Source: Deltaproteobacteria bacterium (GTDB lineage: Bacteria > Desulfobacterota > Desulfobacteria > Desulfobacterales > Desulfosarcinaceae). Taken from it: a stretch of 64,000 nucleotides of DNA. Made by a program: the position numbers and the translations under genes. This document shows, piece by piece, positions 1 through 64,000 of this stretch (positions are counted from its first letter, which is position 1; each line of letters opens with the position of its first letter). The stretch spans positions 1 through 64,000 of the forward strand of contig JAKALP010000019.1 in NCBI GenBank assembly GCA_021824175.1. The letters are read 5' to 3'. The notes beneath the pieces are model-generated. The model had not been told where the DNA came from. It did no database searches and worked only from the letters and a program-made list of their open reading frames with translations.

Positions 1-187
1 GTTGTGTTCTGCAATCAGATCATTGCTTATTTGGATATTCGTAATCATAAAACAGTCACTAATAAAGTGTTACCTATGTCCTTGAACAGTTGTAACCCTT
101 GACCCCGGTCTGTACACTGGGGATAAAGGGGGGCGCTCCCCCTCGAACGCCACAATATGTTACCAAACCCGAAGCCGGCACAGCAGG

Positions 188-235
188 AAGTCCCCCTTTT
201 GCAAAGGGGGATTTAGGGGGATTTCCGCTAATTTA
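188..235. repeat. C-run/G-run palindromic repeat
   Basis: The stretch contains TCCCCCTTTTGCAAAGGGGG followed by a second ATTTAGGGGGATTT block, so it can fold into a short hairpin. This wording is common in intergenic regions of many proteobacterial genomes. Only one copy is seen in this window, so membership of a dispersed family is inferred from general knowledge, not shown here. Confidence 0.5.
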
Positions 236-647
236 ACCATATTGATTGTGATCACCATACCCATGTCCGGCCCCATATGATTCAGGATTCAAGCAGCCCA
301 CGCGGGCATGCGCCCGCAAGCCAATGCTTAATGATTGCCACCAGCCCTTTTGCGGGCCTTATCAATAATTGCGGGAGGGTCAGCCTATTAAACAACGGCG
401 CACAGCCGCCGGGCAGGTCGGGAATCTCGGGAGAATCCCAAAATAATTGCAAGCCCTCTGTTACAACCGAATAGGCCCTTTTTCAAGACCAAAGGTTAAT
501 ATTTTTACATCGACACAATTTCTGTGATACGCAGCACCGGTTTTGATCAGCTTCCAGGCTTCTGAAACAGATCCCGATATTGGAAGCGCACCTGCCTTCA
601 AATAGTGCTTGAACGAAAAGCCCATATTTTTCCAAGTTCAAGGCGGA

Positions 648-702
648 GGCAAAATTTTAACCGCAGGAGTACACGTAGTATTTCGAGGATTAAAATTTTG
701 CC
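648..702. repeat. 13-bp inverted repeat in a longer degenerate palindrome
   Basis: The left arm GGCAAAATTTTAA (648-660) and the right arm TTAAAATTTTGCC (690-702) are exact reverse complements with a 29-base loop. Bases just outside (TTCCAAGTTC at 630-639 and GAAATTGGGA at 711-720) are also partly complementary, so this looks like the core of a longer, decayed palindromic element. No open reading frame crosses it. It could be a dispersed intergenic repeat or the remnant of a small non-autonomous mobile element. Confidence 0.55.
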
Positions 703-842
703 CCAACGTAGAAATTGGGATCCGGTCATGCACTTATAGGCGCACCCCTTCAAAACTACACAAAAAGCAGTGATCAAATCGCAGAGACGGTTGCACCTTG
801 CGCCAACCGCCTACAGACATTTCTTAGAGAATGGAGAAGCGT

Positions 843-1793
843 ATGCATAGTCAACGACATTTACGATTCCGGGTTTTACTTCTATTTTCAATGTTCATTG
901 CGATAGCGACCCTTGGCTGCGGGGATAAGCCGGCAAGTGAGCATGAGAATATCGGTCAAGCCAGCGATAACGGCAAGGGTTCGGTTGCCATCTCTATTCA
1001 GTGGCCTGAATCCCGGCAATCAGAGAACGGCTATTCTTCAAAAGCCGCGAGAATGAATTGCGCGGGGATTTCAACCGTGGAGGTTCAGATTTACGGGCCG
1101 CCCCCGGCCAACACCCAACTGATCCCACCATGGCGAGAAAAGTGCGATGTCGGCAACGGAACTATTAACGACATCCCCCCCACCAACAACACAACTGTGG
1201 TGTTTGTAGCCAGAAACCAGGAAGACCAGATTGTCTATTACGGCAGTTCCAATCCCGTGAATATCCTTGCCGGGCGAACGGCCGCGGTGAGCATTACGGC
1301 TGAAAATTTTGTTCCTGATTTGATCTCGCCTCAAAGCGGCGATGCTCCCCAGCTTTCAGTAAACTGTCAGTGGAACGCTATTCCGAAGGCGTCTCGCTAC
1401 GAATTGCGAGTATCTGAAAATGAAAGGATGCAGCCATACCAACGTTTTATCATCCAGAGCAATGCTATGGCACCGACTGGCATCTCAGCAGGAACAACTT
1501 ACTGGTGCCAAGTCGTTGCTATGGACCGATACGGCAATATCAGCAATGGATCAAACATTAGATCTTTTAGTGTACTACTCGGGGCGCCAACATTGGATTC
1601 ACCTGGGCAAGGGGCTGTTGTTTTACCTGGAGGCGTCAGCCTCAGTTGGCATGGCCCCGCTGAAGGTTTGTTCTATCGTATCGATATCGCTACAGACACA
1701 GCTTTTACCAATATACTTCACCACATTGATACCGGTTTAGGTGTGCTTTCCTATACGTTAGATAACATAACTACCGATCAAACTTACTACTAG
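843..1793 (+). CDS. Lipoprotein with fibronectin-type repeats, interrupted by an in-frame stop
   Basis: The ATG at 843 follows a GGAG motif; the upstream in-frame ATG at 831 is less likely. The N-terminus has a basic stretch, a hydrophobic segment and a lipobox-like ATLGC, so the product should be a secreted, lipid-anchored protein. After a first domain of about 130 residues come two modules of about 90 residues with wording typical of fibronectin-type beta-sandwich domains (SRYELRVSENERMQP, TTYWCQVVAMDRYGN, SLSWHGPAEGLFYRIDIA). The frame stops at TAG (1791-1793) exactly where the second module should have the Trp of a TYYWRVAA motif. The same frame then continues through RVAALNTQGNSGVYSNFFSF until about 1860-1890, where it meets the antisense HdrA fragment. 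The gene therefore appears broken by a nonsense change and also lacks its true 3' end. Function unknown; surface or carbohydrate contact is only a guess. Confidence 0.65.
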   Translation: MHSQRHLRFRVLLLFSMFIAIATLGCGDKPASEHENIGQASDNGKGSVAISIQWPESRQSENGYSSKAARMNCAGISTVEVQIYGPPPANTQLIPPWREKCDVGNGTINDIPPTNNTTVVFVARNQEDQIVYYGSSNPVNILAGRTAAVSITAENFVPDLISPQSGDAPQLSVNCQWNAIPKASRYELRVSENERMQPYQRFIIQSNAMAPTGISAGTTYWCQVVAMDRYGNISNGSNIRSFSVLLGAPTLDSPGQGAVVLPGGVSLSWHGPAEGLFYRIDIATDTAFTNILHHIDTGLGVLSYTLDNITTDQTYY

Positions 1794-1895
1794 CGAGTTG
1801 CAGCGCTCAATACCCAGGGGAATTCGGGTGTATATTCAAATTTCTTTTCATTTACCCCCAGGGAAGCCAGCTTAGAGCTTGCCAACCCAAATAAT

Positions 1896-2348
1896 TCACA
1901 TGGCGCAATCGTTGGTCGGATAGGTCTTGTCCAACTGGGCCATGGCGCCGCCGATGCCGGCGCTGCGCTCCACCAGATGGACCGCATACCCTGCGTTGGC
2001 CAAATCAATACTGGCCTGGATGCCGGCGATACCGCCGCCGACTACCATGACGGAACCAATGGGCTTGGCTGACATACGCACCTCGTTTTGTGCAGCTAAG
2101 GGTTGAGGGGATATCGGTTCATCCACTGGATCGGAAGGGACTGTGGAAGCGGAAGAGAGAATGGTGTCGAGAACTTTGGCTGGAATTCGGGCCGCCTTGC
2201 AGAACCCGCTTAACTCCTGCTCATCGATCAGATAGCGTTTACCTACCGTGGGCGTGGCTTTGAGCTTGCCGCTTTTAATCCAATTGGTGATGGTGTTGCG
2301 GTGAACGCCAAATTGCTGGGCCAATCGGCCGATTTGAACCTCAATCAT
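1896..2348 (-). CDS. HTH domain fused to a truncated HdrA N-terminus
   Basis: Residues 1-60 resemble an excisionase/MerR-like helix-turn-helix ([20 protein letters not shown] followed by [11 protein letters not shown]). After a Pro/Ser-rich linker, residues from about 92 match the start of heterodisulfide reductase subunit A, with the FAD-binding [18 protein letters not shown] and the family motif TNDCAM. HdrA is the flavin and iron-sulfur subunit of electron-bifurcating complexes, normally over 600 residues, so only its first 60 or so residues remain. The frame ends in TGA directly after TNDCAM, where HdrA proteins carry Cys, and Sec in some methanogen homologues. Reading through gives only U-I-I and then unrelated residues and TAA, so the rest of HdrA is missing. 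The gene lies 30 bp after a hydrogenase maturation protease on the same strand, which fits an Hdr/hydrogenase locus. Probably a decayed or rearranged gene; the HTH fusion is unusual. Confidence 0.7.
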
Positions 2349-2378
2349 CGGGCTTCTCCAGTTTGAACGGGTTTGCGG

Positions 2379-2879
2379 TCAATGGGTCTGGTCGATGATC
2401 GCCATGATGCGCCGGCACATCTCGGGCACTGCGGCGGCCACAACCGGGGATAATCCCGGCCGGACCTCGTCGGGCAGTTCGGTGATCTGGACCACCAAGA
2501 CCCGGACATCTATGTTGGTACCCTCCTTGATCTCTTTGAGCATGTTGGTTGTCGGAAATTGGTGCAGGGAAAAGTCACTGAGCTTTTCCGCCTGGATTTG
2601 ATCCACGTCGATTTCATAAATTTGCCCCGGCACACCGCCCGCCAAGTTCATCGCATCCACAATGACTATCTGCTCTGGTCTTTGGGGGGATAGTAAAATG
2701 TCAAAGAGCAGGTCGCGTATGGCTGTGCCAATGTCGAGGCAGGCTGCATGCCGGGGTATTTCATAATTCGTCAAAAGATGTTCGATGACCTGAGCACCGA
2801 AGCCATCGTCACCGAAGAGCGGATTACCGCAACCAAACACCAAGCACCGTTTGGTTAAGTGAGAGCCGGGTTCAAACAT
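2379..2879 (-). CDS. Hydrogenase maturation protease (FrhD/HyaD type)
   Basis: A 166-residue protein of the peptidase M52 family, which clips the C-terminal tail of the large subunit of a [NiFe] hydrogenase after nickel insertion. The N-terminal VFGCGNPLFGDDGFG is the family's opening strand and metal-binding loop (Asp after GDDG), VDAMNLAGG carries the second conserved Asp region, and SLHQFPTTNMLKEI has the conserved His of the third site. Its length is normal. It precedes the HTH-HdrA fragment on the same strand, so it probably served an F420-reducing-like or methyl-viologen-reducing hydrogenase that pairs with Hdr. No hydrogenase structural gene is present in the window, so its substrate must lie elsewhere or have been lost. 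Confidence 0.85.
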   Translation of the reverse strand: MFEPGSHLTKRCLVFGCGNPLFGDDGFGAQVIEHLLTNYEIPRHAACLDIGTAIRDLLFDILLSPQRPEQIVIVDAMNLAGGVPGQIYEIDVDQIQAEKLSDFSLHQFPTTNMLKEIKEGTNIDVRVLVVQITELPDEVRPGLSPVVAAAVPEMCRRIMAIIDQTH

Positions 2880-3127
2880 AGTCTATTGTGCTATTTGTGC
2901 AAAAATTGCAATATGTGCCTAATGAGAACGCCAAAACCTGATCCAATAATCCTGCCACTTCATGATATCATAAATAAAATACCACAATTTAAAATAAAAC
3001 CTTGAATTCATCAAAATGATCAACGACCAGCCGAATGAGGCAAATATGCCCCAATAATTGCCCATTATGCAATTTAGAGATTAAATTCCGCGCGATTGAC
3101 GGATATGCGGCAATATATCTACAAACT

Positions 3128-3143
3128 GGGCAATTAATTGCCC
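3128..3143. promoter_or_regulatory. Perfect palindrome, candidate operator
   Basis: GGGCAATTAATTGCCC is a perfect 16-bp dyad in the untranslated region about 250 bp upstream of the hydrogenase maturation protease. A degenerate copy of one half lies about 75 bp closer to that gene. Dyads like this often bind dimeric regulators; which one is unknown. Confidence 0.3.
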
Positions 3144-3232
3144 AATTCTTGCACAACGCGACACTTCTTCCCTCAAGATGAGCTGAGAGAACAACCCATT
3201 GAAACCCAAAGCCTGTGCGGCTGTCTCCAGAA

Positions 3233-3272
3233 GAGAAAAAAACAAACCGCCGGTGATTGAACACCGGCGGTT
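3233..3272 (-). terminator. Rho-independent terminator of the unknown gene
   Basis: On the minus strand the 11-bp stem AACCGCCGGTG pairs perfectly with CACCGGCGGTT around a 6-base loop and is followed by TGTTTTTTT. It lies about 30 bp after the stop of the gene at 3304-4086. Confidence 0.85.
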
Positions 3273-3303
3273 CCGATCTAAGAACTCAAAAATCTAAAAG
3301 CAG

Positions 3304-4086
3304 TTAAGGCGTCTTGAAGAACTGGTGTTGTTGAAAAATGCAGATATTGGCTTCACCGCCCACATTGGCGTCGGTAATCTCCACAAAGTAACCATAATCG
3401 GTATTGGGCTTGAGCTCTTTGGAAATTACTACCGAATTACGGTTTTGGCCGGCCTTGGGATCGTTGTTCTTCAATCGTTGAAAATAGATATTGTCGAAAT
3501 GGGTTAAATTATTGCCGTCAAACTCCCTTGAAGTAGATGCCTCGGCCAGGCGGGTCACATAAAAAGCATCCACATTGGCGACATCCTTTAAAGTAGCCCA
3601 ACTCAGCTTAATATCCTTCAGACCGGAATTCTTAGGCAACGGCTTGGCCTTGGAGGGCGCAAAGGAGTCGAAGATCTTCTTATGATTCTTCAAATAGGCT
3701 TCCACGGCAATGTCCGAAGGCTTATTCTTCTGCAGGCGCGATTTCTTATCCACGCGGCCGTCTTTGCAGGTGACTTCTATGGTGTATTCGCCTTCTTTCA
3801 AAAAACCGGTGGGCAGATTCACCATGTACCAATAGTTCTGGATTTCGGGAGTGTAGAACCAGCCGTTTAAAACCTTATTGTCGAATTTCTGATTCTTGAA
3901 GAATACTTCATAGCCGTTGGGTCCATAAGCACGAATGCTCTCAATCATATCCGGCGCCTTGACCCCCGGTGTCGGGTAAAGGGCTACGAGCATCTTGTGG
4001 GTCTCCTTGGGCATGGCCGAAGCCTCGAAATCCCAATACACATTGCAGGCCATAATGTCGTAAATCTTGATTTCAGGGGTTGCCAT
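3304..4086 (-). CDS. Protein of unknown function, downstream of TetR regulator
   Basis: A 260-residue soluble protein with no signal peptide or membrane segment. Two ATGs lie two codons apart; the second (4086) has the better distance from AAGGAG and gives the start MATPEI. The sequence is rich in aromatic residues and beta-strand-like stretches, with two halves joined by a Lys/Pro-rich linker around residues 120-155. Patterns such as GEYTIEVTCKDGRV and LKPNTDYGYFVEITDA suggest Ig- or fibronectin-like beta sandwiches, but I do not recognise a family. It follows the TetR gene by 77 bp on the same strand and ends at a strong terminator, so the two may be co-transcribed, with the regulator controlling it. 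Confidence 0.7.
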   Translation of the reverse strand: MATPEIKIYDIMACNVYWDFEASAMPKETHKMLVALYPTPGVKAPDMIESIRAYGPNGYEVFFKNQKFDNKVLNGWFYTPEIQNYWYMVNLPTGFLKEGEYTIEVTCKDGRVDKKSRLQKNKPSDIAVEAYLKNHKKIFDSFAPSKAKPLPKNSGLKDIKLSWATLKDVANVDAFYVTRLAEASTSREFDGNNLTHFDNIYFQRLKNNDPKAGQNRNSVVISKELKPNTDYGYFVEITDANVGGEANICIFQQHQFFKTP

Positions 4087-4163
4087 CTTCATTCTCCTTT
4101 CTTGCTGGTTTCGGCTAAAATAACCGAATATTCATTTACCAAACAGACCCAAAAAAAGGCTGT

Positions 4164-4736
4164 TTACAGCTTAATTGCATCCCAAGCCATTTTGAAGGAT
4201 TGCTCCACCTGTTCATCGGTCACACTGAAATTCTTGCACAAGCGAGGGTTGGACAGAATAATTACCGGATAAAACACAAAAGCGCTGATCATGTCCACAT
4301 CCATGTCCTTGATGATCTTCTGCTGAATCCCGTATTGAATGAGTCGCCCCATGGGCCGAAACATGCGGTCAATCTCCTTCTGATTGACCTGATCGTAAAT
4401 GGGGGAGTTGGCGAATTGCTCTGAGAACTGAAAATAGTCGGTATGCTTCACCGTGAACCGGAAAAGGTTGAACCATATCCGCCTGAAGTTATCCCACAAC
4501 GGATTGGAATCGTCGATGCCTTCAAAGGCAATATCGGTGAGTTTGCGTTTGATATTCAGGTAGGTGGAGATCAGTAGATCTTCCTTGTTCTTATGATAGG
4601 TGTAAAGTGTGGCCGGCGAGACCCCAGCCTCCTTGGCGATTTTGGAGACCGAACTGGAGGCAAACCCCATGCGGTTGACCACCTTGACCGTAGCCTCGAA
4701 CAAGGCCTCCTGCTTCTCGTCGTCTTTGGTGCGCAT
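4164..4736 (-). CDS. TetR/AcrR-family transcriptional regulator
   Basis: A 190-residue protein of typical TetR length. The N-terminal helix-turn-helix is clear: ALFEATVKVVNRMGFASSSV followed by IAKEAGVSPATLYTYHKNKEDLL, the family's DNA-binding signature, with the diagnostic TLYTYHKNK recognition helix. The C-terminal two thirds is all-helical and should bind a small ligand, not identifiable from sequence. The start codon falls at the predicted transcription start of a strong sigma-70-like promoter, so the mRNA may be leaderless; no Shine-Dalgarno motif is visible. A palindrome between -35 and -10 suggests autorepression. The downstream unknown gene is the likely target. Confidence 0.9.
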   Translation of the reverse strand: MRTKDDEKQEALFEATVKVVNRMGFASSSVSKIAKEAGVSPATLYTYHKNKEDLLISTYLNIKRKLTDIAFEGIDDSNPLWDNFRRIWFNLFRFTVKHTDYFQFSEQFANSPIYDQVNQKEIDRMFRPMGRLIQYGIQQKIIKDMDVDMISAFVFYPVIILSNPRLCKNFSVTDEQVEQSFKMAWDAIKL

Positions 4737-4742
4737 GATTCT

Positions 4743-4771
4743 AAATTAAATGATCATTCGTTAAATGTCAA
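4743..4771 (-). promoter_or_regulatory. TetR gene promoter with operator palindrome
   Basis: On the minus strand TTGACA (4771-4766), a 17-base spacer and TAATTT (4748-4743) form a near-consensus sigma-70 promoter. The spacer contains the palindrome AATGATCATT (4749-4758), placed where a dimeric repressor would block RNA polymerase. The expected transcription start falls on or next to the ATG of the TetR gene. Confidence 0.6.
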
Positions 4772-4866
4772 CACGATGAAATCGATGGGCGAATATTCTA
4801 CTTAAGCTGGATTCTTAGTCATTTAAAAATCCCCGAGAAGAGAAGAATAAGCTCTCAGATCGAAAG

Positions 4867-5859
4867 CTATCTATGCTCGCAAGAAACCCCACCCAGCCCT
4901 CTCAAGGCCTCTATGAGCAAAGCCATGTCTTGCGGCAACGCCGCTTCAAAAGTCATAAATTGCCCACTAACCGGATGGACAAATCCCAACCGGGCCGCAT
5001 GCAACATTTGCCGCTGGGCTTGCTTAAGAACCGCGTAAACTTCTGAATGGGCCCGGTCCAAATGCTGCAGTCCCCTTTTGGAACCATATATCGGATCACC
5101 GACGATAGGGTGGCCCATGGATTGGCAGTGGACGCGAATCTGATGAGTGCGGCCGGTCTTGAGCTCCAGCGCCAACAGCGCGGCACCAGGGAACTGCTCC
5201 CGCACCTGCCAATTTGTGACCGCAATGCGCCCGCGAGGACTGTTCACGGACATCTTCTTGCGGTCCATTGGGTGGCGGCCGACAGGCAAATCAATAGTGC
5301 CGCCAGCCTGATCGGGGCAGCCCATCACAATAGCCAGGTAGATTTTTTGAATTCGACGGTCCTTAAAACTTTGGGATAATCCTTGGTGAGCCTGATTATT
5401 CTTAGCCACCACCATAACCCCGGAGGTGTCCTTATCCAGGCGATGGACGATGCCCGGCCGCCGTTCACCCCCAATGCCCACCAGATCCGGGCAATGGTGC
5501 AGCAAGCCATTGACCAAAGTGCCACAAGCGTGTCCCGCTGCTGGATGGACGACCAAGCCGGGGGGCTTGTTCACAACAATCAGATCTCGATCTTCGTATA
5601 AAATGGTAAGGGGAATGACTTCAGGGGTTAACTGAGCGTCCATCGGCGCAGGCAAAATACCGGTAACTATTTCGCCTGGATGAACATGATGGCTCGGTTT
5701 TCGGGGATAACCGTCAACTCGGATAATGTCTTGCCGAATCCACTCGGCAGCCTGGGAGCGGGAGCATCCAGGCCAGCGCAACGCTAAGAAAGCATCTAAT
5801 CGCAGCCCCGCATCCAGCGGAGCAACGACCAAATGGATTTCGCCTGGAGTGGCGGTCAT
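4867..5859 (-). CDS. rluD: RluA/RluD-family 23S rRNA pseudouridine synthase
   Basis: A 330-residue enzyme that isomerises uridines to pseudouridine in 23S rRNA, most likely the RluD sites in helix 69. Residues about 15-75 form an S4 RNA-binding domain (LRLDAFLALRWPGCSRSQAAEWI). The catalytic motif HRLDKDTSGVMVVAK with its essential Asp is present, preceded by NKPPGLVVHP and followed by ELKTGRTHQIRVH. Length is normal. It lies 15 bp after the CarD-like gene on the same strand and is probably co-transcribed with it. The exact subtype (RluD versus a relative) is inferred from the S4 domain. Confidence 0.9.
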   Translation of the reverse strand: MTATPGEIHLVVAPLDAGLRLDAFLALRWPGCSRSQAAEWIRQDIIRVDGYPRKPSHHVHPGEIVTGILPAPMDAQLTPEVIPLTILYEDRDLIVVNKPPGLVVHPAAGHACGTLVNGLLHHCPDLVGIGGERRPGIVHRLDKDTSGVMVVAKNNQAHQGLSQSFKDRRIQKIYLAIVMGCPDQAGGTIDLPVGRHPMDRKKMSVNSPRGRIAVTNWQVREQFPGAALLALELKTGRTHQIRVHCQSMGHPIVGDPIYGSKRGLQHLDRAHSEVYAVLKQAQRQMLHAARLGFVHPVSGQFMTFEAALPQDMALLIEALRGLGGVSCEHR

Positions 5860-5874
5860 GATTAAACCGGGGAT

Positions 5875-6432
5875 CTATTCTTTCTCTTCGGTCTCGGGGA
5901 TCACAAACAGCGCTTCGATTTCGGCCATGACCGTCTTCTCGTCGGTCTTGCGGGCCATGGAGAGCTCTTTGATCAAGAGAGTGTAGGCGGTATCGTATAG
6001 TTTGCGCTCACCAAAGGACAAATCCTTGGTGTGTTTGAGCAGAGAGAGATCCCGAAATACTTCGGCCACCTCGTAAAGGGAGCCGGTCTTGATCTTGTCC
6101 ATATACTCACGATAGCGCCGGTTCCAGGTTTGGTTATCGATGGCCATATCGCGCTTGGCGCGCATGACATCCATAATTTTGGGAATCTCTTTTTCTGGAA
6201 TCACATCGCGCAATCCCACCGACTCGACGTTGGATGTGGGAATCATGATGACCATGTTATTTTCAATGATCTTCATGATGTAGAAGTCATGTTTCTCCCC
6301 GTTCACCACTCTGGATTCAATGGCGTCGATGCGGCCAACGCCGTGAGCTGGATAGACGGCCAAGTCACCAACTTTGAATCGCCCTGATTTGGATTTCTGG
6401 GGAGCAGACTTTTCTTCGGTGGATTTTGTCAT
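5875..6432 (-). CDS. CarD-family transcriptional regulator
   Basis: A 185-residue protein with the CarD/CdnL RNA-polymerase-interacting domain at the start (FKVGDLAVYPAHGVGRIDAIE), followed by the helical DNA-contacting region (YREYMDKIKTGSLYEVAEVFRDL and LSFGERKLYDTAYTLLIKELS). These proteins bind the RNA polymerase beta subunit and stabilise open complexes at promoters such as those of rRNA genes. A Lys/Ser-rich extension of about 20 residues precedes the domain. The gene begins the unit with rluD and is separated from hppA by a terminator. CarD-like regulators are widespread in Desulfobacterota. Confidence 0.92.
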   Translation of the reverse strand: MTKSTEEKSAPQKSKSGRFKVGDLAVYPAHGVGRIDAIESRVVNGEKHDFYIMKIIENNMVIMIPTSNVESVGLRDVIPEKEIPKIMDVMRAKRDMAIDNQTWNRRYREYMDKIKTGSLYEVAEVFRDLSLLKHTKDLSFGERKLYDTAYTLLIKELSMARKTDEKTVMAEIEALFVIPETEEKE

Positions 6433-6516
6433 AGAGGTTCCGCGATAAGCTGTTAAAAACGCTATAAACGCCTAAAATTAGGTGCCGAATATAACATCGC
6501 CCTACTGAAGTTGCAA

Positions 6517-6549
6517 CAAAAAAGGATCGGCCCGTCGGGGCCGATCCTT
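6517..6549 (-). terminator. Strong rho-independent terminator after hppA
   Basis: Read on the minus strand, a perfect 12-bp GC-rich stem (AAGGATCGGCCC paired with GGGCCGATCCTT, 4-base loop) is followed by a T run. It lies about 45 bp after the hppA stop codon and separates it from the CarD-like gene. Confidence 0.93.
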
Positions 6550-6593
6550 AGTGTTTTCAGACCGAATGGGTCAAATGGAAACGGTCAAACCCA

Positions 6594-8636
6594 TTACAGC
6601 ATCTTGATCAACATCGGAACCAAAAGCAGAGCCACGACGTTGAGGATCTTGATCATGGGGTTAACAGCCGGGCCGGCGGTATCTTTGTACGGGTCGCCGA
6701 CAGTGTCGCCGGTAACCGCGGCTTTGTGGGCATCGCTGCCCTTGCCGCCCAGATGGCCGTCTTCAATGTATTTCTTGGCATTGTCCCAAGCAGCGCCGCC
6801 GGTGGTCATGGAAATGGCCACGAACAGACCGGTCACAATGGAGCCGATGAGCAATCCGCCCAGGGCGATGGGGCCAAGGAGGAAGCCAACGATGATGGGG
6901 GCAACGACGGGCAGCAGCGCGGGAATCATCATCTCTTTGAGTGCGAACTTGGTGACGATATCAACGCAGGCGCCGTAATCGGGTTTGCCAGTGCCTTCCA
7001 TGATGCCGGGGATGTCGCGGAACTGACGACGAACTTCTTCAACTACTGCGCCGCCGGCCTTGCCGACCGCCTTCATGGCAATGGAGGCGAACAGATAGGG
7101 CAGCAAGCCGCCAATAAACAGACCAATTACCACTTTGACGTCAGAAAGGTCGAACTTGATGGCTTTGGTGGCTGAGCCCTGCAGATGGAACTCCTCCACG
7201 TAAGCAGCAAACAGCACCAGGGCAGCCAAACCGGCGGAGCCGATGGCATAACCTTTGGTAACGGCTTTGGTGGTATTGCCGACTGCATCCAGGGGATCGG
7301 TGACGTCGCGCACGCTCTTGTCCATCTCAGCCATTTCAGCGATACCGCCGGCATTATCGGTGATGGGGCCGTAAGCGTCGATGGCGATAACCATACCGGT
7401 CATGGAGAGCATGGACATGGCGGCCATGGCAATGCCATAAAGGTTGCCAAAATGGTAGGCCAGTAAAATAGCGATACAGATCGCAATAACCGGAGCGGCC
7501 GTGGCTTGCATGGAGACGGCCAAACCGGCGATGATGTTGGTGCCGTGGCCCGTGGTGGAGGCTTCGGCAATGCCGCGCACCGGCGCATATTTACCAGTGT
7601 AAAACTCGGTGATGATGACGATGACCACGGTCAGCACAAGGCCGATCAAGGTGCAATAATAGACTTGCATGGCCGAGATTTTATCCAAACCGACCATGTA
7701 TTTGGTGCAGGCAAAGTAGAAGACGACGCCGGCGATAATGGCAGCGCCGAACATACCTTTGTACAGAGCGCCCATGATGTAGCCGCTGCTGCCCAAACGC
7801 ACGAAGAAGATAGCGATGATGGAGGCAACAATGGAGATCGCGCCCAGAATTAGGGGGAACTCGGTGGCCATGATTTTTTCGGGGAAGAGCAGACTGCCGA
7901 TCAACATGGCGGCCACCGCGGTAACAGCGTAGGTCTCAAACAGGTCAGCGGCCATACCGGCGCAATCACCGACGTTGTCGCCCACGTTGTCAGCGATAAC
8001 GGCCGGATTGCGGGGATCGTCTTCGGGAATGCCGGCTTCGACTTTGCCCACCAGGTCAGCGCCCACGTCCGCGCCCTTGGTGAAGATACCGCCGCCCAAC
8101 CGGGCGAAGATGGAGATCAAGCTGCCGCCAAAGCCCAGGGCTACCAGACAGATAACAGCTTCCTTGGAAGGAACGCCCATCTTGAGCAGGATGGTGTAGT
8201 AGCCGGCCACGGAGGTCAGAGCCAGGCCCGCAACCATCATGCCGGTCACTGAGCCGCCTTTAAAGGCCATGCCCAGACCTGCGGCCATGCCCTTCTTGGC
8301 AGCCTCGGCCGTACGCACATTGGCGATAACCGAAACGCGCATGCCGATGTAGCCGGCCAGGAACGAGGCGATTGCGCCCACGAGGAAACCCAATGCGGTT
8401 TTGGGACCCAGGGTGAAAATAATCAAGGCAAAAATGATGATACCGGCGATGCCCATGCTTTTCATCTGGCGATTCAGATAGGCAATGGCGCCTTCCTGAA
8501 TGGCGCTGGCGATCTTCTTCATTTTGTCGTCGCCGGCCGGTGAGCCTTTGACGATGGCGGCCAGAATGATGGCGAAGATAACGCCCACTGCGCCGACCAG
8601 AGTACACATCAACGGAATGTTGCTCGTAAGTTCCAT
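6594..8636 (-). CDS. hppA: Membrane-bound proton-translocating pyrophosphatase
   Basis: A 680-residue integral membrane protein with about 15-16 hydrophobic segments, the usual size for this family. It couples hydrolysis of pyrophosphate to ion export across the cytoplasmic membrane. The signature [11 protein letters not shown], the Asp-rich [12 protein letters not shown] and [11 protein letters not shown] motifs and the C-terminal [14 protein letters not shown] are intact and bind the Mg-pyrophosphate. In the segment [10 protein letters not shown] the residue known to decide potassium dependence is Lys rather than Ala, which marks the potassium-independent, proton-pumping subclass. The start codon directly abuts the pth stop, so it is probably co-transcribed with pth, and a strong terminator follows. 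In sulfate reducers such pumps can recover energy from pyrophosphate released on sulfate activation. Confidence 0.95.
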
Positions 8637-9236
8637 TTACTCCTCCATTTGATTGCTCAACTGTTGATTAAATCGGTTCATGGCTTCTTTGCTACCTACT
8701 TCTAAAATCGTCACGATCGCGTCGCAAGACCGTTGGAGGAACTCTTTCATTACCGCGGTTTCATCCTTACTAAAAGTACTGAGCACATGATCCACTACAT
8801 TGCGGCCGTCACCGGAGCGCCCGATTCCCAGACGCACCCGGACGAAATCTCCTCCTCCGAAAGCGCCGATGATCGATCTTATGCCTTTGTGTCCGCCATC
8901 GCCCCCTTTCTCCTTGATTTTTAATCTTGTAAACGCCAGGTCGATGTCATCATGGACCACGACCATTGCTTCGGTTTGAACCTTAAAAAAATTGGCCAGT
9001 TGTTGCAGGGGCGGGCCGCTGCGGTTCATGAACGCCTGGGGTTTTGCCAGGATAACTTCCCGATCGCGGATCTCGCCCCTGCCGTACACCACATCAAATT
9101 TACGCCGTTGCAACTCAATCCGGTGAATCTGCGCCAAGGCATCGATCACCATGAAGCCGGCATTGTGCCGCGTGCGGGCATACTCGGGTCCAGGGTTGCC
9201 CAAACCGGCGATCAAAAAGGTCCCCTGTTCAGGCAT
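8637..9236 (-). CDS. pth: Peptidyl-tRNA hydrolase
   Basis: A 199-residue enzyme that frees tRNA from prematurely released peptidyl-tRNA. The start GLGNPGPEYARTRHNAGF contains the catalytic His (RHNAG) and the conserved substrate loop; KPQAFMNRSG and VVHDDIDL (catalytic Asp) follow, as does KGGDGGHKGIRSI. Length and motif order are normal. It lies 28 bp after rplY on the same strand and directly abuts hppA downstream. The rplY-pth pairing is a classical arrangement. Confidence 0.96.
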   Translation of the reverse strand: MPEQGTFLIAGLGNPGPEYARTRHNAGFMVIDALAQIHRIELQRRKFDVVYGRGEIRDREVILAKPQAFMNRSGPPLQQLANFFKVQTEAMVVVHDDIDLAFTRLKIKEKGGDGGHKGIRSIIGAFGGGDFVRVRLGIGRSGDGRNVVDHVLSTFSKDETAVMKEFLQRSCDAIVTILEVGSKEAMNRFNQQLSNQMEE

Positions 9237-9264
9237 GGGTCACGACAGCTCCCTCGGGTGGCTG

Positions 9265-9912
9265 CTATTCTTCCTCAGCCTTCTCAGTTTCAGCCGCCGC
9301 AGCCGCATCACCGGCTTCACCCTCTTCACCCTCAGCCACTACTTCCGCTTCGCGCTTGGCCGCGGAAATCGTCAGAATGGTGAAGTTCACCTCATGGGGG
9401 ATCTCGATGTTGCCCTCGATTTTGATGTCTTCGACGTGGAAGGCCTGGCCGATGTCCAAGTTGGTGACGTCAACGGTGATGGCATTGGGGATCTCGTTGG
9501 GCAGACAGAAGACCTCCACATCCCGACGAACCATCTGCAGCACGCCGCCGTTTTCCACGCCCACGGGCCTGCCGGTCACTACAACCGGAATCTTGACCCG
9601 GATCTTGCGATCCATGGAGACTTCATAGAAATCCACATGCAGCAGATCCTTGGTGACCGGATCAATCTGAAGCTCCTTGATCATGACTGGTTTGGCGGCT
9701 TGGCCTCCATCCACAAACAGGCTGATCACCGAACGACCCAACCCACCTTTATTAAGAATAAGTTCCAGATCCCGTGTTTGAAGGGCTATCATGCTGGGTG
9801 GTGTTTTGGGGCCATACAGAACCGCTGGCATTTGACCGCCGCGGCGCAACGCCCGAGCCGGACTGTTCCCCTTGGATTTCCGGGTTTTGACTTGAAGTTC
9901 GATGGTATTCAA
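9265..9912 (-). CDS. rplY: 50S ribosomal protein L25/Ctc
   Basis: A 215-residue two-domain L25 (Ctc type) that binds 5S rRNA. The N-terminal domain (IELQVKTRKSKGNSPARALRRGGQMPAVLYGP) is the 5S-binding beta barrel, and the C-terminal TL5/Ctc domain follows (DVEVFCLPNEIPNAITVDV), ending in an Ala/Glu-rich tail. The start is taken as TTG at 9912, because GGAGGA lies 6-7 bases upstream of it; the GTG 24 bases earlier would place the Shine-Dalgarno inside the gene. It sits between prs and pth on the same strand, a conserved order. Confidence 0.94.
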   Translation of the reverse strand: MNTIELQVKTRKSKGNSPARALRRGGQMPAVLYGPKTPPSMIALQTRDLELILNKGGLGRSVISLFVDGGQAAKPVMIKELQIDPVTKDLLHVDFYEVSMDRKIRVKIPVVVTGRPVGVENGGVLQMVRRDVEVFCLPNEIPNAITVDVTNLDIGQAFHVEDIKIEGNIEIPHEVNFTILTISAAKREAEVVAEGEEGEAGDAAAAAETEKAEEE

Positions 9913-9940
9913 AGAAAATTCCTCCTTAGGCACCAAAATA

Positions 9941-10894
9941 TTAAACGAACAGGGATGTCACCGAATCGCCCCGGTAGCTGCGGATGATGGCTTCCCCTAT
10001 CAATTCGGCGATGGATAGTACCTTGATTTTCTCGCAAGCCGCCGCAATGGGTGAAATGGGGATCGTGTCAGTGACCACCAAGGTCTTAATCCCTGATGCT
10101 TGGATGCGTTCAATGGCAGGCCCGGATAAAACCGCATGGGCGCAACAGGCATGCACCTCCACGGCACCCTTCTCCAGCAGGACGCCCGCAGCTTCCGTCA
10201 GCGTCCCAGCCGTATCCACCATATCGTCCAGGATGATGGCGGTTTTGCCTTTCACATCGCCGATAACGGCCATGGCTTTGGCCTCGTTAGGGGCGGTGCG
10301 TCGTTTGTCCACAATGGCCAGGGCGGCCCGCAGGCGCTTGGCAAAGGCCCGGGCGCGCTCAACGCCTCCGGCATCGGGGGATACCACCACGATGTCATTG
10401 ATGAAATTGCTGCGTATGTATCTCAAAAGGACGGGCGCGGCAAAAAGGTTGTCCACGGGGATATTGAAAAAACCTTGGATTTGCCCGGCGTGCAGGTCCA
10501 TGGTGATGATACGGTTGGCGCCGGCGGTGGTCAGCAGATCGGCCACGAGCTTGGCGCTGATGGGCACCCGCGGCGCTACTTTCTTGTCTTGTCGGGCATA
10601 GCCGTAATAAGGAATGACCGCCGTGATCCGGCTGGCGGAGGAGCGCTTCATGGCGTCGATCATCAGCAACAGTTCCACCAAATGATGACTTACCGGAGAA
10701 CAGGTGGATTGGATGATAAAAACATCCTTGGTGCGCACATTGTCATCGATCTCGATTTGGATTTCACCATCGCTGAAAGTGCTTACCTTGGCACCGCCCA
10801 ACGGCATCTTCAAATATTCGCAAATCCGCTTCGCCAAGGCCAAATTGGAATTCCCAGAAAAAACCCAGAAATCGTTGAGCGTTCTACTTGCCAC
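9941..10894 (-). CDS. prs: Ribose-phosphate pyrophosphokinase
   Basis: A 317-residue enzyme making PRPP from ribose 5-phosphate and ATP, feeding purine, pyrimidine, histidine, tryptophan and NAD synthesis. Visible family motifs are [10 protein letters not shown] near the N-terminus, the signature region [20 protein letters not shown] and the PRPP-binding loop [14 protein letters not shown]. Length is standard. The stop lies about 30 bp before the rplY start, and a tRNA-Gln gene lies upstream on the same strand. Confidence 0.96.
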
Positions 10895-10957
10895 GACGTT
10901 ATCACTCCCCTTTACCGCAACGATTTGATCCCTTAACCGCCCCCATCGGGCAAAAAA

Positions 10958-11033
10958 TGGCTGGGGCGGGAGGATTCGAACCTCCGGATGCAGGAACCAA
11001 AATCCTGTGTCTTAGCCGCTTGACGACGCCCCA
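10958..11033 (-). tRNA. tRNA-Gln (anticodon UUG)
   Basis: On the minus strand a complete 76-nt tRNA including an encoded CCA can be folded. The acceptor arm is TGGGGCG with CGCCCCA, the anticodon stem CAGGA with TCCTG encloses the loop TTTTGGT with anticodon TTG, and the T arm is GGAGG-TTCGAAT-CCTCC. A T run follows the CCA. It lies between ispE and prs, a placement I recall from other Desulfobacterota. Confidence 0.95.
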
Positions 11034-11066
11034 GCAAGGCTTCTCAATCTCAGTGCAAGACGGGTA

Positions 11067-11972
11067 TTAAACAATCAGCCGGGTGACGAACATTTGCCAA
11101 GATGGTGATGGCACCATGGCTGCTTTGGCCGCCTGTGCTCCCTCTTCGCTGTCAAACAATCCGAATACCGCCGATCCGCTGCCGGTCATCAGGGATCCAA
11201 TTGCACCTTGATTTAAAAGATCTTTCTTTAGCTTTTCAATGACCGTAAAGTGGTCGCCCACCCCTGCTTCCAAGTCATTATGCAGATGGTGGGACGGATG
11301 AAAATCTCCATTTTTAAAGGGAACGTTCCTAAGTTTTTTTTTCGATTTTGTCAATGCAAAATTGAGATTTTTATAGACCTGGGCCGTCGCAAGCCCGAAC
11401 CCTGGATAGATCAAAACCAGGCCATAGGCCGGCAATCCCGTATACGGACTGAGCTGTTCGCCGATGCCCTGGGCAATGGCCGGCCGACCATCGATGAAAA
11501 AAGGCACATCCGCTCCCAGTTGCAAAGCCAGGGACCGCAACCGTTGCCGATCAAACGGCTCACCATAGTAACCATTCAGACCCAACAGTACGGCGGCCGC
11601 GTCACTGCTGCCGCCGCCCAGGCCCGCACCCATGGGAATCCGCTTATGGAGGTGGATGGACAAGTTATCAGGAGAGATCCGGGTTTCTTCACCCAAATGT
11701 TTATTGAACAGGCGTGCGGCTTTTAATACCAGATTGGAATCGTCGCATGGCAGGCTGGGCTCATCACAAGTCATCACGCTTTGCACCGTTCCCATGCGGA
11801 TCACCAGGCGATCGAAGATCGCCACGCAACACATCAGGGAAAAAAGCTCATGATACCCATCCGGCCGCCGGCCTATGACGTGCAGGCAAAGGTTGATTTT
11901 GGCCGGCGCCAGCAGTTCGATGATTCGTTGACTGGTCGATACGTTGATTCGTTGAATGCCTGGATTGTGCAT
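11067..11972 (-). CDS. ispE: 4-diphosphocytidyl-2-C-methyl-D-erythritol kinase
   Basis: A 301-residue GHMP kinase of the non-mevalonate isoprenoid pathway, phosphorylating the 2-hydroxyl of CDP-methylerythritol. The substrate motif APAKINLCLHVIGRRPDGYH, the ATP loop IPMGAGLGGGSSDAAA and the C-terminal MTGSGSAVFGLF are all present. The start is taken at the ATG at 11972, which has a distant GGAG; the open frame extends 15 codons further to a TTG, but those codons lie in a low-complexity repeat. The first 17 or so residues before the conserved domain are unusual for the family, so a later start is possible. It is followed by the tRNA-Gln gene. Confidence 0.93.
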   Translation of the reverse strand: MHNPGIQRINVSTSQRIIELLAPAKINLCLHVIGRRPDGYHELFSLMCCVAIFDRLVIRMGTVQSVMTCDEPSLPCDDSNLVLKAARLFNKHLGEETRISPDNLSIHLHKRIPMGAGLGGGSSDAAAVLLGLNGYYGEPFDRQRLRSLALQLGADVPFFIDGRPAIAQGIGEQLSPYTGLPAYGLVLIYPGFGLATAQVYKNLNFALTKSKKKLRNVPFKNGDFHPSHHLHNDLEAGVGDHFTVIEKLKKDLLNQGAIGSLMTGSGSAVFGLFDSEEGAQAAKAAMVPSPSWQMFVTRLIV

Positions 11973-11998
11973 CGATTTCCCATTGCTCCGTGAAATCC

Positions 11999-12050
11999 CA
12001 AACAACCAATCAACCAATCAACGAATCAACAAATTCACCAATCATCCGAT
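11999..12050. repeat. GATTGGTT-type short tandem repeat
   Basis: The gap between the DUF1844 gene and ispE is made of 8-base units such as AACCAATC and AACGAATC in near-tandem order, some continuing into the 5' end of ispE near 11920-11955. The same units recur at 56292-56321, so this is a dispersed low-complexity family. Confidence 0.65.
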
Positions 12051-12349
12051 TATCCCTTTTCCTTCACGTAGAGCATGCGCAGCTCATAGAGAAGATTTTT
12101 CAGGATATTATCTTCATCGGTGGTCAGGTTGCCGCGGGTTTTCTCTTCAAGCACGGCCATAAGATCGATGGTCTGTTTGGCCAAGGCCAGATTTTTCGTC
12201 TTTTGTCCCGTGGCCGGATCTTCGATCAGGCCAAGCTGAACGAGTACCGATGAATTCAAAGAGAGGATAAAGGTAGAAAAATCGATTTTGGGCAAAGGGT
12301 ACGATTTCTTTGCGTCGCCTTTTGCCCCTTCTTTTTTCTCTTCGGCCAT
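12050..12349 (-). CDS. DUF1844 domain protein
   Basis: A 99-residue protein of a small conserved family of unknown function. The core is SFSTFILSLNSSVLVQLGLIEDPATGQ-like (here DFSTFILSLNSSVLVQLGL) followed by ALAKQTIDLMAVLEEKTRGNLT and EDNILKNLLYELRMLYV. The first 25 residues are charged and low in complexity. It lies between serA and ispE on the minus strand but after the serA terminator, so it probably has its own promoter and may lead into ispE. Confidence 0.9.
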   Translation of the reverse strand: MAEEKKEGAKGDAKKSYPLPKIDFSTFILSLNSSVLVQLGLIEDPATGQKTKNLALAKQTIDLMAVLEEKTRGNLTTDEDNILKNLLYELRMLYVKEKG

Positions 12350-12375
12350 ATGCTTCTCCTGGCAAATCCGTGTTT

Positions 12376-12415
12376 AAAAAATCAAGCGCCGCACCCGCAG
12401 GGAGACGGCGCTTGA
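12376..12415 (-). terminator. Rho-independent terminator after serA
   Basis: On the minus strand TCAAGCGCCG pairs with CGGCGCTTGA across a 14-base loop and is followed by six T residues. It lies about 12 bp after the serA stop. Confidence 0.88.
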
Positions 12416-12426
12416 GACCCAATAGA

Positions 12427-14007
12427 TCAAAACTCCAGTGGCGTCACGGTCTTGACCGTCTTCAAGGAACGCAACTCTTCAATTACATTCTGTGGAATGG
12501 GAGTATCGGTGCATAAGAAGATAATGTTGCGCTCGCCGCCGGTCTCCTGCCCCACCTGCATGCGGGCGATGTTGATTTTATGTTTACCCAGGGTCGTACC
12601 GATCTCACCGATGGAGCCAGGAATATCCAGATTGTGGATCAAAGCCATGTGTCCCAGGGGGATCATCTCCAGACGGAACGTATTAATACGGACAATGCGG
12701 GTGTCGTCCTTGCCGAAAATGGTGCCCGAGACCAGACTTTCACCTTCGGTGGTCACCACCTTGGCGGTAATCAGATAGGTATACTCCTCGTGGCTGGCAA
12801 TGGTGGATTCACTGACCTTGATGCCCCGCTGGGTGGCCATTACATGGGCATTGACGAAGTTGACTACTTCCTTGACCATGGGGGTCAGCAACCCCTTGAG
12901 CAAGGCTGTGGTCACGGGTGACAAATCGATACCCTTGAAATCGCCGTAATACTCCACCACTACTTCCTTGGGCGCCCCTTTGATCAACTGGGCTTGCAGC
13001 AATCCCATCTGCTCGGCCAGCTTGATATACGGCCCGACCTTGGCCAGAACCTCACCGGTCACCGAAGGCACATTGACCGCATTGACGATGGTGCCGCTGG
13101 TCAAATAGTCGATGATCTGCTGGGCCACCTGGACCGCCACGTTGGTCTGGGCTTCTTTGGTGGAGGCGCCCAGATGGGGCGTGCAGGTCACCTGATCGAG
13201 CTCCAACAGAGGGATCTGCCCCGGCGGTTCGGTTTCGAACACGTCCAGGGCCGCGCCGGCCACCTTGCCTGCCTTGATGGCTTCATACAGATCGGCCTCA
13301 TTGACCATGCCGCCGCGGGCGCAGTTGATGATCATAACGCCGTTTTTCATCTTCTCGAAGGCTTCTTTGTTGATCAAATTGGCCGTGGTTTTGAGTTTGG
13401 GGACATGGATGGTGATGTAGTCGGCTTGTTTGAAAAGCTCATCCAGGGTCAGGGCTTCAAAGCCGTCATTCTGAATCTTTTCTGGCGGCACAAAGGGATC
13501 GTATACCACCACGCGCATCCGCAGACCGCGACCGCGATCCGCCACGATGGAACCGATTTTGCCGTAGCCGATAACGCCCAACGTTTTTTGGAACAGTTCG
13601 CGGCCTTCCAATTTTTTCTTCTCCCAGCGGCCGGCCTTCATCGTGGCAGTACCTTCGGGAATCCGACGGGTCAAGGCCATCATCATGGCAATGGCGTGTT
13701 CGGCGGTGGTAACCACGTTGCCAGTGGGAGTGTTCATCACCACCACGCCGCGTTTGGTGGCGGCCGGTATATCCACGTTGTCCAGGCCGATGCCCGCCCG
13801 GCCCACGACCTTCAGCTTGGTGCCAGCTTCTAAAATCTCCTCAGTCACCTTGGTGGCGCTGCGGATAGCCAAGCCATCATATTGGCCGATGATGGCCTTA
13901 AGTTCCTCAGGCTTCAAGCCGGTCTTAACATCCACTTCAATGCCCGGCGCATCTTTGAACATCTGAATCCCAACCTCGCCCAAATTGTCGCTCACAAGTA
14001 CTCTCAT
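12427..14007 (-). CDS. serA: D-3-phosphoglycerate dehydrogenase
   Basis: A 526-residue long-form SerA, first enzyme of serine synthesis, oxidising 3-phosphoglycerate with NAD. The NAD-binding domain shows LGVIGYGKIGSIVADRG; the signatures INCARGGMVNEADL and the catalytic Glu/His regions TEPPGQIPLLELDQVTCTPHLGAST are present. Residues from about 320 form the intervening domain, and the last 75 or so are an ACT domain (NLDIPGSIGEIGTTLGKHKINIARMQVGQ), which usually gives serine feedback control. Length matches the mycobacterial and deltaproteobacterial type. It ends at a terminator. Confidence 0.97.
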   Translation of the reverse strand: MRVLVSDNLGEVGIQMFKDAPGIEVDVKTGLKPEELKAIIGQYDGLAIRSATKVTEEILEAGTKLKVVGRAGIGLDNVDIPAATKRGVVVMNTPTGNVVTTAEHAIAMMMALTRRIPEGTATMKAGRWEKKKLEGRELFQKTLGVIGYGKIGSIVADRGRGLRMRVVVYDPFVPPEKIQNDGFEALTLDELFKQADYITIHVPKLKTTANLINKEAFEKMKNGVMIINCARGGMVNEADLYEAIKAGKVAGAALDVFETEPPGQIPLLELDQVTCTPHLGASTKEAQTNVAVQVAQQIIDYLTSGTIVNAVNVPSVTGEVLAKVGPYIKLAEQMGLLQAQLIKGAPKEVVVEYYGDFKGIDLSPVTTALLKGLLTPMVKEVVNFVNAHVMATQRGIKVSESTIASHEEYTYLITAKVVTTEGESLVSGTIFGKDDTRIVRINTFRLEMIPLGHMALIHNLDIPGSIGEIGTTLGKHKINIARMQVGQETGGERNIIFLCTDTPIPQNVIEELRSLKTVKTVTPLEF

Positions 14008-14256
14008 GGTTTCACCCCTCTGTTATTGAATGACCGCCTTAAAAAACGGCGCTATATTAGATAAAAAGCGGAGTACATTCAAGAGGTATGAAGGCTAAAA
14101 ATCAAAATTCGAATAAGGCTTTCATTCATCAACAGTCAGAACTCGATGGCAAGTCATATGGTTCCATTTTCCCCTTGTGTAAATTTCCTCGAATCAGTAT
14201 GGTGGCCCCTATTTTTAGGCGACCATTAGACCCTCTTCACAAGGAGCACAGACTCA

Positions 14257-15297
14257 GTGGCCCCCAGACTGCTGACCGGCGCTGAACAACTCACCGTTGC
14301 CGTCGACATCCCCGCGATCCTGGATCTGATCCGCTGCACACAGCGGCCCGATGGGGCTATTCCCTGGTATCCGGGTCACAAAACCGATCCCTGGGATCAT
14401 GTGGAATCCGCCATGGGCCTGACCATCGGCGGCGATAGACCCCAGGCCCGGCTGGCCTATGAGTGGCTCAAAAACAACCAGCTCGATGACGGCAGTTGGT
14501 ATGCGGCCTACACCCATGGCAATGTAACGGACCAGACCCGCGAAACCAACCACGCCGCCTACATCGCCGTGGGACTCTACCATTATTATCTGAGTACCGG
14601 CGATCTTGATTTTGTCAAAGCCCTGTGGCCCACCGTGCGGCGAGCCATGGCCTTCGTGTTGCGCCACCAGGCGCCCACCGGCGAAATCTATTGGGCCGTC
14701 AGTCCCCAGAATCAGGTGGACCCCATGGCCCTGGTGACAGGCTGCGCCTCCATCGGCTTCAGCCTCAAATGCGCCCTGGCCCTGGCTCGTATTTTGGAAG
14801 AACCACAGCCCCAGTGGCGGCAAGCCCTGACCGCCCTCGGCACCTGTCTGCAAGAAAAGCCTCATCGTTTCAACACCACCAAAGCACGCTTTTCCATGGA
14901 CTGGTTCTACCCCGTGCTCAGCGGCGTGCTCAGAGGAACAGCGGCCCAGGAACGCATCGACGGCCACTGGAAGAAATTCGTGGTCCAGGACCTGGGCGTG
15001 CGCTGCGTTTCGGATCGGCCATGGGTCACCATCGCCGAAAGCAGCGAACTGATATTGGCCCTGACCGCCATGGGCAACACCCGCAAAGCCGGCATTCTCT
15101 TCAGATGGATCTGCGACCACACCTTTGACGACGGCACCTACTGGTGCGGCTTCACCTTTCCGGATATGGTTGTTTGGCCCGAAGAGAAGATCACCTGGAC
15201 CAACGCCGTAGTACTCATGGCCGCCGACGCCCTGTTCAATCTGACGCCGGCCGGCGATCTCTTCAGCCATGATCATTGGCGCCGTTTGGGAATATAG
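14257..15297 (+). CDS. Prenyltransferase-like alpha-barrel protein
   Basis: A 346-residue protein starting at GTG 14257 behind AAGGAG. The repeated patterns (IRCTQRPDGAIPWYPG, LAYEWLKNNQLDDGSWY, AIAESSELILALTAMGNTRKA-like, FDDGTYWCGFTFPD) are those of the alpha/alpha barrel of squalene-cyclase/prenyltransferase and six-hairpin glycosidase folds. Database entries of this kind are usually called prenyltransferase or phenyltransferase domain proteins, but the substrate is unknown. Its last codons sit directly before a hexapeptide acyltransferase gene on the same strand, so the two are probably one unit that modifies a glycan or lipid. It is divergent from serA. Confidence 0.75.
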   Translation: MAPRLLTGAEQLTVAVDIPAILDLIRCTQRPDGAIPWYPGHKTDPWDHVESAMGLTIGGDRPQARLAYEWLKNNQLDDGSWYAAYTHGNVTDQTRETNHAAYIAVGLYHYYLSTGDLDFVKALWPTVRRAMAFVLRHQAPTGEIYWAVSPQNQVDPMALVTGCASIGFSLKCALALARILEEPQPQWRQALTALGTCLQEKPHRFNTTKARFSMDWFYPVLSGVLRGTAAQERIDGHWKKFVVQDLGVRCVSDRPWVTIAESSELILALTAMGNTRKAGILFRWICDHTFDDGTYWCGFTFPDMVVWPEEKITWTNAVVLMAADALFNLTPAGDLFSHDHWRRLGI

Positions 15298-15301
15298 CAT
15301 C

Positions 15302-16021
15302 GTGCAAAAAGAGCATCGCCCCTACGTCGTAAAAAAAGCGTGGCTCAAATTCCAGAAATTCTACACCCACCACTTCCTCGAACCCCAATTTGAGTCCCTG
15401 GGCAAAGGCTATGCCTTCATGGAGCCGTGGCATGTGCAACTCTTCGGCGGTCCCATCCGCGTCGGCAACTATGCCACCTTTATCGCCAATGCCGATAAAC
15501 GCATCCGATTGTCAGTGTGGCCGGCCCAGTTCGGCCAAGGCCGCATTCAGATCGGCGACTACGTGCTGATTTGCCCTGGCGTGCGCATCAGCGCGGCTCA
15601 GGATATTGTCATCGAAGACAATTGCATGCTGGCCAATAACGCCTACATCACCGACAGCGACTGGCATGGCATCTACAATCGCGTCGCCATGGGCCAGGCC
15701 GCGCCCGTGCGGCTGTGCAAGAATGCCTGGATCGGCGACAGCGCCATTGTCTGCAAGGGAGTGACCGTCGGCGAAAACAGCATCATCGGCGCCGGCGCCG
15801 TGGTGGTCAGCGATGTGCCGGCCAATAGCGTGGCGGCCGGCAATCCCGCCCGCGTGGTCAAAGAACTCGATCCCACGGAAACCTTTACCACCCGCGCCGA
15901 CTGGTTCGCCGATCCCGCCAAACTGGCCCGCGATTTCATGAAGTGGGAGCAGGCCGTGCTCAAGGGCAACACCTACTTCGGCTGGCTGCGGCATCTGCTC
16001 TTTCCCCGGCGGGAGAAGTAA
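15302..16021 (+). CDS. Hexapeptide-repeat acyltransferase
   Basis: A 239-residue left-handed beta-helix acyltransferase, of the kind that O-acetylates sugars. Hexapeptide turns are clear between residues about 65 and 185: IQIGDYVLICPGVRIS, IVIEDNCMLANNAYITD, AWIGDSAIVCKGVTVGENSIIGAGAVVVSDVPANSVAAGNPARVVKEL. The catalytic His is probably that in SDWHGIYN. I chose the GTG at 15302 (MQKEHRPY) because conserved sequence begins there; an ATG at 15269 would overlap the previous gene by 29 bp. It is coupled to the prenyltransferase-like gene. Confidence 0.85.
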   Translation: MQKEHRPYVVKKAWLKFQKFYTHHFLEPQFESLGKGYAFMEPWHVQLFGGPIRVGNYATFIANADKRIRLSVWPAQFGQGRIQIGDYVLICPGVRISAAQDIVIEDNCMLANNAYITDSDWHGIYNRVAMGQAAPVRLCKNAWIGDSAIVCKGVTVGENSIIGAGAVVVSDVPANSVAAGNPARVVKELDPTETFTTRADWFADPAKLARDFMKWEQAVLKGNTYFGWLRHLLFPRREK

Positions 16022-16219
16022 TTCTAAGCAAACCAGCCGACTATCCATCTCAAGTATCGGGGAGTTTTTTCCGACATATCCGTGCAGGAGGGCACCCAGC
16101 AGGATGGCCTCCTAAAAATGTGGATTCCCGCATTGGCGGACATGACACGCCTTTGCTCGATAAACTCGTTGCCCCTTCAGCTATCTAAAGAGTATGCAAT
16201 GAATGGCCGATGGTAAGGC

Positions 16220-17113
16220 ATGAGCTCTATATCCTCCGACGACCAAAATGATCTGAAGGTCAAAGCCCAACAAGGCCTGCGGCTGAAGCGCCATGCCATG
16301 GCGATGGCGACTTACGGCGTTATTATTTTAGCACTTTATGTAACAAGCTCCTTTGGCTTTGAACAACTGAGCCCGCTGCATTGGTGGATAGGCCTTGGCT
16401 TGACTTTTTCCGGCAATGCGATTTTCTTTTTTCTGATCATTTCGAACCGCAACCTTGGGTTTAAGGACCCCTCCCTGACGTGGATACAGATCCTCTTCGC
16501 AGGGGTGATGCTGATGTATATCCACTATGAGATGCCCTACATGCGGCCCATCATCCTAATATTTTTTATTCCGGCCTTCAGTTTCGGCATGCTGCGATTA
16601 ACACGCGGCGCCTACTTTAGCCTGGTGGCGTGCGTGATGGGCCTTTATCTCTTGCTTCTGGCCGTGGAATACTTTCAAGGCCGACCGGGTTTTCAACCTA
16701 GATACGAGCTTTTCCTGTTTATCGTATTCGGGATCGTGTTGACCTGGTTTGCCTTTTTCGGTGGTTTTATCTCCGACATCCGCCGGCGTCTAAAAATTCA
16801 GGCCGAAACCATTCAGATGGCCAATGAGAAGATCCAGCGCGAAATGGAACAACGCCGAAAGGCTCAATTTGAAAAAGACAATCTGATTGCACAACTTAAA
16901 GAAGCGCTATCCAAAGTAAAAACGCTGGGAGGCCTACTCCCGATTTGCGCCAGCTGTAAGAAAATCCGTGACGATAAAGGCTATTGGAACCAACTGGAGC
17001 TGTACATCGGCCACCACACGGATGCCTCCTTTACCCATGGGATCTGCCCGGACTGTGCCAAGAAGATGTTGAAGGAGGCTACCGAATACGATCCTAATGG
17101 TGGACATGAATAA
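16220..17113 (+). CDS. Membrane sensor with coiled coil and Cys-rich tail, no catalytic output
   Basis: A 297-residue protein with about six transmembrane helices between residues 25 and 190, in a layout like MASE-type sensor modules. A coiled coil follows (MANEKIQREMEQRRKAQFEKDNLIAQLK spans about residues 197-225), then a tail with CASCKKIRDDKGYWNQ and HGICPDCAKK. That four-Cys tail is common at the end of PAS, response-regulator and GGDEF proteins in Desulfobacterota and may bind zinc. What is odd is that no kinase, cyclase or other output domain is present, so the protein may act by binding a partner. No operon partner is adjacent. Confidence 0.75.
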   Translation: MSSISSDDQNDLKVKAQQGLRLKRHAMAMATYGVIILALYVTSSFGFEQLSPLHWWIGLGLTFSGNAIFFFLIISNRNLGFKDPSLTWIQILFAGVMLMYIHYEMPYMRPIILIFFIPAFSFGMLRLTRGAYFSLVACVMGLYLLLLAVEYFQGRPGFQPRYELFLFIVFGIVLTWFAFFGGFISDIRRRLKIQAETIQMANEKIQREMEQRRKAQFEKDNLIAQLKEALSKVKTLGGLLPICASCKKIRDDKGYWNQLELYIGHHTDASFTHGICPDCAKKMLKEATEYDPNGGHE

Positions 17114-17360
17114 AATTTTTTCCCTCCGCCAATTGTACCAACGCCCTTGTCCCCGACCATAATCATCTCTTGATGCCTATTTTCCTCGCACCGGGGAACC
17201 CAGCCCGTTTGTGCCTATAGTTGTCCATTCGCTGAATCATAATCGAACGCCGCCTGGGGCGGCTCCATTCGGGCGATGGCCAAGCTCCTGGTTGCCCGCC
17301 AAAGTGTAGATCCGGGTTCGAGCGGACTCTTGTTTCCATAGCTTCAGTACGTTTCTACAC
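17114..17360 (+). other. Intergenic stretch before first PstS-like module
   Basis: No gene is seen. The first part lies just after the membrane sensor gene; the remainder of the gap, from 17361 to 17530, holds the module's leader element. Confidence 0.4.
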
Positions 17361-17530
17361 CACCGGGGCTAAAGTCCAGCCTCAAAGGGACGATATTGCC
17401 AATGGGCATTGACCGCGGGCCCGCAGCTTCCAGCTTCTTTTGGACAAGCTAAAAAGAAGAATATGCGATGTAGATCAATCCACGCGCGGCCGGCAAAATC
17501 GTCAACGATTGCGCACCAAAGGAGGAGCAA
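17361..17530 (+). promoter_or_regulatory. Leader element of PstS-like/porin module, copy 1
   Basis: This untranslated stretch shares blocks with the region before the second module at 19358: CACCGGGGCTAAAG, CGATATTGCCAATGGGCAT, AGCTTCCAGCTTCTT and a final AGGAGGAGCAAATG. Between blocks the sequences differ. The second block can fold as the hairpin TGCC-AATG-GGCA, and the first G run can partly pair with the later GGGCCCG. Conserved blocks with variable spacers are what a structured leader RNA would give, though simple divergence after duplication is also possible. Confidence 0.4.
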
Positions 17531-17983
17531 ATGATGGGTAAATATATTTCGAGCACACGGATTATCGTGATGGCCGCCGCCCTGGCGCTATGCCTGATGC
17601 CAGCCATGGTCTTGCCCGCGGCGGCGGAGGATTTCGTGGTGGTGGCCCACAAGGATCTGGGCGTGAGCGCCGTTACTTCCGCGGAGCTTGAGTCCATCTT
17701 CCTGGGCAAGATGAGCACCTGGTCTTCGGGAGAAAAGGTCACCATCGCCATTTTGGATGAAGACGCCACCCTGGAGAAATTCCTGGCAAAGTATGTCCAC
17801 AAGACTGCTTCCCAATTCAATAACTACTGGAAGCAGATGGTCTTCACCGGCAAAGCCGGCATGCCGGACACGTTTAAGACTCCGGCGGAGATCATCTCCT
17901 TTGTGGGCTCACATCCGGGAGCGATCTCTTTTGTTCCGTCCGCCGCCGCCAGCGGCGCCGTTAAAACCTTGACGGTCAATTAA
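17531..17983 (+). CDS. PstS-like periplasmic substrate-binding protein, copy 1
   Basis: A 150-residue secreted protein: signal peptide of about 34 residues ending MVLPAAA, then a 116-residue domain beginning AEDFVVVAHKDLGV. The domain resembles a half-size phosphate-binding protein of the PstS/PBP-like family (LESIFLGKMSTWSSGEKVTIAILDE, GAISFVPSAAASGAVKTL). It is far shorter than a true PstS of about 320 residues, so the role in phosphate uptake is doubtful; such short proteins are often paired with outer-membrane proteins. AAAGGAGGAGC precedes the ATG. The porin gene follows 17 bp later. The mature domain is almost identical to that of copy 2, while the signal peptide is different. Confidence 0.85.
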   Translation: MMGKYISSTRIIVMAAALALCLMPAMVLPAAAEDFVVVAHKDLGVSAVTSAELESIFLGKMSTWSSGEKVTIAILDEDATLEKFLAKYVHKTASQFNNYWKQMVFTGKAGMPDTFKTPAEIISFVGSHPGAISFVPSAAASGAVKTLTVN

Positions 17984-18000
17984 TGGAGGGGGTGATTCCC

Positions 18001-19188
18001 ATGAAAAAACTATTTCTTCTGATGGCAGCCATATTCATGGCGTTTACTTTGGGCGCTCTTGACGACGCTCAGGCAGGAACTGACCTGGGAGGCGTTCAGA
18101 TTCACGGCTTTATCTCCCAGGGATTTCTTTACACCGACACTTACAACTACCTGGCCAATGACACCAAAGACGGCAGTTTCGAGTACAACGAGATGGGCAT
18201 CAACTTTGGCAAGCAGTTAAATGACAAGCTGCGCATCGGCATGCAACTGTTTTCCCGCGATCTGGGCGATGCCGCCAATAATAAAGTCACGGTGGATTGG
18301 GCCTATGCCGACTACCGGTGGCAAGATTATCTGGGCCTGAGAGCCGGCAGGATCAAGTTGCCCATTGGCTTTTATAATGAAACTCGTGACATGGACATGC
18401 TGCGCACCAGCATCGTCTTGCCCCAGGGCATTTATAACGACCTGCTGCGGGACAACATGATCGCCGCCAATGGGGTAAGCCTATACGGTAACGTGGGCCT
18501 GAAGGCTGCCGGCAGTCTTGAGTACCAATTGCTCGCCGGCGTCACGCAAGCCGATGTGGATAACGGCGTGGGCAAGTACACGAACAGTGGTTTGGCTCCT
18601 CTGGGTGGGACCCTTGACGGAGATATTAAAAGCGATACAAGTTACGCTGGAGCCTTGCGCTGGGAAACACCGCTGAAGGGTCTCAGGGTGGGGTATTCCA
18701 TTATTAACTCGCCCTTCATTCAAGTGCCTGTCCGGTTTGGCGCAATGCCCTTAGAGATAGACGCAAGCAGAAATGTTCAGATCTATTCCGCTGAATACAC
18801 CTGGCGGGATCTCATTGTGGCGGCCGAATACATGATCCGGAAGGATGAATCGACCATCATGGGTCTAACGACCTCCACAACCGCTGAAAGCTACTATCTA
18901 TCGGCCGCCTACCGATTTGTCGATTGGTTTACCTTGGGCGCTTACTATTCGGAGTTCTATCCGAATAAAGATCACAAAGACGGTGACAACCTGGCTATTG
19001 CCAATAATGCCTGGGAAAAGGATTTGGCCCTGACCCTGCGCTTCGACATCAATGACTACTGGATTTTTAAAATCGAAGGGCACGCCGTCAACGGCACGGC
19101 CAATGTCCTATGTTCGGATAATCCCGGCAACGACTTCGCCGACAGCCAGTGGTATTACGGCGCGGCCAAGCTCTCCTTCAGTTTTTAA
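18001..19188 (+). CDS. Porin-like outer-membrane protein, copy 1
   Basis: A 395-residue beta-barrel protein with a signal peptide (LFLLMAAIFMAFTLGAL, cut near AQAG). The mature protein alternates polar and apolar residues, has repeated aromatic-girdle patterns (GLRAGRIKLPIGFYNE, YSAEYTWRDLIVAAEYM) and ends in SFSF with a C-terminal Phe, the usual outer-membrane assembly signal. The ATG at 18001 follows GGAGGGGG; an earlier in-frame ATG overlaps the previous stop. It is paired with the PstS-like gene and followed by a terminator. Residues 25-160 are very similar to copy 2, whereas the middle third, probably surface loops, has diverged. Confidence 0.85.
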   Translation: MKKLFLLMAAIFMAFTLGALDDAQAGTDLGGVQIHGFISQGFLYTDTYNYLANDTKDGSFEYNEMGINFGKQLNDKLRIGMQLFSRDLGDAANNKVTVDWAYADYRWQDYLGLRAGRIKLPIGFYNETRDMDMLRTSIVLPQGIYNDLLRDNMIAANGVSLYGNVGLKAAGSLEYQLLAGVTQADVDNGVGKYTNSGLAPLGGTLDGDIKSDTSYAGALRWETPLKGLRVGYSIINSPFIQVPVRFGAMPLEIDASRNVQIYSAEYTWRDLIVAAEYMIRKDESTIMGLTTSTTAESYYLSAAYRFVDWFTLGAYYSEFYPNKDHKDGDNLAIANNAWEKDLALTLRFDINDYWIFKIEGHAVNGTANVLCSDNPGNDFADSQWYYGAAKLSFSF

Positions 19189-19272
19189 ATCACTGGCCGG
19201 CCTCGAATCGCCAACGAATCTCCAGCGATTGCTCCGAGCCTTCCAAGACGCGAATCATAGACTTACGAACAG

Positions 19273-19306
19273 CGGCCTCCCCGACCAACAGGGAGGCCGT
19301 TGCATT
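19273..19306 (+). terminator. Terminator of module copy 1
   Basis: A 9-bp perfect stem (CGGCCTCCC with GGGAGGCCG) around a 9-base loop is followed by TTGCATTT. The same structure follows the second module, so it belongs to the duplicated unit. Confidence 0.75.
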
Positions 19307-19357
19307 TGCAGGCCAGACCCGCGGCAGCTTATTTTCACGATTTAGCTTTTCTTAACC

Positions 19358-19527
19358 CACCGGGGCTAAAGTAAGTCACGGAAAGGGCGATATTGCCAAT
19401 GGGCATCTAATGCAGGCCCCAGCTTCCAGCTTCTTGCAGACCATTCACAAAGAAGAAGTATGCGATGAAAATCAACCCATACGTGGCAAGAAAGTTCGTA
19501 AGCAATTACGCACAACAGGAGGAGCAA
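19358..19527 (+). promoter_or_regulatory. Leader element of PstS-like/porin module, copy 2
   Basis: The second copy of the leader described at 17361. Here the G run CCGGGGCT can pair with GGCCCC downstream, closing a structure around the TGCC-AATG-GGCA hairpin. The pairing partner differs from copy 1 but remains G-rich against C-rich, a weak hint of structural conservation. Key motifs of known GEMM-type riboswitches are not matched. Confidence 0.4.
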
Positions 19528-19980
19528 ATGAATCAAAAACTAAAATTAAGCACAAGGATCGCAATGGTGCTATTCGCACTATGGGTCTGCCTGCTGGTGG
19601 CTAACGCCAAGCCAGCGGCGGCGGAAGATTTCGTGGTGGTGGCCCACAAGGATCTGGGGGTAAACACCGTTACTTCCGCGGAACTTGAGTCCATCTTCCT
19701 GGGCAAGATGAGCACCTGGTCTTCGGGAGAAAAAGTCACCATCGCCATTTTGGATGAAGACGCCACCCTGGAGAAATTCCTGGCAAAGTATGTCCACAAG
19801 ACTGCTTCCCAATTCAATAACTACTGGAAGCAGATGGTCTTCACCGGCAAGGCCGGCATGCCGGACACGTTTAAGACTCCGGCGGAGATCATCTCCTTTG
19901 TGGGTTCGCATCCGGGAGCGATCTCTTTTGTTCCGGCCGCCGCCGCCAGCGGCGCCGTTAAAACCTTGACGGTCAATTAA
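19528..19980 (+). CDS. PstS-like periplasmic substrate-binding protein, copy 2
   Basis: A 150-residue paralogue of the protein at 17531. The ATG at 19528 follows AGGAGGAGCAA; in-frame codons further upstream belong to the leader. The signal peptide (RIAMVLFALWVCLLVANAKPAAA) is unrelated to that of copy 1, but the mature 116 residues differ at only about three positions (for example GVNTVTS against GVSAVTS). This contrast suggests recent duplication or gene conversion limited to the mature domain. The porin gene follows with the same spacing as in copy 1. Confidence 0.85.
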   Translation: MNQKLKLSTRIAMVLFALWVCLLVANAKPAAAEDFVVVAHKDLGVNTVTSAELESIFLGKMSTWSSGEKVTIAILDEDATLEKFLAKYVHKTASQFNNYWKQMVFTGKAGMPDTFKTPAEIISFVGSHPGAISFVPAAAASGAVKTLTVN

Positions 19981-19997
19981 TGGAGGGGGTGATTCCT

Positions 19998-21203
19998 ATG
20001 AAAAAAATATATCTTCTAATCGCGGTTGTATTCATGACCTTATCTTTGGGCGCGCCCCACGGCGCCCTGGCGTATGACCTGGGAGGCGTACAGATTCATG
20101 GTTTTGTCTCACAGGGATTTCTTTACAGCGATGACTACAACTACCTGGCCAACGACACCAAAGACGGCAGTTTTGAATATAACGAAATGGGCATCAACTT
20201 CGGCAAGCAGTTGACCGACAAGCTGCGCATCGGCCTGCAACTCTTTTCCCGCGACCTGGGCGATGCGGCCAACAATAAAGTCACCGTGGACTGGGCCTAT
20301 GCCGACTACCGCTGGCAGGACTATCTGGGCCTGCGGGCCGGACGAATCAAGCTGCCCATGGGTCTGTACAACGAAACCCGGGATATGGATATGCTGCGCA
20401 CCAGCATCGTCCTGCCCCAAGGAATTTACAATGACCTGCTGCGGGACAACCTGATCGCCATCAATGGGGTCGGTCTTTACGGCAATACACGCATGGGAGG
20501 GGCCGGCAGCCTCGACTACCAGGCGCTCGTCGGCGTTGTACAAACAGACCCGGATAGCGGCGTAAACAAGCTTACAAACGATGGATTATCCAGTGTTCAG
20601 GGCCAAGTCACAGGTTCACCCCAAAACGATACCTCCTACGTCGGCGCACTGCGCTGGGAGACGCCGTTATCGGGGCTCAAGCTTGGGTACTCCATTTTTT
20701 ATGAAACAGATGTGATAATGCCGATATCCATACTTGATGGCGCTATACAAACAAGCTTTGAGGGCCCGGTGACCATCCAAATCGCTTCCATTGAGTATAC
20801 GTGGCGCAATCTGGTGGTGGCGGCCGAATACATGCATCGGCGCGCCGACAGCACGATATTATCCAATCAAAGAATCACCAAGGCGGAAAGCTATTACCTG
20901 ATGGCCTCCTACCGTTTTAACGATTGGTTCACCTTGGGCAGTTACTATTCGGAATTCTACCCGGACACCGAAGATAAGGATGGATCGGAAGCCACGGTCA
21001 ACAACGTACCCTGCAGCCATAGGGCCTGGGAGAAGGATCTGGCGCTGACCCTGCGCTTCGACATCAACGACTACTGGGTGTTCAAGATTGAAGGGCACTC
21101 GGTTAACGGCACGGCCAATGTCATCGTGCTTGATAATCCTGGCAACGACTTCGCCGACAGCCAGTGGTATTACGGCGCGGCCAAGCTCTCCTTCAGCTTC
21201 TAA
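19998..21203 (+). CDS. Porin-like outer-membrane protein, copy 2
   Basis: A 401-residue paralogue of the porin at 18001, with signal peptide, barrel-like alternation and a C-terminal SFSF. The start follows GGAGGGGGTGATTCCT. The N-terminal 130 mature residues and the last 60 or so are nearly the same as in copy 1, including NYLANDTKDGSFEYNEMG and NDFADSQWYYGAAK. The centre (about residues 185-290) differs strongly and contains small insertions, as expected for exposed loops under different selection. A terminator like that of copy 1 follows. Confidence 0.85.
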   Translation: MKKIYLLIAVVFMTLSLGAPHGALAYDLGGVQIHGFVSQGFLYSDDYNYLANDTKDGSFEYNEMGINFGKQLTDKLRIGLQLFSRDLGDAANNKVTVDWAYADYRWQDYLGLRAGRIKLPMGLYNETRDMDMLRTSIVLPQGIYNDLLRDNLIAINGVGLYGNTRMGGAGSLDYQALVGVVQTDPDSGVNKLTNDGLSSVQGQVTGSPQNDTSYVGALRWETPLSGLKLGYSIFYETDVIMPISILDGAIQTSFEGPVTIQIASIEYTWRNLVVAAEYMHRRADSTILSNQRITKAESYYLMASYRFNDWFTLGSYYSEFYPDTEDKDGSEATVNNVPCSHRAWEKDLALTLRFDINDYWVFKIEGHSVNGTANVIVLDNPGNDFADSQWYYGAAKLSFSF

Positions 21204-21298
21204 GGGCCGGCGAGGCCATGCGACCTGCACCGGATCGCCTGGCAACGCGCAGCAATTTTACTCCGGGCACGCCAATGGCGATTACCAAAACAACACCA

Positions 21299-21336
21299 GC
21301 GGCCTCCCCGATTGAACGGGGGAGGCCGCTGCATTT
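21299..21336 (+). terminator. Terminator of module copy 2
   Basis: An 11-bp GC-rich stem (GCGGCCTCCCC with GGGGAGGCCGC) is followed by TGCATTTAC. It is the counterpart of the stem at 19273. Confidence 0.75.
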
Positions 21337-21695
21337 ACACACCTATCTACATGCCAAGATTGATGAGGGGCATGTAAAAACGGAAAACCCGGTCAGCGAA
21401 TTTCTCCCCTCACCCCGACCCTCGCCCCACGGGGCGAGGGCGCGCTTATCCGAGTATCCAGTGGCATAATGAGATATTCCGCTGCCCTGAGAGGAGAGCA
21501 ACGCCTCAATCTTTTCACTTTTACTAAAGTTCATTCCATTTTGGGCGATATAGCGGATGAGGATTGTGTTCAAAGGCAACGCGAGCGGAGCAAAACAGCG
21601 GTCATCTTTACTCTCTACTGGATAATTTTTGACGACGCGGTGCGTGGGATCAATGCAGCCTGCGAAATTTTAATGCTTTAGGCAAGGAGAACATT
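21337..21695 (+). other. Intergenic region before chemoreceptor gene, with a perfect hairpin
   Basis: No gene is seen. CCCTCGCCCC (21419-21428) and GGGGCGAGGG (21431-21440) form a perfect 10-bp stem within the CTCCCCTCACCCCGACC wording common to bacterial intergenic repeats. The rest contains the untranslated region of the chemoreceptor gene, whose start follows GCAAGGAGAAC. Confidence 0.5.
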
Positions 21696-23360
21696 ATGAG
21701 CAGGTCCCTGACGGTTGGAATGAAAATTTGGCTGAGCATCAGCATCCTGATTCTAGGATACTTTGCCACTATGCTGGTGGGTTTTGTGCTCGGGCAGGGG
21801 ACGGAGAGCCAACTATTAGCGGTATCGGATGCCATTTTCCCTGCTTCGGTAAGCAGCCAAACAGCCCTGGCGGCTTTCCGGGAAGAGGTGAAACATTACA
21901 ATGACGCGGTCCTGATGGGAGACGCGGAAGCGCTCAAGGCCGCTAAAAGCAAAAATGAAGCAATCACCAAGGCCCTAGACTCAATTAACGCATTGGAGGC
22001 CATCGGCGAAGAGCACAAAAAACAAGTCAGGAAATTGGACAATGCCTATAAGGAGTACCACTCCTCGGCCCAACAGGTCTACCAGCGCATGGCCAAGGGT
22101 GAAAACGATTCGTTGTTGACCCAGCAGGCCATGCAGTTGGGCAAACAGGCCCCGCAGATCGAAAGAGATCTTGAAACCCTGACCGCTGAATTTTCCCAGA
22201 ACCTGAAAACGGCCCTGCGCGAAATCGGGGACAGCACCCGGCACCAGCGCTATACCAACCTCTTTGTCTTCCTGGGCGTGGTCATTGGCGCCACTTTGCT
22301 GATCTCCCTCATCATCCGCCGGTTTGTGAGCAAACCGATCCAGGACACGGTCCGCATGATCAGGGACATTGCCGAAGGCGAAGGGGACTTGACCAAGCGC
22401 CTGAAGGTGCAATCCCAGGATGAGATCGGCGAGCTGGTCCACTGGTTCAATCTGTTCCTGGAAAAGCTGCAAACCATCATCAAGCAGTTCAGCATCAATT
22501 CCGGCATGGTGGATTCAGCCGCCACGGAGCTGCTCACCATTGCCGGCCACATGGCCACCAGCGCTGAAAATACTTCCGGCCTGGCCAATACCGTGGCCAG
22601 CGCCACCGAAGAGATGAACTCCAGTCTCAACGAAGTGGCCGCCGCCATGGACAAATCATCCAACAACGCCAATGTGGTGGCCAGCGCCTCGGAAGAAATG
22701 ACCGCCACCATCAATGAAATCGCGGGTAAATCGGACCAGGCCCGCAGCATCTCCAATCAGGCCGTGGCCCAGGCCAAGACCGCAGGTGATAAAATGGCTG
22801 AGCTGGGCCTGGCGGCCAAGGATATCGGCAAGATCACCGAGGCCATTACCGAAATTTCGGAACAAACCAATCTACTCTCCCTGAATGCCACCATCGAGGC
22901 GGCCCGGGCCGGCGAAGCAGGCAAAGGCTTTGCCGTGGTGGCCAACGAAATCAAGGAGCTGGCCAAGCAGACCGCCACCGCCACCCAGGATATCCGCAAC
23001 AAGATCAATGGCATTCAAACCACCACGCTATCCACGGTGACCGAAATCAACGAGATCACCACGGTCATCAATCAGGTCAATGATATCGTGGCCAGCATTG
23101 CCCTGGCCGTGGACGAGCAGTCCGCCGCCACCCGTGAAATCGCCGAGAAGATCTCCCTGACCTCCAGCGGTATCCAAGAGGTCAGCGCCAATGCCAGCAA
23201 CAGCTCCCAGGCTTCGGGCATGATCGCCGCGGACATCGCCAATGTCAAAGCCGCTTCGGAGGAGATCTCCAACAGCAGCTCCCAGGTGAACATGAGCGCC
23301 GAGGATTTGAAAAAGATGGCCGGACAGCTCAATGATATTGTGGCGCGGTTTAAGGTTTAG
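21696..23360 (+). CDS. Methyl-accepting chemotaxis protein
   Basis: A 554-residue transmembrane chemoreceptor. A first transmembrane helix near residues 9-31, a periplasmic helical sensor domain of about 155 residues, a second helix ([19 protein letters not shown]), a HAMP domain ([29 protein letters not shown]) and a long cytoplasmic coiled coil follow in order. The hairpin tip [19 protein letters not shown] binds CheA and CheW, and Glu/Gln-rich flanks are methylation regions. No C-terminal CheR-docking pentapeptide is seen. It follows the PstS-like/porin modules but has its own upstream region; a link, with a periplasmic binding protein as ligand carrier, is only a guess. Confidence 0.95.
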
Positions 23361-23446
23361 GGACAGAGGCACAAGGCACAGAGGGGCTAAGGGACAAAGG
23401 GACTAAGGGACAGAGGCACCAGTCACAAAGGGACTGGGGTATTAAG
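23361..23446. repeat. GGGACTAAGGGAC-type degenerate tandem repeat
   Basis: Directly after the chemoreceptor stop codon the sequence becomes a run of 7-8-base units such as AGAGGCAC, AAGGCAC and TAAGGGAC. The same family recurs at 44473-44514 and, on the other strand, at 44698-44820. It encodes nothing evident and may mark 3' ends of transcripts. Confidence 0.7.
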
Positions 23447-23579
23447 AAGTTTGGGGTGCATTTCAGGCGCCAGTGTTGTTTTCAATGGGGCATGAAAGGC
23501 ACCCTTCGTGTTTATGCCGGTGGAGTGCGTTTATACGCCACCAGAATTCATTTCAATACGGCACAAAATTTCACCCAAG

Positions 23580-23810
23580 CTGCGCTGGCAATGCTGGAAG
23601 GGTTTCAGCCTGGTGGGCTTTTTGGGGGGCGGCGCGGCCTGGAACGATTTCGAGCGCGTGGCCGACACCCAGACCATTGTGACCGGCGGCACCGGTTTCC
23701 GTTACGAAATTGCCCGCAAGTACGGCATCCACATGGGACTGGATGTGGCTTTCAGCGCGGATACCACCGCCATTTATGTCCAGGTCGGCAGCGCCTGGAT
23801 GCGTCCCTGA
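23580..23810 (+). pseudogene. C-terminal remnant of an Omp85/surface-antigen barrel
   Basis: About 70 codons ending in TGA at 23810 read FSLVGFLGGGAAWNDFERVA, then VVTGG-like TIVTGGTGFRYEIARKYGIH and MGLDVAFSADTTAIYVQVGSAW. These match the last strands of BamA/TamA-type (bacterial surface antigen) barrels, where GFRY and the final QVGSAW are hallmark features. No start codon with a ribosome binding site or upstream barrel is present; the preceding bases are unrelated. I take it as the 3' end of a lost outer-membrane gene. Confidence 0.65.
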
Positions 23811-23987
23811 GGGTTGGGGGGCCCGTGGCCCGGCCGGAAAGACCTATTTCAAAGACGAAAAAACTTTGTTAAATAGAGCCTGCAATTACTTTACCCACGG
23901 ATGCATGCGACCCGGCCACAGCGCCACCCATTTCCACTGGCTGGCTTAACCCCTTACCTACCCATTTATTTGAAAAAGGAGAAGCTT

Positions 23988-24680
23988 ATGTACCCCGCGA
24001 ATAAAATCTTGGCTATGGCATTGATTCTAACCACCATGTGTTTTAGCTTGCCCGGTATGGCCGGTTCGGATGGCAGTGTGCTGCGCAAGGCCCAACGCGC
24101 GGGCGGCTGGGACTTTTACCTGCCCCTGACCTATGCCGAGGATGCCAAAATCGAGGGCACCCATGGATCTAAGGTAGACATTAATGACGATTTGGGCTTC
24201 GGCTTCGGCGTGGGCTATAACCTCAACAACCACTTTCAGTTGGGCGGCCTCTTCAACTGGAACTCCCGCAGCTATGATGCCACGGCGACCCGCGATGATG
24301 GTTCCACCGCGCGCTACAGCAATTGGCTGGAAACCTCCACCATTGCACTCAATGGAACCTACTACATCCTGGACAGCAATATTACGCCCTTTGTTTCCGG
24401 CATGCTCGGCTACACCTGGATGGATACCAACATTCAGGACGGCCCCTCTTCGGGCTACTGCTGGTATGACCCCTGGTGGGGTTATGTCTGCTCCGAATAT
24501 GTGCCCACTAAAACCGCAAGCGACCTGAGCTATGGCGCCGGCCTGGGCGTGCGCTTTGATATCAACCGCGCCTTCAGCATGCAGTGCAGCTACAACAGGG
24601 CCTGGATTGATATCGACAATGCCTCCGGCACACCCTACTTCAACACCTGGCGGCTGGATTTCATTTTCAGAATGTTTTAA
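23988..24680 (+). CDS. Outer-membrane beta-barrel protein
   Basis: A 230-residue exported protein. The ATG at 23988 follows AAAAAGGAGAAG; upstream in-frame codons are non-conserved. A signal peptide (ILAMALILTTMCFSLPGMA) is followed by a short acidic part and alternating beta strands (LGFGFGVGYNLNNHFQLGGLFNW, ITPFVSGMLGYTWMDTN, YGAGLGVRFDINRAFSMQ), ending in LDFIFRMF with the C-terminal Phe of barrels. It resembles OmpW/OprF-N-terminal-type eight-stranded barrels; the family is not certain. A Cys-containing insert (SSGYCWYDPWWGYVCSEY) may be a loop with a disulfide. Confidence 0.8.
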   Translation: MYPANKILAMALILTTMCFSLPGMAGSDGSVLRKAQRAGGWDFYLPLTYAEDAKIEGTHGSKVDINDDLGFGFGVGYNLNNHFQLGGLFNWNSRSYDATATRDDGSTARYSNWLETSTIALNGTYYILDSNITPFVSGMLGYTWMDTNIQDGPSSGYCWYDPWWGYVCSEYVPTKTASDLSYGAGLGVRFDINRAFSMQCSYNRAWIDIDNASGTPYFNTWRLDFIFRMF

Positions 24681-25087
24681 TATAACTTTGCTGCTGTGGT
24701 CTGCTTCGGGCCACAGCCGCAAAAAAGGTCCGCTTGAAAGAAATTAAAGGCTTCTAAGGCAAAACGCATTATCTCCTGGCTGTTACCAACTCGAATTTAG
24801 TCACTCCGAATTCTACTTCTCCTGCCCGTTGATTGTATCACTACTGCAACCGCGCTCCGCACGGTAGTTATTCCTCTTCACTGCGCTGATCCCGATAATG
24901 CGCGCTCCGCGGACCCATCAGGTGCATGGAATGCACCCTACAACTGCCGCTAAGCCCGAAAAGTAGGGTGCGCTGCGCGCAGCAGAATGCAATCTTCTGG
25001 TTGTTTGGCTGGTCAGAATTTTGGCTGGGAATCGGCATCGAAGAGATTCGAATTTGATTCCGGTATCGCTTAAACAGGAGGTGGAAG
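24681..25087. other. Intergenic region with palindromic repeats
   Basis: No gene is seen in this gap. It carries a GCTGTGG/CCACAGC stem after the outer-membrane gene, and two members of the GGTGC palindrome family: GGTGCATGGAATGCACC at 24921-24937 and GGGTGCGCTGCGCGCAGC at about 24966-24983. The strong AGGAGG site of ackA lies at the right end. Confidence 0.5.
24921..24984. repeat. GGTGC-type palindromic repeat pair
   Basis: GGTGCATGGAATGCACCC and, in the opposite sense, GTAGGGTGCGCTGCGCGC lie 22 bases apart. Similar palindromes ending in CCCTAC occur at 34833, 44671, 53771, 53813, 56402 and 56476, so this is a dispersed REP-like family. Confidence 0.75.
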
Positions 25088-26266
25088 ATGTCCAAGGCCA
25101 TTGTGGTACTCAATGCCGGATCATCGAGCATTAAATTTTCGCTGTTCCTGGAAAAGGGTGAGTCCCTGGAACTGGATGTGCGCGGCCAGGTCGCGGGGCT
25201 TTACACGGCTGCGCGCTTCGAAGCCAAAGCACCTAACGGCAAAATCCTCTCGGAAAAGGCCTGGCCCAAGGGCGCCTCGCTGAACCACGAGGAAGCCATC
25301 GACCACATCATCGGGTATTTGCGATCAGAAGTAGCCCACCACACACTGGTCGGCATCGGTCACCGGGTGGTGCACGGCGGCAGGAGCTACCAGCAACCGG
25401 TACGCGTGGATGCCATGGTATTGAAGGTTCTGGAAACATTCATTCCTTTGGCGCCCTTGCACCAACCCCACAATCTAGCGCCCATCCGCCGCGCCCTGGA
25501 ACGCGTACCCGATCTGCCCCAGGTGGCCTGTTTCGACACTGCCTTTCACCGAACCCAGCCGGCGGTGGCCCAGATGTTCGCCCTGCCGGCCGAGCTGCAT
25601 GAAGCCGGGGTGCTGCGCTACGGCTTCCACGGCCTGTCCTATGAGTACATCTCTTCCGTGCTTCCCGGCATCGATCCGGTGGCTGCCAAGGGCCGCTGCA
25701 TTGTGCTGCACCTGGGCAACGGCGCCAGCATGTGCGCCATGCTCCAAGGTCGCAGCATGGCCAGTACCATGGGTTTTACGGCCGTGGAGGGTCTGCCCAT
25801 GGGCACTCGCAGCGGATCGCTGGACCCCGGTGTGATCCTCTATCTGCTTAGCCAAAGAGGTATGAGCCCCGCGGCCATCGAAGATCTGATCTACAACAAG
25901 TCGGGTCTGCTGGGGGTATCAAGCATTTCCAGCGATATGCGTACGCTGCTCACCAGCGACGATCCCAGGGCCAAGCTGGCCATTGATCTTTTTATCTACC
26001 GCATTCGCTGCGCCCTGGGTGCTTTGACCGCCGCCCTGGGCGGGCTGGATGCCATCATTTTTACGGCCGGCATCGGCGAAAACGCACCGGCCATTCGCAG
26101 CCGGGTATGCCGCGACACCCAGTGGCTGGGAGTAGTAATTGATGAGAAGGCTAATACTACGGGGCAAGGCCGCATCAGCGCCCAAGAGAGCAAAGTGGCG
26201 GTCTGGGTGATTCCGACCAATGAAGAGTTGATGATCGCGCGGCATACCCAGGCGCTTTTAAAGTAA
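25088..26266 (+). CDS. ackA: Acetate kinase
   Basis: A 392-residue kinase interconverting acetyl phosphate plus ADP and acetate plus ATP. The N-terminal signature VVLNAGSSSIKFSLF, the substrate region VACFDTAFHRTQPAVAQMFALP with the catalytic Asp, GFHGLSYEYIS with the active-site His and the adenosine motif FTAGIGENAPAIR are intact. A strong AGGAGGTGGAAG precedes the ATG. It begins an operon with fabI, a DUF3141 gene and a fused hydratase/phosphotransacetylase. That partner makes the acetyl (or other acyl) phosphate that this enzyme uses, so the operon likely produces ATP from an acyl-CoA. Propionate kinase activity is also possible. Confidence 0.93.
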   Translation: MSKAIVVLNAGSSSIKFSLFLEKGESLELDVRGQVAGLYTAARFEAKAPNGKILSEKAWPKGASLNHEEAIDHIIGYLRSEVAHHTLVGIGHRVVHGGRSYQQPVRVDAMVLKVLETFIPLAPLHQPHNLAPIRRALERVPDLPQVACFDTAFHRTQPAVAQMFALPAELHEAGVLRYGFHGLSYEYISSVLPGIDPVAAKGRCIVLHLGNGASMCAMLQGRSMASTMGFTAVEGLPMGTRSGSLDPGVILYLLSQRGMSPAAIEDLIYNKSGLLGVSSISSDMRTLLTSDDPRAKLAIDLFIYRIRCALGALTAALGGLDAIIFTAGIGENAPAIRSRVCRDTQWLGVVIDEKANTTGQGRISAQESKVAVWVIPTNEELMIARHTQALLK

Positions 26267-26418
26267 TGGGTGATGCGAAGGACACCAATGGGTCGCGTTA
26301 ACAGGCCAAGCAACCCGCCATCCGCCACAAGCGCTGTATGGGTGGCCATTAACGCAGTCTACCTTAATTGGGCCGAAGTACATGACCAGTTAAGATAAAT
26401 ATAGAAAGGAGAACAACC

Positions 26419-27201
26419 ATGTCTGTCAATATTCCCCGACCGGTATTGCAGGGCAAAAAAGCGTTGGTGGTCGGCATTGCCAATGACCACTCCATTGCCT
26501 ATGGCTGCGCCCGGGCATTTCGGGAACTGGGCGCCGACCTGGCCGTCACCTATCTCAATGAAAAGGCCAAACCCTTTGTCGACCCTCTGGCCAAGACCTT
26601 GGAGCCGGCCATCTACATGCCCCTGGACGTTGCCCAACCCGCTGAGCTGGAGCGTCTTTTTGACCAAATCAAGGAGAATTGGGGTACGCTGGACATCCTG
26701 GTGCATTCCATCGCCTTTGCGCCCAAGTCCGACCTTCAAGGCGGGCTGTTGGATTGCTCGGCCGAAGGGTTTGGCATCGCCATGGATATCTCCTGCCACT
26801 CCTTCATCCGCATGGCGCGCCTGGCCGCGCCTTTGATGAGAGAAGGGGGCGCCATGTTTGCCATGAGCTATCATGGTGCCCAAAAGGTGGTGCCCAATTA
26901 CAATGTCATGGGGCCGGTTAAAGCCGCCCTGGAAGCCATTTGCCGCTATCTGGCCTATGAGCTCGGCCCCCGCAAGATCCGGGTACATGCCATTTCGCCA
27001 GGCCCGTTGAAGACCCGCGCGGCATCGGGGTTGAAGGATTTTGACCGCATGCTCAACGACGCCGTGGAGCGCGCGCCTGTGGGAGAACTGGTGGACATCA
27101 TGGATGTGGGATTTACTTGCGCATTCATGGCTACCCCTTACAGCCGACGGCTCACCGGACAAACGCTATACGTGGACGGCGGGGCCAGCATCATGGCCTA
27201 A
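26419..27201 (+). CDS. fabI: Enoyl-ACP reductase (FabI type)
   Basis: A 260-residue short-chain dehydrogenase that reduces enoyl-ACP with NADH or NADPH. The nucleotide loop VVGIANDHSIAYGCARAF is FabI-like, with SIAFAP and SYHGAQKVVPNYNVMGPVKA containing the catalytic Tyr and Lys (Tyr-six residues-Lys). Many FabI proteins also have an upstream Tyr, here in SYHG. Length matches. AAAGGAGAACA precedes the start. It is the second gene of the ackA operon; in similar operons the enzyme may act on CoA rather than ACP thioesters, which the sequence does not settle. Confidence 0.9.
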   Translation: MSVNIPRPVLQGKKALVVGIANDHSIAYGCARAFRELGADLAVTYLNEKAKPFVDPLAKTLEPAIYMPLDVAQPAELERLFDQIKENWGTLDILVHSIAFAPKSDLQGGLLDCSAEGFGIAMDISCHSFIRMARLAAPLMREGGAMFAMSYHGAQKVVPNYNVMGPVKAALEAICRYLAYELGPRKIRVHAISPGPLKTRAASGLKDFDRMLNDAVERAPVGELVDIMDVGFTCAFMATPYSRRLTGQTLYVDGGASIMA

Positions 27202-27280
27202 AGCGTCGCTCGATCAACAGGCAATGGACTTTCGGCCAAGGCTTCAAGTAATTCAACCCAGCAAGAAAGGAGAACATACG

Positions 27281-29491
27281 ATGGAATTCGCCAAACTCAA
27301 TCCTTTTACTCTATCTCAAGAGATGATGGCCTACCTCATGGACGCCGGGCAGCGCACGGTGCTTTATTGGGATGTGATGCGCCAGCGCGGCAATCAATAC
27401 TTTGAACATTTGGCCAAGACCGCGCCCAATGTATTGCAGTTTGAGTGCGAATTGGTCATGGACGGCCGCAAGCTGCCCCGGCCGGTGAACTATGGCCTGG
27501 TCAAAATCCAGCCGCCCGCTGAAATCAAGCCGCCCCAGGATCGCAAACGGCCTTTCATCGTCATCGATCCCCGGGCTGGTCACGGTCCCGGCATCGGCGG
27601 CTTCAAGCCTGAAAGCGAAATCGGCGAGGCCATGAAGGCCGGCCATCACTGCTACTTCATCGGATTTACGCCCAACCCCGAGCCGGGCCAGACCATCGAG
27701 GCGGTGATCGATGCCTGGGCCATCTTTTTCGAAGAGGTGGCCCGGCGCCACCCCAAAGCCGACGGCAAACCCGTGGCCATCGGCAACTGCCAGGCCGGCT
27801 GGGCCTTGATGATGCTGGCGGCCAAGCGTCCCGAACTGTGCGGGCCGGTCATGCTGGCAGGATCGCCGGTCTCCTATTGGGCCGGCGTGCACGGCATCAA
27901 TCCCATGCGCTACACCGGCGGCATGCTGGCCGGCAGTTGGCTCACGGCCCTGACCAGCGATCTGGGCAACGGCAAATTCGACGGGGCCTGGCTGGTGCAA
28001 AACTTCGAAAACCTCAATCCCGCCAACACTCTGTGGACCAAGCAGTACAATCTCTACGCCAACATCGATACCGAGGCGCCGCGCTACCTGGGCTTCGAAC
28101 GCTGGTGGGGCGGCCATGTGCTGCTGTCGGCCGAAGAGATTCAGTACATCGTGGACAATCTCTTCGTGGGCAATAAACTCAGCAGCGCCGAGATGGTCAC
28201 CGCGGACGGCGTGCGCCTGGATCTGCGAAAAATTCGCTCGCCCATTATCTGTCTCTGCTCTAAGGGCGACAACATCACCCCGCCCCAGCAGGCCCTGGAC
28301 TGGATTCTCGATCTCTACGGCAGTGATGAAGATATTCTGGCGGCCGGCCAGACCATTGTCTACACCGTGCACGAAACCATCGGCCATCTGGGGATTTTCG
28401 TGTCGGCCGGCGTAGCCAAGAAAGAGCACGAAGAGTTTGCCAGCAACATTGAAATGATCGATTGTCTGCCGCCCGGTCTTTACGAGGCCGTGATCCAGAA
28501 GAAGAGCGCCCAGGATGCTCACACCGAGCTGGTGATCGGCGCGTACATCTCCCGCTTTGAACGCCGCACCCTGGCCGATATCCGCGCCATGGGTGGTAAT
28601 ACTCCCGCGGACGAGCGCTGTTTCGCGGCCGTGGCGCGCCTGTCCGAAACCACCCATGGTCTCTACCGCACCACGGCCCAGCCCATGGTGCGCGCACTGT
28701 CCAATGAAACCAGCGCGGACTGGCTGCGCCGGATGCATCCGCTGCGGCTCTCCTATGAGCTTTGCTCGGATCAGAATCCGGCTGTCCGGCCCTTGGAAAC
28801 CATGGCCGAACAGGCCCGGAAAAACCGCCAACCGGTGGCGGCCGACAATCTCTTCCTGCAATGGGAGAAACTCTTCTCGAACTGGATGACCCTGAGTCTG
28901 GATGCCTTTCGGGATTGGCGCGATCTGCTCGTGGAGCACACTTTCTTCGGCATTTACAGTCAACCGTGGCTGCAAGCCCTGATGGGCCTGCGGGCGTCGG
29001 ATGCGGCCCCGCGGCTGCGACCCGGCCAGGACACCGATCGCATGGCCTTTGTCCAGCATCAGATGGAGCGCCTGCGCGCCAAAATGGACCAGGGCGGCCC
29101 CAAGGAAGCCATGATCCGCGCCATCGTCTACATCCGCGTGCCGGAAAACGCCGCCGATGAACGCGGCTTTGAAATGCTGCGTCAGATCCGGGCTGAGCAC
29201 GGTCAGGATCAAACCCTGGGACAATTCAAGAACACGTTGCGCGAGCAGTATTTCATGCTCCATCTGGATGAAGCACGCGCGTTGGCGCTGCTCCCCAGTC
29301 TGCTCAAGGGGCATGAAGAACATGGGCCGCAATACTTTGAGGTCATCAAAAGAATCGTCACAGCCGGCGGTCCTTTGCATGAAGAAGGGCAGCGCCGTCT
29401 GAACCAGGTCGAGAAGATGTTTACGACATCAAAACCTGCCCCGCGCAGCCCACGCAAAAAGGAGCCGGCGCTGGCCAAAGGAGGCATGTGA
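27281..29491 (+). CDS. DUF3141 domain protein, PhaC-like alpha/beta hydrolase
   Basis: A 736-residue protein; ATG 27281 follows AAAGGAG. The first half is an alpha/beta hydrolase related to class PhaC polyester synthases: VIDPRAGHGPGIGGFKPESE, IGNCQAGWALMMLAAKRP where Cys holds the nucleophile place in the GNCQAG elbow, and ICLCSKGDNITPPQQALDW with the Asp of the triad, followed by ETIGHLGIFVSAG with the His. The second half is a long helical extension (DUF3141 C-terminal) of unknown role. The family is known in operons with bifunctional hydratase/phosphotransacetylase, acetate kinase and FabI, exactly as here. The lipase-box Cys favours a synthase-like or thioesterase-like chemistry on acyl-CoA. 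Confidence 0.88.
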   Translation: MEFAKLNPFTLSQEMMAYLMDAGQRTVLYWDVMRQRGNQYFEHLAKTAPNVLQFECELVMDGRKLPRPVNYGLVKIQPPAEIKPPQDRKRPFIVIDPRAGHGPGIGGFKPESEIGEAMKAGHHCYFIGFTPNPEPGQTIEAVIDAWAIFFEEVARRHPKADGKPVAIGNCQAGWALMMLAAKRPELCGPVMLAGSPVSYWAGVHGINPMRYTGGMLAGSWLTALTSDLGNGKFDGAWLVQNFENLNPANTLWTKQYNLYANIDTEAPRYLGFERWWGGHVLLSAEEIQYIVDNLFVGNKLSSAEMVTADGVRLDLRKIRSPIICLCSKGDNITPPQQALDWILDLYGSDEDILAAGQTIVYTVHETIGHLGIFVSAGVAKKEHEEFASNIEMIDCLPPGLYEAVIQKKSAQDAHTELVIGAYISRFERRTLADIRAMGGNTPADERCFAAVARLSETTHGLYRTTAQPMVRALSNETSADWLRRMHPLRLSYELCSDQNPAVRPLETMAEQARKNRQPVAADNLFLQWEKLFSNWMTLSLDAFRDWRDLLVEHTFFGIYSQPWLQALMGLRASDAAPRLRPGQDTDRMAFVQHQMERLRAKMDQGGPKEAMIRAIVYIRVPENAADERGFEMLRQIRAEHGQDQTLGQFKNTLREQYFMLHLDEARALALLPSLLKGHEEHGPQYFEVIKRIVTAGGPLHEEGQRRLNQVEKMFTTSKPAPRSPRKKEPALAKGGM

Positions 29492-30897
29492 TGAAGATCC
29501 AGAATAAAACCTATGATGAAATCCACGTCGGCGACAGCGCCCGCATGCAGCGGACCTTGACCAAACAGGATATTGATCTCTTCGGCCTGCTCTCCGGTGA
29601 CATGAACCCCACCCACTTCAGCGACGAATACGCCCAAATGCTGCTGGACCGCCACAAGCTGGTGGGCCACAGCATGTGGGGCGGCGCCCTCATTTCGAGC
29701 CTGCTGGGCAACGATCTGCCGGGGCCCGGCACCATTTATCAATCCCAGCAATTTGAGTTTCACAACGCCGTGGAACTGGGCGATGAGCTGACCATCACCG
29801 TGACCGCCAAATCCAAACACAACGCCGACGGCAGCGTGACCTTCGACTGCCGGGTGGTCAATCAGCGCAATGAAGAGATCATCACCGGACTGGCCAAGGT
29901 CAAAGCGCCCAGCCGCAAGCCGGGCGAGGCCGGCTCGCCGTACGCCCAGATGCAACTGCACCGCAAAACCGCCTTTAAACGTCTGATCGATCATGTCAAA
30001 GAGTGGGCCCCCATGCCCACGGCGGTATGCCATCCATGCAGCAAGGAAGCGCTGGAAGGCCCCATTGATGCGGCCCGGCTCAACCTGATCGAACCCATCC
30101 TGGTGGGTCCCGAGGCCAAAATCCGCGCCCTGGCCGAAAGCCTGCAGCTGGACATCAGCCCCTATCGCCTGGTGGATGCCGGCCACAGCCATGAGGCCGC
30201 AGCCAAGGCCGTGGCCCTGTGCCGTTCGGGCGAAGCCCAAGCGTTGATGAAGGGCAGCCTACACACCGATGAACTCATGGGCGCGGTGGTGCCTTCGGCC
30301 ACGGGGTTGCGCACCGAACACCGCATCAGTCATGTGTTTGCCATGGATATGCCCACCTACCCCCGGCCGCTGTTCATCACCGACGCGGCCATCAACATCA
30401 GCCCGAGCCTGGAAGACAAGGTCGATATCGTTAAAAACGCCATCCGACTAGCCCACTCTTTGAATATCCGTCTGCCCAAGGTGGCCATATTGTCGGCGGT
30501 GGAGACCATCAATCCCAAAATGCCGGCCACCATCGAGGCCGCGGCCCTGTGCAAAATGGCTGATCGCGGCCAAATCCAAGGCGCTCTGCTCGACGGTCCT
30601 TTGGCCTTTGACAATGCGGTCAGCAAAGAAGCGGCCCTGATCAAAGGCATCCAGTCGGAAGTGGCCGGCGCGGCTGATATCCTGCTGGTTCCCGACCTGG
30701 AAGCAGGCAACATGCTGGCCAAACAGCTCACCTACCTGGCCAATGCCGACTCGGCCGGCATCGTGCTGGGCGCGCGCGTGCCCATCATCCTGACCAGCCG
30801 GGCCGATTCGGTGGAAGCGCGGCTGGCCTCGTGCGCCGTGGCCGTGGCCTTTGCGCGGTGGTTGCGCGAAAATGCGGCCGGAAAGATAAAGAAGTAG
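29491..30897 (+). CDS. Fused MaoC-type enoyl-CoA hydratase / phosphate acetyltransferase
   Basis: A 468-residue bifunctional protein. Residues 1-145 form a MaoC/R-hydratase hot-dog domain with the catalytic motif GDMNPTHF; residues about 160-468 are a phosphotransacetylase domain (AAKAVALCRSGEAQALMKGSLHTDELM, ISHVFAMDMPTYPRPLFITDAAINI, ILLVPDLEAGNMLAKQL, SADSAGIVLGARVP-like end). The start ATG overlaps the preceding TGA by one base, with AAAGGAGGC upstream, so it is translationally coupled. The hydratase would act on enoyl-CoA and the Pta domain converts acyl-CoA to acyl phosphate, used by AckA in the same operon. Good match to a known family. Confidence 0.92.
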   Translation: MKIQNKTYDEIHVGDSARMQRTLTKQDIDLFGLLSGDMNPTHFSDEYAQMLLDRHKLVGHSMWGGALISSLLGNDLPGPGTIYQSQQFEFHNAVELGDELTITVTAKSKHNADGSVTFDCRVVNQRNEEIITGLAKVKAPSRKPGEAGSPYAQMQLHRKTAFKRLIDHVKEWAPMPTAVCHPCSKEALEGPIDAARLNLIEPILVGPEAKIRALAESLQLDISPYRLVDAGHSHEAAAKAVALCRSGEAQALMKGSLHTDELMGAVVPSATGLRTEHRISHVFAMDMPTYPRPLFITDAAINISPSLEDKVDIVKNAIRLAHSLNIRLPKVAILSAVETINPKMPATIEAAALCKMADRGQIQGALLDGPLAFDNAVSKEAALIKGIQSEVAGAADILLVPDLEAGNMLAKQLTYLANADSAGIVLGARVPIILTSRADSVEARLASCAVAVAFARWLRENAAGKIKK

Positions 30898-30953
30898 ATA
30901 CTTAAGACAAATCCGAAGAAGAAAGAAAAAGTAGGATCGCTTGTAATTTTCCA

Positions 30954-31039
30954 TTCAACGCGCGAAGCACGCAGAGAAGCGCGGAGGGGGCTTTGATCTG
31001 CTCCGCGATTCTCAGCGCGCTCTGCGTCTTTGCGTTGAA
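30954..31039. repeat. CGCAGAG-type imperfect inverted repeat
   Basis: The left arm TTCAACGCGCGAAGCACGCA and the right arm ending TCTGCGTCTTTGCGTTGAA are nearly complementary over about 35 bases, enough for a long hairpin of about 85 nt. The same wording (CGCAGAG, CGCGGAG) recurs at 34668-34740. It lies between the hydratase-Pta gene and the GNAT gene and may end transcription. Confidence 0.7.
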
Positions 31040-31063
31040 TCAGAACATAACAAGGAGCCCGGC

Positions 31064-31597
31064 ATGATCGACGCGGCACGCATCGAAAAAGCAGAAACCC
31101 TGAAGAACGGCATGACCGTCAAAGTCCGATCCATCCGCACGGACGACAAGAAAAGAGTTGTCGAAGCATTCCAGAATCTTGAAGCGGAATCGATCTACAC
31201 CCGTTTCTTCCACGCCAAAAAAGCCTTGACGGATGCGGATCTTAAAGCAGCCACCGAGGTGGATTTCCAAAATGTGGTTGCCCTGGTGGTGACCACTGCC
31301 GAGGGCACAAAAGAGGTGATCATCGGCGGCGGACGCTATGTAGTGATGCTGGATTCCAGTTCACTTCCCAGTGCCGAGGTTGCTTTTCTGGTAGAAGAAG
31401 ATTTCCACGGCCAGGGCATTGCCGGCCGGCTGTTGAAACACCTGGCCGGTATTGCCCGCGAAAAAGGAATCAAGCGATTGGTCGCCGAAGTACTTCCGGG
31501 AAACAAAGCCATGTTGACTGTATTTGCCCGCAGCGGTTTTCCCATGAAAAAGCATCTCGAAGTCGGCGTGATGCAGATTTCGCTGTTGCTTGAATAA
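31064..31597 (+). CDS. GNAT-family N-acetyltransferase
   Basis: A 177-residue acetyltransferase starting behind AACAAGGAGCC. The fold's acetyl-CoA loop is recognisable in VAFLVEEDFHGQGIAGRLLKHLAGIAREKGIKRLVAEVLPGNKAMLTVF, with the Q/R-x-x-G-x-G/A type signature GQGIAG and the following Asn-containing strand. The family resemblance is close to the acetyltransferase domain of protein acetyltransferases (RIRTDDKKRVVEAFQNL at the start), which in proteobacteria can modify acyl-CoA synthetases. The substrate is unknown. It follows the acetyl-phosphate operon but a long hairpin intervenes, so the link to that operon is only suggestive. Confidence 0.85.
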   Translation: MIDAARIEKAETLKNGMTVKVRSIRTDDKKRVVEAFQNLEAESIYTRFFHAKKALTDADLKAATEVDFQNVVALVVTTAEGTKEVIIGGGRYVVMLDSSSLPSAEVAFLVEEDFHGQGIAGRLLKHLAGIAREKGIKRLVAEVLPGNKAMLTVFARSGFPMKKHLEVGVMQISLLLE

Positions 31598-32192
31598 GCA
31601 CCCGCTCAAAAAGTCCACCTCAGCTCAATCCTGGCAGGACGATGAGGTGCCGCGCCTACCGGGAATTTCTGTAAATACGATAGGGAAATTACTATGTTAT
31701 CGGCCTGCACCTTGTTCCCTTTGAGATAAATCTCTTTTCATAATAATACCTTATTAATAATTAGCCTTGATCTTGGACTCCTGCGGCATGGATGCAATAG
31801 TTTTTTGTTTTATAAATTATAGTTGCATATCAAAAATTGTAATGTTAGCTAAATATTGTGCTGAGAATAGGGTTCCCGCTTTTCGTTGGTGAAGAAGATA
31901 AATAGGCAAAGCATCCTCATCATTTTAGATGATTACAAGCCATAATAAGATTTGAGCCAACGAAATTTTTTTAGAGGCTTGCGGATATAATTCTCGCCCC
32001 CCCTTTTGTAAAAAATAAATGTCGACGGTAGAAGGAGGACACCTTTACCGGCGGGATAATTCTTCTTTTGTTTTTGTTTCAGCTCATAGTGTTAATGAAA
32101 ATCCAAAGCAGTTTCTGGATAGTAGCGATGATAGCAAACGCGTAGCACTCCTCAACCTATGTGAACCTTTTTACTGACAAGGAGAGAAGAAG
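31598..32192. other. AT-rich gene-free region
   Basis: The middle of this gap, about 31690-32150, is clearly richer in A and T than its neighbours and has no usable reading frame. A small hairpin (GGTAGAAGG with CCTTTACC) lies at about 32024-32048. It probably contains the promoter of the secreted hydrolase, but no specific boxes are assigned. Confidence 0.5.
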
Positions 32193-34244
32193 ATGAGCGG
32201 CAATCACTTGAAACGGATGAAGTCATTATGGCTGGCCGCGATCGGCTTGATGGTGATCAGCGCGGTCGCATTTGCCGGCCCGTCAACCACCACCATGGGC
32301 ACGCGCAGCTCGGTCAGCCAACCCAACCCACCGAATACCAGCAATGCCTCTGCCGCATGGAAGGATTATTCCCGCGATCCCCAGTATGACGGGGCGGTTA
32401 CTTTACCGCTGCAATTCATCGACACCCGCGAAGGCGGCAAGCTGGCCGTGCTGGTGTCGGTCCCTACCGATAAAGACGGCAACCCGGTACCCGGACGATT
32501 CCCCGCCATCCTGACCCAGACCGCCTACCGGATCGACATGGCTAACTTGATGGGCAGCGTCATTCCATCACAGACCACCCTGATGATCGGCGGTAAGGAT
32601 GAATACATGATCCGGCGCGGGTATATCACCGTGGCGGTGGATGTGCGCGGCACCGGCATGTCCTCGGGCGTCACCGCCCTGCTGGGCGCCGAAGAGCAGG
32701 CCGCGTATGCGGATGCCGTGAACTGGATCACCCAGCAGACCTGGTCTGACGGCAATATCGGCCTGGCCGGCACTTCTTACCTGGCCATTTCCTCCATGCT
32801 GACCGCCGAGCAGCGAAATCCGGCCGTCAAGGCGGTGTTTGCCGTGGTGCCCATGGGCGATCCGTACCGTGGCACGGTCGCGCCAGGCGGCATGCTCGAC
32901 GCCTATTTCATCAATATCTGGCTGACGCTGACGCAGAACCTGAGCGTGCTCAATGGCCCGGCTAAACTTCTTTATCCCCAATACGCCAAGCAGATCGAGG
33001 CCGCCACCCAGAACCACATTGCCGCTATCGACGACTGGTATTTGCCCGTCATCAATAACGGGCTGGATGGCGTGGCCGGCACGGCCACGGACGACGGCGA
33101 TTTCTGGAAGGTCCGTTCAGCACTGGAAAATGCAAAGGATATCAAGGTCCCGACCTTTATCGTCGGCGGCACCAATGATATCTTTCAGCGGGATGAGCCA
33201 TTGCTGTATGAGCAGCTGAAGAATAAGGTCAATACCAAGTTGTTGATCGTGCCGGGCGCACATGTTCAGGCCATTCTCGATGCCATGCTCGGCCATTTAA
33301 ATTCAATTTCCAATGGCGCGCCGGGATCGGAAACCCTGCTGCTGCAGTGGTTCGATCGTTATCTGAAAGGGATGAATACGGGCGCCGATGCGCTGCCCAA
33401 TGTGACCCAGTACGTAGAAGGCTATGGACGGTTCGGAACGCAGGGTTACGCCACCACCACGGACTGGCCGCATCCCAAAGCCACACCCAAGCGCTACTAT
33501 CTGCACGGCAATATGCGCCTGACCGAGAAAGCGCCCTTCTATAATGAACCTTCCAACACGATCACCGAACCGGAAGCGCCGAGCGTTGATATCACGACGA
33601 GCGAGGACGGGCAGAAGGTGACCGGTGAGGTCACGATCAATGACGGCAGCGACTGCTCCAGCAGCGCCGTGCAATGGTCGCTGGGATTCGACGGCATCAT
33701 TCCCAAGCCATGTCAATCCAACAGCGACATCGTCGAAGAAGAGCAGGATGCATTGATTTACGAAACAACCACGTTGTTCTCGGATCTTTATATCAACGGC
33801 CCCATGCAGGCCGATATCTGGATGTCCGCCACCAACCCGCAGGCCGCCATTGCCGTGCGCATCGACGACGTGGATCTGACAGGCAAGGCCACACCCATTT
33901 CCACTGGTATCCAGTCCGCGGTATTTCGCAGCGTTGATCCGAGCCGATCACGCTATGTCAATGGGGTCATGGTGCAACCTTGGCATCCGTTCACGACGGC
34001 TTCCATACAGCCGCTGACTCCGAACGAGCCGGTGCTGGTACAGGTTGAAATTTTCCCCAACGCGGCCCTGATTCGCGCCGGTCACCGCCTGCGCATCGCG
34101 ATCAGCGCCAGCAATCAGGTGATGGGCATCTGGCCGCTGCCGCAACAGGCTCAGGCCAATGGCAATGTCACCAAGATCTACAATGATCCGAAACATCCTT
34201 CCAGCCTGGTAGTACTGACGGTGCCGACCAGCGAACTGAAATAA
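32193..34244 (+). CDS. Secreted CocE/NonD-family (X-Pro dipeptidyl peptidase type) hydrolase
   Basis: A 683-residue exported alpha/beta hydrolase of the peptidase S15/CocE family, which cleaves esters or X-Pro peptides. A signal peptide (SLWLAAIGLMVISAVAFA) precedes the mature enzyme. The nucleophile elbow is GLAGTSYLAISSM with Ser in GTSY, the acid is probably Asp in GGTNDIFQRDE, and the His is in VPGAHVQAI. From about residue 470 a jelly-roll beta domain follows (LYINGPMQADIWMSA, VQVEIFPNAALIRAGHRLRIAIS), the standard C-terminal part of this family. AAGGAGAGAAG precedes the ATG. It is a single gene with its own terminator. Confidence 0.9.
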   Translation: MSGNHLKRMKSLWLAAIGLMVISAVAFAGPSTTTMGTRSSVSQPNPPNTSNASAAWKDYSRDPQYDGAVTLPLQFIDTREGGKLAVLVSVPTDKDGNPVPGRFPAILTQTAYRIDMANLMGSVIPSQTTLMIGGKDEYMIRRGYITVAVDVRGTGMSSGVTALLGAEEQAAYADAVNWITQQTWSDGNIGLAGTSYLAISSMLTAEQRNPAVKAVFAVVPMGDPYRGTVAPGGMLDAYFINIWLTLTQNLSVLNGPAKLLYPQYAKQIEAATQNHIAAIDDWYLPVINNGLDGVAGTATDDGDFWKVRSALENAKDIKVPTFIVGGTNDIFQRDEPLLYEQLKNKVNTKLLIVPGAHVQAILDAMLGHLNSISNGAPGSETLLLQWFDRYLKGMNTGADALPNVTQYVEGYGRFGTQGYATTTDWPHPKATPKRYYLHGNMRLTEKAPFYNEPSNTITEPEAPSVDITTSEDGQKVTGEVTINDGSDCSSSAVQWSLGFDGIIPKPCQSNSDIVEEEQDALIYETTTLFSDLYINGPMQADIWMSATNPQAAIAVRIDDVDLTGKATPISTGIQSAVFRSVDPSRSRYVNGVMVQPWHPFTTASIQPLTPNEPVLVQVEIFPNAALIRAGHRLRIAISASNQVMGIWPLPQQAQANGNVTKIYNDPKHPSSLVVLTVPTSELK

Positions 34245-34264
34245 GCGGTCCAGCAAAAACAAAA

Positions 34265-34302
34265 AGAGCCATCCCGACGGTGTCGGGGTGGCTCTGTTGT
34301 TT
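34265..34302 (+). terminator. Rho-independent terminator after CocE-like gene
   Basis: A 14-bp stem (AGAGCCATCCCGAC with GTCGGGGTGGCTCT, one G-T pair, 3-base loop) is followed by GTTGTTTT, 20 bp after the stop codon. Confidence 0.88.
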
Positions 34303-34371
34303 TGGTGGGGTTCAAAGCTCGGGTCCAACAAGGGTATAAGGCCAAAAGACTTTTTTGAAATGGCTTATATT

Positions 34372-34626
34372 CTACTCGGCCAGTTTCACCCCTAAAATGG
34401 CCGTGTCAGGCAGTTTGGCCGGACAGGGCGAAACCCGAATATACTTCACGTTGTTGTAAGGGATGATGTACATGGCCCCTTCTACGGCCAGCACGAGTTG
34501 ATTTTCGTTGAGGGCCTTGCGCAGCATGGTGGCGATCTGGCTGGGATCGTCGATTTGCTTGGGGAATTCAAACTGCATGTCCGTGCCGTCGGTGAACGCT
34601 ATAATGATGCGGCGGTCGTCTTTCAT
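34372..34626 (-). CDS. Small conserved-looking protein of unknown function
   Basis: An 84-residue soluble protein whose ATG follows GGAGGCCCAC. It begins with charged residues (MKDDRRIIIAFTDGTDMQFEFP) and has a beta-rich pattern ending in VEGAMYIIPYNNVKYIRVSPCP. The codon use and spacing look like those of a real gene, and I recall similar short proteins in Desulfobacterota, but I cannot name a family. It is alone, between the CocE-like gene and ettA, on the minus strand. Confidence 0.7.
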   Translation of the reverse strand: MKDDRRIIIAFTDGTDMQFEFPKQIDDPSQIATMLRKALNENQLVLAVEGAMYIIPYNNVKYIRVSPCPAKLPDTAILGVKLAE

Positions 34627-34667
34627 GTGGGCCTCCAGTTATAGGGTTATGCCTGTCTATAATTCAA

Positions 34668-34740
34668 TTCACCGCAGAGTTCACAGAGAGCGCGGAGAAA
34701 AGCAAATGTGAGTTCCACCTCTGGGTTCTCTGTGGGGAAG
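34668..34740. repeat. CGCAGAG-type repeat, second copy
   Basis: CACCGCAGAGTTCACAGAGA and a later CTCTGGGTTCTCTGTGGGGA form an imperfect hairpin. The units match those of the repeat at 30954-31039. Confidence 0.6.
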
Positions 34741-34832
34741 AAGATTATGGGCCTTGCTCCCAGAAGTGTGAAGTAGACGATAGGTTTTACCGGGTTGGCT
34801 TGCGAAGCACACCCCACCCAGAAGCAGGATTC

Positions 34833-34854
34833 GGTAGGGTGCATTCCATGCACC
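34833..34854. repeat. GGTGC-type palindromic repeat
   Basis: GGGTGCATTCCATGCACC is a near-perfect palindrome preceded by GGTA. It belongs to the family listed at 24921, and lies about 65 bases beyond the ettA stop codon. Confidence 0.75.
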
Positions 34855-34916
34855 GGTTAGCTGCGCGGAGCGCATCCTTATTCATTGCACCTTCAGCCTT
34901 AAGTCTTCTACCTATA

Positions 34917-36596
34917 CTACCGCGTCAACTGCCGGTACTTGATGCGATGAGGCCGCTCGGCATCGGCGCCCAGACGGCGTTTGCGGTCGGTTTCGTACTC
35001 GCTCCAGTTGCCGTGGAAGAAGAGCACTTTACTGTCGCCCTCGAAGGCCAGAATATGGGTGGCGATGCGGTCCAGAAACCAGCGGTCGTGGCTGATCACC
35101 ACGGCGCAGCCGCCGAAGTTCTCCAATGCTTCTTCCAATGCCCGCAAAGTGTTGACATCCAGGTCATTGGTGGGTTCGTCCAACAGGATCACATTGGCGC
35201 CCTCGCGCAACAGTTTGGCCAGATGCACCCGGTTGCGCTGGCCGCCCGAAAGGGTGCCCACCTTCTTCTGCTGGTCGGTACCGGAGAAGTTGAAGCGCGC
35301 CACGTAGGCCCGGGAGTTCACCTGGCGGTTGCCCAGCTCGATCTGCTCGTTGCCGCCGGTGATCTCTTCCCAAATGGTTTTCTGGGGGTTCAGCTCGCGG
35401 CTTTGATCCACGTAGGCCAGCTTGACGGTGTCGCCGATGCGGATGCTTCCGCTGTCCGGTTTCTCCTGGCCCACGATCATTCTAAAGAGCGTGGTCTTAC
35501 CAGCACCGTTGGGGCCGATAACGCCCACGATGCCGCCCGGCGGCAGCCGGAAACTCATGCCATCCACCAGCAGCCGGTTGGCAAAGGCTTTGCCCACGCC
35601 ATCGGCCTCAATAACCACATCGCCCAATCGCGGTCCAGGCGGGATATAAAGTTCCAACTCCTTTTCCTGCTTCTGGGCTTCCTGGGAGAGCAGTTTTTCA
35701 TAGGCGCTGATACGGGCCTGGCTCTTGGCGTGGCGGCCCTTGGGCGACATGCGAATCCACTCCAGCTCGCGCGCCAAAGTCTTCTGACGGCTGCTTTCGC
35801 TCTTTTCTTCCTTGCGTAAGCGCTCCTGTTTCTGCTCCAGCCAGGAGGAGTAATTGCCCTTCCAGGGAATACCGTGGCCGCGGTCCAGTTCCAATATCCA
35901 GCCGGCCACGTTGTCAAGAAAGTAGCGGTCATGGGTCACGGCGATGACCGTGCCGGCATAGGCCTGCAAATGGTGTTCCAGCCAGGCCACGCTTTCAGCG
36001 TCCAGGTGGTTGGTAGGCTCGTCCAGAAGCAAAATGTCCGGTTTTTGCAGCAGTAAACGACACAGGGCCACGCGGCGCTTTTCACCGCCCGAAAGCACTT
36101 TGACCGGCATGTCACTCGGCGGGCAGCGCAGGGCATCCATGGCCATCTCCAGTTTGGAATCGAGATCCCAGGCTTCCAAAGCATCCAGCTTTTCCTGCAC
36201 CTCGCCCTGGCGCTTGATGAGCTTGTCCATCTCCTCGTCGCTCATGGGCTCGGCGAATTTGTTGTTGATATCCTCGAACTGCTGGAGCAGATCCACGGTG
36301 GCCTGAACCCCCTCCTGGACCACTTCCTTGACGGTTTTGTCCACGTTCACCAGCGGTTCCTGCTCCAGGTAACCCACGGTAAAGCCCGGCGCCAGAACCG
36401 TCTCGCCATTGAACTCTTTATCTACGCCGGCCAGGATACGCAGCAGGGAGCTCTTGCCGGCGCCATTGAGGCCCAGCACGCCGATCTTGGCGCCGTAGAA
36501 ATAGGAGAGTGAAATATCTTTTAATACCGGCTTCTGGTCGTAGAATTTGCTCACCTTGATCATGGAATAGATAATCTTGTTGGCTTCGTTGCTCAC
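34917..36596 (-). CDS. ettA: Energy-dependent translational throttle ABC-F protein EttA
   Basis: A 559-residue soluble ABC-F protein with two ATPase domains. Each has Walker A (GLNGAGKSS and GPNGAGKTT), the LSGGE/LSGGQ signature and Walker B ([13 protein letters not shown] and [12 protein letters not shown]). Between them lies a helical linker ([24 protein letters not shown]) typical of EttA, which binds the ribosomal E site and gates entry into elongation by energy status. The GTG at 36596 has AGGAGGAG eight bases upstream; the ATG eight codons earlier lies before that site. Length is normal. The other genes around are unrelated and on the same strand. Confidence 0.95.
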
Positions 36597-36701
36597 TGAA
36601 TTCTCCTCCTGATGGTTCAATTAATAGCTCACCGGAGATAATAGCCCCGGTGTTTATTTACGCTTCACATGGCGGCCCGACGCGGCGTTTTACTCCTGAG
36701 C

Positions 36702-37616
36702 CTATTTCGAAGCAATGGCGGCGCCGGTCAATCCCGCTTCCTCGGCCACTTCCGCGGCAATGCCGGTCCAGTCCAAACCGGCTTTGCCGTGGGCCATGGC
36801 CGCCAAGAACCGGTCTTCCAGAAGCCGGGCAATGCGCATGGGGGTATGACTTTCACTGGCCGTGCGCGCCACCAGCCGCATATCTTTCAAGCCCAACGGC
36901 ATTTTAAACAGTGGTTGGGTATAACTCTTCTCCAGGATGGCCCGGCCGTAATTCTGGTAGATGGGACAGGCAAAGAGCGTGCTTCCCAGGGCCGAAAGAA
37001 GAGCGCCGGGGTCGGCGCCGTTTTTAGCCGCGAACACAAATGCTTCGGCCATGGCTTCGATGGCCGCCGCAATCAGGAAATTGGCGGCCAGTTTGGCGGT
37101 ATTGGCCGCCGCCGGGTTGGCGCCGAAGTCGAATACCCGTGCGCCGAGCTCGTCCAGAATGGGCCGAATGCGGGCCTTGGCGCCTTCGCTGCCGGCGATG
37201 AAATAGGATTGCTTGCGGGCCTGGACCACATCGGGCCGCCCCATGACCGGCGCGGCCACATAGTCGCCGCCAAATCGTTGCTGGTCCCGGGCCAACTGCT
37301 CGGCCGTGGCCGGCAAAATGGTGCTCATGGAGATGTGAATGCCGTTTGTTCCCAGTTGTTGGGCCAGATTCCGGTCCGAAAGGACCACCCCTTCCAGCGC
37401 GGTATCATCGGCCACACAACTGATCACAATTCCGCCGGGCTCGGCCGTCTGCCAGGGGTTTTCGACCCATTGAGCGCCCGCGGCGGTCAGCGCGGCGGCC
37501 TTCTCCGGCGAGCGGTTATAGACGGTCAGGGCATAGCCCGCCGAAAGCAGATTCCGCGCCATGGGTAGGCCCATCATGCCCAGGCCGATGAAACCGATAC
37601 GAGATTTGGTCGTCAT
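36702..37616 (-). CDS. Beta-hydroxyacid dehydrogenase (3-hydroxyisobutyrate dehydrogenase family)
   Basis: A 304-residue NAD(P)-dependent oxidoreductase. The start MTTKSRIGFIGLGMMGLPMARNLLSAGYALTVYNR lies behind AAGGAGCGC at 37616; 22 in-frame codons further upstream are not conserved. The Rossmann loop GLGMMG is intact; ANTAKLAANFLIAAAIEAMAEAF contains the catalytic Lys of the family (the AKLAAN helix) and the C-terminal domain is all-helical. Members reduce glyoxylate, succinic semialdehyde, 3-hydroxyisobutyrate or tartronate semialdehyde; the substrate cannot be told from sequence. No operon partner is evident. Confidence 0.88.
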   Translation of the reverse strand: MTTKSRIGFIGLGMMGLPMARNLLSAGYALTVYNRSPEKAAALTAAGAQWVENPWQTAEPGGIVISCVADDTALEGVVLSDRNLAQQLGTNGIHISMSTILPATAEQLARDQQRFGGDYVAAPVMGRPDVVQARKQSYFIAGSEGAKARIRPILDELGARVFDFGANPAAANTAKLAANFLIAAAIEAMAEAFVFAAKNGADPGALLSALGSTLFACPIYQNYGRAILEKSYTQPLFKMPLGLKDMRLVARTASESHTPMRIARLLEDRFLAAMAHGKAGLDWTGIAAEVAEEAGLTGAAIASK

Positions 37617-37975
37617 GGGAGCGCTCCTTGTTTTGGCTGGATTGGACGTATCTCTCAGGCTGGTTCCAAGTGGCAGTTGCAAAATGTTTAAAACGGCGGC
37701 CTTGGAAAATCAAATGCTTTTTGGAATCCGAAGCAGCGGCTTGCTGAAGTAAACAACGGCGTTAAGGAAGAAGATGGGGCGGTGCCCACCCGCTTAAACC
37801 TGGGCACCCTCAATCTTCTTTGACCAGTAGGATCAGGGTTTAGCAGAACCCCGCCGAGGAAGGACCGCCCCCCCAAGGGGGGCGATCCAACCTCTTTGGT
37901 TCCTTTGGGAGGGAACTAAGTCGGATCGATTTCCGATCCTGAAAGCCGCATCTTGGGGGGGCGGCCTTCAGGGCC

Positions 37976-38521
37976 CTAATCGATCCTCCTTTTGGCAAAG
38001 GCAAAGATAATGGCTTCGTAAATGCAGGCCCCGCGGCGGACTTGCCGTAGTACGATAAGATAAAGCGCCACAACGGCCGCAATCACGACATCCTGCAGAC
38101 TCTGGAAGATGGCCATGCCCAGCACATCGCTCCAGCTGCTGTGACCCACGGTCCAGTGAACTTCCAAGGGCCAGAAAATCGAAACCGGCGCGGTGGTCAG
38201 AAAAAGATCGGCCACCACATGGGAGAAGATCAAAACCGTACACAAACCAAAACTCATATTGGGCAACCGGTGCCAGCGCCGGCTGACCCAGGAAACCAGA
38301 TATCCGGCCACCACGGCAAACAGCAGGCTGTGGGTAGGTCCGCGGTGAAAGGCGCTGCCATTGCCGCTGACCAGCAATCCGAAAAGGATATCGACATCTG
38401 GCAAATTTGCAAGCACGGTAATGGTCGCGAATAAATACAGGCGCGAACTGCAGGAATTGCTTTTATGCGCGGTCTCGAAGGCCGCCAGGCCGATAGCCGT
38501 GTGTCCTAATGGAAAAGGCAT
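37976..38521 (-). CDS. YdjM-like metal-dependent membrane hydrolase
   Basis: A 181-residue membrane protein with about five hydrophobic segments. The N-terminal PFPLGHTAIGLAAFE and the central LPDVDILFG and HRGPTHSLLFAVVAG contain the conserved His and Asp residues of the YdjM/DUF457 metal-dependent hydrolase family, thought to bind a metal at the membrane surface. VVADLFLTTAPVSIFWPLE is also family-like. The start follows AGGAGGCATCCCCCC on the minus strand. Substrate and role are unknown. Its neighbours do not form an operon with it. Confidence 0.85.
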   Translation of the reverse strand: MPFPLGHTAIGLAAFETAHKSNSCSSRLYLFATITVLANLPDVDILFGLLVSGNGSAFHRGPTHSLLFAVVAGYLVSWVSRRWHRLPNMSFGLCTVLIFSHVVADLFLTTAPVSIFWPLEVHWTVGHSSWSDVLGMAIFQSLQDVVIAAVVALYLIVLRQVRRGACIYEAIIFAFAKRRID

Positions 38522-38874
38522 GGGGGGATGCCTCCTTTCTTCAATATCAGGGGGATGAGTAAAGCAGTTTTCGTACCAACATTGAGGAATAAAATCGATA
38601 TGTATATTTTTTTGAGTAATTTCAAAATTATAATCGCCAATTCAGCAACCGGCGCTATTGAAGGCACTATCTATTTGATGACTCTACTCCACAGTACGAT
38701 GTGAAATGTATTTCTCTATAGGTGAGAGGTTACATGGGGCTTGAAAAGAAGGGTGGTGCACACCTTAATGGAGTCACCAAGAAATTATTCTTGGTCGCCG
38801 GAGTTTGCTGTTGAACGGCTGAATCTTTATCTGGCTTTTGACCATTCAATCAATTAGCGGTTTAACGATATCTC
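38522..38874. other. Gene-free region between YdjM-like and TraB genes
   Basis: I see no gene, repeat family or terminator I can defend here. It is relatively rich in A and T near 38590-38640. Confidence 0.4.
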
Positions 38875-40044
38875 CTACAGAACTTTCATCATCATGGGAA
38901 AGGCCACGAAAGTGCCCAGCATGGTGCCGATGTTGGTGAAGGCCACCACCAGCAAAATACGGGTCACCTTATTATTCCAGAAGCCGCGCATGGAAAGAAT
39001 ATCATCCTGAAGCCGCTCGAAATCGATCACCTGGGGTTTGCGCGAAAAGGCTTCCACCAGGCCCGAAACCCAGCCGGCGGCAATCAGGGGATGCAGCACG
39101 GCGATAGGCGCCACCAGGACGGCCGAAAGAATTGATAACGGGTGGGCCAAGGCTGCCAGGGCGCCTACTCCAGCCAGCAGGCTGGTGGTACCGGCCCACA
39201 GTAGTATCATGCTGGTGGCCACATCCTTGCCGCCCTTGAAAAAGCCATAAACCAGAACCGCCACAATGAGCGACGGAATGAGCCACTTCATCACTTCGCC
39301 GGTGCGGCCTTTGGGCGGCAGTGTTTCCAATTCCGGCAGGGAGATGGTCTGATCCCAGTACTTTTGAATGCCCGGCACATGGCCGGCGCCCACCACGGCC
39401 ACAATCTTTTTGCCCGGTGCGGAGCGGATCTTTTCAGTCAAGTATTGATCGCGTTCATCAATAAGCGTCTTACGAATAGTGGGCAGGGCCTGGCCCACCT
39501 CAGCCAGAATTGCTTCGAGCATGTCCTGCTGTTTCATGCGTTCCACATCCTCGGCCTTGATCTCCTCCACTTCGGCGAAGGAGACCACCAGTTGAAATAA
39601 CAGTTTGAGGCGCGCCCACCATGACATTTGGCGCCAGGTGCGCGACAGGGTGACGCGCACATCGCGATCGGCCAGATGGATGGCCGCGCCCAAGGCTTCA
39701 GCCGAATCGATCGCCTGCATCATTTCCTGACCTGGCTTGATGTCGAGCTTAGCGGCGATCCGTTTTTGAAACGAGGCCAGCAGCAGATTGGAGAGCAGCA
39801 GGAAAGCTTTCTTCTCCTTAATGACCTTGACGATGTCCATTTGCTGCCAGCTCTCTTTGTTGCGCATGTTTTGATAGCGGCCCTCGCACAGCTCGATGCA
39901 CACCGTGTCGGGTTTTTCTTCGGCGATGACCGTTTTGACCAGATCCACGCTTTGCTGGGACACATGGGCCGTGCCCACCACAATAACTTCCTTATCCCCA
40001 TGGGTCAGACGACGCACGGGATCATTGTTGTTTTTGGTTTCCAT
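38875..40044 (-). CDS. TraB/PrgY-family membrane protein
   Basis: A 389-residue protein. The start at ATG 40044 begins close to conserved sequence (THGDKEVIVVGTAHVSQQSVDLV); longer starts run into the divergent promoter region. The N-terminal half has the family's signature GTAHVS, KPDTVCIELCEGRYQ and VVAVVGAGHVPGI, a fold shared with TIKI/GumN proteins that are proposed proteases of the erythromycin-esterase-like class. The C-terminal 145 residues have four transmembrane segments. In Gram-positive bacteria PrgY shuts down pheromone; the role in anaerobic Gram-negative bacteria is unknown. It is divergent from the NorQ-type gene. Confidence 0.88.
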   Translation of the reverse strand: METKNNNDPVRRLTHGDKEVIVVGTAHVSQQSVDLVKTVIAEEKPDTVCIELCEGRYQNMRNKESWQQMDIVKVIKEKKAFLLLSNLLLASFQKRIAAKLDIKPGQEMMQAIDSAEALGAAIHLADRDVRVTLSRTWRQMSWWARLKLLFQLVVSFAEVEEIKAEDVERMKQQDMLEAILAEVGQALPTIRKTLIDERDQYLTEKIRSAPGKKIVAVVGAGHVPGIQKYWDQTISLPELETLPPKGRTGEVMKWLIPSLIVAVLVYGFFKGGKDVATSMILLWAGTTSLLAGVGALAALAHPLSILSAVLVAPIAVLHPLIAAGWVSGLVEAFSRKPQVIDFERLQDDILSMRGFWNNKVTRILLVVAFTNIGTMLGTFVAFPMMMKVL

Positions 40045-40202
40045 CGGTACTATAGGTGACCTTTCTAAAATTAACACACGCTTGTCCGGGGGGTGTTCGC
40101 GGCAATCGTCCGGCGGGCAGAGCGACTGAAAGCGAGACCATAATATATGTCTTTGCGTGGATGTCAATGCCATCCCTGGTTCCGATTTCAAAGGAAGCTT
40201 CC

Positions 40203-41003
40203 ATGACCGACACCAATCCCTACGCCATAACCCAGGAACCCTATTATCTGAGCACTGGCAACGAAATCCAACTCTTTGAAGCCGCCTGGCAAGCCAAACT
40301 GCCCGTGATGCTCAAAGGCCCCACGGGCTGCGGCAAGACCCGCTTCGTGCAGCACATGGCCTGGCGCCTGAAGCGGCCGCTGGTGACCGTGGCATGCCAC
40401 GAGGATCTTTTTGCTTCGGACCTGTTGGGCCGCTATCTGCTGCAACACGATGAAACCGTCTGGGTAGACGGGCCCTTGACGCGCGCCGTGCGCATGGGTG
40501 CCATCTGCTACCTGGACGAAATCGTGGAAGCGCGCAAGGACACCACCGTGGTGATCCATCCCCTCACCGACGACCGCCGCATGCTCAGCATTGAAAAGAA
40601 GGGCGAAGTACTCAAGGCCCACGCCGATTTCATGCTGGTGATCTCCTACAACCCCGGCTATCAGTCCGTCTTGAAGGATCTCAAGCAAAGCACCCGCCAA
40701 CGCTTTGTGGGCATGCAGTTCGATTACCCGCCGGCCGACCAGGAAGCCCGCATCGTGGCCCAGGAGGGCGGCGTAGCCCCGGAGATGGCCGCGCGCCTGG
40801 TGACCCTGGCCGGCAAAATCCGCAATATCCGCGAGCAGGGCCTGACCGAGGGCGCCAGCACCCGCCTGCTGATCTACGCGGCCCACTTAATACAACGCGG
40901 CATCGAACCGCGCCAGGCCTGCCGCACCGCCGTTTGCCTGCCGCTGACCGACGATGACCGGCTGCAGGAGACATTGGAGGATTTGATGGCGGATCTGTTC
41001 TGA
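40203..41003 (+). CDS. MoxR-type AAA+ ATPase of CbbQ/NirQ/NorQ family
   Basis: A 266-residue ATPase. ATG 40203 follows AAAGGAAGC. Walker A ([12 protein letters not shown]), Walker B-type [24 protein letters not shown] and the family's [18 protein letters not shown] start are clear, as is the C-terminal [13 protein letters not shown]. These ATPases work with a VWA-domain partner (CbbO or NorD) as chaperones that activate Rubisco or insert metal into nitric oxide reductase. The partner, at 41747, is separated here by a toxin-antitoxin pair. No Rubisco or norBC gene is in view, so the client is unknown. Confidence 0.92.
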
Positions 41004-41103
41004 TGTTATTTAGCGCTTGAACAAAAAGCTGAAACCAAATTGACATTCGACCTGTTTAAAGACTATATTTGGTCAACTTTGAACATTACAAAGGAGACCA
41101 GAA

Positions 41104-41379
41104 ATGCCCTTATCCAATCAAATCAAACCGATCAGCTTCCTGAAGGCCCACGCCGCGGAGATCGTGCGCAATATCGCCAAGGAAGCAGGCCCACTGATTA
41201 TCACCCAAAACGGTGAAGCCAAAGCGGTGGTGCAGGATATCGAGAGCTATGAGCAGATCCAGGAAACCCTGGCGTTATTAAAAATATTAGCTCTTGGTGC
41301 GCGTCAGATTGAAACGGGCAAGGTGCATCCCGCCACCCAAGTGCTCTCACGCCTGCGAGTGAAGCGGGAGACCCATTAA
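41104..41379 (+). CDS. Phd/YefM-type antitoxin
   Basis: A 91-residue protein with the Phd/YefM fold: QIKPISFLKAHAAEIVRNI forms the DNA-binding N-terminus, PLIITQNGEAKAVVQDIESYEQ is the diagnostic motif, and the C-terminus, which should wrap the toxin, is short and basic. The ATG follows AAAGGAGACCAG. It overlaps the toxin gene by one base (TAATG), the usual coupled order with antitoxin first. It should neutralise the toxin and repress the pair's promoter. Confidence 0.92.
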   Translation: MPLSNQIKPISFLKAHAAEIVRNIAKEAGPLIITQNGEAKAVVQDIESYEQIQETLALLKILALGARQIETGKVHPATQVLSRLRVKRETH

Positions 41380-41705
41380 TGCCATTTTTCGTCTTATTGA
41401 CCGATGATGCAGTGCAGGATTTGGAAGAAATCTACGATTACATTGAACGATACGATGGTGCCAATAAGGCGAATTATGTTCTTGAGCGGATCGAAAAAGT
41501 ATTTAGCACCTTAGCTGAAAATCCCCACCGCGGATCTTACCCTAAAGAACTGCTATCCTTGGGGTTGATGGATTTTCGTCAAACCTTTTTCAAACCCTAC
41601 CGCATTATCTACCGCGTTATTGAAACCAATGTTTACATACTTCTGATCACCGATGGCCGCAGAGATATGCAAAAGCTGCTGCAACGGCGCTTGCTGCAGG
41701 CATAG
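41379..41705 (+). CDS. RelE/ParE-family toxin
   Basis: A 108-residue protein of the ParE branch (plasmid stabilisation system type): LTDDAVQDLEEIYDYIERYDG is the usual N-terminal helix pair, AENPHRGSYPKELLSLGLMDFRQTFFKPYRIIYRVIETNVYILLI shows the core strands with the conserved arginine and tyrosine, and the C-terminus ends in a basic helix. ParE poisons DNA gyrase, while RelE cuts mRNA; the length and motifs favour ParE but this is not decided here. It is coupled to the Phd-like antitoxin and lies between the NorQ- and NorD-type genes. Confidence 0.9.
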   Translation: MPFFVLLTDDAVQDLEEIYDYIERYDGANKANYVLERIEKVFSTLAENPHRGSYPKELLSLGLMDFRQTFFKPYRIIYRVIETNVYILLITDGRRDMQKLLQRRLLQA

Positions 41706-41746
41706 CAATAAGTAGGTATACACCGGGCAACAAATTGACAAACGCC

Positions 41747-44470
41747 ATGGATACCCTAGAAAAAATCCGCATCGCCGATCCCGAGACCCACACCTGGGTC
41801 AAGGGGCGCATTGCACTGTTGGCTTCGCCGCCTGATGCCCTTTTTTTGAATCGGCTGGCGGATGAGACCGTCTGGGCGCTGTCCCAGGAAGTGGGCCTGG
41901 GCCGGACGGTGGCGGAGGGGATCCTGCAGCTGATGGCGGCCGCCGGCGAAGATAGTGTCACAGTTTATATCGGGCTGGTGCGTGAAGCGGCCCAGACTGG
42001 CCCAACTTTGGCGCGGCTGCTGGCCACCCATCTGGTGGCCGTGATCAAATCCGATGATCTGCTGGAGCAGTTTTTGGCCGCGCTAAAAATCATGCGGCGC
42101 AAGGGCACTTATACTCTGAGCGAGCCTCTGGAGATCCTCACCGAGCTGCTCAACCGGGAAGAGTTGCCCGCGGCCAGAGCCTTTCTAGACCTGCTGGCCG
42201 CCACCTTCGGCCAGGAGATCACATACAACCACAGTGTGCGCCTGGTCTATGTGATTCCCAAAGCGGTGCGCGCCATGGCCCCCCGCCGCCGCGCGGCCCA
42301 GATTCAAGCCATGACCCGCGTGGTCCGGACGGATCTCAATCTGCTCGACGATTTTCTGGAAGGGCTGGCAAAGGGTGTGGCACTGTTGGGGCCGGCGGAA
42401 CTGGATCGCTTTGTGGATCAGGCTTTGGCCAAATACCGCCAATCACCAGAAAGCGCTCGCGCCTTCATCAGCCTTGGCTCCCAATTGGGCCAGGCCGCCG
42501 CCGCGGGACTACGGACCACGGTGGCCCTGAATGAGATCAAGAACCAGTTTGACCGCTACCTCAGCGCCCGCCTGAGCCGGCCGGTGGCAGTCAAGCCCCT
42601 GAGCGCTTCGGGCCTGGAAAAGCCCGACGGTATCTGGATTTGCTCCGACGGACGCTTTATCTATCTGCCCGAAGAGATTGATGCCTTTGACCGCCATGAA
42701 CTCAATGTGAACGCGGCCAAAACCTGGATGCGTCTGGAGGCCGGTTTTTTTGAATACGGCACCTTTGCTTTTGATCTGGAGCGGGCCGCCGATTTCTACC
42801 CTGAAGTCAAACGTCGTATCGAAGTACGCCCAACCGAAGGAAATATGGCCGAGCATTGCGATGCCGAGCGTTTCTTCGCATTCTTCGAGTGTCCGACGTT
42901 GGCCGAGGATCTGTTCAATCTTCTGGAACAGGCCCGGGTCATGCGCTGCCTGGCCCACGCTTACCCAGGACTGGCGGCCCAGACCCGGCCTGTACTACAA
43001 TACGAGATCCAACGCTTGAAAGAAAAAAAACGGTGGCAGCACCCGCTGGCCCGTCTCTATGAAAAGATAGTGCTCCCTCCATTCTCCGGCCCGAACCATT
43101 TGGTTGATCTGGGGGAATGGGAGCAGGAGATGGAAGAACTCTTCCAAAACCAGGCAGATCCCGGAAGCCCGGTGGAAATGACGGCCGCTCTGACGTGTCT
43201 GGCCTATGATCGGCTTGCGCCCTCGCTGAATTTAGCGCGAAGCCCCTACTCTATTTTGATGCCCCCCTTTGGACGGCGGCTGCGTTGGGAGTTGGTGACC
43301 GCTGCCCAGGCCGGCCAGGGGGCGCTGGCGCGGCGTATCAAGGCCCATCTGGATCAACAGGGGTTGCAGGTCTATCGCTCCGATGTGCAAAACCGACTGG
43401 ATTCCCAGCAGGGCCGCCTGAGCAGTGAAGATATCCGCACCCTGGTCCTCATGCGCAGCACCCAAAGTCTGCCCGCGGCTACGGTGCAGGTGGATTGGTC
43501 TAATATCGATCTGAACGCCCTGTTCCAGGCGGTCGGCATCGATCCTCTGATTTCAGACGATTCCCGCGGCAAAGCTTTTTACTACCCGGAATGGGACAGC
43601 CAGCAGCACGATTATCTTCCAGACCATGTGCGGGTCCAAGAGACCGAAGTAATTGCGGACGGTGATGGTCAATTTTATCGCCAAGCCTTGCAGGACCATC
43701 AAGGTCTGGTGGCCCGCGTCCGGCGCGCCTTTGAATTTCTCAAACCCGAAGGCCTGGTGATTCTGCGCCAGTGGCCCGAGGGCGATGCCTTTGACTACCG
43801 CGCGCTCATCGATTTTGCCGTGGACCGCCGCGCTGGCCGCATTCCCTCGGACCGGCTCTTCATCAAGCGGCTCAAACAGGAGCGCGATGTGGCGGTTTTA
43901 CTGCTGGTGGATCTCTCCCGCTCCACGGCCAACCCGGTCATCGGCGGCCAGCAAAGCGTGTTGGATGTGGCCAAAGAGGCCCTGGTGCTTTTCTGCGAAG
44001 CGCTTCAGGTGGTGGGCGATACCTATGCCATGGCCGGCTTTTCCGGCACCGGCCGCCATTCGGTGGATTACTTCCGCATCAAGGATTTTGAAACCCCATT
44101 GAATGAAGCGACCCAGGGCCGGTTGTCAGCTCTGCGGCCCCAGCGCAGCACGCGCATGGGCGCCGCCATCCGCCATGCTACATCCCAACTGGCCACGGCA
44201 CCCTCGCGGGTGCGGCTGCTGATCGTGGTCAGCGACGGTTTCCCCAACGATCTGGGTTATAAGGCTGACTACGCCATTGCCGACACCCGCCGCGCGGTGC
44301 AGGAAGCTCGGGCGCGCAACCTGCACGTCAAGGCCATCACGGTCAACATCGGCAGCGACCCGCGCCTGGACGATCTCTACGGCCGCATGCACCATCACGT
44401 CATCGGCGACGTGCGCGAGCTGCCGGATAAATTGCTTCGATTATATGGGACTCTGACGCGGAGGATGTAG
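41747..44470 (+). CDS. VWA-domain protein of NorD/CbbO family
   Basis: A 907-residue protein. The start is uncertain: ATG 41747 or TTG 41735, neither with a good ribosome binding site. The C-terminal 200 residues form a von Willebrand A domain with the metal-binding DLSRSTANP motif and DGFPND further on, as in NorD and CbbO. The N-terminal 600 residues are helical and long, as in the largest members of the family. It should work with the NorQ-type ATPase upstream. The gene directly follows the ParE-like gene, so its own upstream region may have been displaced by the toxin-antitoxin insertion. Confidence 0.88.
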   Translation: MDTLEKIRIADPETHTWVKGRIALLASPPDALFLNRLADETVWALSQEVGLGRTVAEGILQLMAAAGEDSVTVYIGLVREAAQTGPTLARLLATHLVAVIKSDDLLEQFLAALKIMRRKGTYTLSEPLEILTELLNREELPAARAFLDLLAATFGQEITYNHSVRLVYVIPKAVRAMAPRRRAAQIQAMTRVVRTDLNLLDDFLEGLAKGVALLGPAELDRFVDQALAKYRQSPESARAFISLGSQLGQAAAAGLRTTVALNEIKNQFDRYLSARLSRPVAVKPLSASGLEKPDGIWICSDGRFIYLPEEIDAFDRHELNVNAAKTWMRLEAGFFEYGTFAFDLERAADFYPEVKRRIEVRPTEGNMAEHCDAERFFAFFECPTLAEDLFNLLEQARVMRCLAHAYPGLAAQTRPVLQYEIQRLKEKKRWQHPLARLYEKIVLPPFSGPNHLVDLGEWEQEMEELFQNQADPGSPVEMTAALTCLAYDRLAPSLNLARSPYSILMPPFGRRLRWELVTAAQAGQGALARRIKAHLDQQGLQVYRSDVQNRLDSQQGRLSSEDIRTLVLMRSTQSLPAATVQVDWSNIDLNALFQAVGIDPLISDDSRGKAFYYPEWDSQQHDYLPDHVRVQETEVIADGDGQFYRQALQDHQGLVARVRRAFEFLKPEGLVILRQWPEGDAFDYRALIDFAVDRRAGRIPSDRLFIKRLKQERDVAVLLLVDLSRSTANPVIGGQQSVLDVAKEALVLFCEALQVVGDTYAMAGFSGTGRHSVDYFRIKDFETPLNEATQGRLSALRPQRSTRMGAAIRHATSQLATAPSRVRLLIVVSDGFPNDLGYKADYAIADTRRAVQEARARNLHVKAITVNIGSDPRLDDLYGRMHHHVIGDVRELPDKLLRLYGTLTRRM

Positions 44471-44472
44471 GT

Positions 44473-44514
44473 GAGGGACTGAGGCACAAAGGCACAAAGG
44501 CACTAAGGGAAAGG
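44473..44514. repeat. GGGACTAAGGGAC-type repeat, at norD 3' end
   Basis: Units such as GGGACTGAGGCACAAAGGCA begin two bases after the NorD-type stop codon. Their complement continues at 44698-44820, giving two inverted blocks that flank an unassigned core. Confidence 0.7.
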
Positions 44515-44697
44515 ACCTCTGTTTCTCGTTCGTTTGCTTTGCTTCGAGTCGAAAAAATCGAAGTGGAAACATCTTTTTTGACCAAGCCTATCTCTCAGTC
44601 CCACACTTACATGACAATGACGTAGAAGAACATTATTCCCACATAGAGCATGGGAACGAGGGGAATAATTGGTGCGTAAAACGCACCCTACCAACTT
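44515..44697. other. Core between two inverted repeat blocks
   Basis: This stretch contains the GGTGC palindrome GGTGCGTAAAACGCACC at 44671-44687 and an imperfect inverted pair around ATTCCC/GGGAAC, but no gene. It may be a remnant of a small repeat element. Confidence 0.4.
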
Positions 44698-44820
44698 TGT
44701 CCCTCAGTCCCTTTGTCCCTTAGTGCCTTTGTGCCTTTGCCCCTTTGTGCCTCTGTCCCTCAGTCCCTTTGTGCCTTTTGCCTCAGTCCCTTAGTCCCCC
44801 TGTCCCTCTGTCCCTCCTCC
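44698..44820. repeat. GTCCCTTTGTGCC-type repeat, at lipoprotein 3' end
   Basis: The complement of the block at 44473: units such as GTCCCTTTGTCCCTTAGTGC run for about 120 bases up to the stop of the minus-strand lipoprotein gene at 44826. Confidence 0.7.
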
Positions 44821-44825
44821 TCCAC

Positions 44826-45881
44826 CTAATCCAACGCCACCCGATACAGCCCGCCGAAGAAGAAATCGGTCACATAAAGGGCCGGGCCATAGGCATCCGT
44901 GACGGCCGTGGCGCTGCTGGGGGTGATGTCCCCCTTTAAGACATACCGGCCGACCATTTGACCGGCGCAGCTGGAATAAGGACCGGAACCGGTGGCAATG
45001 AAAGTCAATTGCGACGGCGCGTTGGAGGGCGGCCAGGTATTGGGGAAGAAGATGGCCAGCAGTGAAATGGGGGTCGGAATTTCGGCGATGGCCAGGACAT
45101 TGCCGGGCAGAACCGCAAAGTCATCAAATACTCTCTTGGAATCCGCTTCGTAGATCTTCTTCAAGTTCCTCAATCCGGACGAAACAATTTGGGCTTCATA
45201 CAAGACATTCATGCTGACGAACCAGAGCCGGTCGCCGCGAATCTGAATGCCGTTGGGCTCCATGCCGCCTTGCACGGCCGGCAGCACGCTGGTTTTTTCA
45301 ATGGCAAAGGGAGACTCGCCGGTAACCCGCACCCGGACAATGGCGGGAATTACTTCCGAGCTAAACAGGTTCAACATCCTGAATAGCAATCCAAAGGTAT
45401 TGGTAATATATATGTCGCCCTTATCATTCACGGCCATGCCGTTGGGGAAGAGCTTCTCATCGCCCAGGCGGGTGGTGCTGATGCGTTTGGGGTCGGAGGC
45501 AGGACGCGCCAAATCGATGCGCACCAGATCCGACCATGCCGGCATTGCAAAGGTTTGTCCGCCCAGATTAATGGCGGTGCCCGAAGCAGTACAGGCGGCA
45601 TAGAGTTTGGAGCCGGCCGCGGCCAGGCCGGAGAACTGGCAATCACTGCGCTGGGTCACCAATTGGGTGGTGCGCGCGCCATTGGACTGCGATAGAAGCT
45701 CGTAGATCCCATTGCCCGCGTCAATGAAAAAGCGATTGTCGGCCGCCAAGACCCCTCTCTCGGTGGAAGGCAGTTGCGAAGGATCGACGAGGACGCTGAG
45801 ATCCGAATCCGGAGTATCGCATCCCCCCATCAGGCCAACGAAGAGAACTAAAAATATCCAATAGATTTTCCGATTGTTCAT
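44826..45881 (-). CDS. Lipoprotein with beta-propeller (SMP-30/NHL-like) fold
   Basis: A 351-residue exported protein with a lipobox (LFVGLMGGC) after a hydrophobic segment. The mature chain shows repeated strand patterns (NRFFIDAGNGIYEL, FSGLAAAGSKLYAACTASG, LFPNGMAVNDKGDIYITNTFG, EPNGIQIRGDRLWFVS), which I read as blades of a six-bladed propeller like those of SMP-30/gluconolactonase-like proteins. Function unknown. The stop lies beside the repeat block at 44698-44820. Confidence 0.8.
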   Translation of the reverse strand: MNNRKIYWIFLVLFVGLMGGCDTPDSDLSVLVDPSQLPSTERGVLAADNRFFIDAGNGIYELLSQSNGARTTQLVTQRSDCQFSGLAAAGSKLYAACTASGTAINLGGQTFAMPAWSDLVRIDLARPASDPKRISTTRLGDEKLFPNGMAVNDKGDIYITNTFGLLFRMLNLFSSEVIPAIVRVRVTGESPFAIEKTSVLPAVQGGMEPNGIQIRGDRLWFVSMNVLYEAQIVSSGLRNLKKIYEADSKRVFDDFAVLPGNVLAIAEIPTPISLLAIFFPNTWPPSNAPSQLTFIATGSGPYSSCAGQMVGRYVLKGDITPSSATAVTDAYGPALYVTDFFFGGLYRVALD

Positions 45882-46030
45882 GGCATGCCTCCTGTCAGAT
45901 TTAGAATTAAGTGTGGAGTAACTCGACTTCGCCGCTTTTATGGTTAGCTTAACCGCCGAGCTTGGGCAGTTGACAACGATGCTTCATGCTATCGATAATT
46001 GAATGGACAAACAACAAGGATGTTGCATCC

Positions 46031-46483
46031 ATGTTAATTCACGACGGCACCTTTGCCTGGGAGGGGTTTGGCGGAGTGTACCAATTGGCAGCCGGGCGTT
46101 GCCGGCTGCGTATTTTCGATCTATCCAAGGCGCCCCATGGCAAGGTCGCCCATCTGAAACCCATGGTGGTGGTGGTTTCGGATCTGCTGGGTGAGAGCAC
46201 CCAGCTCAGACAGGTGTCGGTGCGCAGTTGCGCCAGTCACATTGCTACCACGGTGGCAACCAAGTTCAGAATTAATCCCCAGCGCATGACCTATGTGGAG
46301 TACTACCCGGCTTCGGTCTATGGTGACCACAACCAGCACGAAATACCTGCCAAATACGATGCGGTGGAGTTCTCCTGGTTTGATGACAAGGCCCTGCACC
46401 CCAAATGGCACCCCCTGGCCTCGCCTCTTTTGGAAACCGTGGCGGATTTGATCGCTGAAACCGAAGAACCGCCGGCGGCGTAA
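46031..46483 (+). CDS. Protein of unknown function
   Basis: A 150-residue soluble protein. The ATG at 46031 (MLIHDGTFAWEGFGGV) follows AAGGATG; an upstream in-frame ATG at 45986 is less likely. Features include RLRIFDLSKAPHGKVAHLKPMVVVVSDLL and a conserved-looking stretch RMTYVEYYPASVYGDHNQHEIP with several aromatic residues. I do not recognise a family. It overlaps nothing and lies between the divergent lipoprotein gene and a minus-strand Hpt gene, so no operon context helps. Confidence 0.65.
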   Translation: MLIHDGTFAWEGFGGVYQLAAGRCRLRIFDLSKAPHGKVAHLKPMVVVVSDLLGESTQLRQVSVRSCASHIATTVATKFRINPQRMTYVEYYPASVYGDHNQHEIPAKYDAVEFSWFDDKALHPKWHPLASPLLETVADLIAETEEPPAA

Positions 46484-46512
46484 ACAACTTCAATGGGAAA
46501 AACCCAGTCGTC

Positions 46513-46872
46513 TCAATCGCCCAGCACTGCCCAATCAATGCCGGCCAATTGATGTTTGAAATCCTCCACCGCCTTTTGAAGGGTTTCAAGGGCTTGGGCG
46601 GCGCCATCGGGTTTGTTGCTTTTGCCGATGCGTTCCAGGGTCAGAGACGCCGCCGACACACTGACGACTCCGAGATTGGCTGAAGCCCCCTTCAGCTGAT
46701 GGGCGGTTCGATCCAGGCTGGCCATGTCGGCCTTGCGCACCGCCTCTTCGATGGTGGCAATAAACTCAGGAAGGGTTTGATGAAATTCATCAAACATCAT
46801 TTTAAGAAAGGCTGCGTCCCCCAAGGCCCGGTTGAGGGCATCGTCCAGGTCGATGATGGTTTTATCGGTCAT
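46513..46872 (-). CDS. Orphan Hpt-domain phosphotransfer protein
   Basis: A 119-residue single-domain histidine phosphotransfer protein. The phosphorylated His is in RTAHQLKGASANLG, the standard Hpt motif. The rest is helical, as expected for the four-helix bundle. It should relay phosphoryl groups between a hybrid kinase and a response regulator; neither is adjacent. Start at ATG 46872 (MTDKTIIDLDDALNRAL). Length is normal. Confidence 0.9.
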   Translation of the reverse strand: MTDKTIIDLDDALNRALGDAAFLKMMFDEFHQTLPEFIATIEEAVRKADMASLDRTAHQLKGASANLGVVSVSAASLTLERIGKSNKPDGAAQALETLQKAVEDFKHQLAGIDWAVLGD

Positions 46873-47143
46873 GGTGCTTCCTTATTCAGCGCAAGGTTTG
46901 GATACCATCGGACTAAGTTCCTCATTGGTTATCGGACGATTTGCGCCATGGTTTAGCGTTATTTGAACAGGTGAAAGCTGCTGAATTACCGTCCATGAAG
47001 GTTTTGTTTTTAATTTCTTTGGGTTTTGCAATCAATTTAGCCTTGAAGTTGTCCCATGATCCATGCATTATGGCCAACGCGGTGATGGTTGTTCATCTAT
47101 TTGAATGTGTTCGTTAACCTGCGTCAAGAGAAAATCATCAACC

Positions 47144-47917
47144 ATGCGATTTCGTCCCTGCATCGATCTGCACCACGGCAAGGTCAAACAGATAGTGGGC
47201 GGCACTTTGTCGGATGCCGGTGAACAAAACCTTCAAATCAATTTTGAAGCCCAGCAGCCAGCCCAATGGTTTGCCCGGCTTTACCAGCGTGATGGTCTGA
47301 CCGGCGGCCATATCATTCAGCTGGGAGCTGGAAATCAGCAGGCCGCCGAAGAGGCCTTGGCCGCCTGGCCCGGCGGGATGCAGTTGGGCGGCGGGGTGAG
47401 CTTAGACAACGCGGCGGATTGGCTCGCGGCCGGCGCGGCCGCGGTCATCGTCACCTCCTGGGTGTTTCATGATGGCACGCTGGATGAAGCCCGCCTCAAA
47501 CAACTCAGCCAGCGCATCGGCCCCCAGCGCCTGGTGATAGACTTAAGCTGCCGGCGCCGAGGCAACGATTACTTCATTGTCACCAACCGCTGGCAAACCT
47601 TTACCCAGGAGCCCATTACTCCTCAGCTGCTGGATCGACTCTCTGCTTTTTGCTGCGAGTACCTGATCCACGCCGTTGATGTGGAAGGCAAATGTCAGGG
47701 CATCGAAACCGAACTGGTGAGCCGGCTGGGGAAATGGGCGGGACTTCCCATGACTTACGCGGGCGGCATCCGCTCCCAGGAAGACATTGACACCATCCAG
47801 CGGCTTGGCAGAGACAACATCGATTTCACCGTGGGCAGCGCCCTGGATATCTTCGGCGGGCGCGCGTTGCGGTATGAGACGCTGGCCAAGGCATATGGGC
47901 CGGGAAGTAAAGACTAA
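47144..47917 (+). CDS. HisA-type isomerase of the eukaryotic (His6) lineage
   Basis: A 257-residue (beta/alpha)8 barrel. The sequence FRPCIDLHHGKVKQIVGGT, with LTGGHIIQLGAGNQQAAEEAL and VIVTSWVFHDG, then IDLSCRRRGNDYFIVTNRWQTFT and DVEGKCQGIETELVSRLGKW, matches the eukaryotic His6 subgroup of phosphoribosylformimino-5-aminoimidazole carboxamide ribotide isomerases, not typical bacterial HisA. It catalyses the fourth step of histidine synthesis. The ATG 47144 is preceded only by a weak AAGAG. No other his gene is adjacent. The group is rare in bacteria, which suggests horizontal origin. Confidence 0.85.
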   Translation: MRFRPCIDLHHGKVKQIVGGTLSDAGEQNLQINFEAQQPAQWFARLYQRDGLTGGHIIQLGAGNQQAAEEALAAWPGGMQLGGGVSLDNAADWLAAGAAAVIVTSWVFHDGTLDEARLKQLSQRIGPQRLVIDLSCRRRGNDYFIVTNRWQTFTQEPITPQLLDRLSAFCCEYLIHAVDVEGKCQGIETELVSRLGKWAGLPMTYAGGIRSQEDIDTIQRLGRDNIDFTVGSALDIFGGRALRYETLAKAYGPGSKD

Positions 47918-47978
47918 GCGCAGAACTCCAACAGCCCTTCAGCCTCCAGTCTAACCAACCAATCCAAGGAGAAATTCA

Positions 47979-48650
47979 ATGCAGCAAAACCTCTTAAAAT
48001 GGACCAGCCTGCTGATATGCACCCTTTTTATCTTCTCAGCCTGCTCCACGGTCAATCCCTACACCGAAGAAAAGCAGACTAGTAAACTGGCCATCGGTGC
48101 AGGCATTGGCGCGGCCAGCGGCGCACTCATCGGCCTGATCACCGCCGGCAACAAGGATCGCCAGCGCAATGCCTTGATCGGCGCGGGCATCGGCGCCCTG
48201 GCCGGTGGCAGTATCGGCTACTACATGGATGTCCAGGAAGCCAAACTGCGCCAGCGCCTGAGAAACTCGGGCGTCAGCGTGACCCGTTCGGGCGATCGGA
48301 TCATCCTCAACATGCCCGGCAATGTGACCTTTGCCACCAACTCGGCCGATATCAACGCCAGTTTTTACGAAGTGCTCAACTCTGTGGCCATCGTGCTCAA
48401 CGAGTACAAAAAGACCACTGTCGATGTCATCGGCTATACCGACAATGTGGGCGCCGCCGCCTACAACCAGGAGCTCTCGGAACGCCGCGCCCGCAGCGTG
48501 GCGGCCTATTTGGCCAGCCAGAATGTGATGCAGGACCGCCTGCTGGTGGCCGGCCGCGGGGAATCCGATCCCATCGCCTCCAACGACACCCCTGAGGGCC
48601 GCGCCAAGAACCGGCGCGTAGCCATCGAAATTATCCCGATTCAGCAATAG
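47979..48650 (+). CDS. OmpA-family lipoprotein
   Basis: A 223-residue outer-membrane lipoprotein. The lipobox is IFSACS; residues 35-85 form a glycine-zipper stretch (LAIGAGIGAASGALIGL, NALIGAGIGALAGGSIGYYMD); residues 95-223 are an OmpA C-terminal domain that binds peptidoglycan (FATNSADINASFYEVLNSVA, YTDNVGAAAYNQELSERRARSVAAYL with the conserved Arg and Asp, GRGESDPIASNDTPEGRAKNRRVAI). AAGGAGAAAT precedes the ATG. It resembles YiaD/Pal-like proteins and should anchor the outer membrane to the wall. Confidence 0.92.
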   Translation: MQQNLLKWTSLLICTLFIFSACSTVNPYTEEKQTSKLAIGAGIGAASGALIGLITAGNKDRQRNALIGAGIGALAGGSIGYYMDVQEAKLRQRLRNSGVSVTRSGDRIILNMPGNVTFATNSADINASFYEVLNSVAIVLNEYKKTTVDVIGYTDNVGAAAYNQELSERRARSVAAYLASQNVMQDRLLVAGRGESDPIASNDTPEGRAKNRRVAIEIIPIQQ

Positions 48651-48652
48651 GA

Positions 48653-48692
48653 CCGTTAGCCCGTTGGCCCGTGTGCCCGTTGGCCCGTCTGT
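48653..48692. repeat. CCCGTTGGCCCGT repeat, left arm
   Basis: Two bases after the OmpA-family stop codon lies CCGTTAGCCCGTTGGCCCGT, continuing in similar units for 40 bases. The reverse complement lies at 48881-48920. Confidence 0.75.
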
Positions 48693-48880
48693 TGTGAGCC
48701 TGGTGCGTTTAAAGCCGTACGGGATAGAAATAGATGACCGCATCTCCCATTGTTCTTTCTATGCCAAGGGGGGATACAAAACCTGATCCTACCCTGTCCG
48801 CCTCAATTTCGGGTTCAACGATCTAAATCCGCACCGGGGCTGGACCAAATTTTAGATGCAACGAAAGAAAATCTGCAGTC

Positions 48881-48920
48881 GGCCAACGGGCTAACGGGCA
48901 CACGGGCCAACGGGCTAACG
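48881..48920. repeat. CCCGTTGGCCCGT repeat, right arm
   Basis: The near-exact inverted copy of the block at 48653. It overlaps the stop codon of alr, which is supplied by the TAG inside the repeat's GTTAGCCC unit. The two arms flank about 190 bases without a recognised gene. Confidence 0.75.
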
Positions 48921-50087
48921 TTTTATGTAGATCCGTTCCACCCGCTCCGTCAGCGCCGAGACCACCTCGTAGTTGATGGTGCCCAGAGTGGCGGCCACCT
49001 CGTCGGCGCTGATTTCGGTCTCGCCTTGGCAGCCGACGAGAACGACCTCGTCGCCCACGCTTACGTTGGGAATACGGCCCACATCGATCATGGTCAAATC
49101 CATACATACCCGGCCCACGATGGGGGCCCGGCAGCCGCCCGCCAACATGGTGCCTTTGTTGGAAAGGCCGCGGCTGTAACCATCGGCATAACCCACGGAC
49201 ACGGTGGCGATGGTGGTGGGGGCGGGCGTTTTATAGGTGCAGCCATAGCTGATGCAGGCTCCGGCCGGCACCTGCTTGAGTTGGATGATAGTGGACTTCA
49301 GGGTCATGGCCGGTTTGAGGTCGATCGTGGCGCGGTTGACTTCCCCTGATGGATAAAGGCCGTAGACCGAAATCCCGGCGCGCACCATATCCAGGTGGGT
49401 CTCCGGCAGTTGCATGATGGCGCCGCTGTTGGCCGCGTGACGCAGTGGGGTGACGCATCCGGCAGACTTCAATTCGGCCAGGAGTTTCTGAAAACGTTCG
49501 AACTGCGCCCGGGCATAACCCAGATCCGCATGATCGGCCGTGGCAAAATGGGTAAATATGCCTTGCAGGCGCACCCCTTTCAAAGCCGCCACCCTTATGA
49601 TTTCTTCCCCGGCTTGCGGCAGGCCCGCCAATCGCAGCTCATCGCACGGCAACCCCAGTCGGCCCATGCCGGTATCGACCTTGACGTGGATGGGCAGTTG
49701 CTGTCCGGCCGCCAGAGCCGCCGCCGACAAGGCTTGGGCATGCTCCAGCGAGTACACAGCCGGCGTGAGCTGATAGGCGATCAACTGGGGCACATGCTGC
49801 GCCGGGGTATAACCGAAAACCAGCACCGGCGCGCTGATGCCGACCCGGCGCAGTGCGATGCCCTCTTCCATGCGGGCCACGCCCACATCGGTGGCGCCGT
49901 TGGCCAGGGCTATGCGCGCGGTCGGCACGGCGCCGTGGCCATAACCATTGGCCTTGACCGCCACCATCAAGCGAGCGCCCGGATTCGTCACGCGGCGCAG
50001 CTCGCGCACATTATGGGCGATGGCGCTTAGATCGATTTCGGCCCAGGTGGTGAACTTTGGACCGATGGATTTATCATGATAGGTCAT
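48915..50087 (-). CDS. alr: Alanine racemase
   Basis: A 390-residue pyridoxal-phosphate enzyme making D-alanine for peptidoglycan. The PLP-lysine motif is VAVKANGYGHGAVP, the catalytic Tyr lies in SYGCTYKTPAPTTIATVSVGYADGYSRGLSNKG and RVCMDLTMIDVG is the third conserved region. Length is normal. It overlaps ald by four bases (ATGA arrangement), so the two are translationally coupled, ald first. Its 3' end runs into a dispersed inverted repeat. Confidence 0.96.
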   Translation of the reverse strand: MTYHDKSIGPKFTTWAEIDLSAIAHNVRELRRVTNPGARLMVAVKANGYGHGAVPTARIALANGATDVGVARMEEGIALRRVGISAPVLVFGYTPAQHVPQLIAYQLTPAVYSLEHAQALSAAALAAGQQLPIHVKVDTGMGRLGLPCDELRLAGLPQAGEEIIRVAALKGVRLQGIFTHFATADHADLGYARAQFERFQKLLAELKSAGCVTPLRHAANSGAIMQLPETHLDMVRAGISVYGLYPSGEVNRATIDLKPAMTLKSTIIQLKQVPAGACISYGCTYKTPAPTTIATVSVGYADGYSRGLSNKGTMLAGGCRAPIVGRVCMDLTMIDVGRIPNVSVGDEVVLVGCQGETEISADEVAATLGTINYEVVSALTERVERIYIKR

Positions 50088-51196
50088 AGCAAAGTCTCAA
50101 CCGATGTATATTTCAAGCTGAAGGCCTCGGCCACTCCCGAATGGGTCACCCGGCCTTGGACCACGTTGGCCCCATGGCGGATCTCGGCATTCTCCCGCAT
50201 GGCCTGTTGCCAGCCTTTCTCGGCGAGTTCCAAGGCATAAGGCAAGGTGGCGTTGGTCAGGGCCAGAGTAGAGGTTTTGGCCACAGCCCCCGGCATATTG
50301 GCCACGGTGTAGTGCACCACGCCCTCTTCAATGTAGATGGGATCCGCATGGGTGGTGGGCCGGGAGGTTTCAAAACAGCCCCCCTGGTCAATGGCTACGT
50401 CCACGATCACGCTGCCGGGTTTCATGGTCTTGAGCATCTTGCGGGTGATGAGGCGCGGGGCCTTGGCGCCCGGCACTAGTACAGCGCCGATGACTACGTC
50501 AGCATCTTTGACGAGCTGGCGCAGCAATGCGGCCGTGGACTTGAGCAAGAAGCAATTGGCGGGCATGACATCGGAAAGATAGCGCAACCGGGTCAGGCTT
50601 TTATCCAGCAGATAGACCCTGGCGCCCAGGCCGCAGGCCATTTTGGCCGCCTGGGTGCCCACCGTGCCGCCGCCGATCACCACCACCGTGGCCGGCATCA
50701 CGCCCGGAACGCCACCCAATAGAACGCCCCGGCCGCCATGCTCCATCTCCAGGTATTTGGCCGCCTGCTGTACGGCCATGCGGCCGGCCACCTCGCTCAT
50801 GGGGGTCAGCAACGGCAGGGAGCCATCGGCTTTCTGGATGGTTTCATAAGCGATGTTGATGGAACGGGCCTTGATTAAAGCCTTTGTGAGCTTTTCATTG
50901 GCAGCCAGGTGCAAATAAGTAAATACGATTTGGTCCGGCCGGATCAGTTTATGCTCCTGGACCAGGGGCTCTTTGACGTGCATCACCATTTCGGCGCGGG
51001 CATAGATATCAGCCGGCTGGGGCACAATCTGGGCTCCGGCCTTCTCATATGCTTCGTCACTAAAGCCGCTGTCCCTACCGGCCTGGGTTTCCACCAGAAT
51101 GGCATGCCCGGCGTGCGCCATCTCCTCAACGCCCGCGGGTGTCATGGCCACCCGGTGCTCTTCTGCCTTGATCTCCTTAAGAACGCCAATGATCAT
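50084..51196 (-). CDS. ald: Alanine dehydrogenase
   Basis: A 370-residue NAD-dependent enzyme interconverting alanine with pyruvate and ammonia. The N-terminal IGVLKEIKAEEHRVAMTPAGVEEM, the catalytic Lys/His regions (LVQEHKLIRPDQIVFTYLHLA) and the Rossmann loop VVIGGGTVGTQAAKMACGLGARV are clear. Length matches. It precedes alr in a coupled pair, which would link L-alanine supply or use with cell-wall D-alanine synthesis. The upstream gap has repeats but no assigned promoter. Confidence 0.96.
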   Translation of the reverse strand: MIIGVLKEIKAEEHRVAMTPAGVEEMAHAGHAILVETQAGRDSGFSDEAYEKAGAQIVPQPADIYARAEMVMHVKEPLVQEHKLIRPDQIVFTYLHLAANEKLTKALIKARSINIAYETIQKADGSLPLLTPMSEVAGRMAVQQAAKYLEMEHGGRGVLLGGVPGVMPATVVVIGGGTVGTQAAKMACGLGARVYLLDKSLTRLRYLSDVMPANCFLLKSTAALLRQLVKDADVVIGAVLVPGAKAPRLITRKMLKTMKPGSVIVDVAIDQGGCFETSRPTTHADPIYIEEGVVHYTVANMPGAVAKTSTLALTNATLPYALELAEKGWQQAMRENAEIRHGANVVQGRVTHSGVAEAFSLKYTSVETLL

Positions 51197-51668
51197 GCTT
51201 TATCTCCGTTCCCTTTGACCTTACGCCTTCTGCCTTCTGCCTTCTGCCTATTATACATACAATTTAATCTCTTACGCGCTTTCTTGACAAGCCCCAAAGG
51301 GTGATTAAAATCACGCCCGAGTAAAATCGTTGGGCGTTGAACATCCTTGCCAGCGGCCGACACTGCTCAAATCAGAGCTTACCCCCTGGGTTTACAACTT
51401 TGAAGAACGGCATTTGGAATGATGCACCTGTTGTTAGTCCCCACACCTTTCAGTCGAATCGCCGGGTCCCCGTTCAGGCTGGAACCCCCCACCGCTGACC
51501 ACTGCCTTCTATCCACGGGTCCGCCCTGGGGAATCAGCTCCCGCGCCGCGCCCTCTAGATCATGATCGCAATCAGCAATCGGAAGCGAAATGCAATTAAT
51601 AATATAGAATCGGTGTTTTTCATGAATAACCCTTTTAACCAAAAGGAAGGTACAGGAGGAAAAGCAAG
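51197..51668. other. Intergenic region upstream of groES
   Basis: The left end (51219-51252) is a run of CTTCTGCCTTCTGCC-type 7-base units, similar in style to the other repeat families. The rest has no gene I can defend; an 87-codon open frame on the minus strand has no ribosome binding site. No CIRCE operator (TTAGCACTC with GAGTGCTAA) is seen, so HrcA control is not supported. Confidence 0.5.
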
Positions 51669-51956
51669 ATGAAGATCAAACCCATGAACGATCGCGTTTT
51701 AGTATTGCGGGTGGAGAGTGAGCAAAAAACCGCTGGTGGCATCATTATCCCGGACACCGCCAAGGAAAAACCCCAGGAAGGTAAAGTCGTATCCGTGGGC
51801 CCCGGCAAAGTGGCCGAAGACGGCAAACGCGTCCCGCTGGAAGTAAAAAAAGGGGACCGCATCCTTTTCTCAAAATATGCTGGCACGGAGATCAAGATCG
51901 ACGGCGTTGAGCATGTATTCATGCGCGAAGAAGACATTCTGGGCGTTTTGGAATAA
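51669..51956 (+). CDS. groES: Co-chaperonin GroES
   Basis: A 95-residue co-chaperonin that caps GroEL. The start [16 protein letters not shown], the mobile-loop [29 protein letters not shown] and the end [13 protein letters not shown] are typical. AGGAGGAAAAGCAAG precedes the ATG. The groEL gene follows after 65 bp. Confidence 0.97.
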
Positions 51957-52015
51957 CCATTATAGATTTCAATTTCATCCATCAACTCCCCGCCAGAGCG
52001 GGGATCAGGAGGTAA

Positions 52016-53653
<1,638 letters not shown>

Positions 53654-53685
53654 TCCTGATTCGCTGGTTTTACTTCTATCAATAA

Positions 53686-53720
53686 AAATGCCCACCCCTT
53701 TCGGGGCGGGCATTTGTTTT
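53686..53720 (+). terminator. Rho-independent terminator after groEL
   Basis: A 13-bp stem (AAATGCCCACCCC with GGGGCGGGCATTT, one mismatch, TTTC loop) is followed by TGTTTT, about 30 bp after the groEL stop. Confidence 0.9.
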
Positions 53721-53737
53721 AAGTCGCCATTAGCCGC

Positions 53738-53834
53738 AGGTTGCGCCCGGCGCACCATGTAATCTTTCTCAGGTGCATCGAATGCACCCTACAAGGACCT
53801 TTCTGTAAGCTTGGTAGGTTGCGCTCGGCGCACC
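53738..53834. repeat. Cluster of three GGTGC-type palindromes
   Basis: GGTTGCGCCCGGCGCACC (53739), GGTGCATCGAATGCACC (53772) and GGTAGGTTGCGCTCGGCGCA (53813) lie in tandem between the groEL terminator and the MamK-like gene. They belong to the dispersed palindromic family. Confidence 0.75.
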
Positions 53835-53902
53835 ACCTTGTAGCGCGCGAATATACGCTCTTTCTATCGCATAAAAGGCGCTCTACTCGAATTTATCTAC
53901 TT

Positions 53903-54919
53903 CTAATTCTTCTCCCAATACTCATCCGGCATATCCACGGCCAGGGCCAATGCGCCGGCGGCGCCGCCGAAGAGCGGATCGGAGATGACGCTCACCCGGC
54001 ACGGGCCGATCTCGCGCAGAGCGCCTTCCAGGTACTCGCGCAGCCCCCGGATTTGGCTGCCGCCGCCCGCCAGAGTAATGTTGTTGCGTACCTTTTTCTG
54101 GAACTCGGGATCAAAACCGGCGATGAGATCCAACGTGGTTTCCACCATGCCGGGCAGAATGCTTTCACAAGCCTGGCGCATTTCCTTGGTGATATCGTGC
54201 ATGGTGGGCTTGCCATCCACGGGCAGTTCCACCATCACCGGATGGGGCGGCTCGCCCACAAAGCTGTACTGCTCCTTCATGCGCCGCACCATGGTCGGGG
54301 TAAAGTCGGCTTTGGGGTAACGCTCGTGCAGCATCATTTCCAGTTGCTGGTCGATGTAGTCACCGGCGGCCAAAATGGTGCGCTGATCTACTTCAGAAGG
54401 CATGGTGCCGTGCATGATGCAAAAATCGGTGGTGCCGGCGCCGATATCGATGATCATGGCATTGTTCAGAGCATTGATTCCATAGGCCACGGAAAAAGGC
54501 TCCGACACCACCATGATGGCATCGGCAAAATCCGCCACCAGGCGTTTGATGGCCAGCTTGTTGATTTTGAAAGATTCGGCCGGCACGCCCACAATGGCCC
54601 GGGTCTGTTTGTAGCCGTTATCGGCCTTGGCCATCTGGATCAGATGCCGGATCAACTCCTTGACCGCGGCTTCGCTGCGTTCCGAGCCATCCTTGATGAC
54701 GCCGCGTTCCAGGGGCCGGAAGATTTCAAGGGAAAGCCGGTTTTCCAAGGCTTCCTCGCCGAACAGGACCGGTTTCCCCAGGACCTTCTGGGCAATGAAA
54801 TCCTTGGGCCAGCCCACATAACTCTCCACCCACTCTTTGCTGCCGTTGCTGGCCGCGATGGCGCTGCGGGATGTTCCCAGATCGATACCGATGTTTAGGA
54901 CTTCTTTATTTTCGCTCAT
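53903..54919 (-). CDS. MamK-like bacterial actin
   Basis: A 338-residue actin-fold ATPase. Phosphate-1 is GIDLGTSRSAIAAS, phosphate-2 is DIGAGTTDFCIMHG and the adenosine motif is GGGSQIRGLREYLE. The chain matches MamK, the filament that aligns magnetosomes, more than MreB, ParM or FtsA: VGWPKDFIAQKVLGKPVLFGEEAL, a region followed by LERGVIKDG, VSEPFSVAYGINALNNAMIIDIGAGTTDFCIM and the end MPDEYW recall MamK's equivalent stretches. Its ATG overlaps the end of the amidase gene by 14 bp, so the two are translationally coupled. No other magnetosome gene is in view. A role in positioning an organelle or the wall machinery is plausible but unproved. Confidence 0.82.
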   Translation of the reverse strand: MSENKEVLNIGIDLGTSRSAIAASNGSKEWVESYVGWPKDFIAQKVLGKPVLFGEEALENRLSLEIFRPLERGVIKDGSERSEAAVKELIRHLIQMAKADNGYKQTRAIVGVPAESFKINKLAIKRLVADFADAIMVVSEPFSVAYGINALNNAMIIDIGAGTTDFCIMHGTMPSEVDQRTILAAGDYIDQQLEMMLHERYPKADFTPTMVRRMKEQYSFVGEPPHPVMVELPVDGKPTMHDITKEMRQACESILPGMVETTLDLIAGFDPEFQKKVRNNITLAGGGSQIRGLREYLEGALREIGPCRVSVISDPLFGGAAGALALAVDMPDEYWEKN

Positions 54920-56063
54920 TTTGCTTTACTCCACTTAGGGTTTTAAAGTGTTGTACGTCTAAGTAATTGCCCACCCCTTCCTCGATATACGACGCGATCT
55001 GCGCGCGATATTCGGCCGAGGCGAGCTTTTTCTCCTCGTTCTTCTGGGTAAGACAAGAGATCTCCACCAGCACGCTGGGTACCTCAATCTGGGATAGAAC
55101 CACAAAGGGCGCCATCTTGATGCCGAAATCCTTGACCTTGGCATCGTGGTGCTTCACGTTGCGGAAGAGACTATCCTGAATGGAGGCCGCCAAGCGCGCC
55201 GACTCCTGCCGTTTCACGGTATTGCCGATGTCCTGGACAATGGCGTCCAGCTCCCGAATGGTGTAGTGGGACTCCTTGTTCTCCTGTTCGGCCAGCTGCA
55301 GGGTATCGGAGGTTAGAGGCGGGCCGAAGTAATAGGTTTCGATGATATTGACCGCACGGTCGGGCAGCGAATTGACATGCACCGAGATAAACAAATCAGC
55401 TTTGTGCTCCTTGGCAAAGGCCACCCGCTCGGCCAGGGAGAGGGTGCGGTCTTCGGTGCGGGTCAGCAGAATATTATAACCGCCCTGCTTTTGCATGGAT
55501 TCCTTGAGCCGTTGGGCCACATCGAGCGTGATCTCTTTTTCCTTGATGCCGTGGAGGCCGATGGCGCCAGGGTCGGCTCCCCCATGCCCCGGATCAATGA
55601 TGATGGTTTTGACATCCAAACCGAACAAGGTCGAGAGCCGGATATGATCATTGCCTGAAAGCAAAAGATTATAATCGGCCACTTTTTGATCTCCGGGCAA
55701 ATCAAAATCCCAGATGGGGATCTGCTCCATCACGCTGGCCCCATCCGGTTCCTGGGTCTGCGGCTGAGCAGCAGCCATGGCTTTATTCGATGGCGCCAGC
55801 CCCTTGACGGCCGCCGTGGCGGCCGGCTGGGCCGCGGGAGCATGCACGCGGCTGTTGGACACGGACCAGCCGTGGAACGAAAAAGATACGATGGCCAGAC
55901 CCAGTACGATAAGCAATGCCCGTCCTGTTTTCCGGAAAAGCGGACGCTGAAGCAATGTCGGACGCTCCTGAGGCAGCTTTCCAGACATCCGCATGTTGTC
56001 CAAATAAACCCCTTTAAGCATGGCGGTCTTGGGGTTTTCAGTGCGTCGACGGTTTAACCACAT
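54906..56063 (-). CDS. N-acetylmuramoyl-L-alanine amidase (AmiC type)
   Basis: A 385-residue cell-wall hydrolase. A transmembrane anchor (ALLIVLGLAIVSFSF) lies near residues 49-63, so the enzyme should sit in the periplasm. The amidase-3 domain (from about residue 150) has the zinc residues in IIIDPGHGGADPGAIG, GIKEKEITLDVAQRL and FISVHVNSLPDRAVN, with the catalytic Glu in VEISCLTQKNEEKKLA. It cuts the bond between muramic acid and the stem peptide. No AMIN domain is present. The start is uncertain: the ATG at 56063 is only weakly preceded by AAAGGA. It is the first gene of a coupled pair with the MamK-like gene. Confidence 0.9.
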   Translation of the reverse strand: MWLNRRRTENPKTAMLKGVYLDNMRMSGKLPQERPTLLQRPLFRKTGRALLIVLGLAIVSFSFHGWSVSNSRVHAPAAQPAATAAVKGLAPSNKAMAAAQPQTQEPDGASVMEQIPIWDFDLPGDQKVADYNLLLSGNDHIRLSTLFGLDVKTIIIDPGHGGADPGAIGLHGIKEKEITLDVAQRLKESMQKQGGYNILLTRTEDRTLSLAERVAFAKEHKADLFISVHVNSLPDRAVNIIETYYFGPPLTSDTLQLAEQENKESHYTIRELDAIVQDIGNTVKRQESARLAASIQDSLFRNVKHHDAKVKDFGIKMAPFVVLSQIEVPSVLVEISCLTQKNEEKKLASAEYRAQIASYIEEGVGNYLDVQHFKTLSGVKQNERK

Positions 56064-56492
56064 ATCCTTTAGACCTGAATGAAGTCTCCGGTCTCTGGCC
56101 CTATCTCGGATTTTTCAAGCAAAACCCATGCCTGTCGGGCAAGCCAGCCGCCATCGCTTCAAAATACTGAATTGATGGTGAAGAAGGGGCATTGGAGACA
56201 TAAGAGGTGACAGAGAATTGACAGCGTTTATGGCCGAAACAGCCGGATCAACATAGCGGATAATGGTGAGGGATTCAAGACAGGACCGATATGGTTGATT
56301 GGTTGATTCGTTGATTGGTGGAATACGCTGGATGATGGAGCGATCCGCTTTTGTCGTAGTCGTACGCGTACGAGCACAACCCTTGACGAATGCTATTAGC
56401 TGTAGGGTGCATTCCATGCACCTATCCAAGAACCTCTACATTTTACTTCAACTTGGGCGGTGTTTTATGAAAAATGGTGCGCGAAGCGCACC
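56064..56492. other. Intergenic region with repeats, upstream of amidase
   Basis: No gene is seen. The GATTGGTTGATT-type repeat lies at 56292-56321 and a GGTGC-type palindrome (GGGTGCATTCCATGCACC) at 56405-56422. A second palindrome begins at 56476 and runs into the 3' end of the next gene. Confidence 0.5.
56292..56321. repeat. GATTGGTT-type short tandem repeat, second copy
   Basis: GGTTGATTGGTTGATTCGTT followed by GATTGGTGG repeats the units found at 11999-12050 on the other strand. Confidence 0.7.
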
Positions 56493-56496
56493 CTAC
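56402..56496. repeat. Pair of GGTGC-type palindromes
   Basis: GTAGGGTGCATTCCATGCAC (56402) and GGTGCGCGAAGCGCACCC (56476-56493) are two members of the dispersed family. The second supplies the TAG stop codon of the minus-strand gene that ends at 56493. Confidence 0.75.
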
Positions 56497-58115
56497 AAAT
56501 CCAACTTCTTCCGGCATGCCAGCGCGAAGTCTTCTGGATAGTGGCCATTGATCCAGCGCAGTTGGGCCTCGCTGAAGGCGCCCGGCGATTCGGGCAGGCG
56601 GGGCAGAAACACGTAGAGCAACCGTTGATCATCTTCTTTGATATGAAAGCGCTTGCTGTATTCGATGACTGTGATCATGGCCGCGCCCAGGGCGGTTAAA
56701 ACCTGCATGGCGGTCAGCAAGGCACGATCCAATGATGCCCTGACGGCGGTGTCCGCTTCCAGGATGTTGCCCACGGCACCGCGGGGCATCAGCTGCAGTT
56801 CCCACTGGGAGGTCTGGGCTTTGGGCACAAAGAGCAGCACGTGCTCGTCCTGGTGCACGATCAAATCCCTGGGGCGGTCGCCGCGGCCGTCCATGCGCTT
56901 GTTGGCGGCGATGGCCGCTTCATAGCATTGGAAAAAGGAGCGGCCGGTGCGACGCCGGTATTCCCGGACAAACTCCTGGATCATGTCCCCGCAGGCAAAA
57001 GCGGGCAGCTCCATTTGACGTTCGGGGTCGGCCACCGTGGCCGGAATCAAGGCATACTGTTGGTGGATCTGCTGATGGGAGGCATGCAACCGGTAGCCAT
57101 TGGGAGCATAGTCAAAGCCATAGTTCCAGCCCCAGAGCGTGGCGCTGAAGGGCAGAGCGGAAGCCTTTTTCTTCTGCTGCAACGCGCCCAGGATCGCCTG
57201 CCGCATCTGCTCCAGTTCATCGGCGCTCACTTCGCGGCGCCGGGACGATGGCGCCAACCCCAGGTCTTCGGCCACGCGCACATAGGTGCGTTGGTAGTAC
57301 AGATGACGCAGCCCTTGGATGTCGGTGGCGCTCAAATCCGCGGCCGCATAGCGCACGCTGTCGTGGGCCATGTTGGCCGCGTAGTGGCCCCAGGGAATAT
57401 AGCTGTTGCGGCGCAGATACTCGTAGATGTGACTGCCCTCGTGCCGCCACTCAGCCGTGATCTCGCTTTGGCCCTGGACGCCGGGCCGCAGCACCATGGC
57501 CTCTTTGTATGCATCGGGCAGACAGGGATTGTTGGCCACGGAGTCAAAGAGCTGCTCATCCGAAATCCGGGGCCGGAAGCCGCCGTTGCCATTGACTTCA
57601 AACACCAGCCCTTCGGGCGCGCCGGTGGTGGGATTGAGGATAAATTCACAGCAGCTTTGCGCCAAAGGAATCAAATCCTGGGCATCGGTGGAAGTTGCGG
57701 CCAGGGCCAGTTTCAGCGGTCGTGGCAACGATTGAATGAAACCGGCGCTCCGCCCGGCTCCCAGCTGCGGCTCAGTGATCTGGCTGAGGGAAGCCTGGGG
57801 CCGTTGGGCTATGGCGATGCGGCTGATGTCGGCCGCCGCACGGTCGGCCCAGCCCTTGCCGATATAAGTCGTCCCCTTGAAGTCAAAGGCGTTGGCGATT
57901 TCATAGATTGGGTCCGCCCCAGGTTCGTTGACATCACCAGACGGAAAGTTGACCGCATTGTCGCAAATGTCGCCGGCCGGCGTGCGGCCCAACGTCATCC
58001 GATCATCCGCCACGCGCAGGTTGGCCACCGAAAAACGGGGCAGATGTAAACCAAAGATGAATCGCCCTTCGGGGGCCACACAGGTTCGCAAGGGGGGCAA
58101 AGGTTTATTACTCAT
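56493..58115 (-). CDS. Large protein of unknown function, possibly HIT-like
   Basis: A 540-residue soluble protein with no signal peptide, starting at ATG 58115 (MSNKPLPPLRTCVAPEGRF). I do not recognise it as a named family. The region ATLWGWNYGFDYAPNGYRLHASHQQIHQQYALIPA, with spaced His residues, and the later DLIVHQDEHVLLFVPKAQTSQWELQLMPRG recall galactose-1-phosphate uridylyltransferase/HIT proteins. The middle has AEWRHEGSHIYEYLRRNSYIPWGHYAANMAHDSVRY, rich in aromatic residues and His. This reading is tentative. It is alone between the amidase unit and the histidine kinase, and its stop comes from a repeat palindrome. Confidence 0.7.
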   Translation of the reverse strand: MSNKPLPPLRTCVAPEGRFIFGLHLPRFSVANLRVADDRMTLGRTPAGDICDNAVNFPSGDVNEPGADPIYEIANAFDFKGTTYIGKGWADRAAADISRIAIAQRPQASLSQITEPQLGAGRSAGFIQSLPRPLKLALAATSTDAQDLIPLAQSCCEFILNPTTGAPEGLVFEVNGNGGFRPRISDEQLFDSVANNPCLPDAYKEAMVLRPGVQGQSEITAEWRHEGSHIYEYLRRNSYIPWGHYAANMAHDSVRYAAADLSATDIQGLRHLYYQRTYVRVAEDLGLAPSSRRREVSADELEQMRQAILGALQQKKKASALPFSATLWGWNYGFDYAPNGYRLHASHQQIHQQYALIPATVADPERQMELPAFACGDMIQEFVREYRRRTGRSFFQCYEAAIAANKRMDGRGDRPRDLIVHQDEHVLLFVPKAQTSQWELQLMPRGAVGNILEADTAVRASLDRALLTAMQVLTALGAAMITVIEYSKRFHIKEDDQRLLYVFLPRLPESPGAFSEAQLRWINGHYPEDFALACRKKLDL

Positions 58116-58393
58116 TCAGAAACGTCGATCCCATGGACTAAAGAGTTTGTAGCGCTGCGGTGCACCAAAGGCGCGTGCCGATCACAGTGAACCAGGACTT
58201 TCCATTGACGGCCTGTATCCGACAGCCAATCCCCACGTTCCGAAATATAGTTAACCGCAATGGGTGTCAATTCAAACCATTGCGAGTGCCTGGTTGACTA
58301 AAGGACCCGACCAGCATAGGATCGCCATGGATTCAACGGCTTGCGCGGCTCCGGCGCACGCCCCATCCCATCGATAAAAAAAGGACTGCTCAG

Positions 58394-59842
58394 TTGACAA
58401 GAAAAATATTCCCGCTCAGCATCAGCCAGAAAATCATCATCGCGTCGGCCGTCGGCCTGATCGCGGCCCTGTTGATCGGCGGCACTTCCTATGAATATTT
58501 GCGCTCCTTGCGAACCAAACAGACGCTCGTGGAGAGCGTCGATGACCTGAGCAACACCATTCTGGAACTGCGGCGCTACGAGAAGAACTACCTTCTCTAC
58601 TCAGCCCAGGAGGACCTGTCGGAAAACCGCCGCTACGCCCAGCAGGCGCGCGACATGCTGGCCTCCATACGAAAAACAAGCGCCCGGCTTAAAATCGGAA
58701 AGGAGCTTGGCCGCCTGGGCGACCGCCTCATCGAATACAACGAAATCATGGATCAGGTGGCCTTCTGCGCCGCCGGCACGGCCGATACCTGCGGCCCGTT
58801 CGAAGACCGTCTGCGCGAAAGCGGCAAAGAGCTGGTGGATATCTCCCAGAACATGGTTCGCATGGAGCGCGAGCTCATTCTCAAAAGTCTGATCACCCTG
58901 GAGAACAACCTGATCATCTTCCTGGTCATCGCCATGTTCATGGGCGGCTTTTTCATTTTCTTCGTGGCCGCCAAGATCGTGCGGCCGTTGCGGGTGGTTG
59001 AAAAAACCACGGTGCGCATCGCCCAGGGGGACTTCAAACCCCTGCCGGTGACCAAGTCCTATGATGAAACCCAGCGTGTCATGGAAGCCTTCAACCGCAT
59101 GATCACCGAACTGGAGCGGCGCCAGGAGCAACTGGTGCAGGTCAAGAAGCTCACCTCCATCGGCATCTTGGCCGCGGGCATCGCCCACCAGTTGAACAAC
59201 CCGCTGAACAATATCTCTACTTCTCTCCAAATTCTATCCGAAGAGTTCGGCCAGGGCCACTCGGAATTCTTCCGCCAGATGCTGACCAACTGCGGCCAGG
59301 AGATCATCCGCGCCCGGGAGATCGTCAAGGGATTATTGGAGTTTTCGCGGGAGAAGGAATTCGCTCTGAGCATATGGAAGCTGCGCGAGGTGGTGGACCG
59401 CTCCTTCCGGCTGATCTCCAGCCAGGTCCCCAGCAACATCGAGCTCGCATCGGACGTGCCGCCCGACCTGGAACTCAACCTGGACGGCCAACGCATGCAG
59501 GAAGTATTTCTCAATCTGTTGATGAACGCCATCCAGGCCATCGAGCCCATGCCGGGTCAGATCAAGATCACGGCTGAAAAAGTAATTGTGGATAATCGTA
59601 ACTCCTTTGCGCGGGTCGTGGTCGCCGATACCGGCAAGGGCATCGACCCCAAGGACCTGGGCCGCATCTTCGACCCCTTCTTTACTACCAAGGAGGTCGG
59701 TTCAGGCACGGGCCTGGGATTGTCCATCGTTTACGGCATCATTAAGAAGCACAATGGAAGCATCAGCGTGGAGAGCCAGCCTGGGGCGGGCACGCGCTTC
59801 GTGATCCGTCTGCCCCTGGCGCTGCCGCAGAAAGGTCCTTGA
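58394..59842 (+). CDS. Membrane sensor histidine kinase
   Basis: A 482-residue histidine kinase starting at TTG 58394 behind AAAAAAGGAC. Two membrane segments (near residues 12-32, and LIIFLVIAMFMGGFFIFFVAA) flank a periplasmic helical sensor of about 140 residues. HAMP follows, then the H-box HQLNNPLNNISTSLQIL with the phospho-His, and the ATPase domain with NLLMNAIQAIE, DTGKGIDPKDLGRIFDPFF and GSGTGLGLSIVYG. The receiver protein is directly downstream (9-bp gap). The architecture resembles ZraS/NtrB-like kinases; the stimulus is unknown. Confidence 0.95.
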   Translation: MTRKIFPLSISQKIIIASAVGLIAALLIGGTSYEYLRSLRTKQTLVESVDDLSNTILELRRYEKNYLLYSAQEDLSENRRYAQQARDMLASIRKTSARLKIGKELGRLGDRLIEYNEIMDQVAFCAAGTADTCGPFEDRLRESGKELVDISQNMVRMERELILKSLITLENNLIIFLVIAMFMGGFFIFFVAAKIVRPLRVVEKTTVRIAQGDFKPLPVTKSYDETQRVMEAFNRMITELERRQEQLVQVKKLTSIGILAAGIAHQLNNPLNNISTSLQILSEEFGQGHSEFFRQMLTNCGQEIIRAREIVKGLLEFSREKEFALSIWKLREVVDRSFRLISSQVPSNIELASDVPPDLELNLDGQRMQEVFLNLLMNAIQAIEPMPGQIKITAEKVIVDNRNSFARVVVADTGKGIDPKDLGRIFDPFFTTKEVGSGTGLGLSIVYGIIKKHNGSISVESQPGAGTRFVIRLPLALPQKGP

Positions 59843-59851
59843 GACTCTTAA

Positions 59852-61213
59852 ATGGAAACTGCCCGCATTCTGGTGGTGGACGACGAAGCCATCGCGCGTG
59901 AAAATCTCGCCTATGTCCTGCGCAAGGAGGGCCACACCGTGGTATGCGCCGAAAACGGCGCTGCCGCCTTGCAAGCCTTGGAACAGGCCACCTTTGACCT
60001 GGTCATGACCGATCTGCGCATGCAGCACGTGGACGGCATGCAGGTGCTGGCCGCCGTCAAAAAGCAGCAACCCTCCGCCGAAGTGATCATCATCACCGGT
60101 TTTGCCACCGTGAATACGGCCGTGGAAGCCATGCGCGCGGGGGCCTTCTTCTACGTCTCCAAGCCCTACCAAATCGAAGATGTGCGCATGCTGGTGCAGC
60201 AGGCCCTGGAAAAACGCTTTTTGCGGCGCACGGTCAGCGAACTCAAAAGCCAAATCAAGGAACAACGCACGGCTGGCCCCATCCTGATCGGCGCCAGCCC
60301 CAAAATGGAAGAACTTAAAAAATCCATCAGCCAGATCGCCGTGGCCGACTGCGCGGTCGTCATTCTGGGCGAAACCGGCACCGGCAAGGAGCTGGTGGCG
60401 CGCCTGATCCACCACCTGAGCCCACGCGCCAACCAGCGCTTTCTGGCCGTCAACTGCGGCGCCTTCAGCGAAGAACTTCTATCCAATGAACTCTTCGGTC
60501 ATGAAAAAGAAGCCTTTACCGGCGCGCGCGGCATCAAGAAAGGCCTGTTTGAAACCGTCCAGGGCGGCACCATTCTGCTGGATGAAATCGGCGACATGCC
60601 CCTGACCATGCAAGTCAAACTGCTGCGGGTTTTACAGGAGAAAAGTCTGATGCGGGTAGGCGGCACCGAAGAAGTTCCCGTGGATCTGCGCGTGCTGGCC
60701 GCCACCAATAAGGATTTGCGCGCCCAGGTGGAAAAAGGATTGTTCCGCCCCGATCTCTTCTTCCGACTGAGCGTCATGACCGTGCTCGTTCCGCCCCTGT
60801 CCGAACGCCGCGAAGACATCCCCTTGCTCGCCAAACACTTCCTGCGCAAATACAGCAGCTACCGCACGATCCCGGTGGAAGAAATCGAGCCCGCGGCCCT
60901 GGAGATCCTCATGAATTATGAATTTCCCGGCAACGTGCGCGAGCTGGAGAACATTATGGAGCGCGCCGCCGCCGTGACCAAGGGCCCGGCCATTTCCGTC
61001 CAGGACCTGCCACCCGATCTGCAGCAACGCCGCCTGATCCTCAGCCGCAGCAATCGCTTCCAGGAATTTCTGACCCTGGAAGAAAATGAACGCGAATATA
61101 TCGCCTGGATTCTCAACCAGGTGAACCAAAACAAAACCCGGGCCGCCGAAATTCTCGGCATCGACCGGGTCTCTTTGTGGCGCAAACTGCGACGGTATCA
61201 GATGGATGAGTAA
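59852..61213 (+). CDS. NtrC-family sigma-54-dependent response regulator
   Basis: A 453-residue response regulator. Receiver domain with phospho-Asp in DLVMTDLRMQHVDG (residues 1-120), AAA+ domain with Walker A GETGTGKE, the sigma-54 contact loop here KEAFTGARG rather than the usual KGAFTGA, Walker B ILLDEIGD, and a Fis-type helix-turn-helix at the end (TRAAEILGIDRVSLWRKLRRY). It should activate sigma-54 promoters when phosphorylated by the kinase upstream. Its last 138 codons and about 25 bases after the stop are duplicated at 62984-63413. The Gly to Glu change at the loop start may matter for sigma-54 contact, though such variants exist. Confidence 0.95.
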   Translation: METARILVVDDEAIARENLAYVLRKEGHTVVCAENGAAALQALEQATFDLVMTDLRMQHVDGMQVLAAVKKQQPSAEVIIITGFATVNTAVEAMRAGAFFYVSKPYQIEDVRMLVQQALEKRFLRRTVSELKSQIKEQRTAGPILIGASPKMEELKKSISQIAVADCAVVILGETGTGKELVARLIHHLSPRANQRFLAVNCGAFSEELLSNELFGHEKEAFTGARGIKKGLFETVQGGTILLDEIGDMPLTMQVKLLRVLQEKSLMRVGGTEEVPVDLRVLAATNKDLRAQVEKGLFRPDLFFRLSVMTVLVPPLSERREDIPLLAKHFLRKYSSYRTIPVEEIEPAALEILMNYEFPGNVRELENIMERAAAVTKGPAISVQDLPPDLQQRRLILSRSNRFQEFLTLEENEREYIAWILNQVNQNKTRAAEILGIDRVSLWRKLRRYQMDE

Positions 61214-61613
61214 AGGCTAATCCACCTGATCTGTAAAAATAAAAGCTATCCTATGGGCAGTTTAACTACCAAAATTGCGATATCAGGGGACATCGGCCAA
61301 ATACTCCCCTACCCTTTCAATAATGTCTCTCTAGAATTGGTTAAGAAACCCGTCTGCGGGTAGTATCAACTTATCTATTTTTTTGATTTCAGGCAGGATT
61401 TTAGGGCCAAAATAAAATTCTTCGAGGCAGGTCCGAAATAGTTAGGCTAACGGTCGTTCGATTAACCCCATTTTTCTTCGACCGAAATTTTCGGTGGCAC
61501 CGAGTGTCTCTTCCGATTCCGTGCCTATCGCCGCAAAGGCCCTCGGTTCGGCCGAGCAACCCAATATGCAATATCCCCGGCGTTCGTGTCACCAGCCGAA
61601 AAAGAATAGAACC
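61214..61613. other. Intergenic region upstream of the RES toxin 3' end
   Basis: No gene, terminator or repeat family is seen beyond the end of the duplicated tract near 61238. It lies between the NtrC-family gene and the end of the minus-strand RES gene. Confidence 0.4.
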
Positions 61614-62087
61614 TCAGTGGATCTTGTCGGATAATCGTGGGTCGATGTAAAGCGATTGGGGCTTGCCAATCTTTAAGGATGCAAACTCAGGGTGCAGGGG
61701 GTTAATCACATAGTTGCTGTCGTTGGGCACCACTGAGGAAGGTACCTTCAAGGCCAGGTATTGATTTTCTTCAAGCCAAGCCTTGCCCAATTGTTGAGTT
61801 TGATCCGGGATGGGGTGTTGCGACCAGTTTCGCGGAAGCTCTGATTCCGGCCAAGTGGTCACCAAGACTTCGTCGAATTCCACCGGAATGGCCACAAAGT
61901 CTCGGATATCTTCATCTTTATCTAAGTGAACGATCAACTCCAAGATGGCAAGGGATAAACTGTCGGCTGTATACACCGCGAGATGTCCAGGAGGATTCCA
62001 CCGGCCGCCGAAAGTCTTGGCGCCCTCCCCAGCAAAAGCTTTCTTTGCATACTTCTTTTTTGTGATGCGCCAGGCCTTGATTTTCAT
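61614..62087 (-). CDS. RES-domain toxin of a RES/Xre toxin-antitoxin module
   Basis: A 157-residue RES-family protein. The conserved Arg-Glu-Ser type residues appear as KAWRITKKKYAKKAFAGEGAKTFGGRWNPPGHLAVYTADSLSLAILELIVHLD. RES toxins either degrade or ADP-ribosylate NAD-linked targets (examples known act on NAD or on phosphoribosyl pyrophosphate synthetase). The start ATG overlaps the antitoxin stop (ATGA), the normal antitoxin-first order. The module is flanked by the full NtrC-family gene and a truncated copy of its 3' end. Confidence 0.92.
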   Translation of the reverse strand: MKIKAWRITKKKYAKKAFAGEGAKTFGGRWNPPGHLAVYTADSLSLAILELIVHLDKDEDIRDFVAIPVEFDEVLVTTWPESELPRNWSQHPIPDQTQQLGKAWLEENQYLALKVPSSVVPNDSNYVINPLHPEFASLKIGKPQSLYIDPRLSDKIH

Positions 62088-62488
62088 CCAGGAAAGATCC
62101 CATGGTCAATGCGGCCAAGCAAGGCAATGACTTCTAGGGCCCCTAATTGCGTATCGGTATACTCCAATGGAATCTTGCCGCCCAGGCCTCGGGCCGGCTT
62201 CTTTAACCAGCCTTCGGCTTTCTCGCGGCTGCCCATAACGTCGATGGCCATGTCTAATACCTGGGCCAGACGCAAAATGCGCTCGGATTCATCGGTTGAT
62301 AATCGTCCGGCCGCCCGACGCCGATCCAAGGTTCGTTTGGGGATCTGCACAATTTTAGCCAAAGCATTATCGGTCAGATTCAGCCCTTGACGCAGCTGGT
62401 CAAAGGAGTCGGTCGGCAATCCCGCCCTGAGCTGAGCAATCATCTGGTCGGTGGTCTCGGTTTTTAGATTGAGCGAATGGATTTGCAT
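62084..62488 (-). CDS. Xre/MbcA-type antitoxin of RES/Xre module
   Basis: A 134-residue antitoxin. The ATG at 62488 follows AAGGAGGCTATA; the open frame upstream reads through the promoter. The N-terminal Xre-like helix-turn-helix region (LRQGLNLTDNALAKIVQIPKRTLDRRRAAG) and the C-terminal MbcA/ParS toxin-binding domain (SERILRLAQVLDMAIDVMGSREKAEGWLKKPARGLGGKIPLEYTDTQLG) fit the family. It should bind the toxin and repress its own promoter through the boxes at 62520-62599. Confidence 0.92.
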   Translation of the reverse strand: MQIHSLNLKTETTDQMIAQLRAGLPTDSFDQLRQGLNLTDNALAKIVQIPKRTLDRRRAAGRLSTDESERILRLAQVLDMAIDVMGSREKAEGWLKKPARGLGGKIPLEYTDTQLGALEVIALLGRIDHGIFPG

Positions 62489-62519
62489 TATAGCCTCCTT
62501 ATTCAGCTCCATATTCTTG

Positions 62520-62599
62520 CATTTGGCTACAATATATGCGTCATTTGCCAATCTGTAAAGTTTTATCTGCATTTGGCCATATGACGGGTGCCATTTGCC
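62520..62599 (-). promoter_or_regulatory. Promoter and operator array of RES/Xre module
   Basis: Four boxes CATTTGSC (S = G or C; plus strand) start at 62520, 62542, 62570 and 62592, spaced 22, 28 and 22 bases, so two pairs each span two helical turns. Between them, on the minus strand, TTTACA (62559-62554), a 17-base spacer and TATATT (62536-62531) make a sigma-70-type promoter. The boxes overlap or flank both elements, as expected for autorepression by the antitoxin. Confidence 0.65.
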
Positions 62600-62983
62600 G
62601 TTAATGCTGGATTCAGTTGGGGTAACCCCGTCTAAAGGAAAAGAAGTGTTGTGAACGCCACGGTGCCGAAGGTCGAATTCCTGTAGGGGTAACCCCAACA
62701 TTCGAAATACCAGAGGTAAAGTGATATTCACATCATTAGGCCCCGCCCTGCCTGATTCTCATATCGCAGGTTTGACAGCACCTGTGTTATCAACTGGCAA
62801 TAGCACGATTAAGAACCACCAAGAAAACGTTCTTTTGTTATTCAACATAGAAACAAAAACAGCATTGCACCAAATTCGAAAGTTAGGGGCGTCTCGCTAA
62901 ACCATTAACGGAAGTATTAATGGTGAGCCCCTTTATCAACAAGAATTATGTCACAATAGTCCCCTACGTGCCCTTGTTTCCCC

Positions 62984-63400
62984 TTGGCCGAACGCCGCGA
63001 AGACATCCCCTTGCTCGCCAAACACTTCCTGCGCAAATACAGCAGCTACCGCACGATCCCGGTGGAAGAAATCGAACCCGCGGCCCTGGACATCCTGATG
63101 GACTATGAATTTCCCGGCAACGTGCGCGAGCTGGAGAACATCATGGAGCGCGCCGCCGCCGTGACCAAAGGCCAGGCCATCTCCGTCCAGGACCTGCCGC
63201 CCGACCTCCAGCAGCGCCGCCTGATCCTCAGCCGCAGCAATCGCTTTCAGGAATTTCTGACCGTGGAAGAAAACGAACGTGAATATATCGCCTGGATTCT
63301 CAACCAAGTGAACCAAAACAAGACCCGCGCCGCCGAAATTCTCGGCATCGACCGGGTCTCTTTGTGGCGCAAACTACGGCGGTATCAGATGGATGAATAG
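62984..63400 (+). pseudogene. Truncated second copy of the NtrC-family regulator 3' end
   Basis: About 138 codons match the last 138 codons of the regulator at 59852, with about 26 base differences in about 440 bases by hand count, and only about five amino-acid changes. The match continues about 25 bases past the stop. No start codon with a ribosome binding site or upstream regulator domain is present, so this is a fragment carrying only the AAA+ lid and the Fis-type DNA-binding helix-turn-helix. The many silent changes suggest that it decayed from a once-functional paralogue. Confidence 0.85.
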
Positions 63401-63573
63401 AGGCCAATCCACCTGATCTGTATAATTAGTCCCTTAACGGTGAAATTGAATGCATTTTGCGTACAAAATTTTAGAAGACATTTGCGAAACCACAACAGGC
63501 AACTGTTACATCGGTTTTGATCGTATTCAACTTTTTGGTACCGGCTTGTCCGGCTTAGGCAAATGCAGATATT

Positions 63574-63615
63574 ATTCTCATATCGCAGGTTTTGTTGGGC
63601 CTGCGATATGAGAAT
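63574..63615. repeat. 16-bp perfect inverted repeat, with a third copy at 62755
   Basis: ATTCTCATATCGCAGG (63574-63589) and its exact complement CCTGCGATATGAGAAT (63600-63615) enclose a 10-base loop. The same 16-mer is found once more, in direct orientation, at 62755-62770, so the three copies flank the truncated regulator fragment. It could be the end of a mobile element or a hairpin terminator. Confidence 0.6.
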
Positions 63616-63641
63616 TATATCACAGCTGTGGATTGCCGATT

Positions 63642-63959
63642 TCAGTCCGCTGCATATTGATTGGTGATGATTTCGATCAGGCTTTCGACGGGCTCGGTGC
63701 TTTTCTTATTGCCGAAGCCGTGGCGTTTGCTGCGGCTTGAAATTGCGACAGTTGCACGAATGTTGGGTCTAATAATATGAATGCCACTTTGCCCCTGGTG
63801 GTTCGGATGTAAGGTTGCCCCAATAAAGTAAGGTGTCCCTGGAATCACGGTGGCGGCCACAATGCTCGCGCCCAGGCTGGTGAGCTGCCGGCGCTGGATA
63901 GCGGCGGTGGTGGCGCAGCCGCCTCCAAGGGTAAAGACGCGCTGGTGGTTTGCTGCCAC
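63642..63959 (-). CDS. Possible protein or fragment of unknown function
   Basis: A 105-codon frame opening with GTG at 63959, after an in-frame TGA four codons earlier. It reads IPGTPYFIGATLHPNHQGQS and HIIRPNIRATVAISSRSKR but matches no family I know, and has no clear ribosome binding site. Overlapping frames are also open over part of this stretch. It may be the 3' part of a gene decayed by frameshift. Its neighbourhood includes the 16-bp inverted repeat. Confidence 0.3.
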   Translation of the reverse strand: MAANHQRVFTLGGGCATTAAIQRRQLTSLGASIVAATVIPGTPYFIGATLHPNHQGQSGIHIIRPNIRATVAISSRSKRHGFGNKKSTEPVESLIEIITNQYAAD

Positions 63960-64000
63960 AACTGGCTTTCATTTCTAAATCGAAACTACCGATGTCGGCA

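What the first reader, a model, noticed from the sequence alone, without database searches (positions are those of the whole stretch)
53903..56063. MamK-like actin coupled to a cell-wall amidase, without magnetosome genes
The protein at 53903-54919 has actin-fold motifs and stretches that match MamK more than MreB or ParM, and its start overlaps the end of an N-acetylmuramoyl-L-alanine amidase gene by 14 bp. MamK is established as the filament that aligns magnetosomes; here no mam or mad gene is near. The overlap suggests a filament working with peptidoglycan remodelling, for example positioning a periplasmic hydrolase or an organelle. That function is inference; the family assignment rests on remembered MamK sequence.
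Basis: partly seen in the sequence, partly recalled or inferred. Interest (0 to 1): 0.8.

Follow-up and report, generated by a model that had tools for sequence, protein, structure and literature searches.

The report
Actin filament paired with wall-cutting enzyme
Some bacteria with no sign of magnetic organelles carry a relative of the magnetosome-aligning actin MamK next to a membrane-anchored cell-wall-cutting enzyme, and the two genes stay together across two phyla, which suggests that an internal filament tells the enzyme where to cut.

Summary
ORF 53903-54919(-) is a MamK-family actin (NCBIfam NF040964, 422.9 bits, cut-off 400; nearest solved fold MamK 5ljv). It overlaps an intact Amidase_3 gene by 14 bp. 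Two magnetosome-gene profiles find no magnetosome-grade relative in this genome.

The pairing is old and selective. I found it at 43 loci, same order and strand: 11 in Desulfobacterota genomes and 32 in the phylum of an Acidobacteria MAG (all 32 MamK-positive genomes of 327). None of 39 examined loci with other MamK-family proteins has it. The paired actins form one clade (98/93), apart from magnetosome-type MamK, Bbp-type proteins and MreB. In those 327 genomes every listed full-length amidase match lies in an actin-bearing genome.

The amidase starts with a presumably cytoplasmic motif (K/R12 and N23 in 28 of 28 aligned sequences), followed by a transmembrane helix, a disordered linker and an AmiA/AmiC-like catalytic domain. 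Motif and catalytic domain are conserved; transmembrane helix and linker are not.

Best explanation (inferred): the MamK-type filament grips the amidase's cytoplasmic tail and places wall hydrolysis. Both protein families are known; I found no description of this module in the open-licence papers searched.

The parts
53903..54919 (-). MamK-family actin, 338 aa
   Evidence: NF040964 422.9 bits, cut-off 400; 285 bits to PDB 5jyg; model pLDDT 92.5, best fold 5ljv, TM 0.93; D13, E140, D158 invariant in 40 aligned relatives
54906..56063 (-). Membrane-anchored N-acetylmuramoyl-L-alanine amidase, 385 aa, upstream partner
   Evidence: Pfam Amidase_3 162.5 bits; adjacent at 43 of 43 pair loci
54906..54919 (-). 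14-bp overlap of amidase stop and actin start
   Evidence: Stop TAA at 54906-54908 and ATG at 54917-54919
54929..54932 (-). GGAG, ribosome-binding-like, 9 nt before the actin ATG
   Evidence: Sequence printed; role inferred
55977..56030 (-). Conserved amidase tail, residues 12-29 (proposed filament-binding motif; helix 11-26 in the model)
   Evidence: Pairwise identity 0.49 against 0.15 in the membrane part and 0.13 in the linker (9 sequences); K/R12 and N23 in 28 of 28; helix of moderate confidence
55878..55943 (-). Predicted transmembrane helix, residues 41-62
   Evidence: Model helix; 12 positive and 3 negative charges in the 48 residues before the hydrophobic core
55638..55877 (-). Variable, mostly disordered linker, residues 63-142
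   Evidence: pLDDT under 50 over most of it; identity 0.13 for residues 67-128
54969..55604 (-). Amidase_3 catalytic domain, residues 154-365
   Evidence: Pfam match; H160, E175, H229, E334 invariant in 28 sequences (their catalytic role is recalled); fold closest to E. coli AmiA 8c2o

Best explanation
The two genes form a conserved two-component module. The MamK-family actin polymerises with ATP into a filament in the cytoplasm. The amidase is its dedicated membrane client: its first ~30 residues stay in the cytoplasm and dock on the filament, one helix crosses the membrane, and a flexible linker lets the catalytic domain reach the peptidoglycan. The filament thus clusters and places amide-bond cleavage, probably for cell separation or local wall remodelling, and the amidase in turn anchors the filament to the membrane. 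Shown here: gene pairing, co-inheritance, common clade, predicted domain order, conserved tail, intact active-site and nucleotide-binding residues. Inferred: topology, filament formation, tail-filament contact, placement of hydrolysis, and the cellular process served.
For: Pair at 43 loci, same order and strand, absent at 39 of 39 examined loci of other MamK-family genes. In 327 genomes of the Acidobacteria MAG's phylum the actin occurs in 32 and full-length amidase matches in 30, all among those 32; the other two have truncated amidase frames. In 60 relatives, own genome included, both occur in the same 6. Paired actins form one clade, 98/93; amidase and actin distances agree, Mantel r 0.91, n 37. 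Tail conserved between unconserved stretches and found once per pair-bearing genome, in 7 of 7 genomes searched. A sister actin (L073) goes with an unlinked amidase that has the same kind of tail. Folds: MamK 5ljv and AmiA 8c2o.
Against: No direct evidence of contact, filaments or activity. The tail helix is only moderately confident and not unusually amphipathic. Its docking site on the actin is unknown. Carriage is patchy: 5 of 11 genomes of the window's genus, so the function is dispensable. The co-occurrence counts are from related genomes and are not independent.
Confidence: 0.65

Rival explanations
1. The two genes travel together as a co-regulated cassette but do not touch. The conserved amidase tail is only a membrane-targeting or topology signal.
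For: Overlapping or closely spaced genes alone show co-expression. The pair appears to have moved between phyla as a unit (L284, L285).
Against: An ordinary topology signal would not need an Asn present in 28 of 28 sequences and a Lys/Arg in 28 of 28. The tail is the only conserved part of the amidase outside the catalytic region, and probably the only part on the actin's side of the membrane. A sister actin keeps a tail-bearing amidase without linkage.
Confidence: 0.2
2. The amidase is chiefly a membrane anchor for the actin, and the filament has another job such as shape or positioning; wall cleavage is secondary.
For: The tail architecture fits an anchor equally well. No other partner gene is conserved beside the pair.
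Against: The catalytic residues are invariant in 28 of 28 amidases, so the enzyme activity is under selection.
Confidence: 0.12
3. The actin is a magnetosome MamK left over from, or still working in, a magnetosome system.
For: Family name; genomes of the same order carry MamK in clusters with MamB/MamM-like and MamN-like genes.
Against: Best MamB/MamM-profile match in the window's genome is 88 bits; in six other pair-bearing genomes it is 91-186 bits (186 in G324), against 215-588 in four genomes with magnetosome-type MamK. The second profile hits 0 of 7 pair-bearing genomes and 3 of 4 controls. The clade is separate from magnetosome-type MamK.
Confidence: 0.03

Closest known systems
MamK (magnetosome actin), NCBIfam NF040964; PDB 5ljv, 5ljw, 5jyg
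   Same: Family score over cut-off; 40% identity and TM 0.93 to 5ljv; MamK-type nucleotide motifs DxGxG and EP (motifs as given in PMC10653835, passages read)
   Different: Separate clade; no magnetosome genes found with two markers; always beside an amidase
Bbp, 'big bacteria protein' (PMC10580974, passages read)
   Same: MamK-related actin in bacteria without magnetosomes, including Desulfobacterota
   Different: In Ca. Electrothrix gigas it is encoded with a hypothetical and a Kelch-domain protein (PMC10580974). Loci that I take for Bbp-type (L057, L063-L067; label inferred, no Bbp reference sequence was compared) are 40-43% identical, in another clade and without the amidase
BeeR (PMC11929497, passages read; PDB 8r2n)
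   Same: MamK-related actin in bacteria without magnetosomes
   Different: 200 bits against a cut-off of 530; 29% identity in the fold match; BeeR has a disordered N-terminal extension that this protein lacks
E. coli AmiA/AmiC amidases (PDB 8c2o, 4bin)
   Same: Catalytic fold, 31% identity to AmiA
   Different: Membrane anchor and conserved tail here; no AMIN domain found by Pfam
LytH-ActH of Staphylococcus aureus (PDB 7tj4)
   Same: Amidase_3 enzyme with a dedicated partner (fold hit); membrane anchoring of LytH is recalled
   Different: The partner ActH is a membrane protein with an extracellular domain, not an actin (title; rest recalled)
FtsA-FtsEX-EnvC-amidase route (recalled)
   Same: Links an actin-like protein to amidase control
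   Different: Indirect, through several proteins; here one polypeptide would span from filament to wall

Membership tests
MamK family, broad sense (NF040964) | Score over the curated cut-off of 400 bits | tested here: met
   Window 422.9 bits. Of ten other pair members scanned, 5 pass (414-435) and 5 of the Acidobacteria-type clade do not (350-390)
MamK family, broad sense (NF040964) | MamK-type actin fold and nucleotide motifs | tested here: met
   Best fold 5ljv; D158 and E140-P141 present
MamK family, broad sense (NF040964) | ATP-dependent double-stranded filament | not testable with these tools
   Needs purified protein and EM
Magnetosome MamK proper | Encoded with magnetosome genes | tested here: not met
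   Neighbours; two genome-wide marker profiles negative; other mam genes were not searched
Magnetosome MamK proper | Groups with MamK of magnetotactic bacteria in a tree | tested here: not met
   Own clade, 98/93; AMB-1 MamK and the Desulfamplus-type group lie outside. Deep branch order is weakly supported
MreB | MreB clade and model cut-off | tested here: not met
   77 bits at best against cut-offs of 293 or more; MreB is a separate clade, 100/100; the genome has its own MreB, 499.6 bits
BeeR (NF053558) | Score over cut-off 530 | tested here: not met
   200 bits
Bbp | Bbp clade and its operon partners | tested here: inconclusive
   Outside the group that I take for Bbp-type, but that label is inferred and no named Bbp sequence was compared
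Amidase_3 (PF01520) | Pfam match and intact catalytic residues | tested here: met
   162.5 bits; H160, E175, H229, E334 invariant in 28 sequences
Amidase_3 (PF01520) | Peptidoglycan amidase activity | not testable with these tools
   Needs zymography
Septal AmiC type | AMIN domain before the catalytic domain | tested here: not met
   Only Amidase_3 found by Pfam at E 0.001. The genome has a second, longer amidase (704-aa frame on C32) that may be the AmiC type; not tested

The most novel reading that the evidence does not exclude
An actin cytoskeleton that grips a peptidoglycan hydrolase directly, one polypeptide spanning from filament to wall: a minimal, apparently horizontally mobile two-gene machine for placing wall cleavage, shared by Desulfobacterota and Acidobacteria-type genomes. 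The magnetosome filament would then be one specialised use of a wider MamK family whose other branches serve membrane and wall organisation.
Probability: 0.45. Interest if true: 0.85.

Novelty: new variant of a known kind. Interest (0 to 1): 0.72.

Why it matters
MamK is known as the magnetosome filament. Here one branch of its family is tied at 43 loci to an enzyme that cuts the cell wall; in the seven such genomes tested, two magnetosome markers gave no magnetosome-grade match. If the amidase tail binds the filament, this is a direct route from a bacterial actin to wall hydrolysis; the known route that I recall (FtsA, FtsEX, EnvC, amidase) needs several proteins. It also gives a simple, testable partner for MamK relatives outside magnetotactic bacteria and bears on how the magnetosome filament arose.

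Tried and rejected
A magnetosome remnant was rejected: profiles of MamB/MamM (A3) and of a second gene from magnetosome-type clusters (A4) give no magnetosome-grade match in the window's genome. The profiles were built from L077, L068 and L069, so control genomes G063 (L068) and G113 (L069) match by construction; G158 and G284 are independent, and G284 was missed by A4. One pair-bearing genome, G324, has a match of 186 bits to A3. MamE, MamI, MamQ, MamA, MamO and MamP were not searched genome-wide.

An MreB, BeeR or Bbp assignment was rejected or left open by scores and tree. A viral origin found no support: one scan of viral contigs, for close relatives only, gave none.

A membrane-binding amphipathic helix as the role of the tail is not supported: its helical moment is not above shuffles. 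Other proteins with the same tail were sought in 10 genomes; beyond the seven amidases the best hit had E 0.012. Wider operon partners were sought in 39 loci: no third gene recurs across lineages, though the simple gene caller chose antisense frames at several loci and could miss a short gene. Clade-specific actin residues were listed but not mapped onto the model, so no docking site is proposed. Organism names of the G genomes, the window's included, could not be obtained; among pair-bearing loci only L072 is named (a 3,276-base contig of an uncultured Acidobacteria MAG).

Limits of counts. Genome draws overlap. Ten genomes with MamK-family matches were not looked at for the amidase (G181, G200, G228, G299, G339, G362, G372, G391, G512, G627). 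Some of the 39 loci without the amidase lie near contig ends (for example L067, L073, L074). L084 and L071 appear to be the same contig; G067 and G332 give two loci each. Starts were chosen by rule, and the amidase starts of the window, L201 and a few others were cut to the start codon nearest the motif; the gap range (-208 to 94) reflects this. The motif pattern was written after seeing the sequences. It matched 39 of 43: the misses are two one-residue variants (L271, L286) and two truncated frames (L270, L288). It matched 1 of 21 control frames from other amidases, namely L246, the unlinked tail-bearing amidase of G775; the control looked only 40-150 residues before GHGG. In one search rows below about 274 bits were not listed; non-full-length listed matches start at profile position 36 or later. 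The Fisher value for relatives printed used 61 genomes instead of 60 and is not cited. Two near-identical rows (L056, L061) were dropped. L201 (partial actin) was left out of the trees; 21 rows were dropped before the tree; six loci (L201, L270, L288, L271, L061, L056).

Full report
WHAT IS THERE. The two genes lie on the minus strand exactly as stated. The first encodes a 385-aa protein with one Pfam domain, Amidase_3. Its stop overlaps the start of a 338-aa actin by 14 bp, and a GGAG sequence 9 nt before the actin ATG lies inside the amidase gene. The actin passes the curated NCBIfam cut-off for the MamK family (422.9 against 400 bits) and is far below those for BeeR and MreB. Its best PDB sequence matches are the MamK chains 5jyg, 5ljw and 5ljv (285 bits; named MamK). 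Its predicted structure (mean pLDDT 92.5) is closest to MamK 5ljv (TM 0.93, 40% identity). The genome has a separate, normal MreB (499.6 bits).

NO MAGNETOSOME SYSTEM FOUND. The nearest annotated neighbours are groES, groEL, alanine dehydrogenase, alanine racemase, a histidine kinase and a sigma-54 regulator. A MamB/MamM profile was built from three clusters beside magnetosome-type MamK, one of them of a Desulfamplus MAG; their CDF protein resembles MamM and MamB but is below those models' cut-offs. It gives 88 bits at best in this genome and 91-186 bits in six other pair-bearing genomes (186 in G324). The best matches in four control genomes of the order are 588, 582, 389 and 215 bits, the first two from genomes that supplied rows of the profile. 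A second cluster gene hits 3 of 4 controls and none of the seven pair-bearing genomes. Two markers are not a full survey, but with the tree they argue against a magnetosome role.

THE PAIR RECURS. Among 60 genomes, the window's own included, 7 exceed the MamK family cut-off. Six of these 7 (five in the window's genus, one more in its family) carry the amidase directly upstream; the seventh, G040, does not. Wider searches added three pairs in the order (L059, L060, L061), two elsewhere in the phylum (L200, L201) and one in an Acidobacteria MAG contig (L072). Searching 327 genomes of that MAG's phylum found the actin in 32. In all 31 besides L072 the amidase lies immediately upstream. In total 43 of 43 such loci have both genes on the same strand, with a median gap of 24.5 bases over 42 loci under rule-based starts. 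At 39 loci with other MamK-family genes the amidase was not found: 12, 14, 13. Ten further genomes with MamK-family matches were not examined for it.

CO-INHERITANCE. The reverse search with the amidase profile in 327 genomes of the same phylum gave full-length matches in 30, all within the 32 actin-bearing genomes. The remaining two have truncated amidase frames (G1026 at a contig edge; G1017 with a short frame). Every other listed match starts at profile position 36 or later, most at 50 or later; rows below about 274 bits were not listed. Counting the two as misses, Fisher's exact p is 2e-40; the genomes are related, so this is a description rather than a strict test. Among the 60 Desulfobacterota genomes the full-length amidase occurs in the same 6 as the paired actin. 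In a further genome (G775) the actin that is sister to the clade (L073) goes with an amidase on another contig that has the same kind of tail.

ONE CLADE, SHARED HISTORY. Paired actins form one clade: 42 rows, support 94; 30 rows, 98/93, in the careful tree. Neither the desulfobacterial magnetosome-type MamK, AMB-1 MamK, Bbp-type proteins, archaeal sequences nor MreB fall inside it. The order of the deeper MamK branches is weakly supported. Amidase and actin distances agree (Mantel r 0.91, n 37, 0 of 5000 permutations as high). Two pairs from the Acidobacteria MAG's phylum (L284, L285) nest with Desulfobacterota pairs in both trees, which suggests transfer of the pair as a unit. By NCBIfam score the Desulfobacterota-type members pass the MamK cut-off and the Acidobacteria-type members fall just short: 5 of 10 scanned pass.

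THE AMIDASE IS BUILT AS A TETHER. Residues 12-29 are conserved (mean pairwise identity 0.49, 9 sequences) almost as well as the catalytic domain (0.58), while the transmembrane part and linker are not (0.15 and 0.13; permutation p 5e-5 for such a stretch within residues 1-128). Over 28 amidases, position 12 is Lys or Arg in all, 23 is Asn in all, and 15, 16, 19 and 20 are always hydrophobic or Ala. The model has a helix at 11-26 (moderate confidence), a membrane helix at 41-62, low confidence to about 141, then the catalytic domain, closest to E. coli AmiA. Twelve positive and three negative charges precede the membrane segment, so the tail should be cytoplasmic (inference from the positive-inside rule). 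The tail profile gives one strong hit in each of seven pair-bearing genomes and nothing comparable in three genomes without the pair. The helix is not unusually amphipathic, so a protein-binding motif is more likely than a membrane-binding one.

HOW IT MOST LIKELY WORKS. The filament and the tail are probably the only parts of the two proteins on the same side of the membrane. A conserved tail on an enzyme that is inherited with one particular actin is most simply a docking site for it. The filament would gather the amidase and hold it where the wall is to be cut; the amidase would hold the filament at the membrane. Which process this serves (cell separation, shape, or insertion of an envelope structure) cannot be told from sequence. 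Contact and function are inferred.

WHAT IS KNOWN. MamK relatives outside magnetotactic bacteria are already described: Bbp in giant bacteria, encoded in Ca. Electrothrix gigas with a hypothetical and a Kelch-domain protein (PMC10580974, passages read), and BeeR in Verrucomicrobiota (PMC11929497, passages read). I also read passages of PMC10653835, PMC12713370 and PMC12645912 and one passage of PMC7203096. The word amidase occurs in none of the first five; it was not searched for in the last. A full-text search for MamK with amidase gave one unrelated paper. Searches on actin-like protein with amidase, on bacterial actin, MamK and amidase (20 of 105 papers listed), on MamK with peptidoglycan (15 of 23 listed), with Acidobacteria, with non-magnetotactic and on 'MamK homolog' showed no description of the pairing in their listings. 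The library holds open-licence papers only.

VERDICT. A real and conserved module of two known protein families in a combination that I could not find described.

Noticed in passing
L080, L081, L082, L083, L085, L086 (match from 6001 in each): MamK-family actins (39-45% identical) in six MAG contigs titled Poseidonia or Euryarchaeota; L081 and L083 share a large gene upstream and another gene downstream. Misbinning was not excluded.
   Followed up: partly
L062 (8843-9817 and 9955-10938); L207, L208, L209: Two MamK-family genes close together in one locus, in four genomes (for L207-L209, for L062); some may be Mad28-like, not tested.
   Followed up: no
L246, 1165-2262: A tail-bearing amidase not linked to an actin, in the genome whose MamK (L073) is sister to the paired clade.
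   Followed up: partly
window 17531-19188 and 19465-21203: A tandem duplication of a two-gene unit, 90% identical over 864 bases and 80% over 325; the first gene of each copy has no Pfam match at E 1e-5.
   Followed up: no
window 56493-58115: A 540-aa ORF upstream of the pair on the same strand with no Pfam or NCBIfam match at E 0.001.
   Followed up: no
L058, 5191-6073: A MamK-family gene split into two reading frames in one genome of the order, possibly a broken copy or a sequencing error; described only.
   Followed up: no
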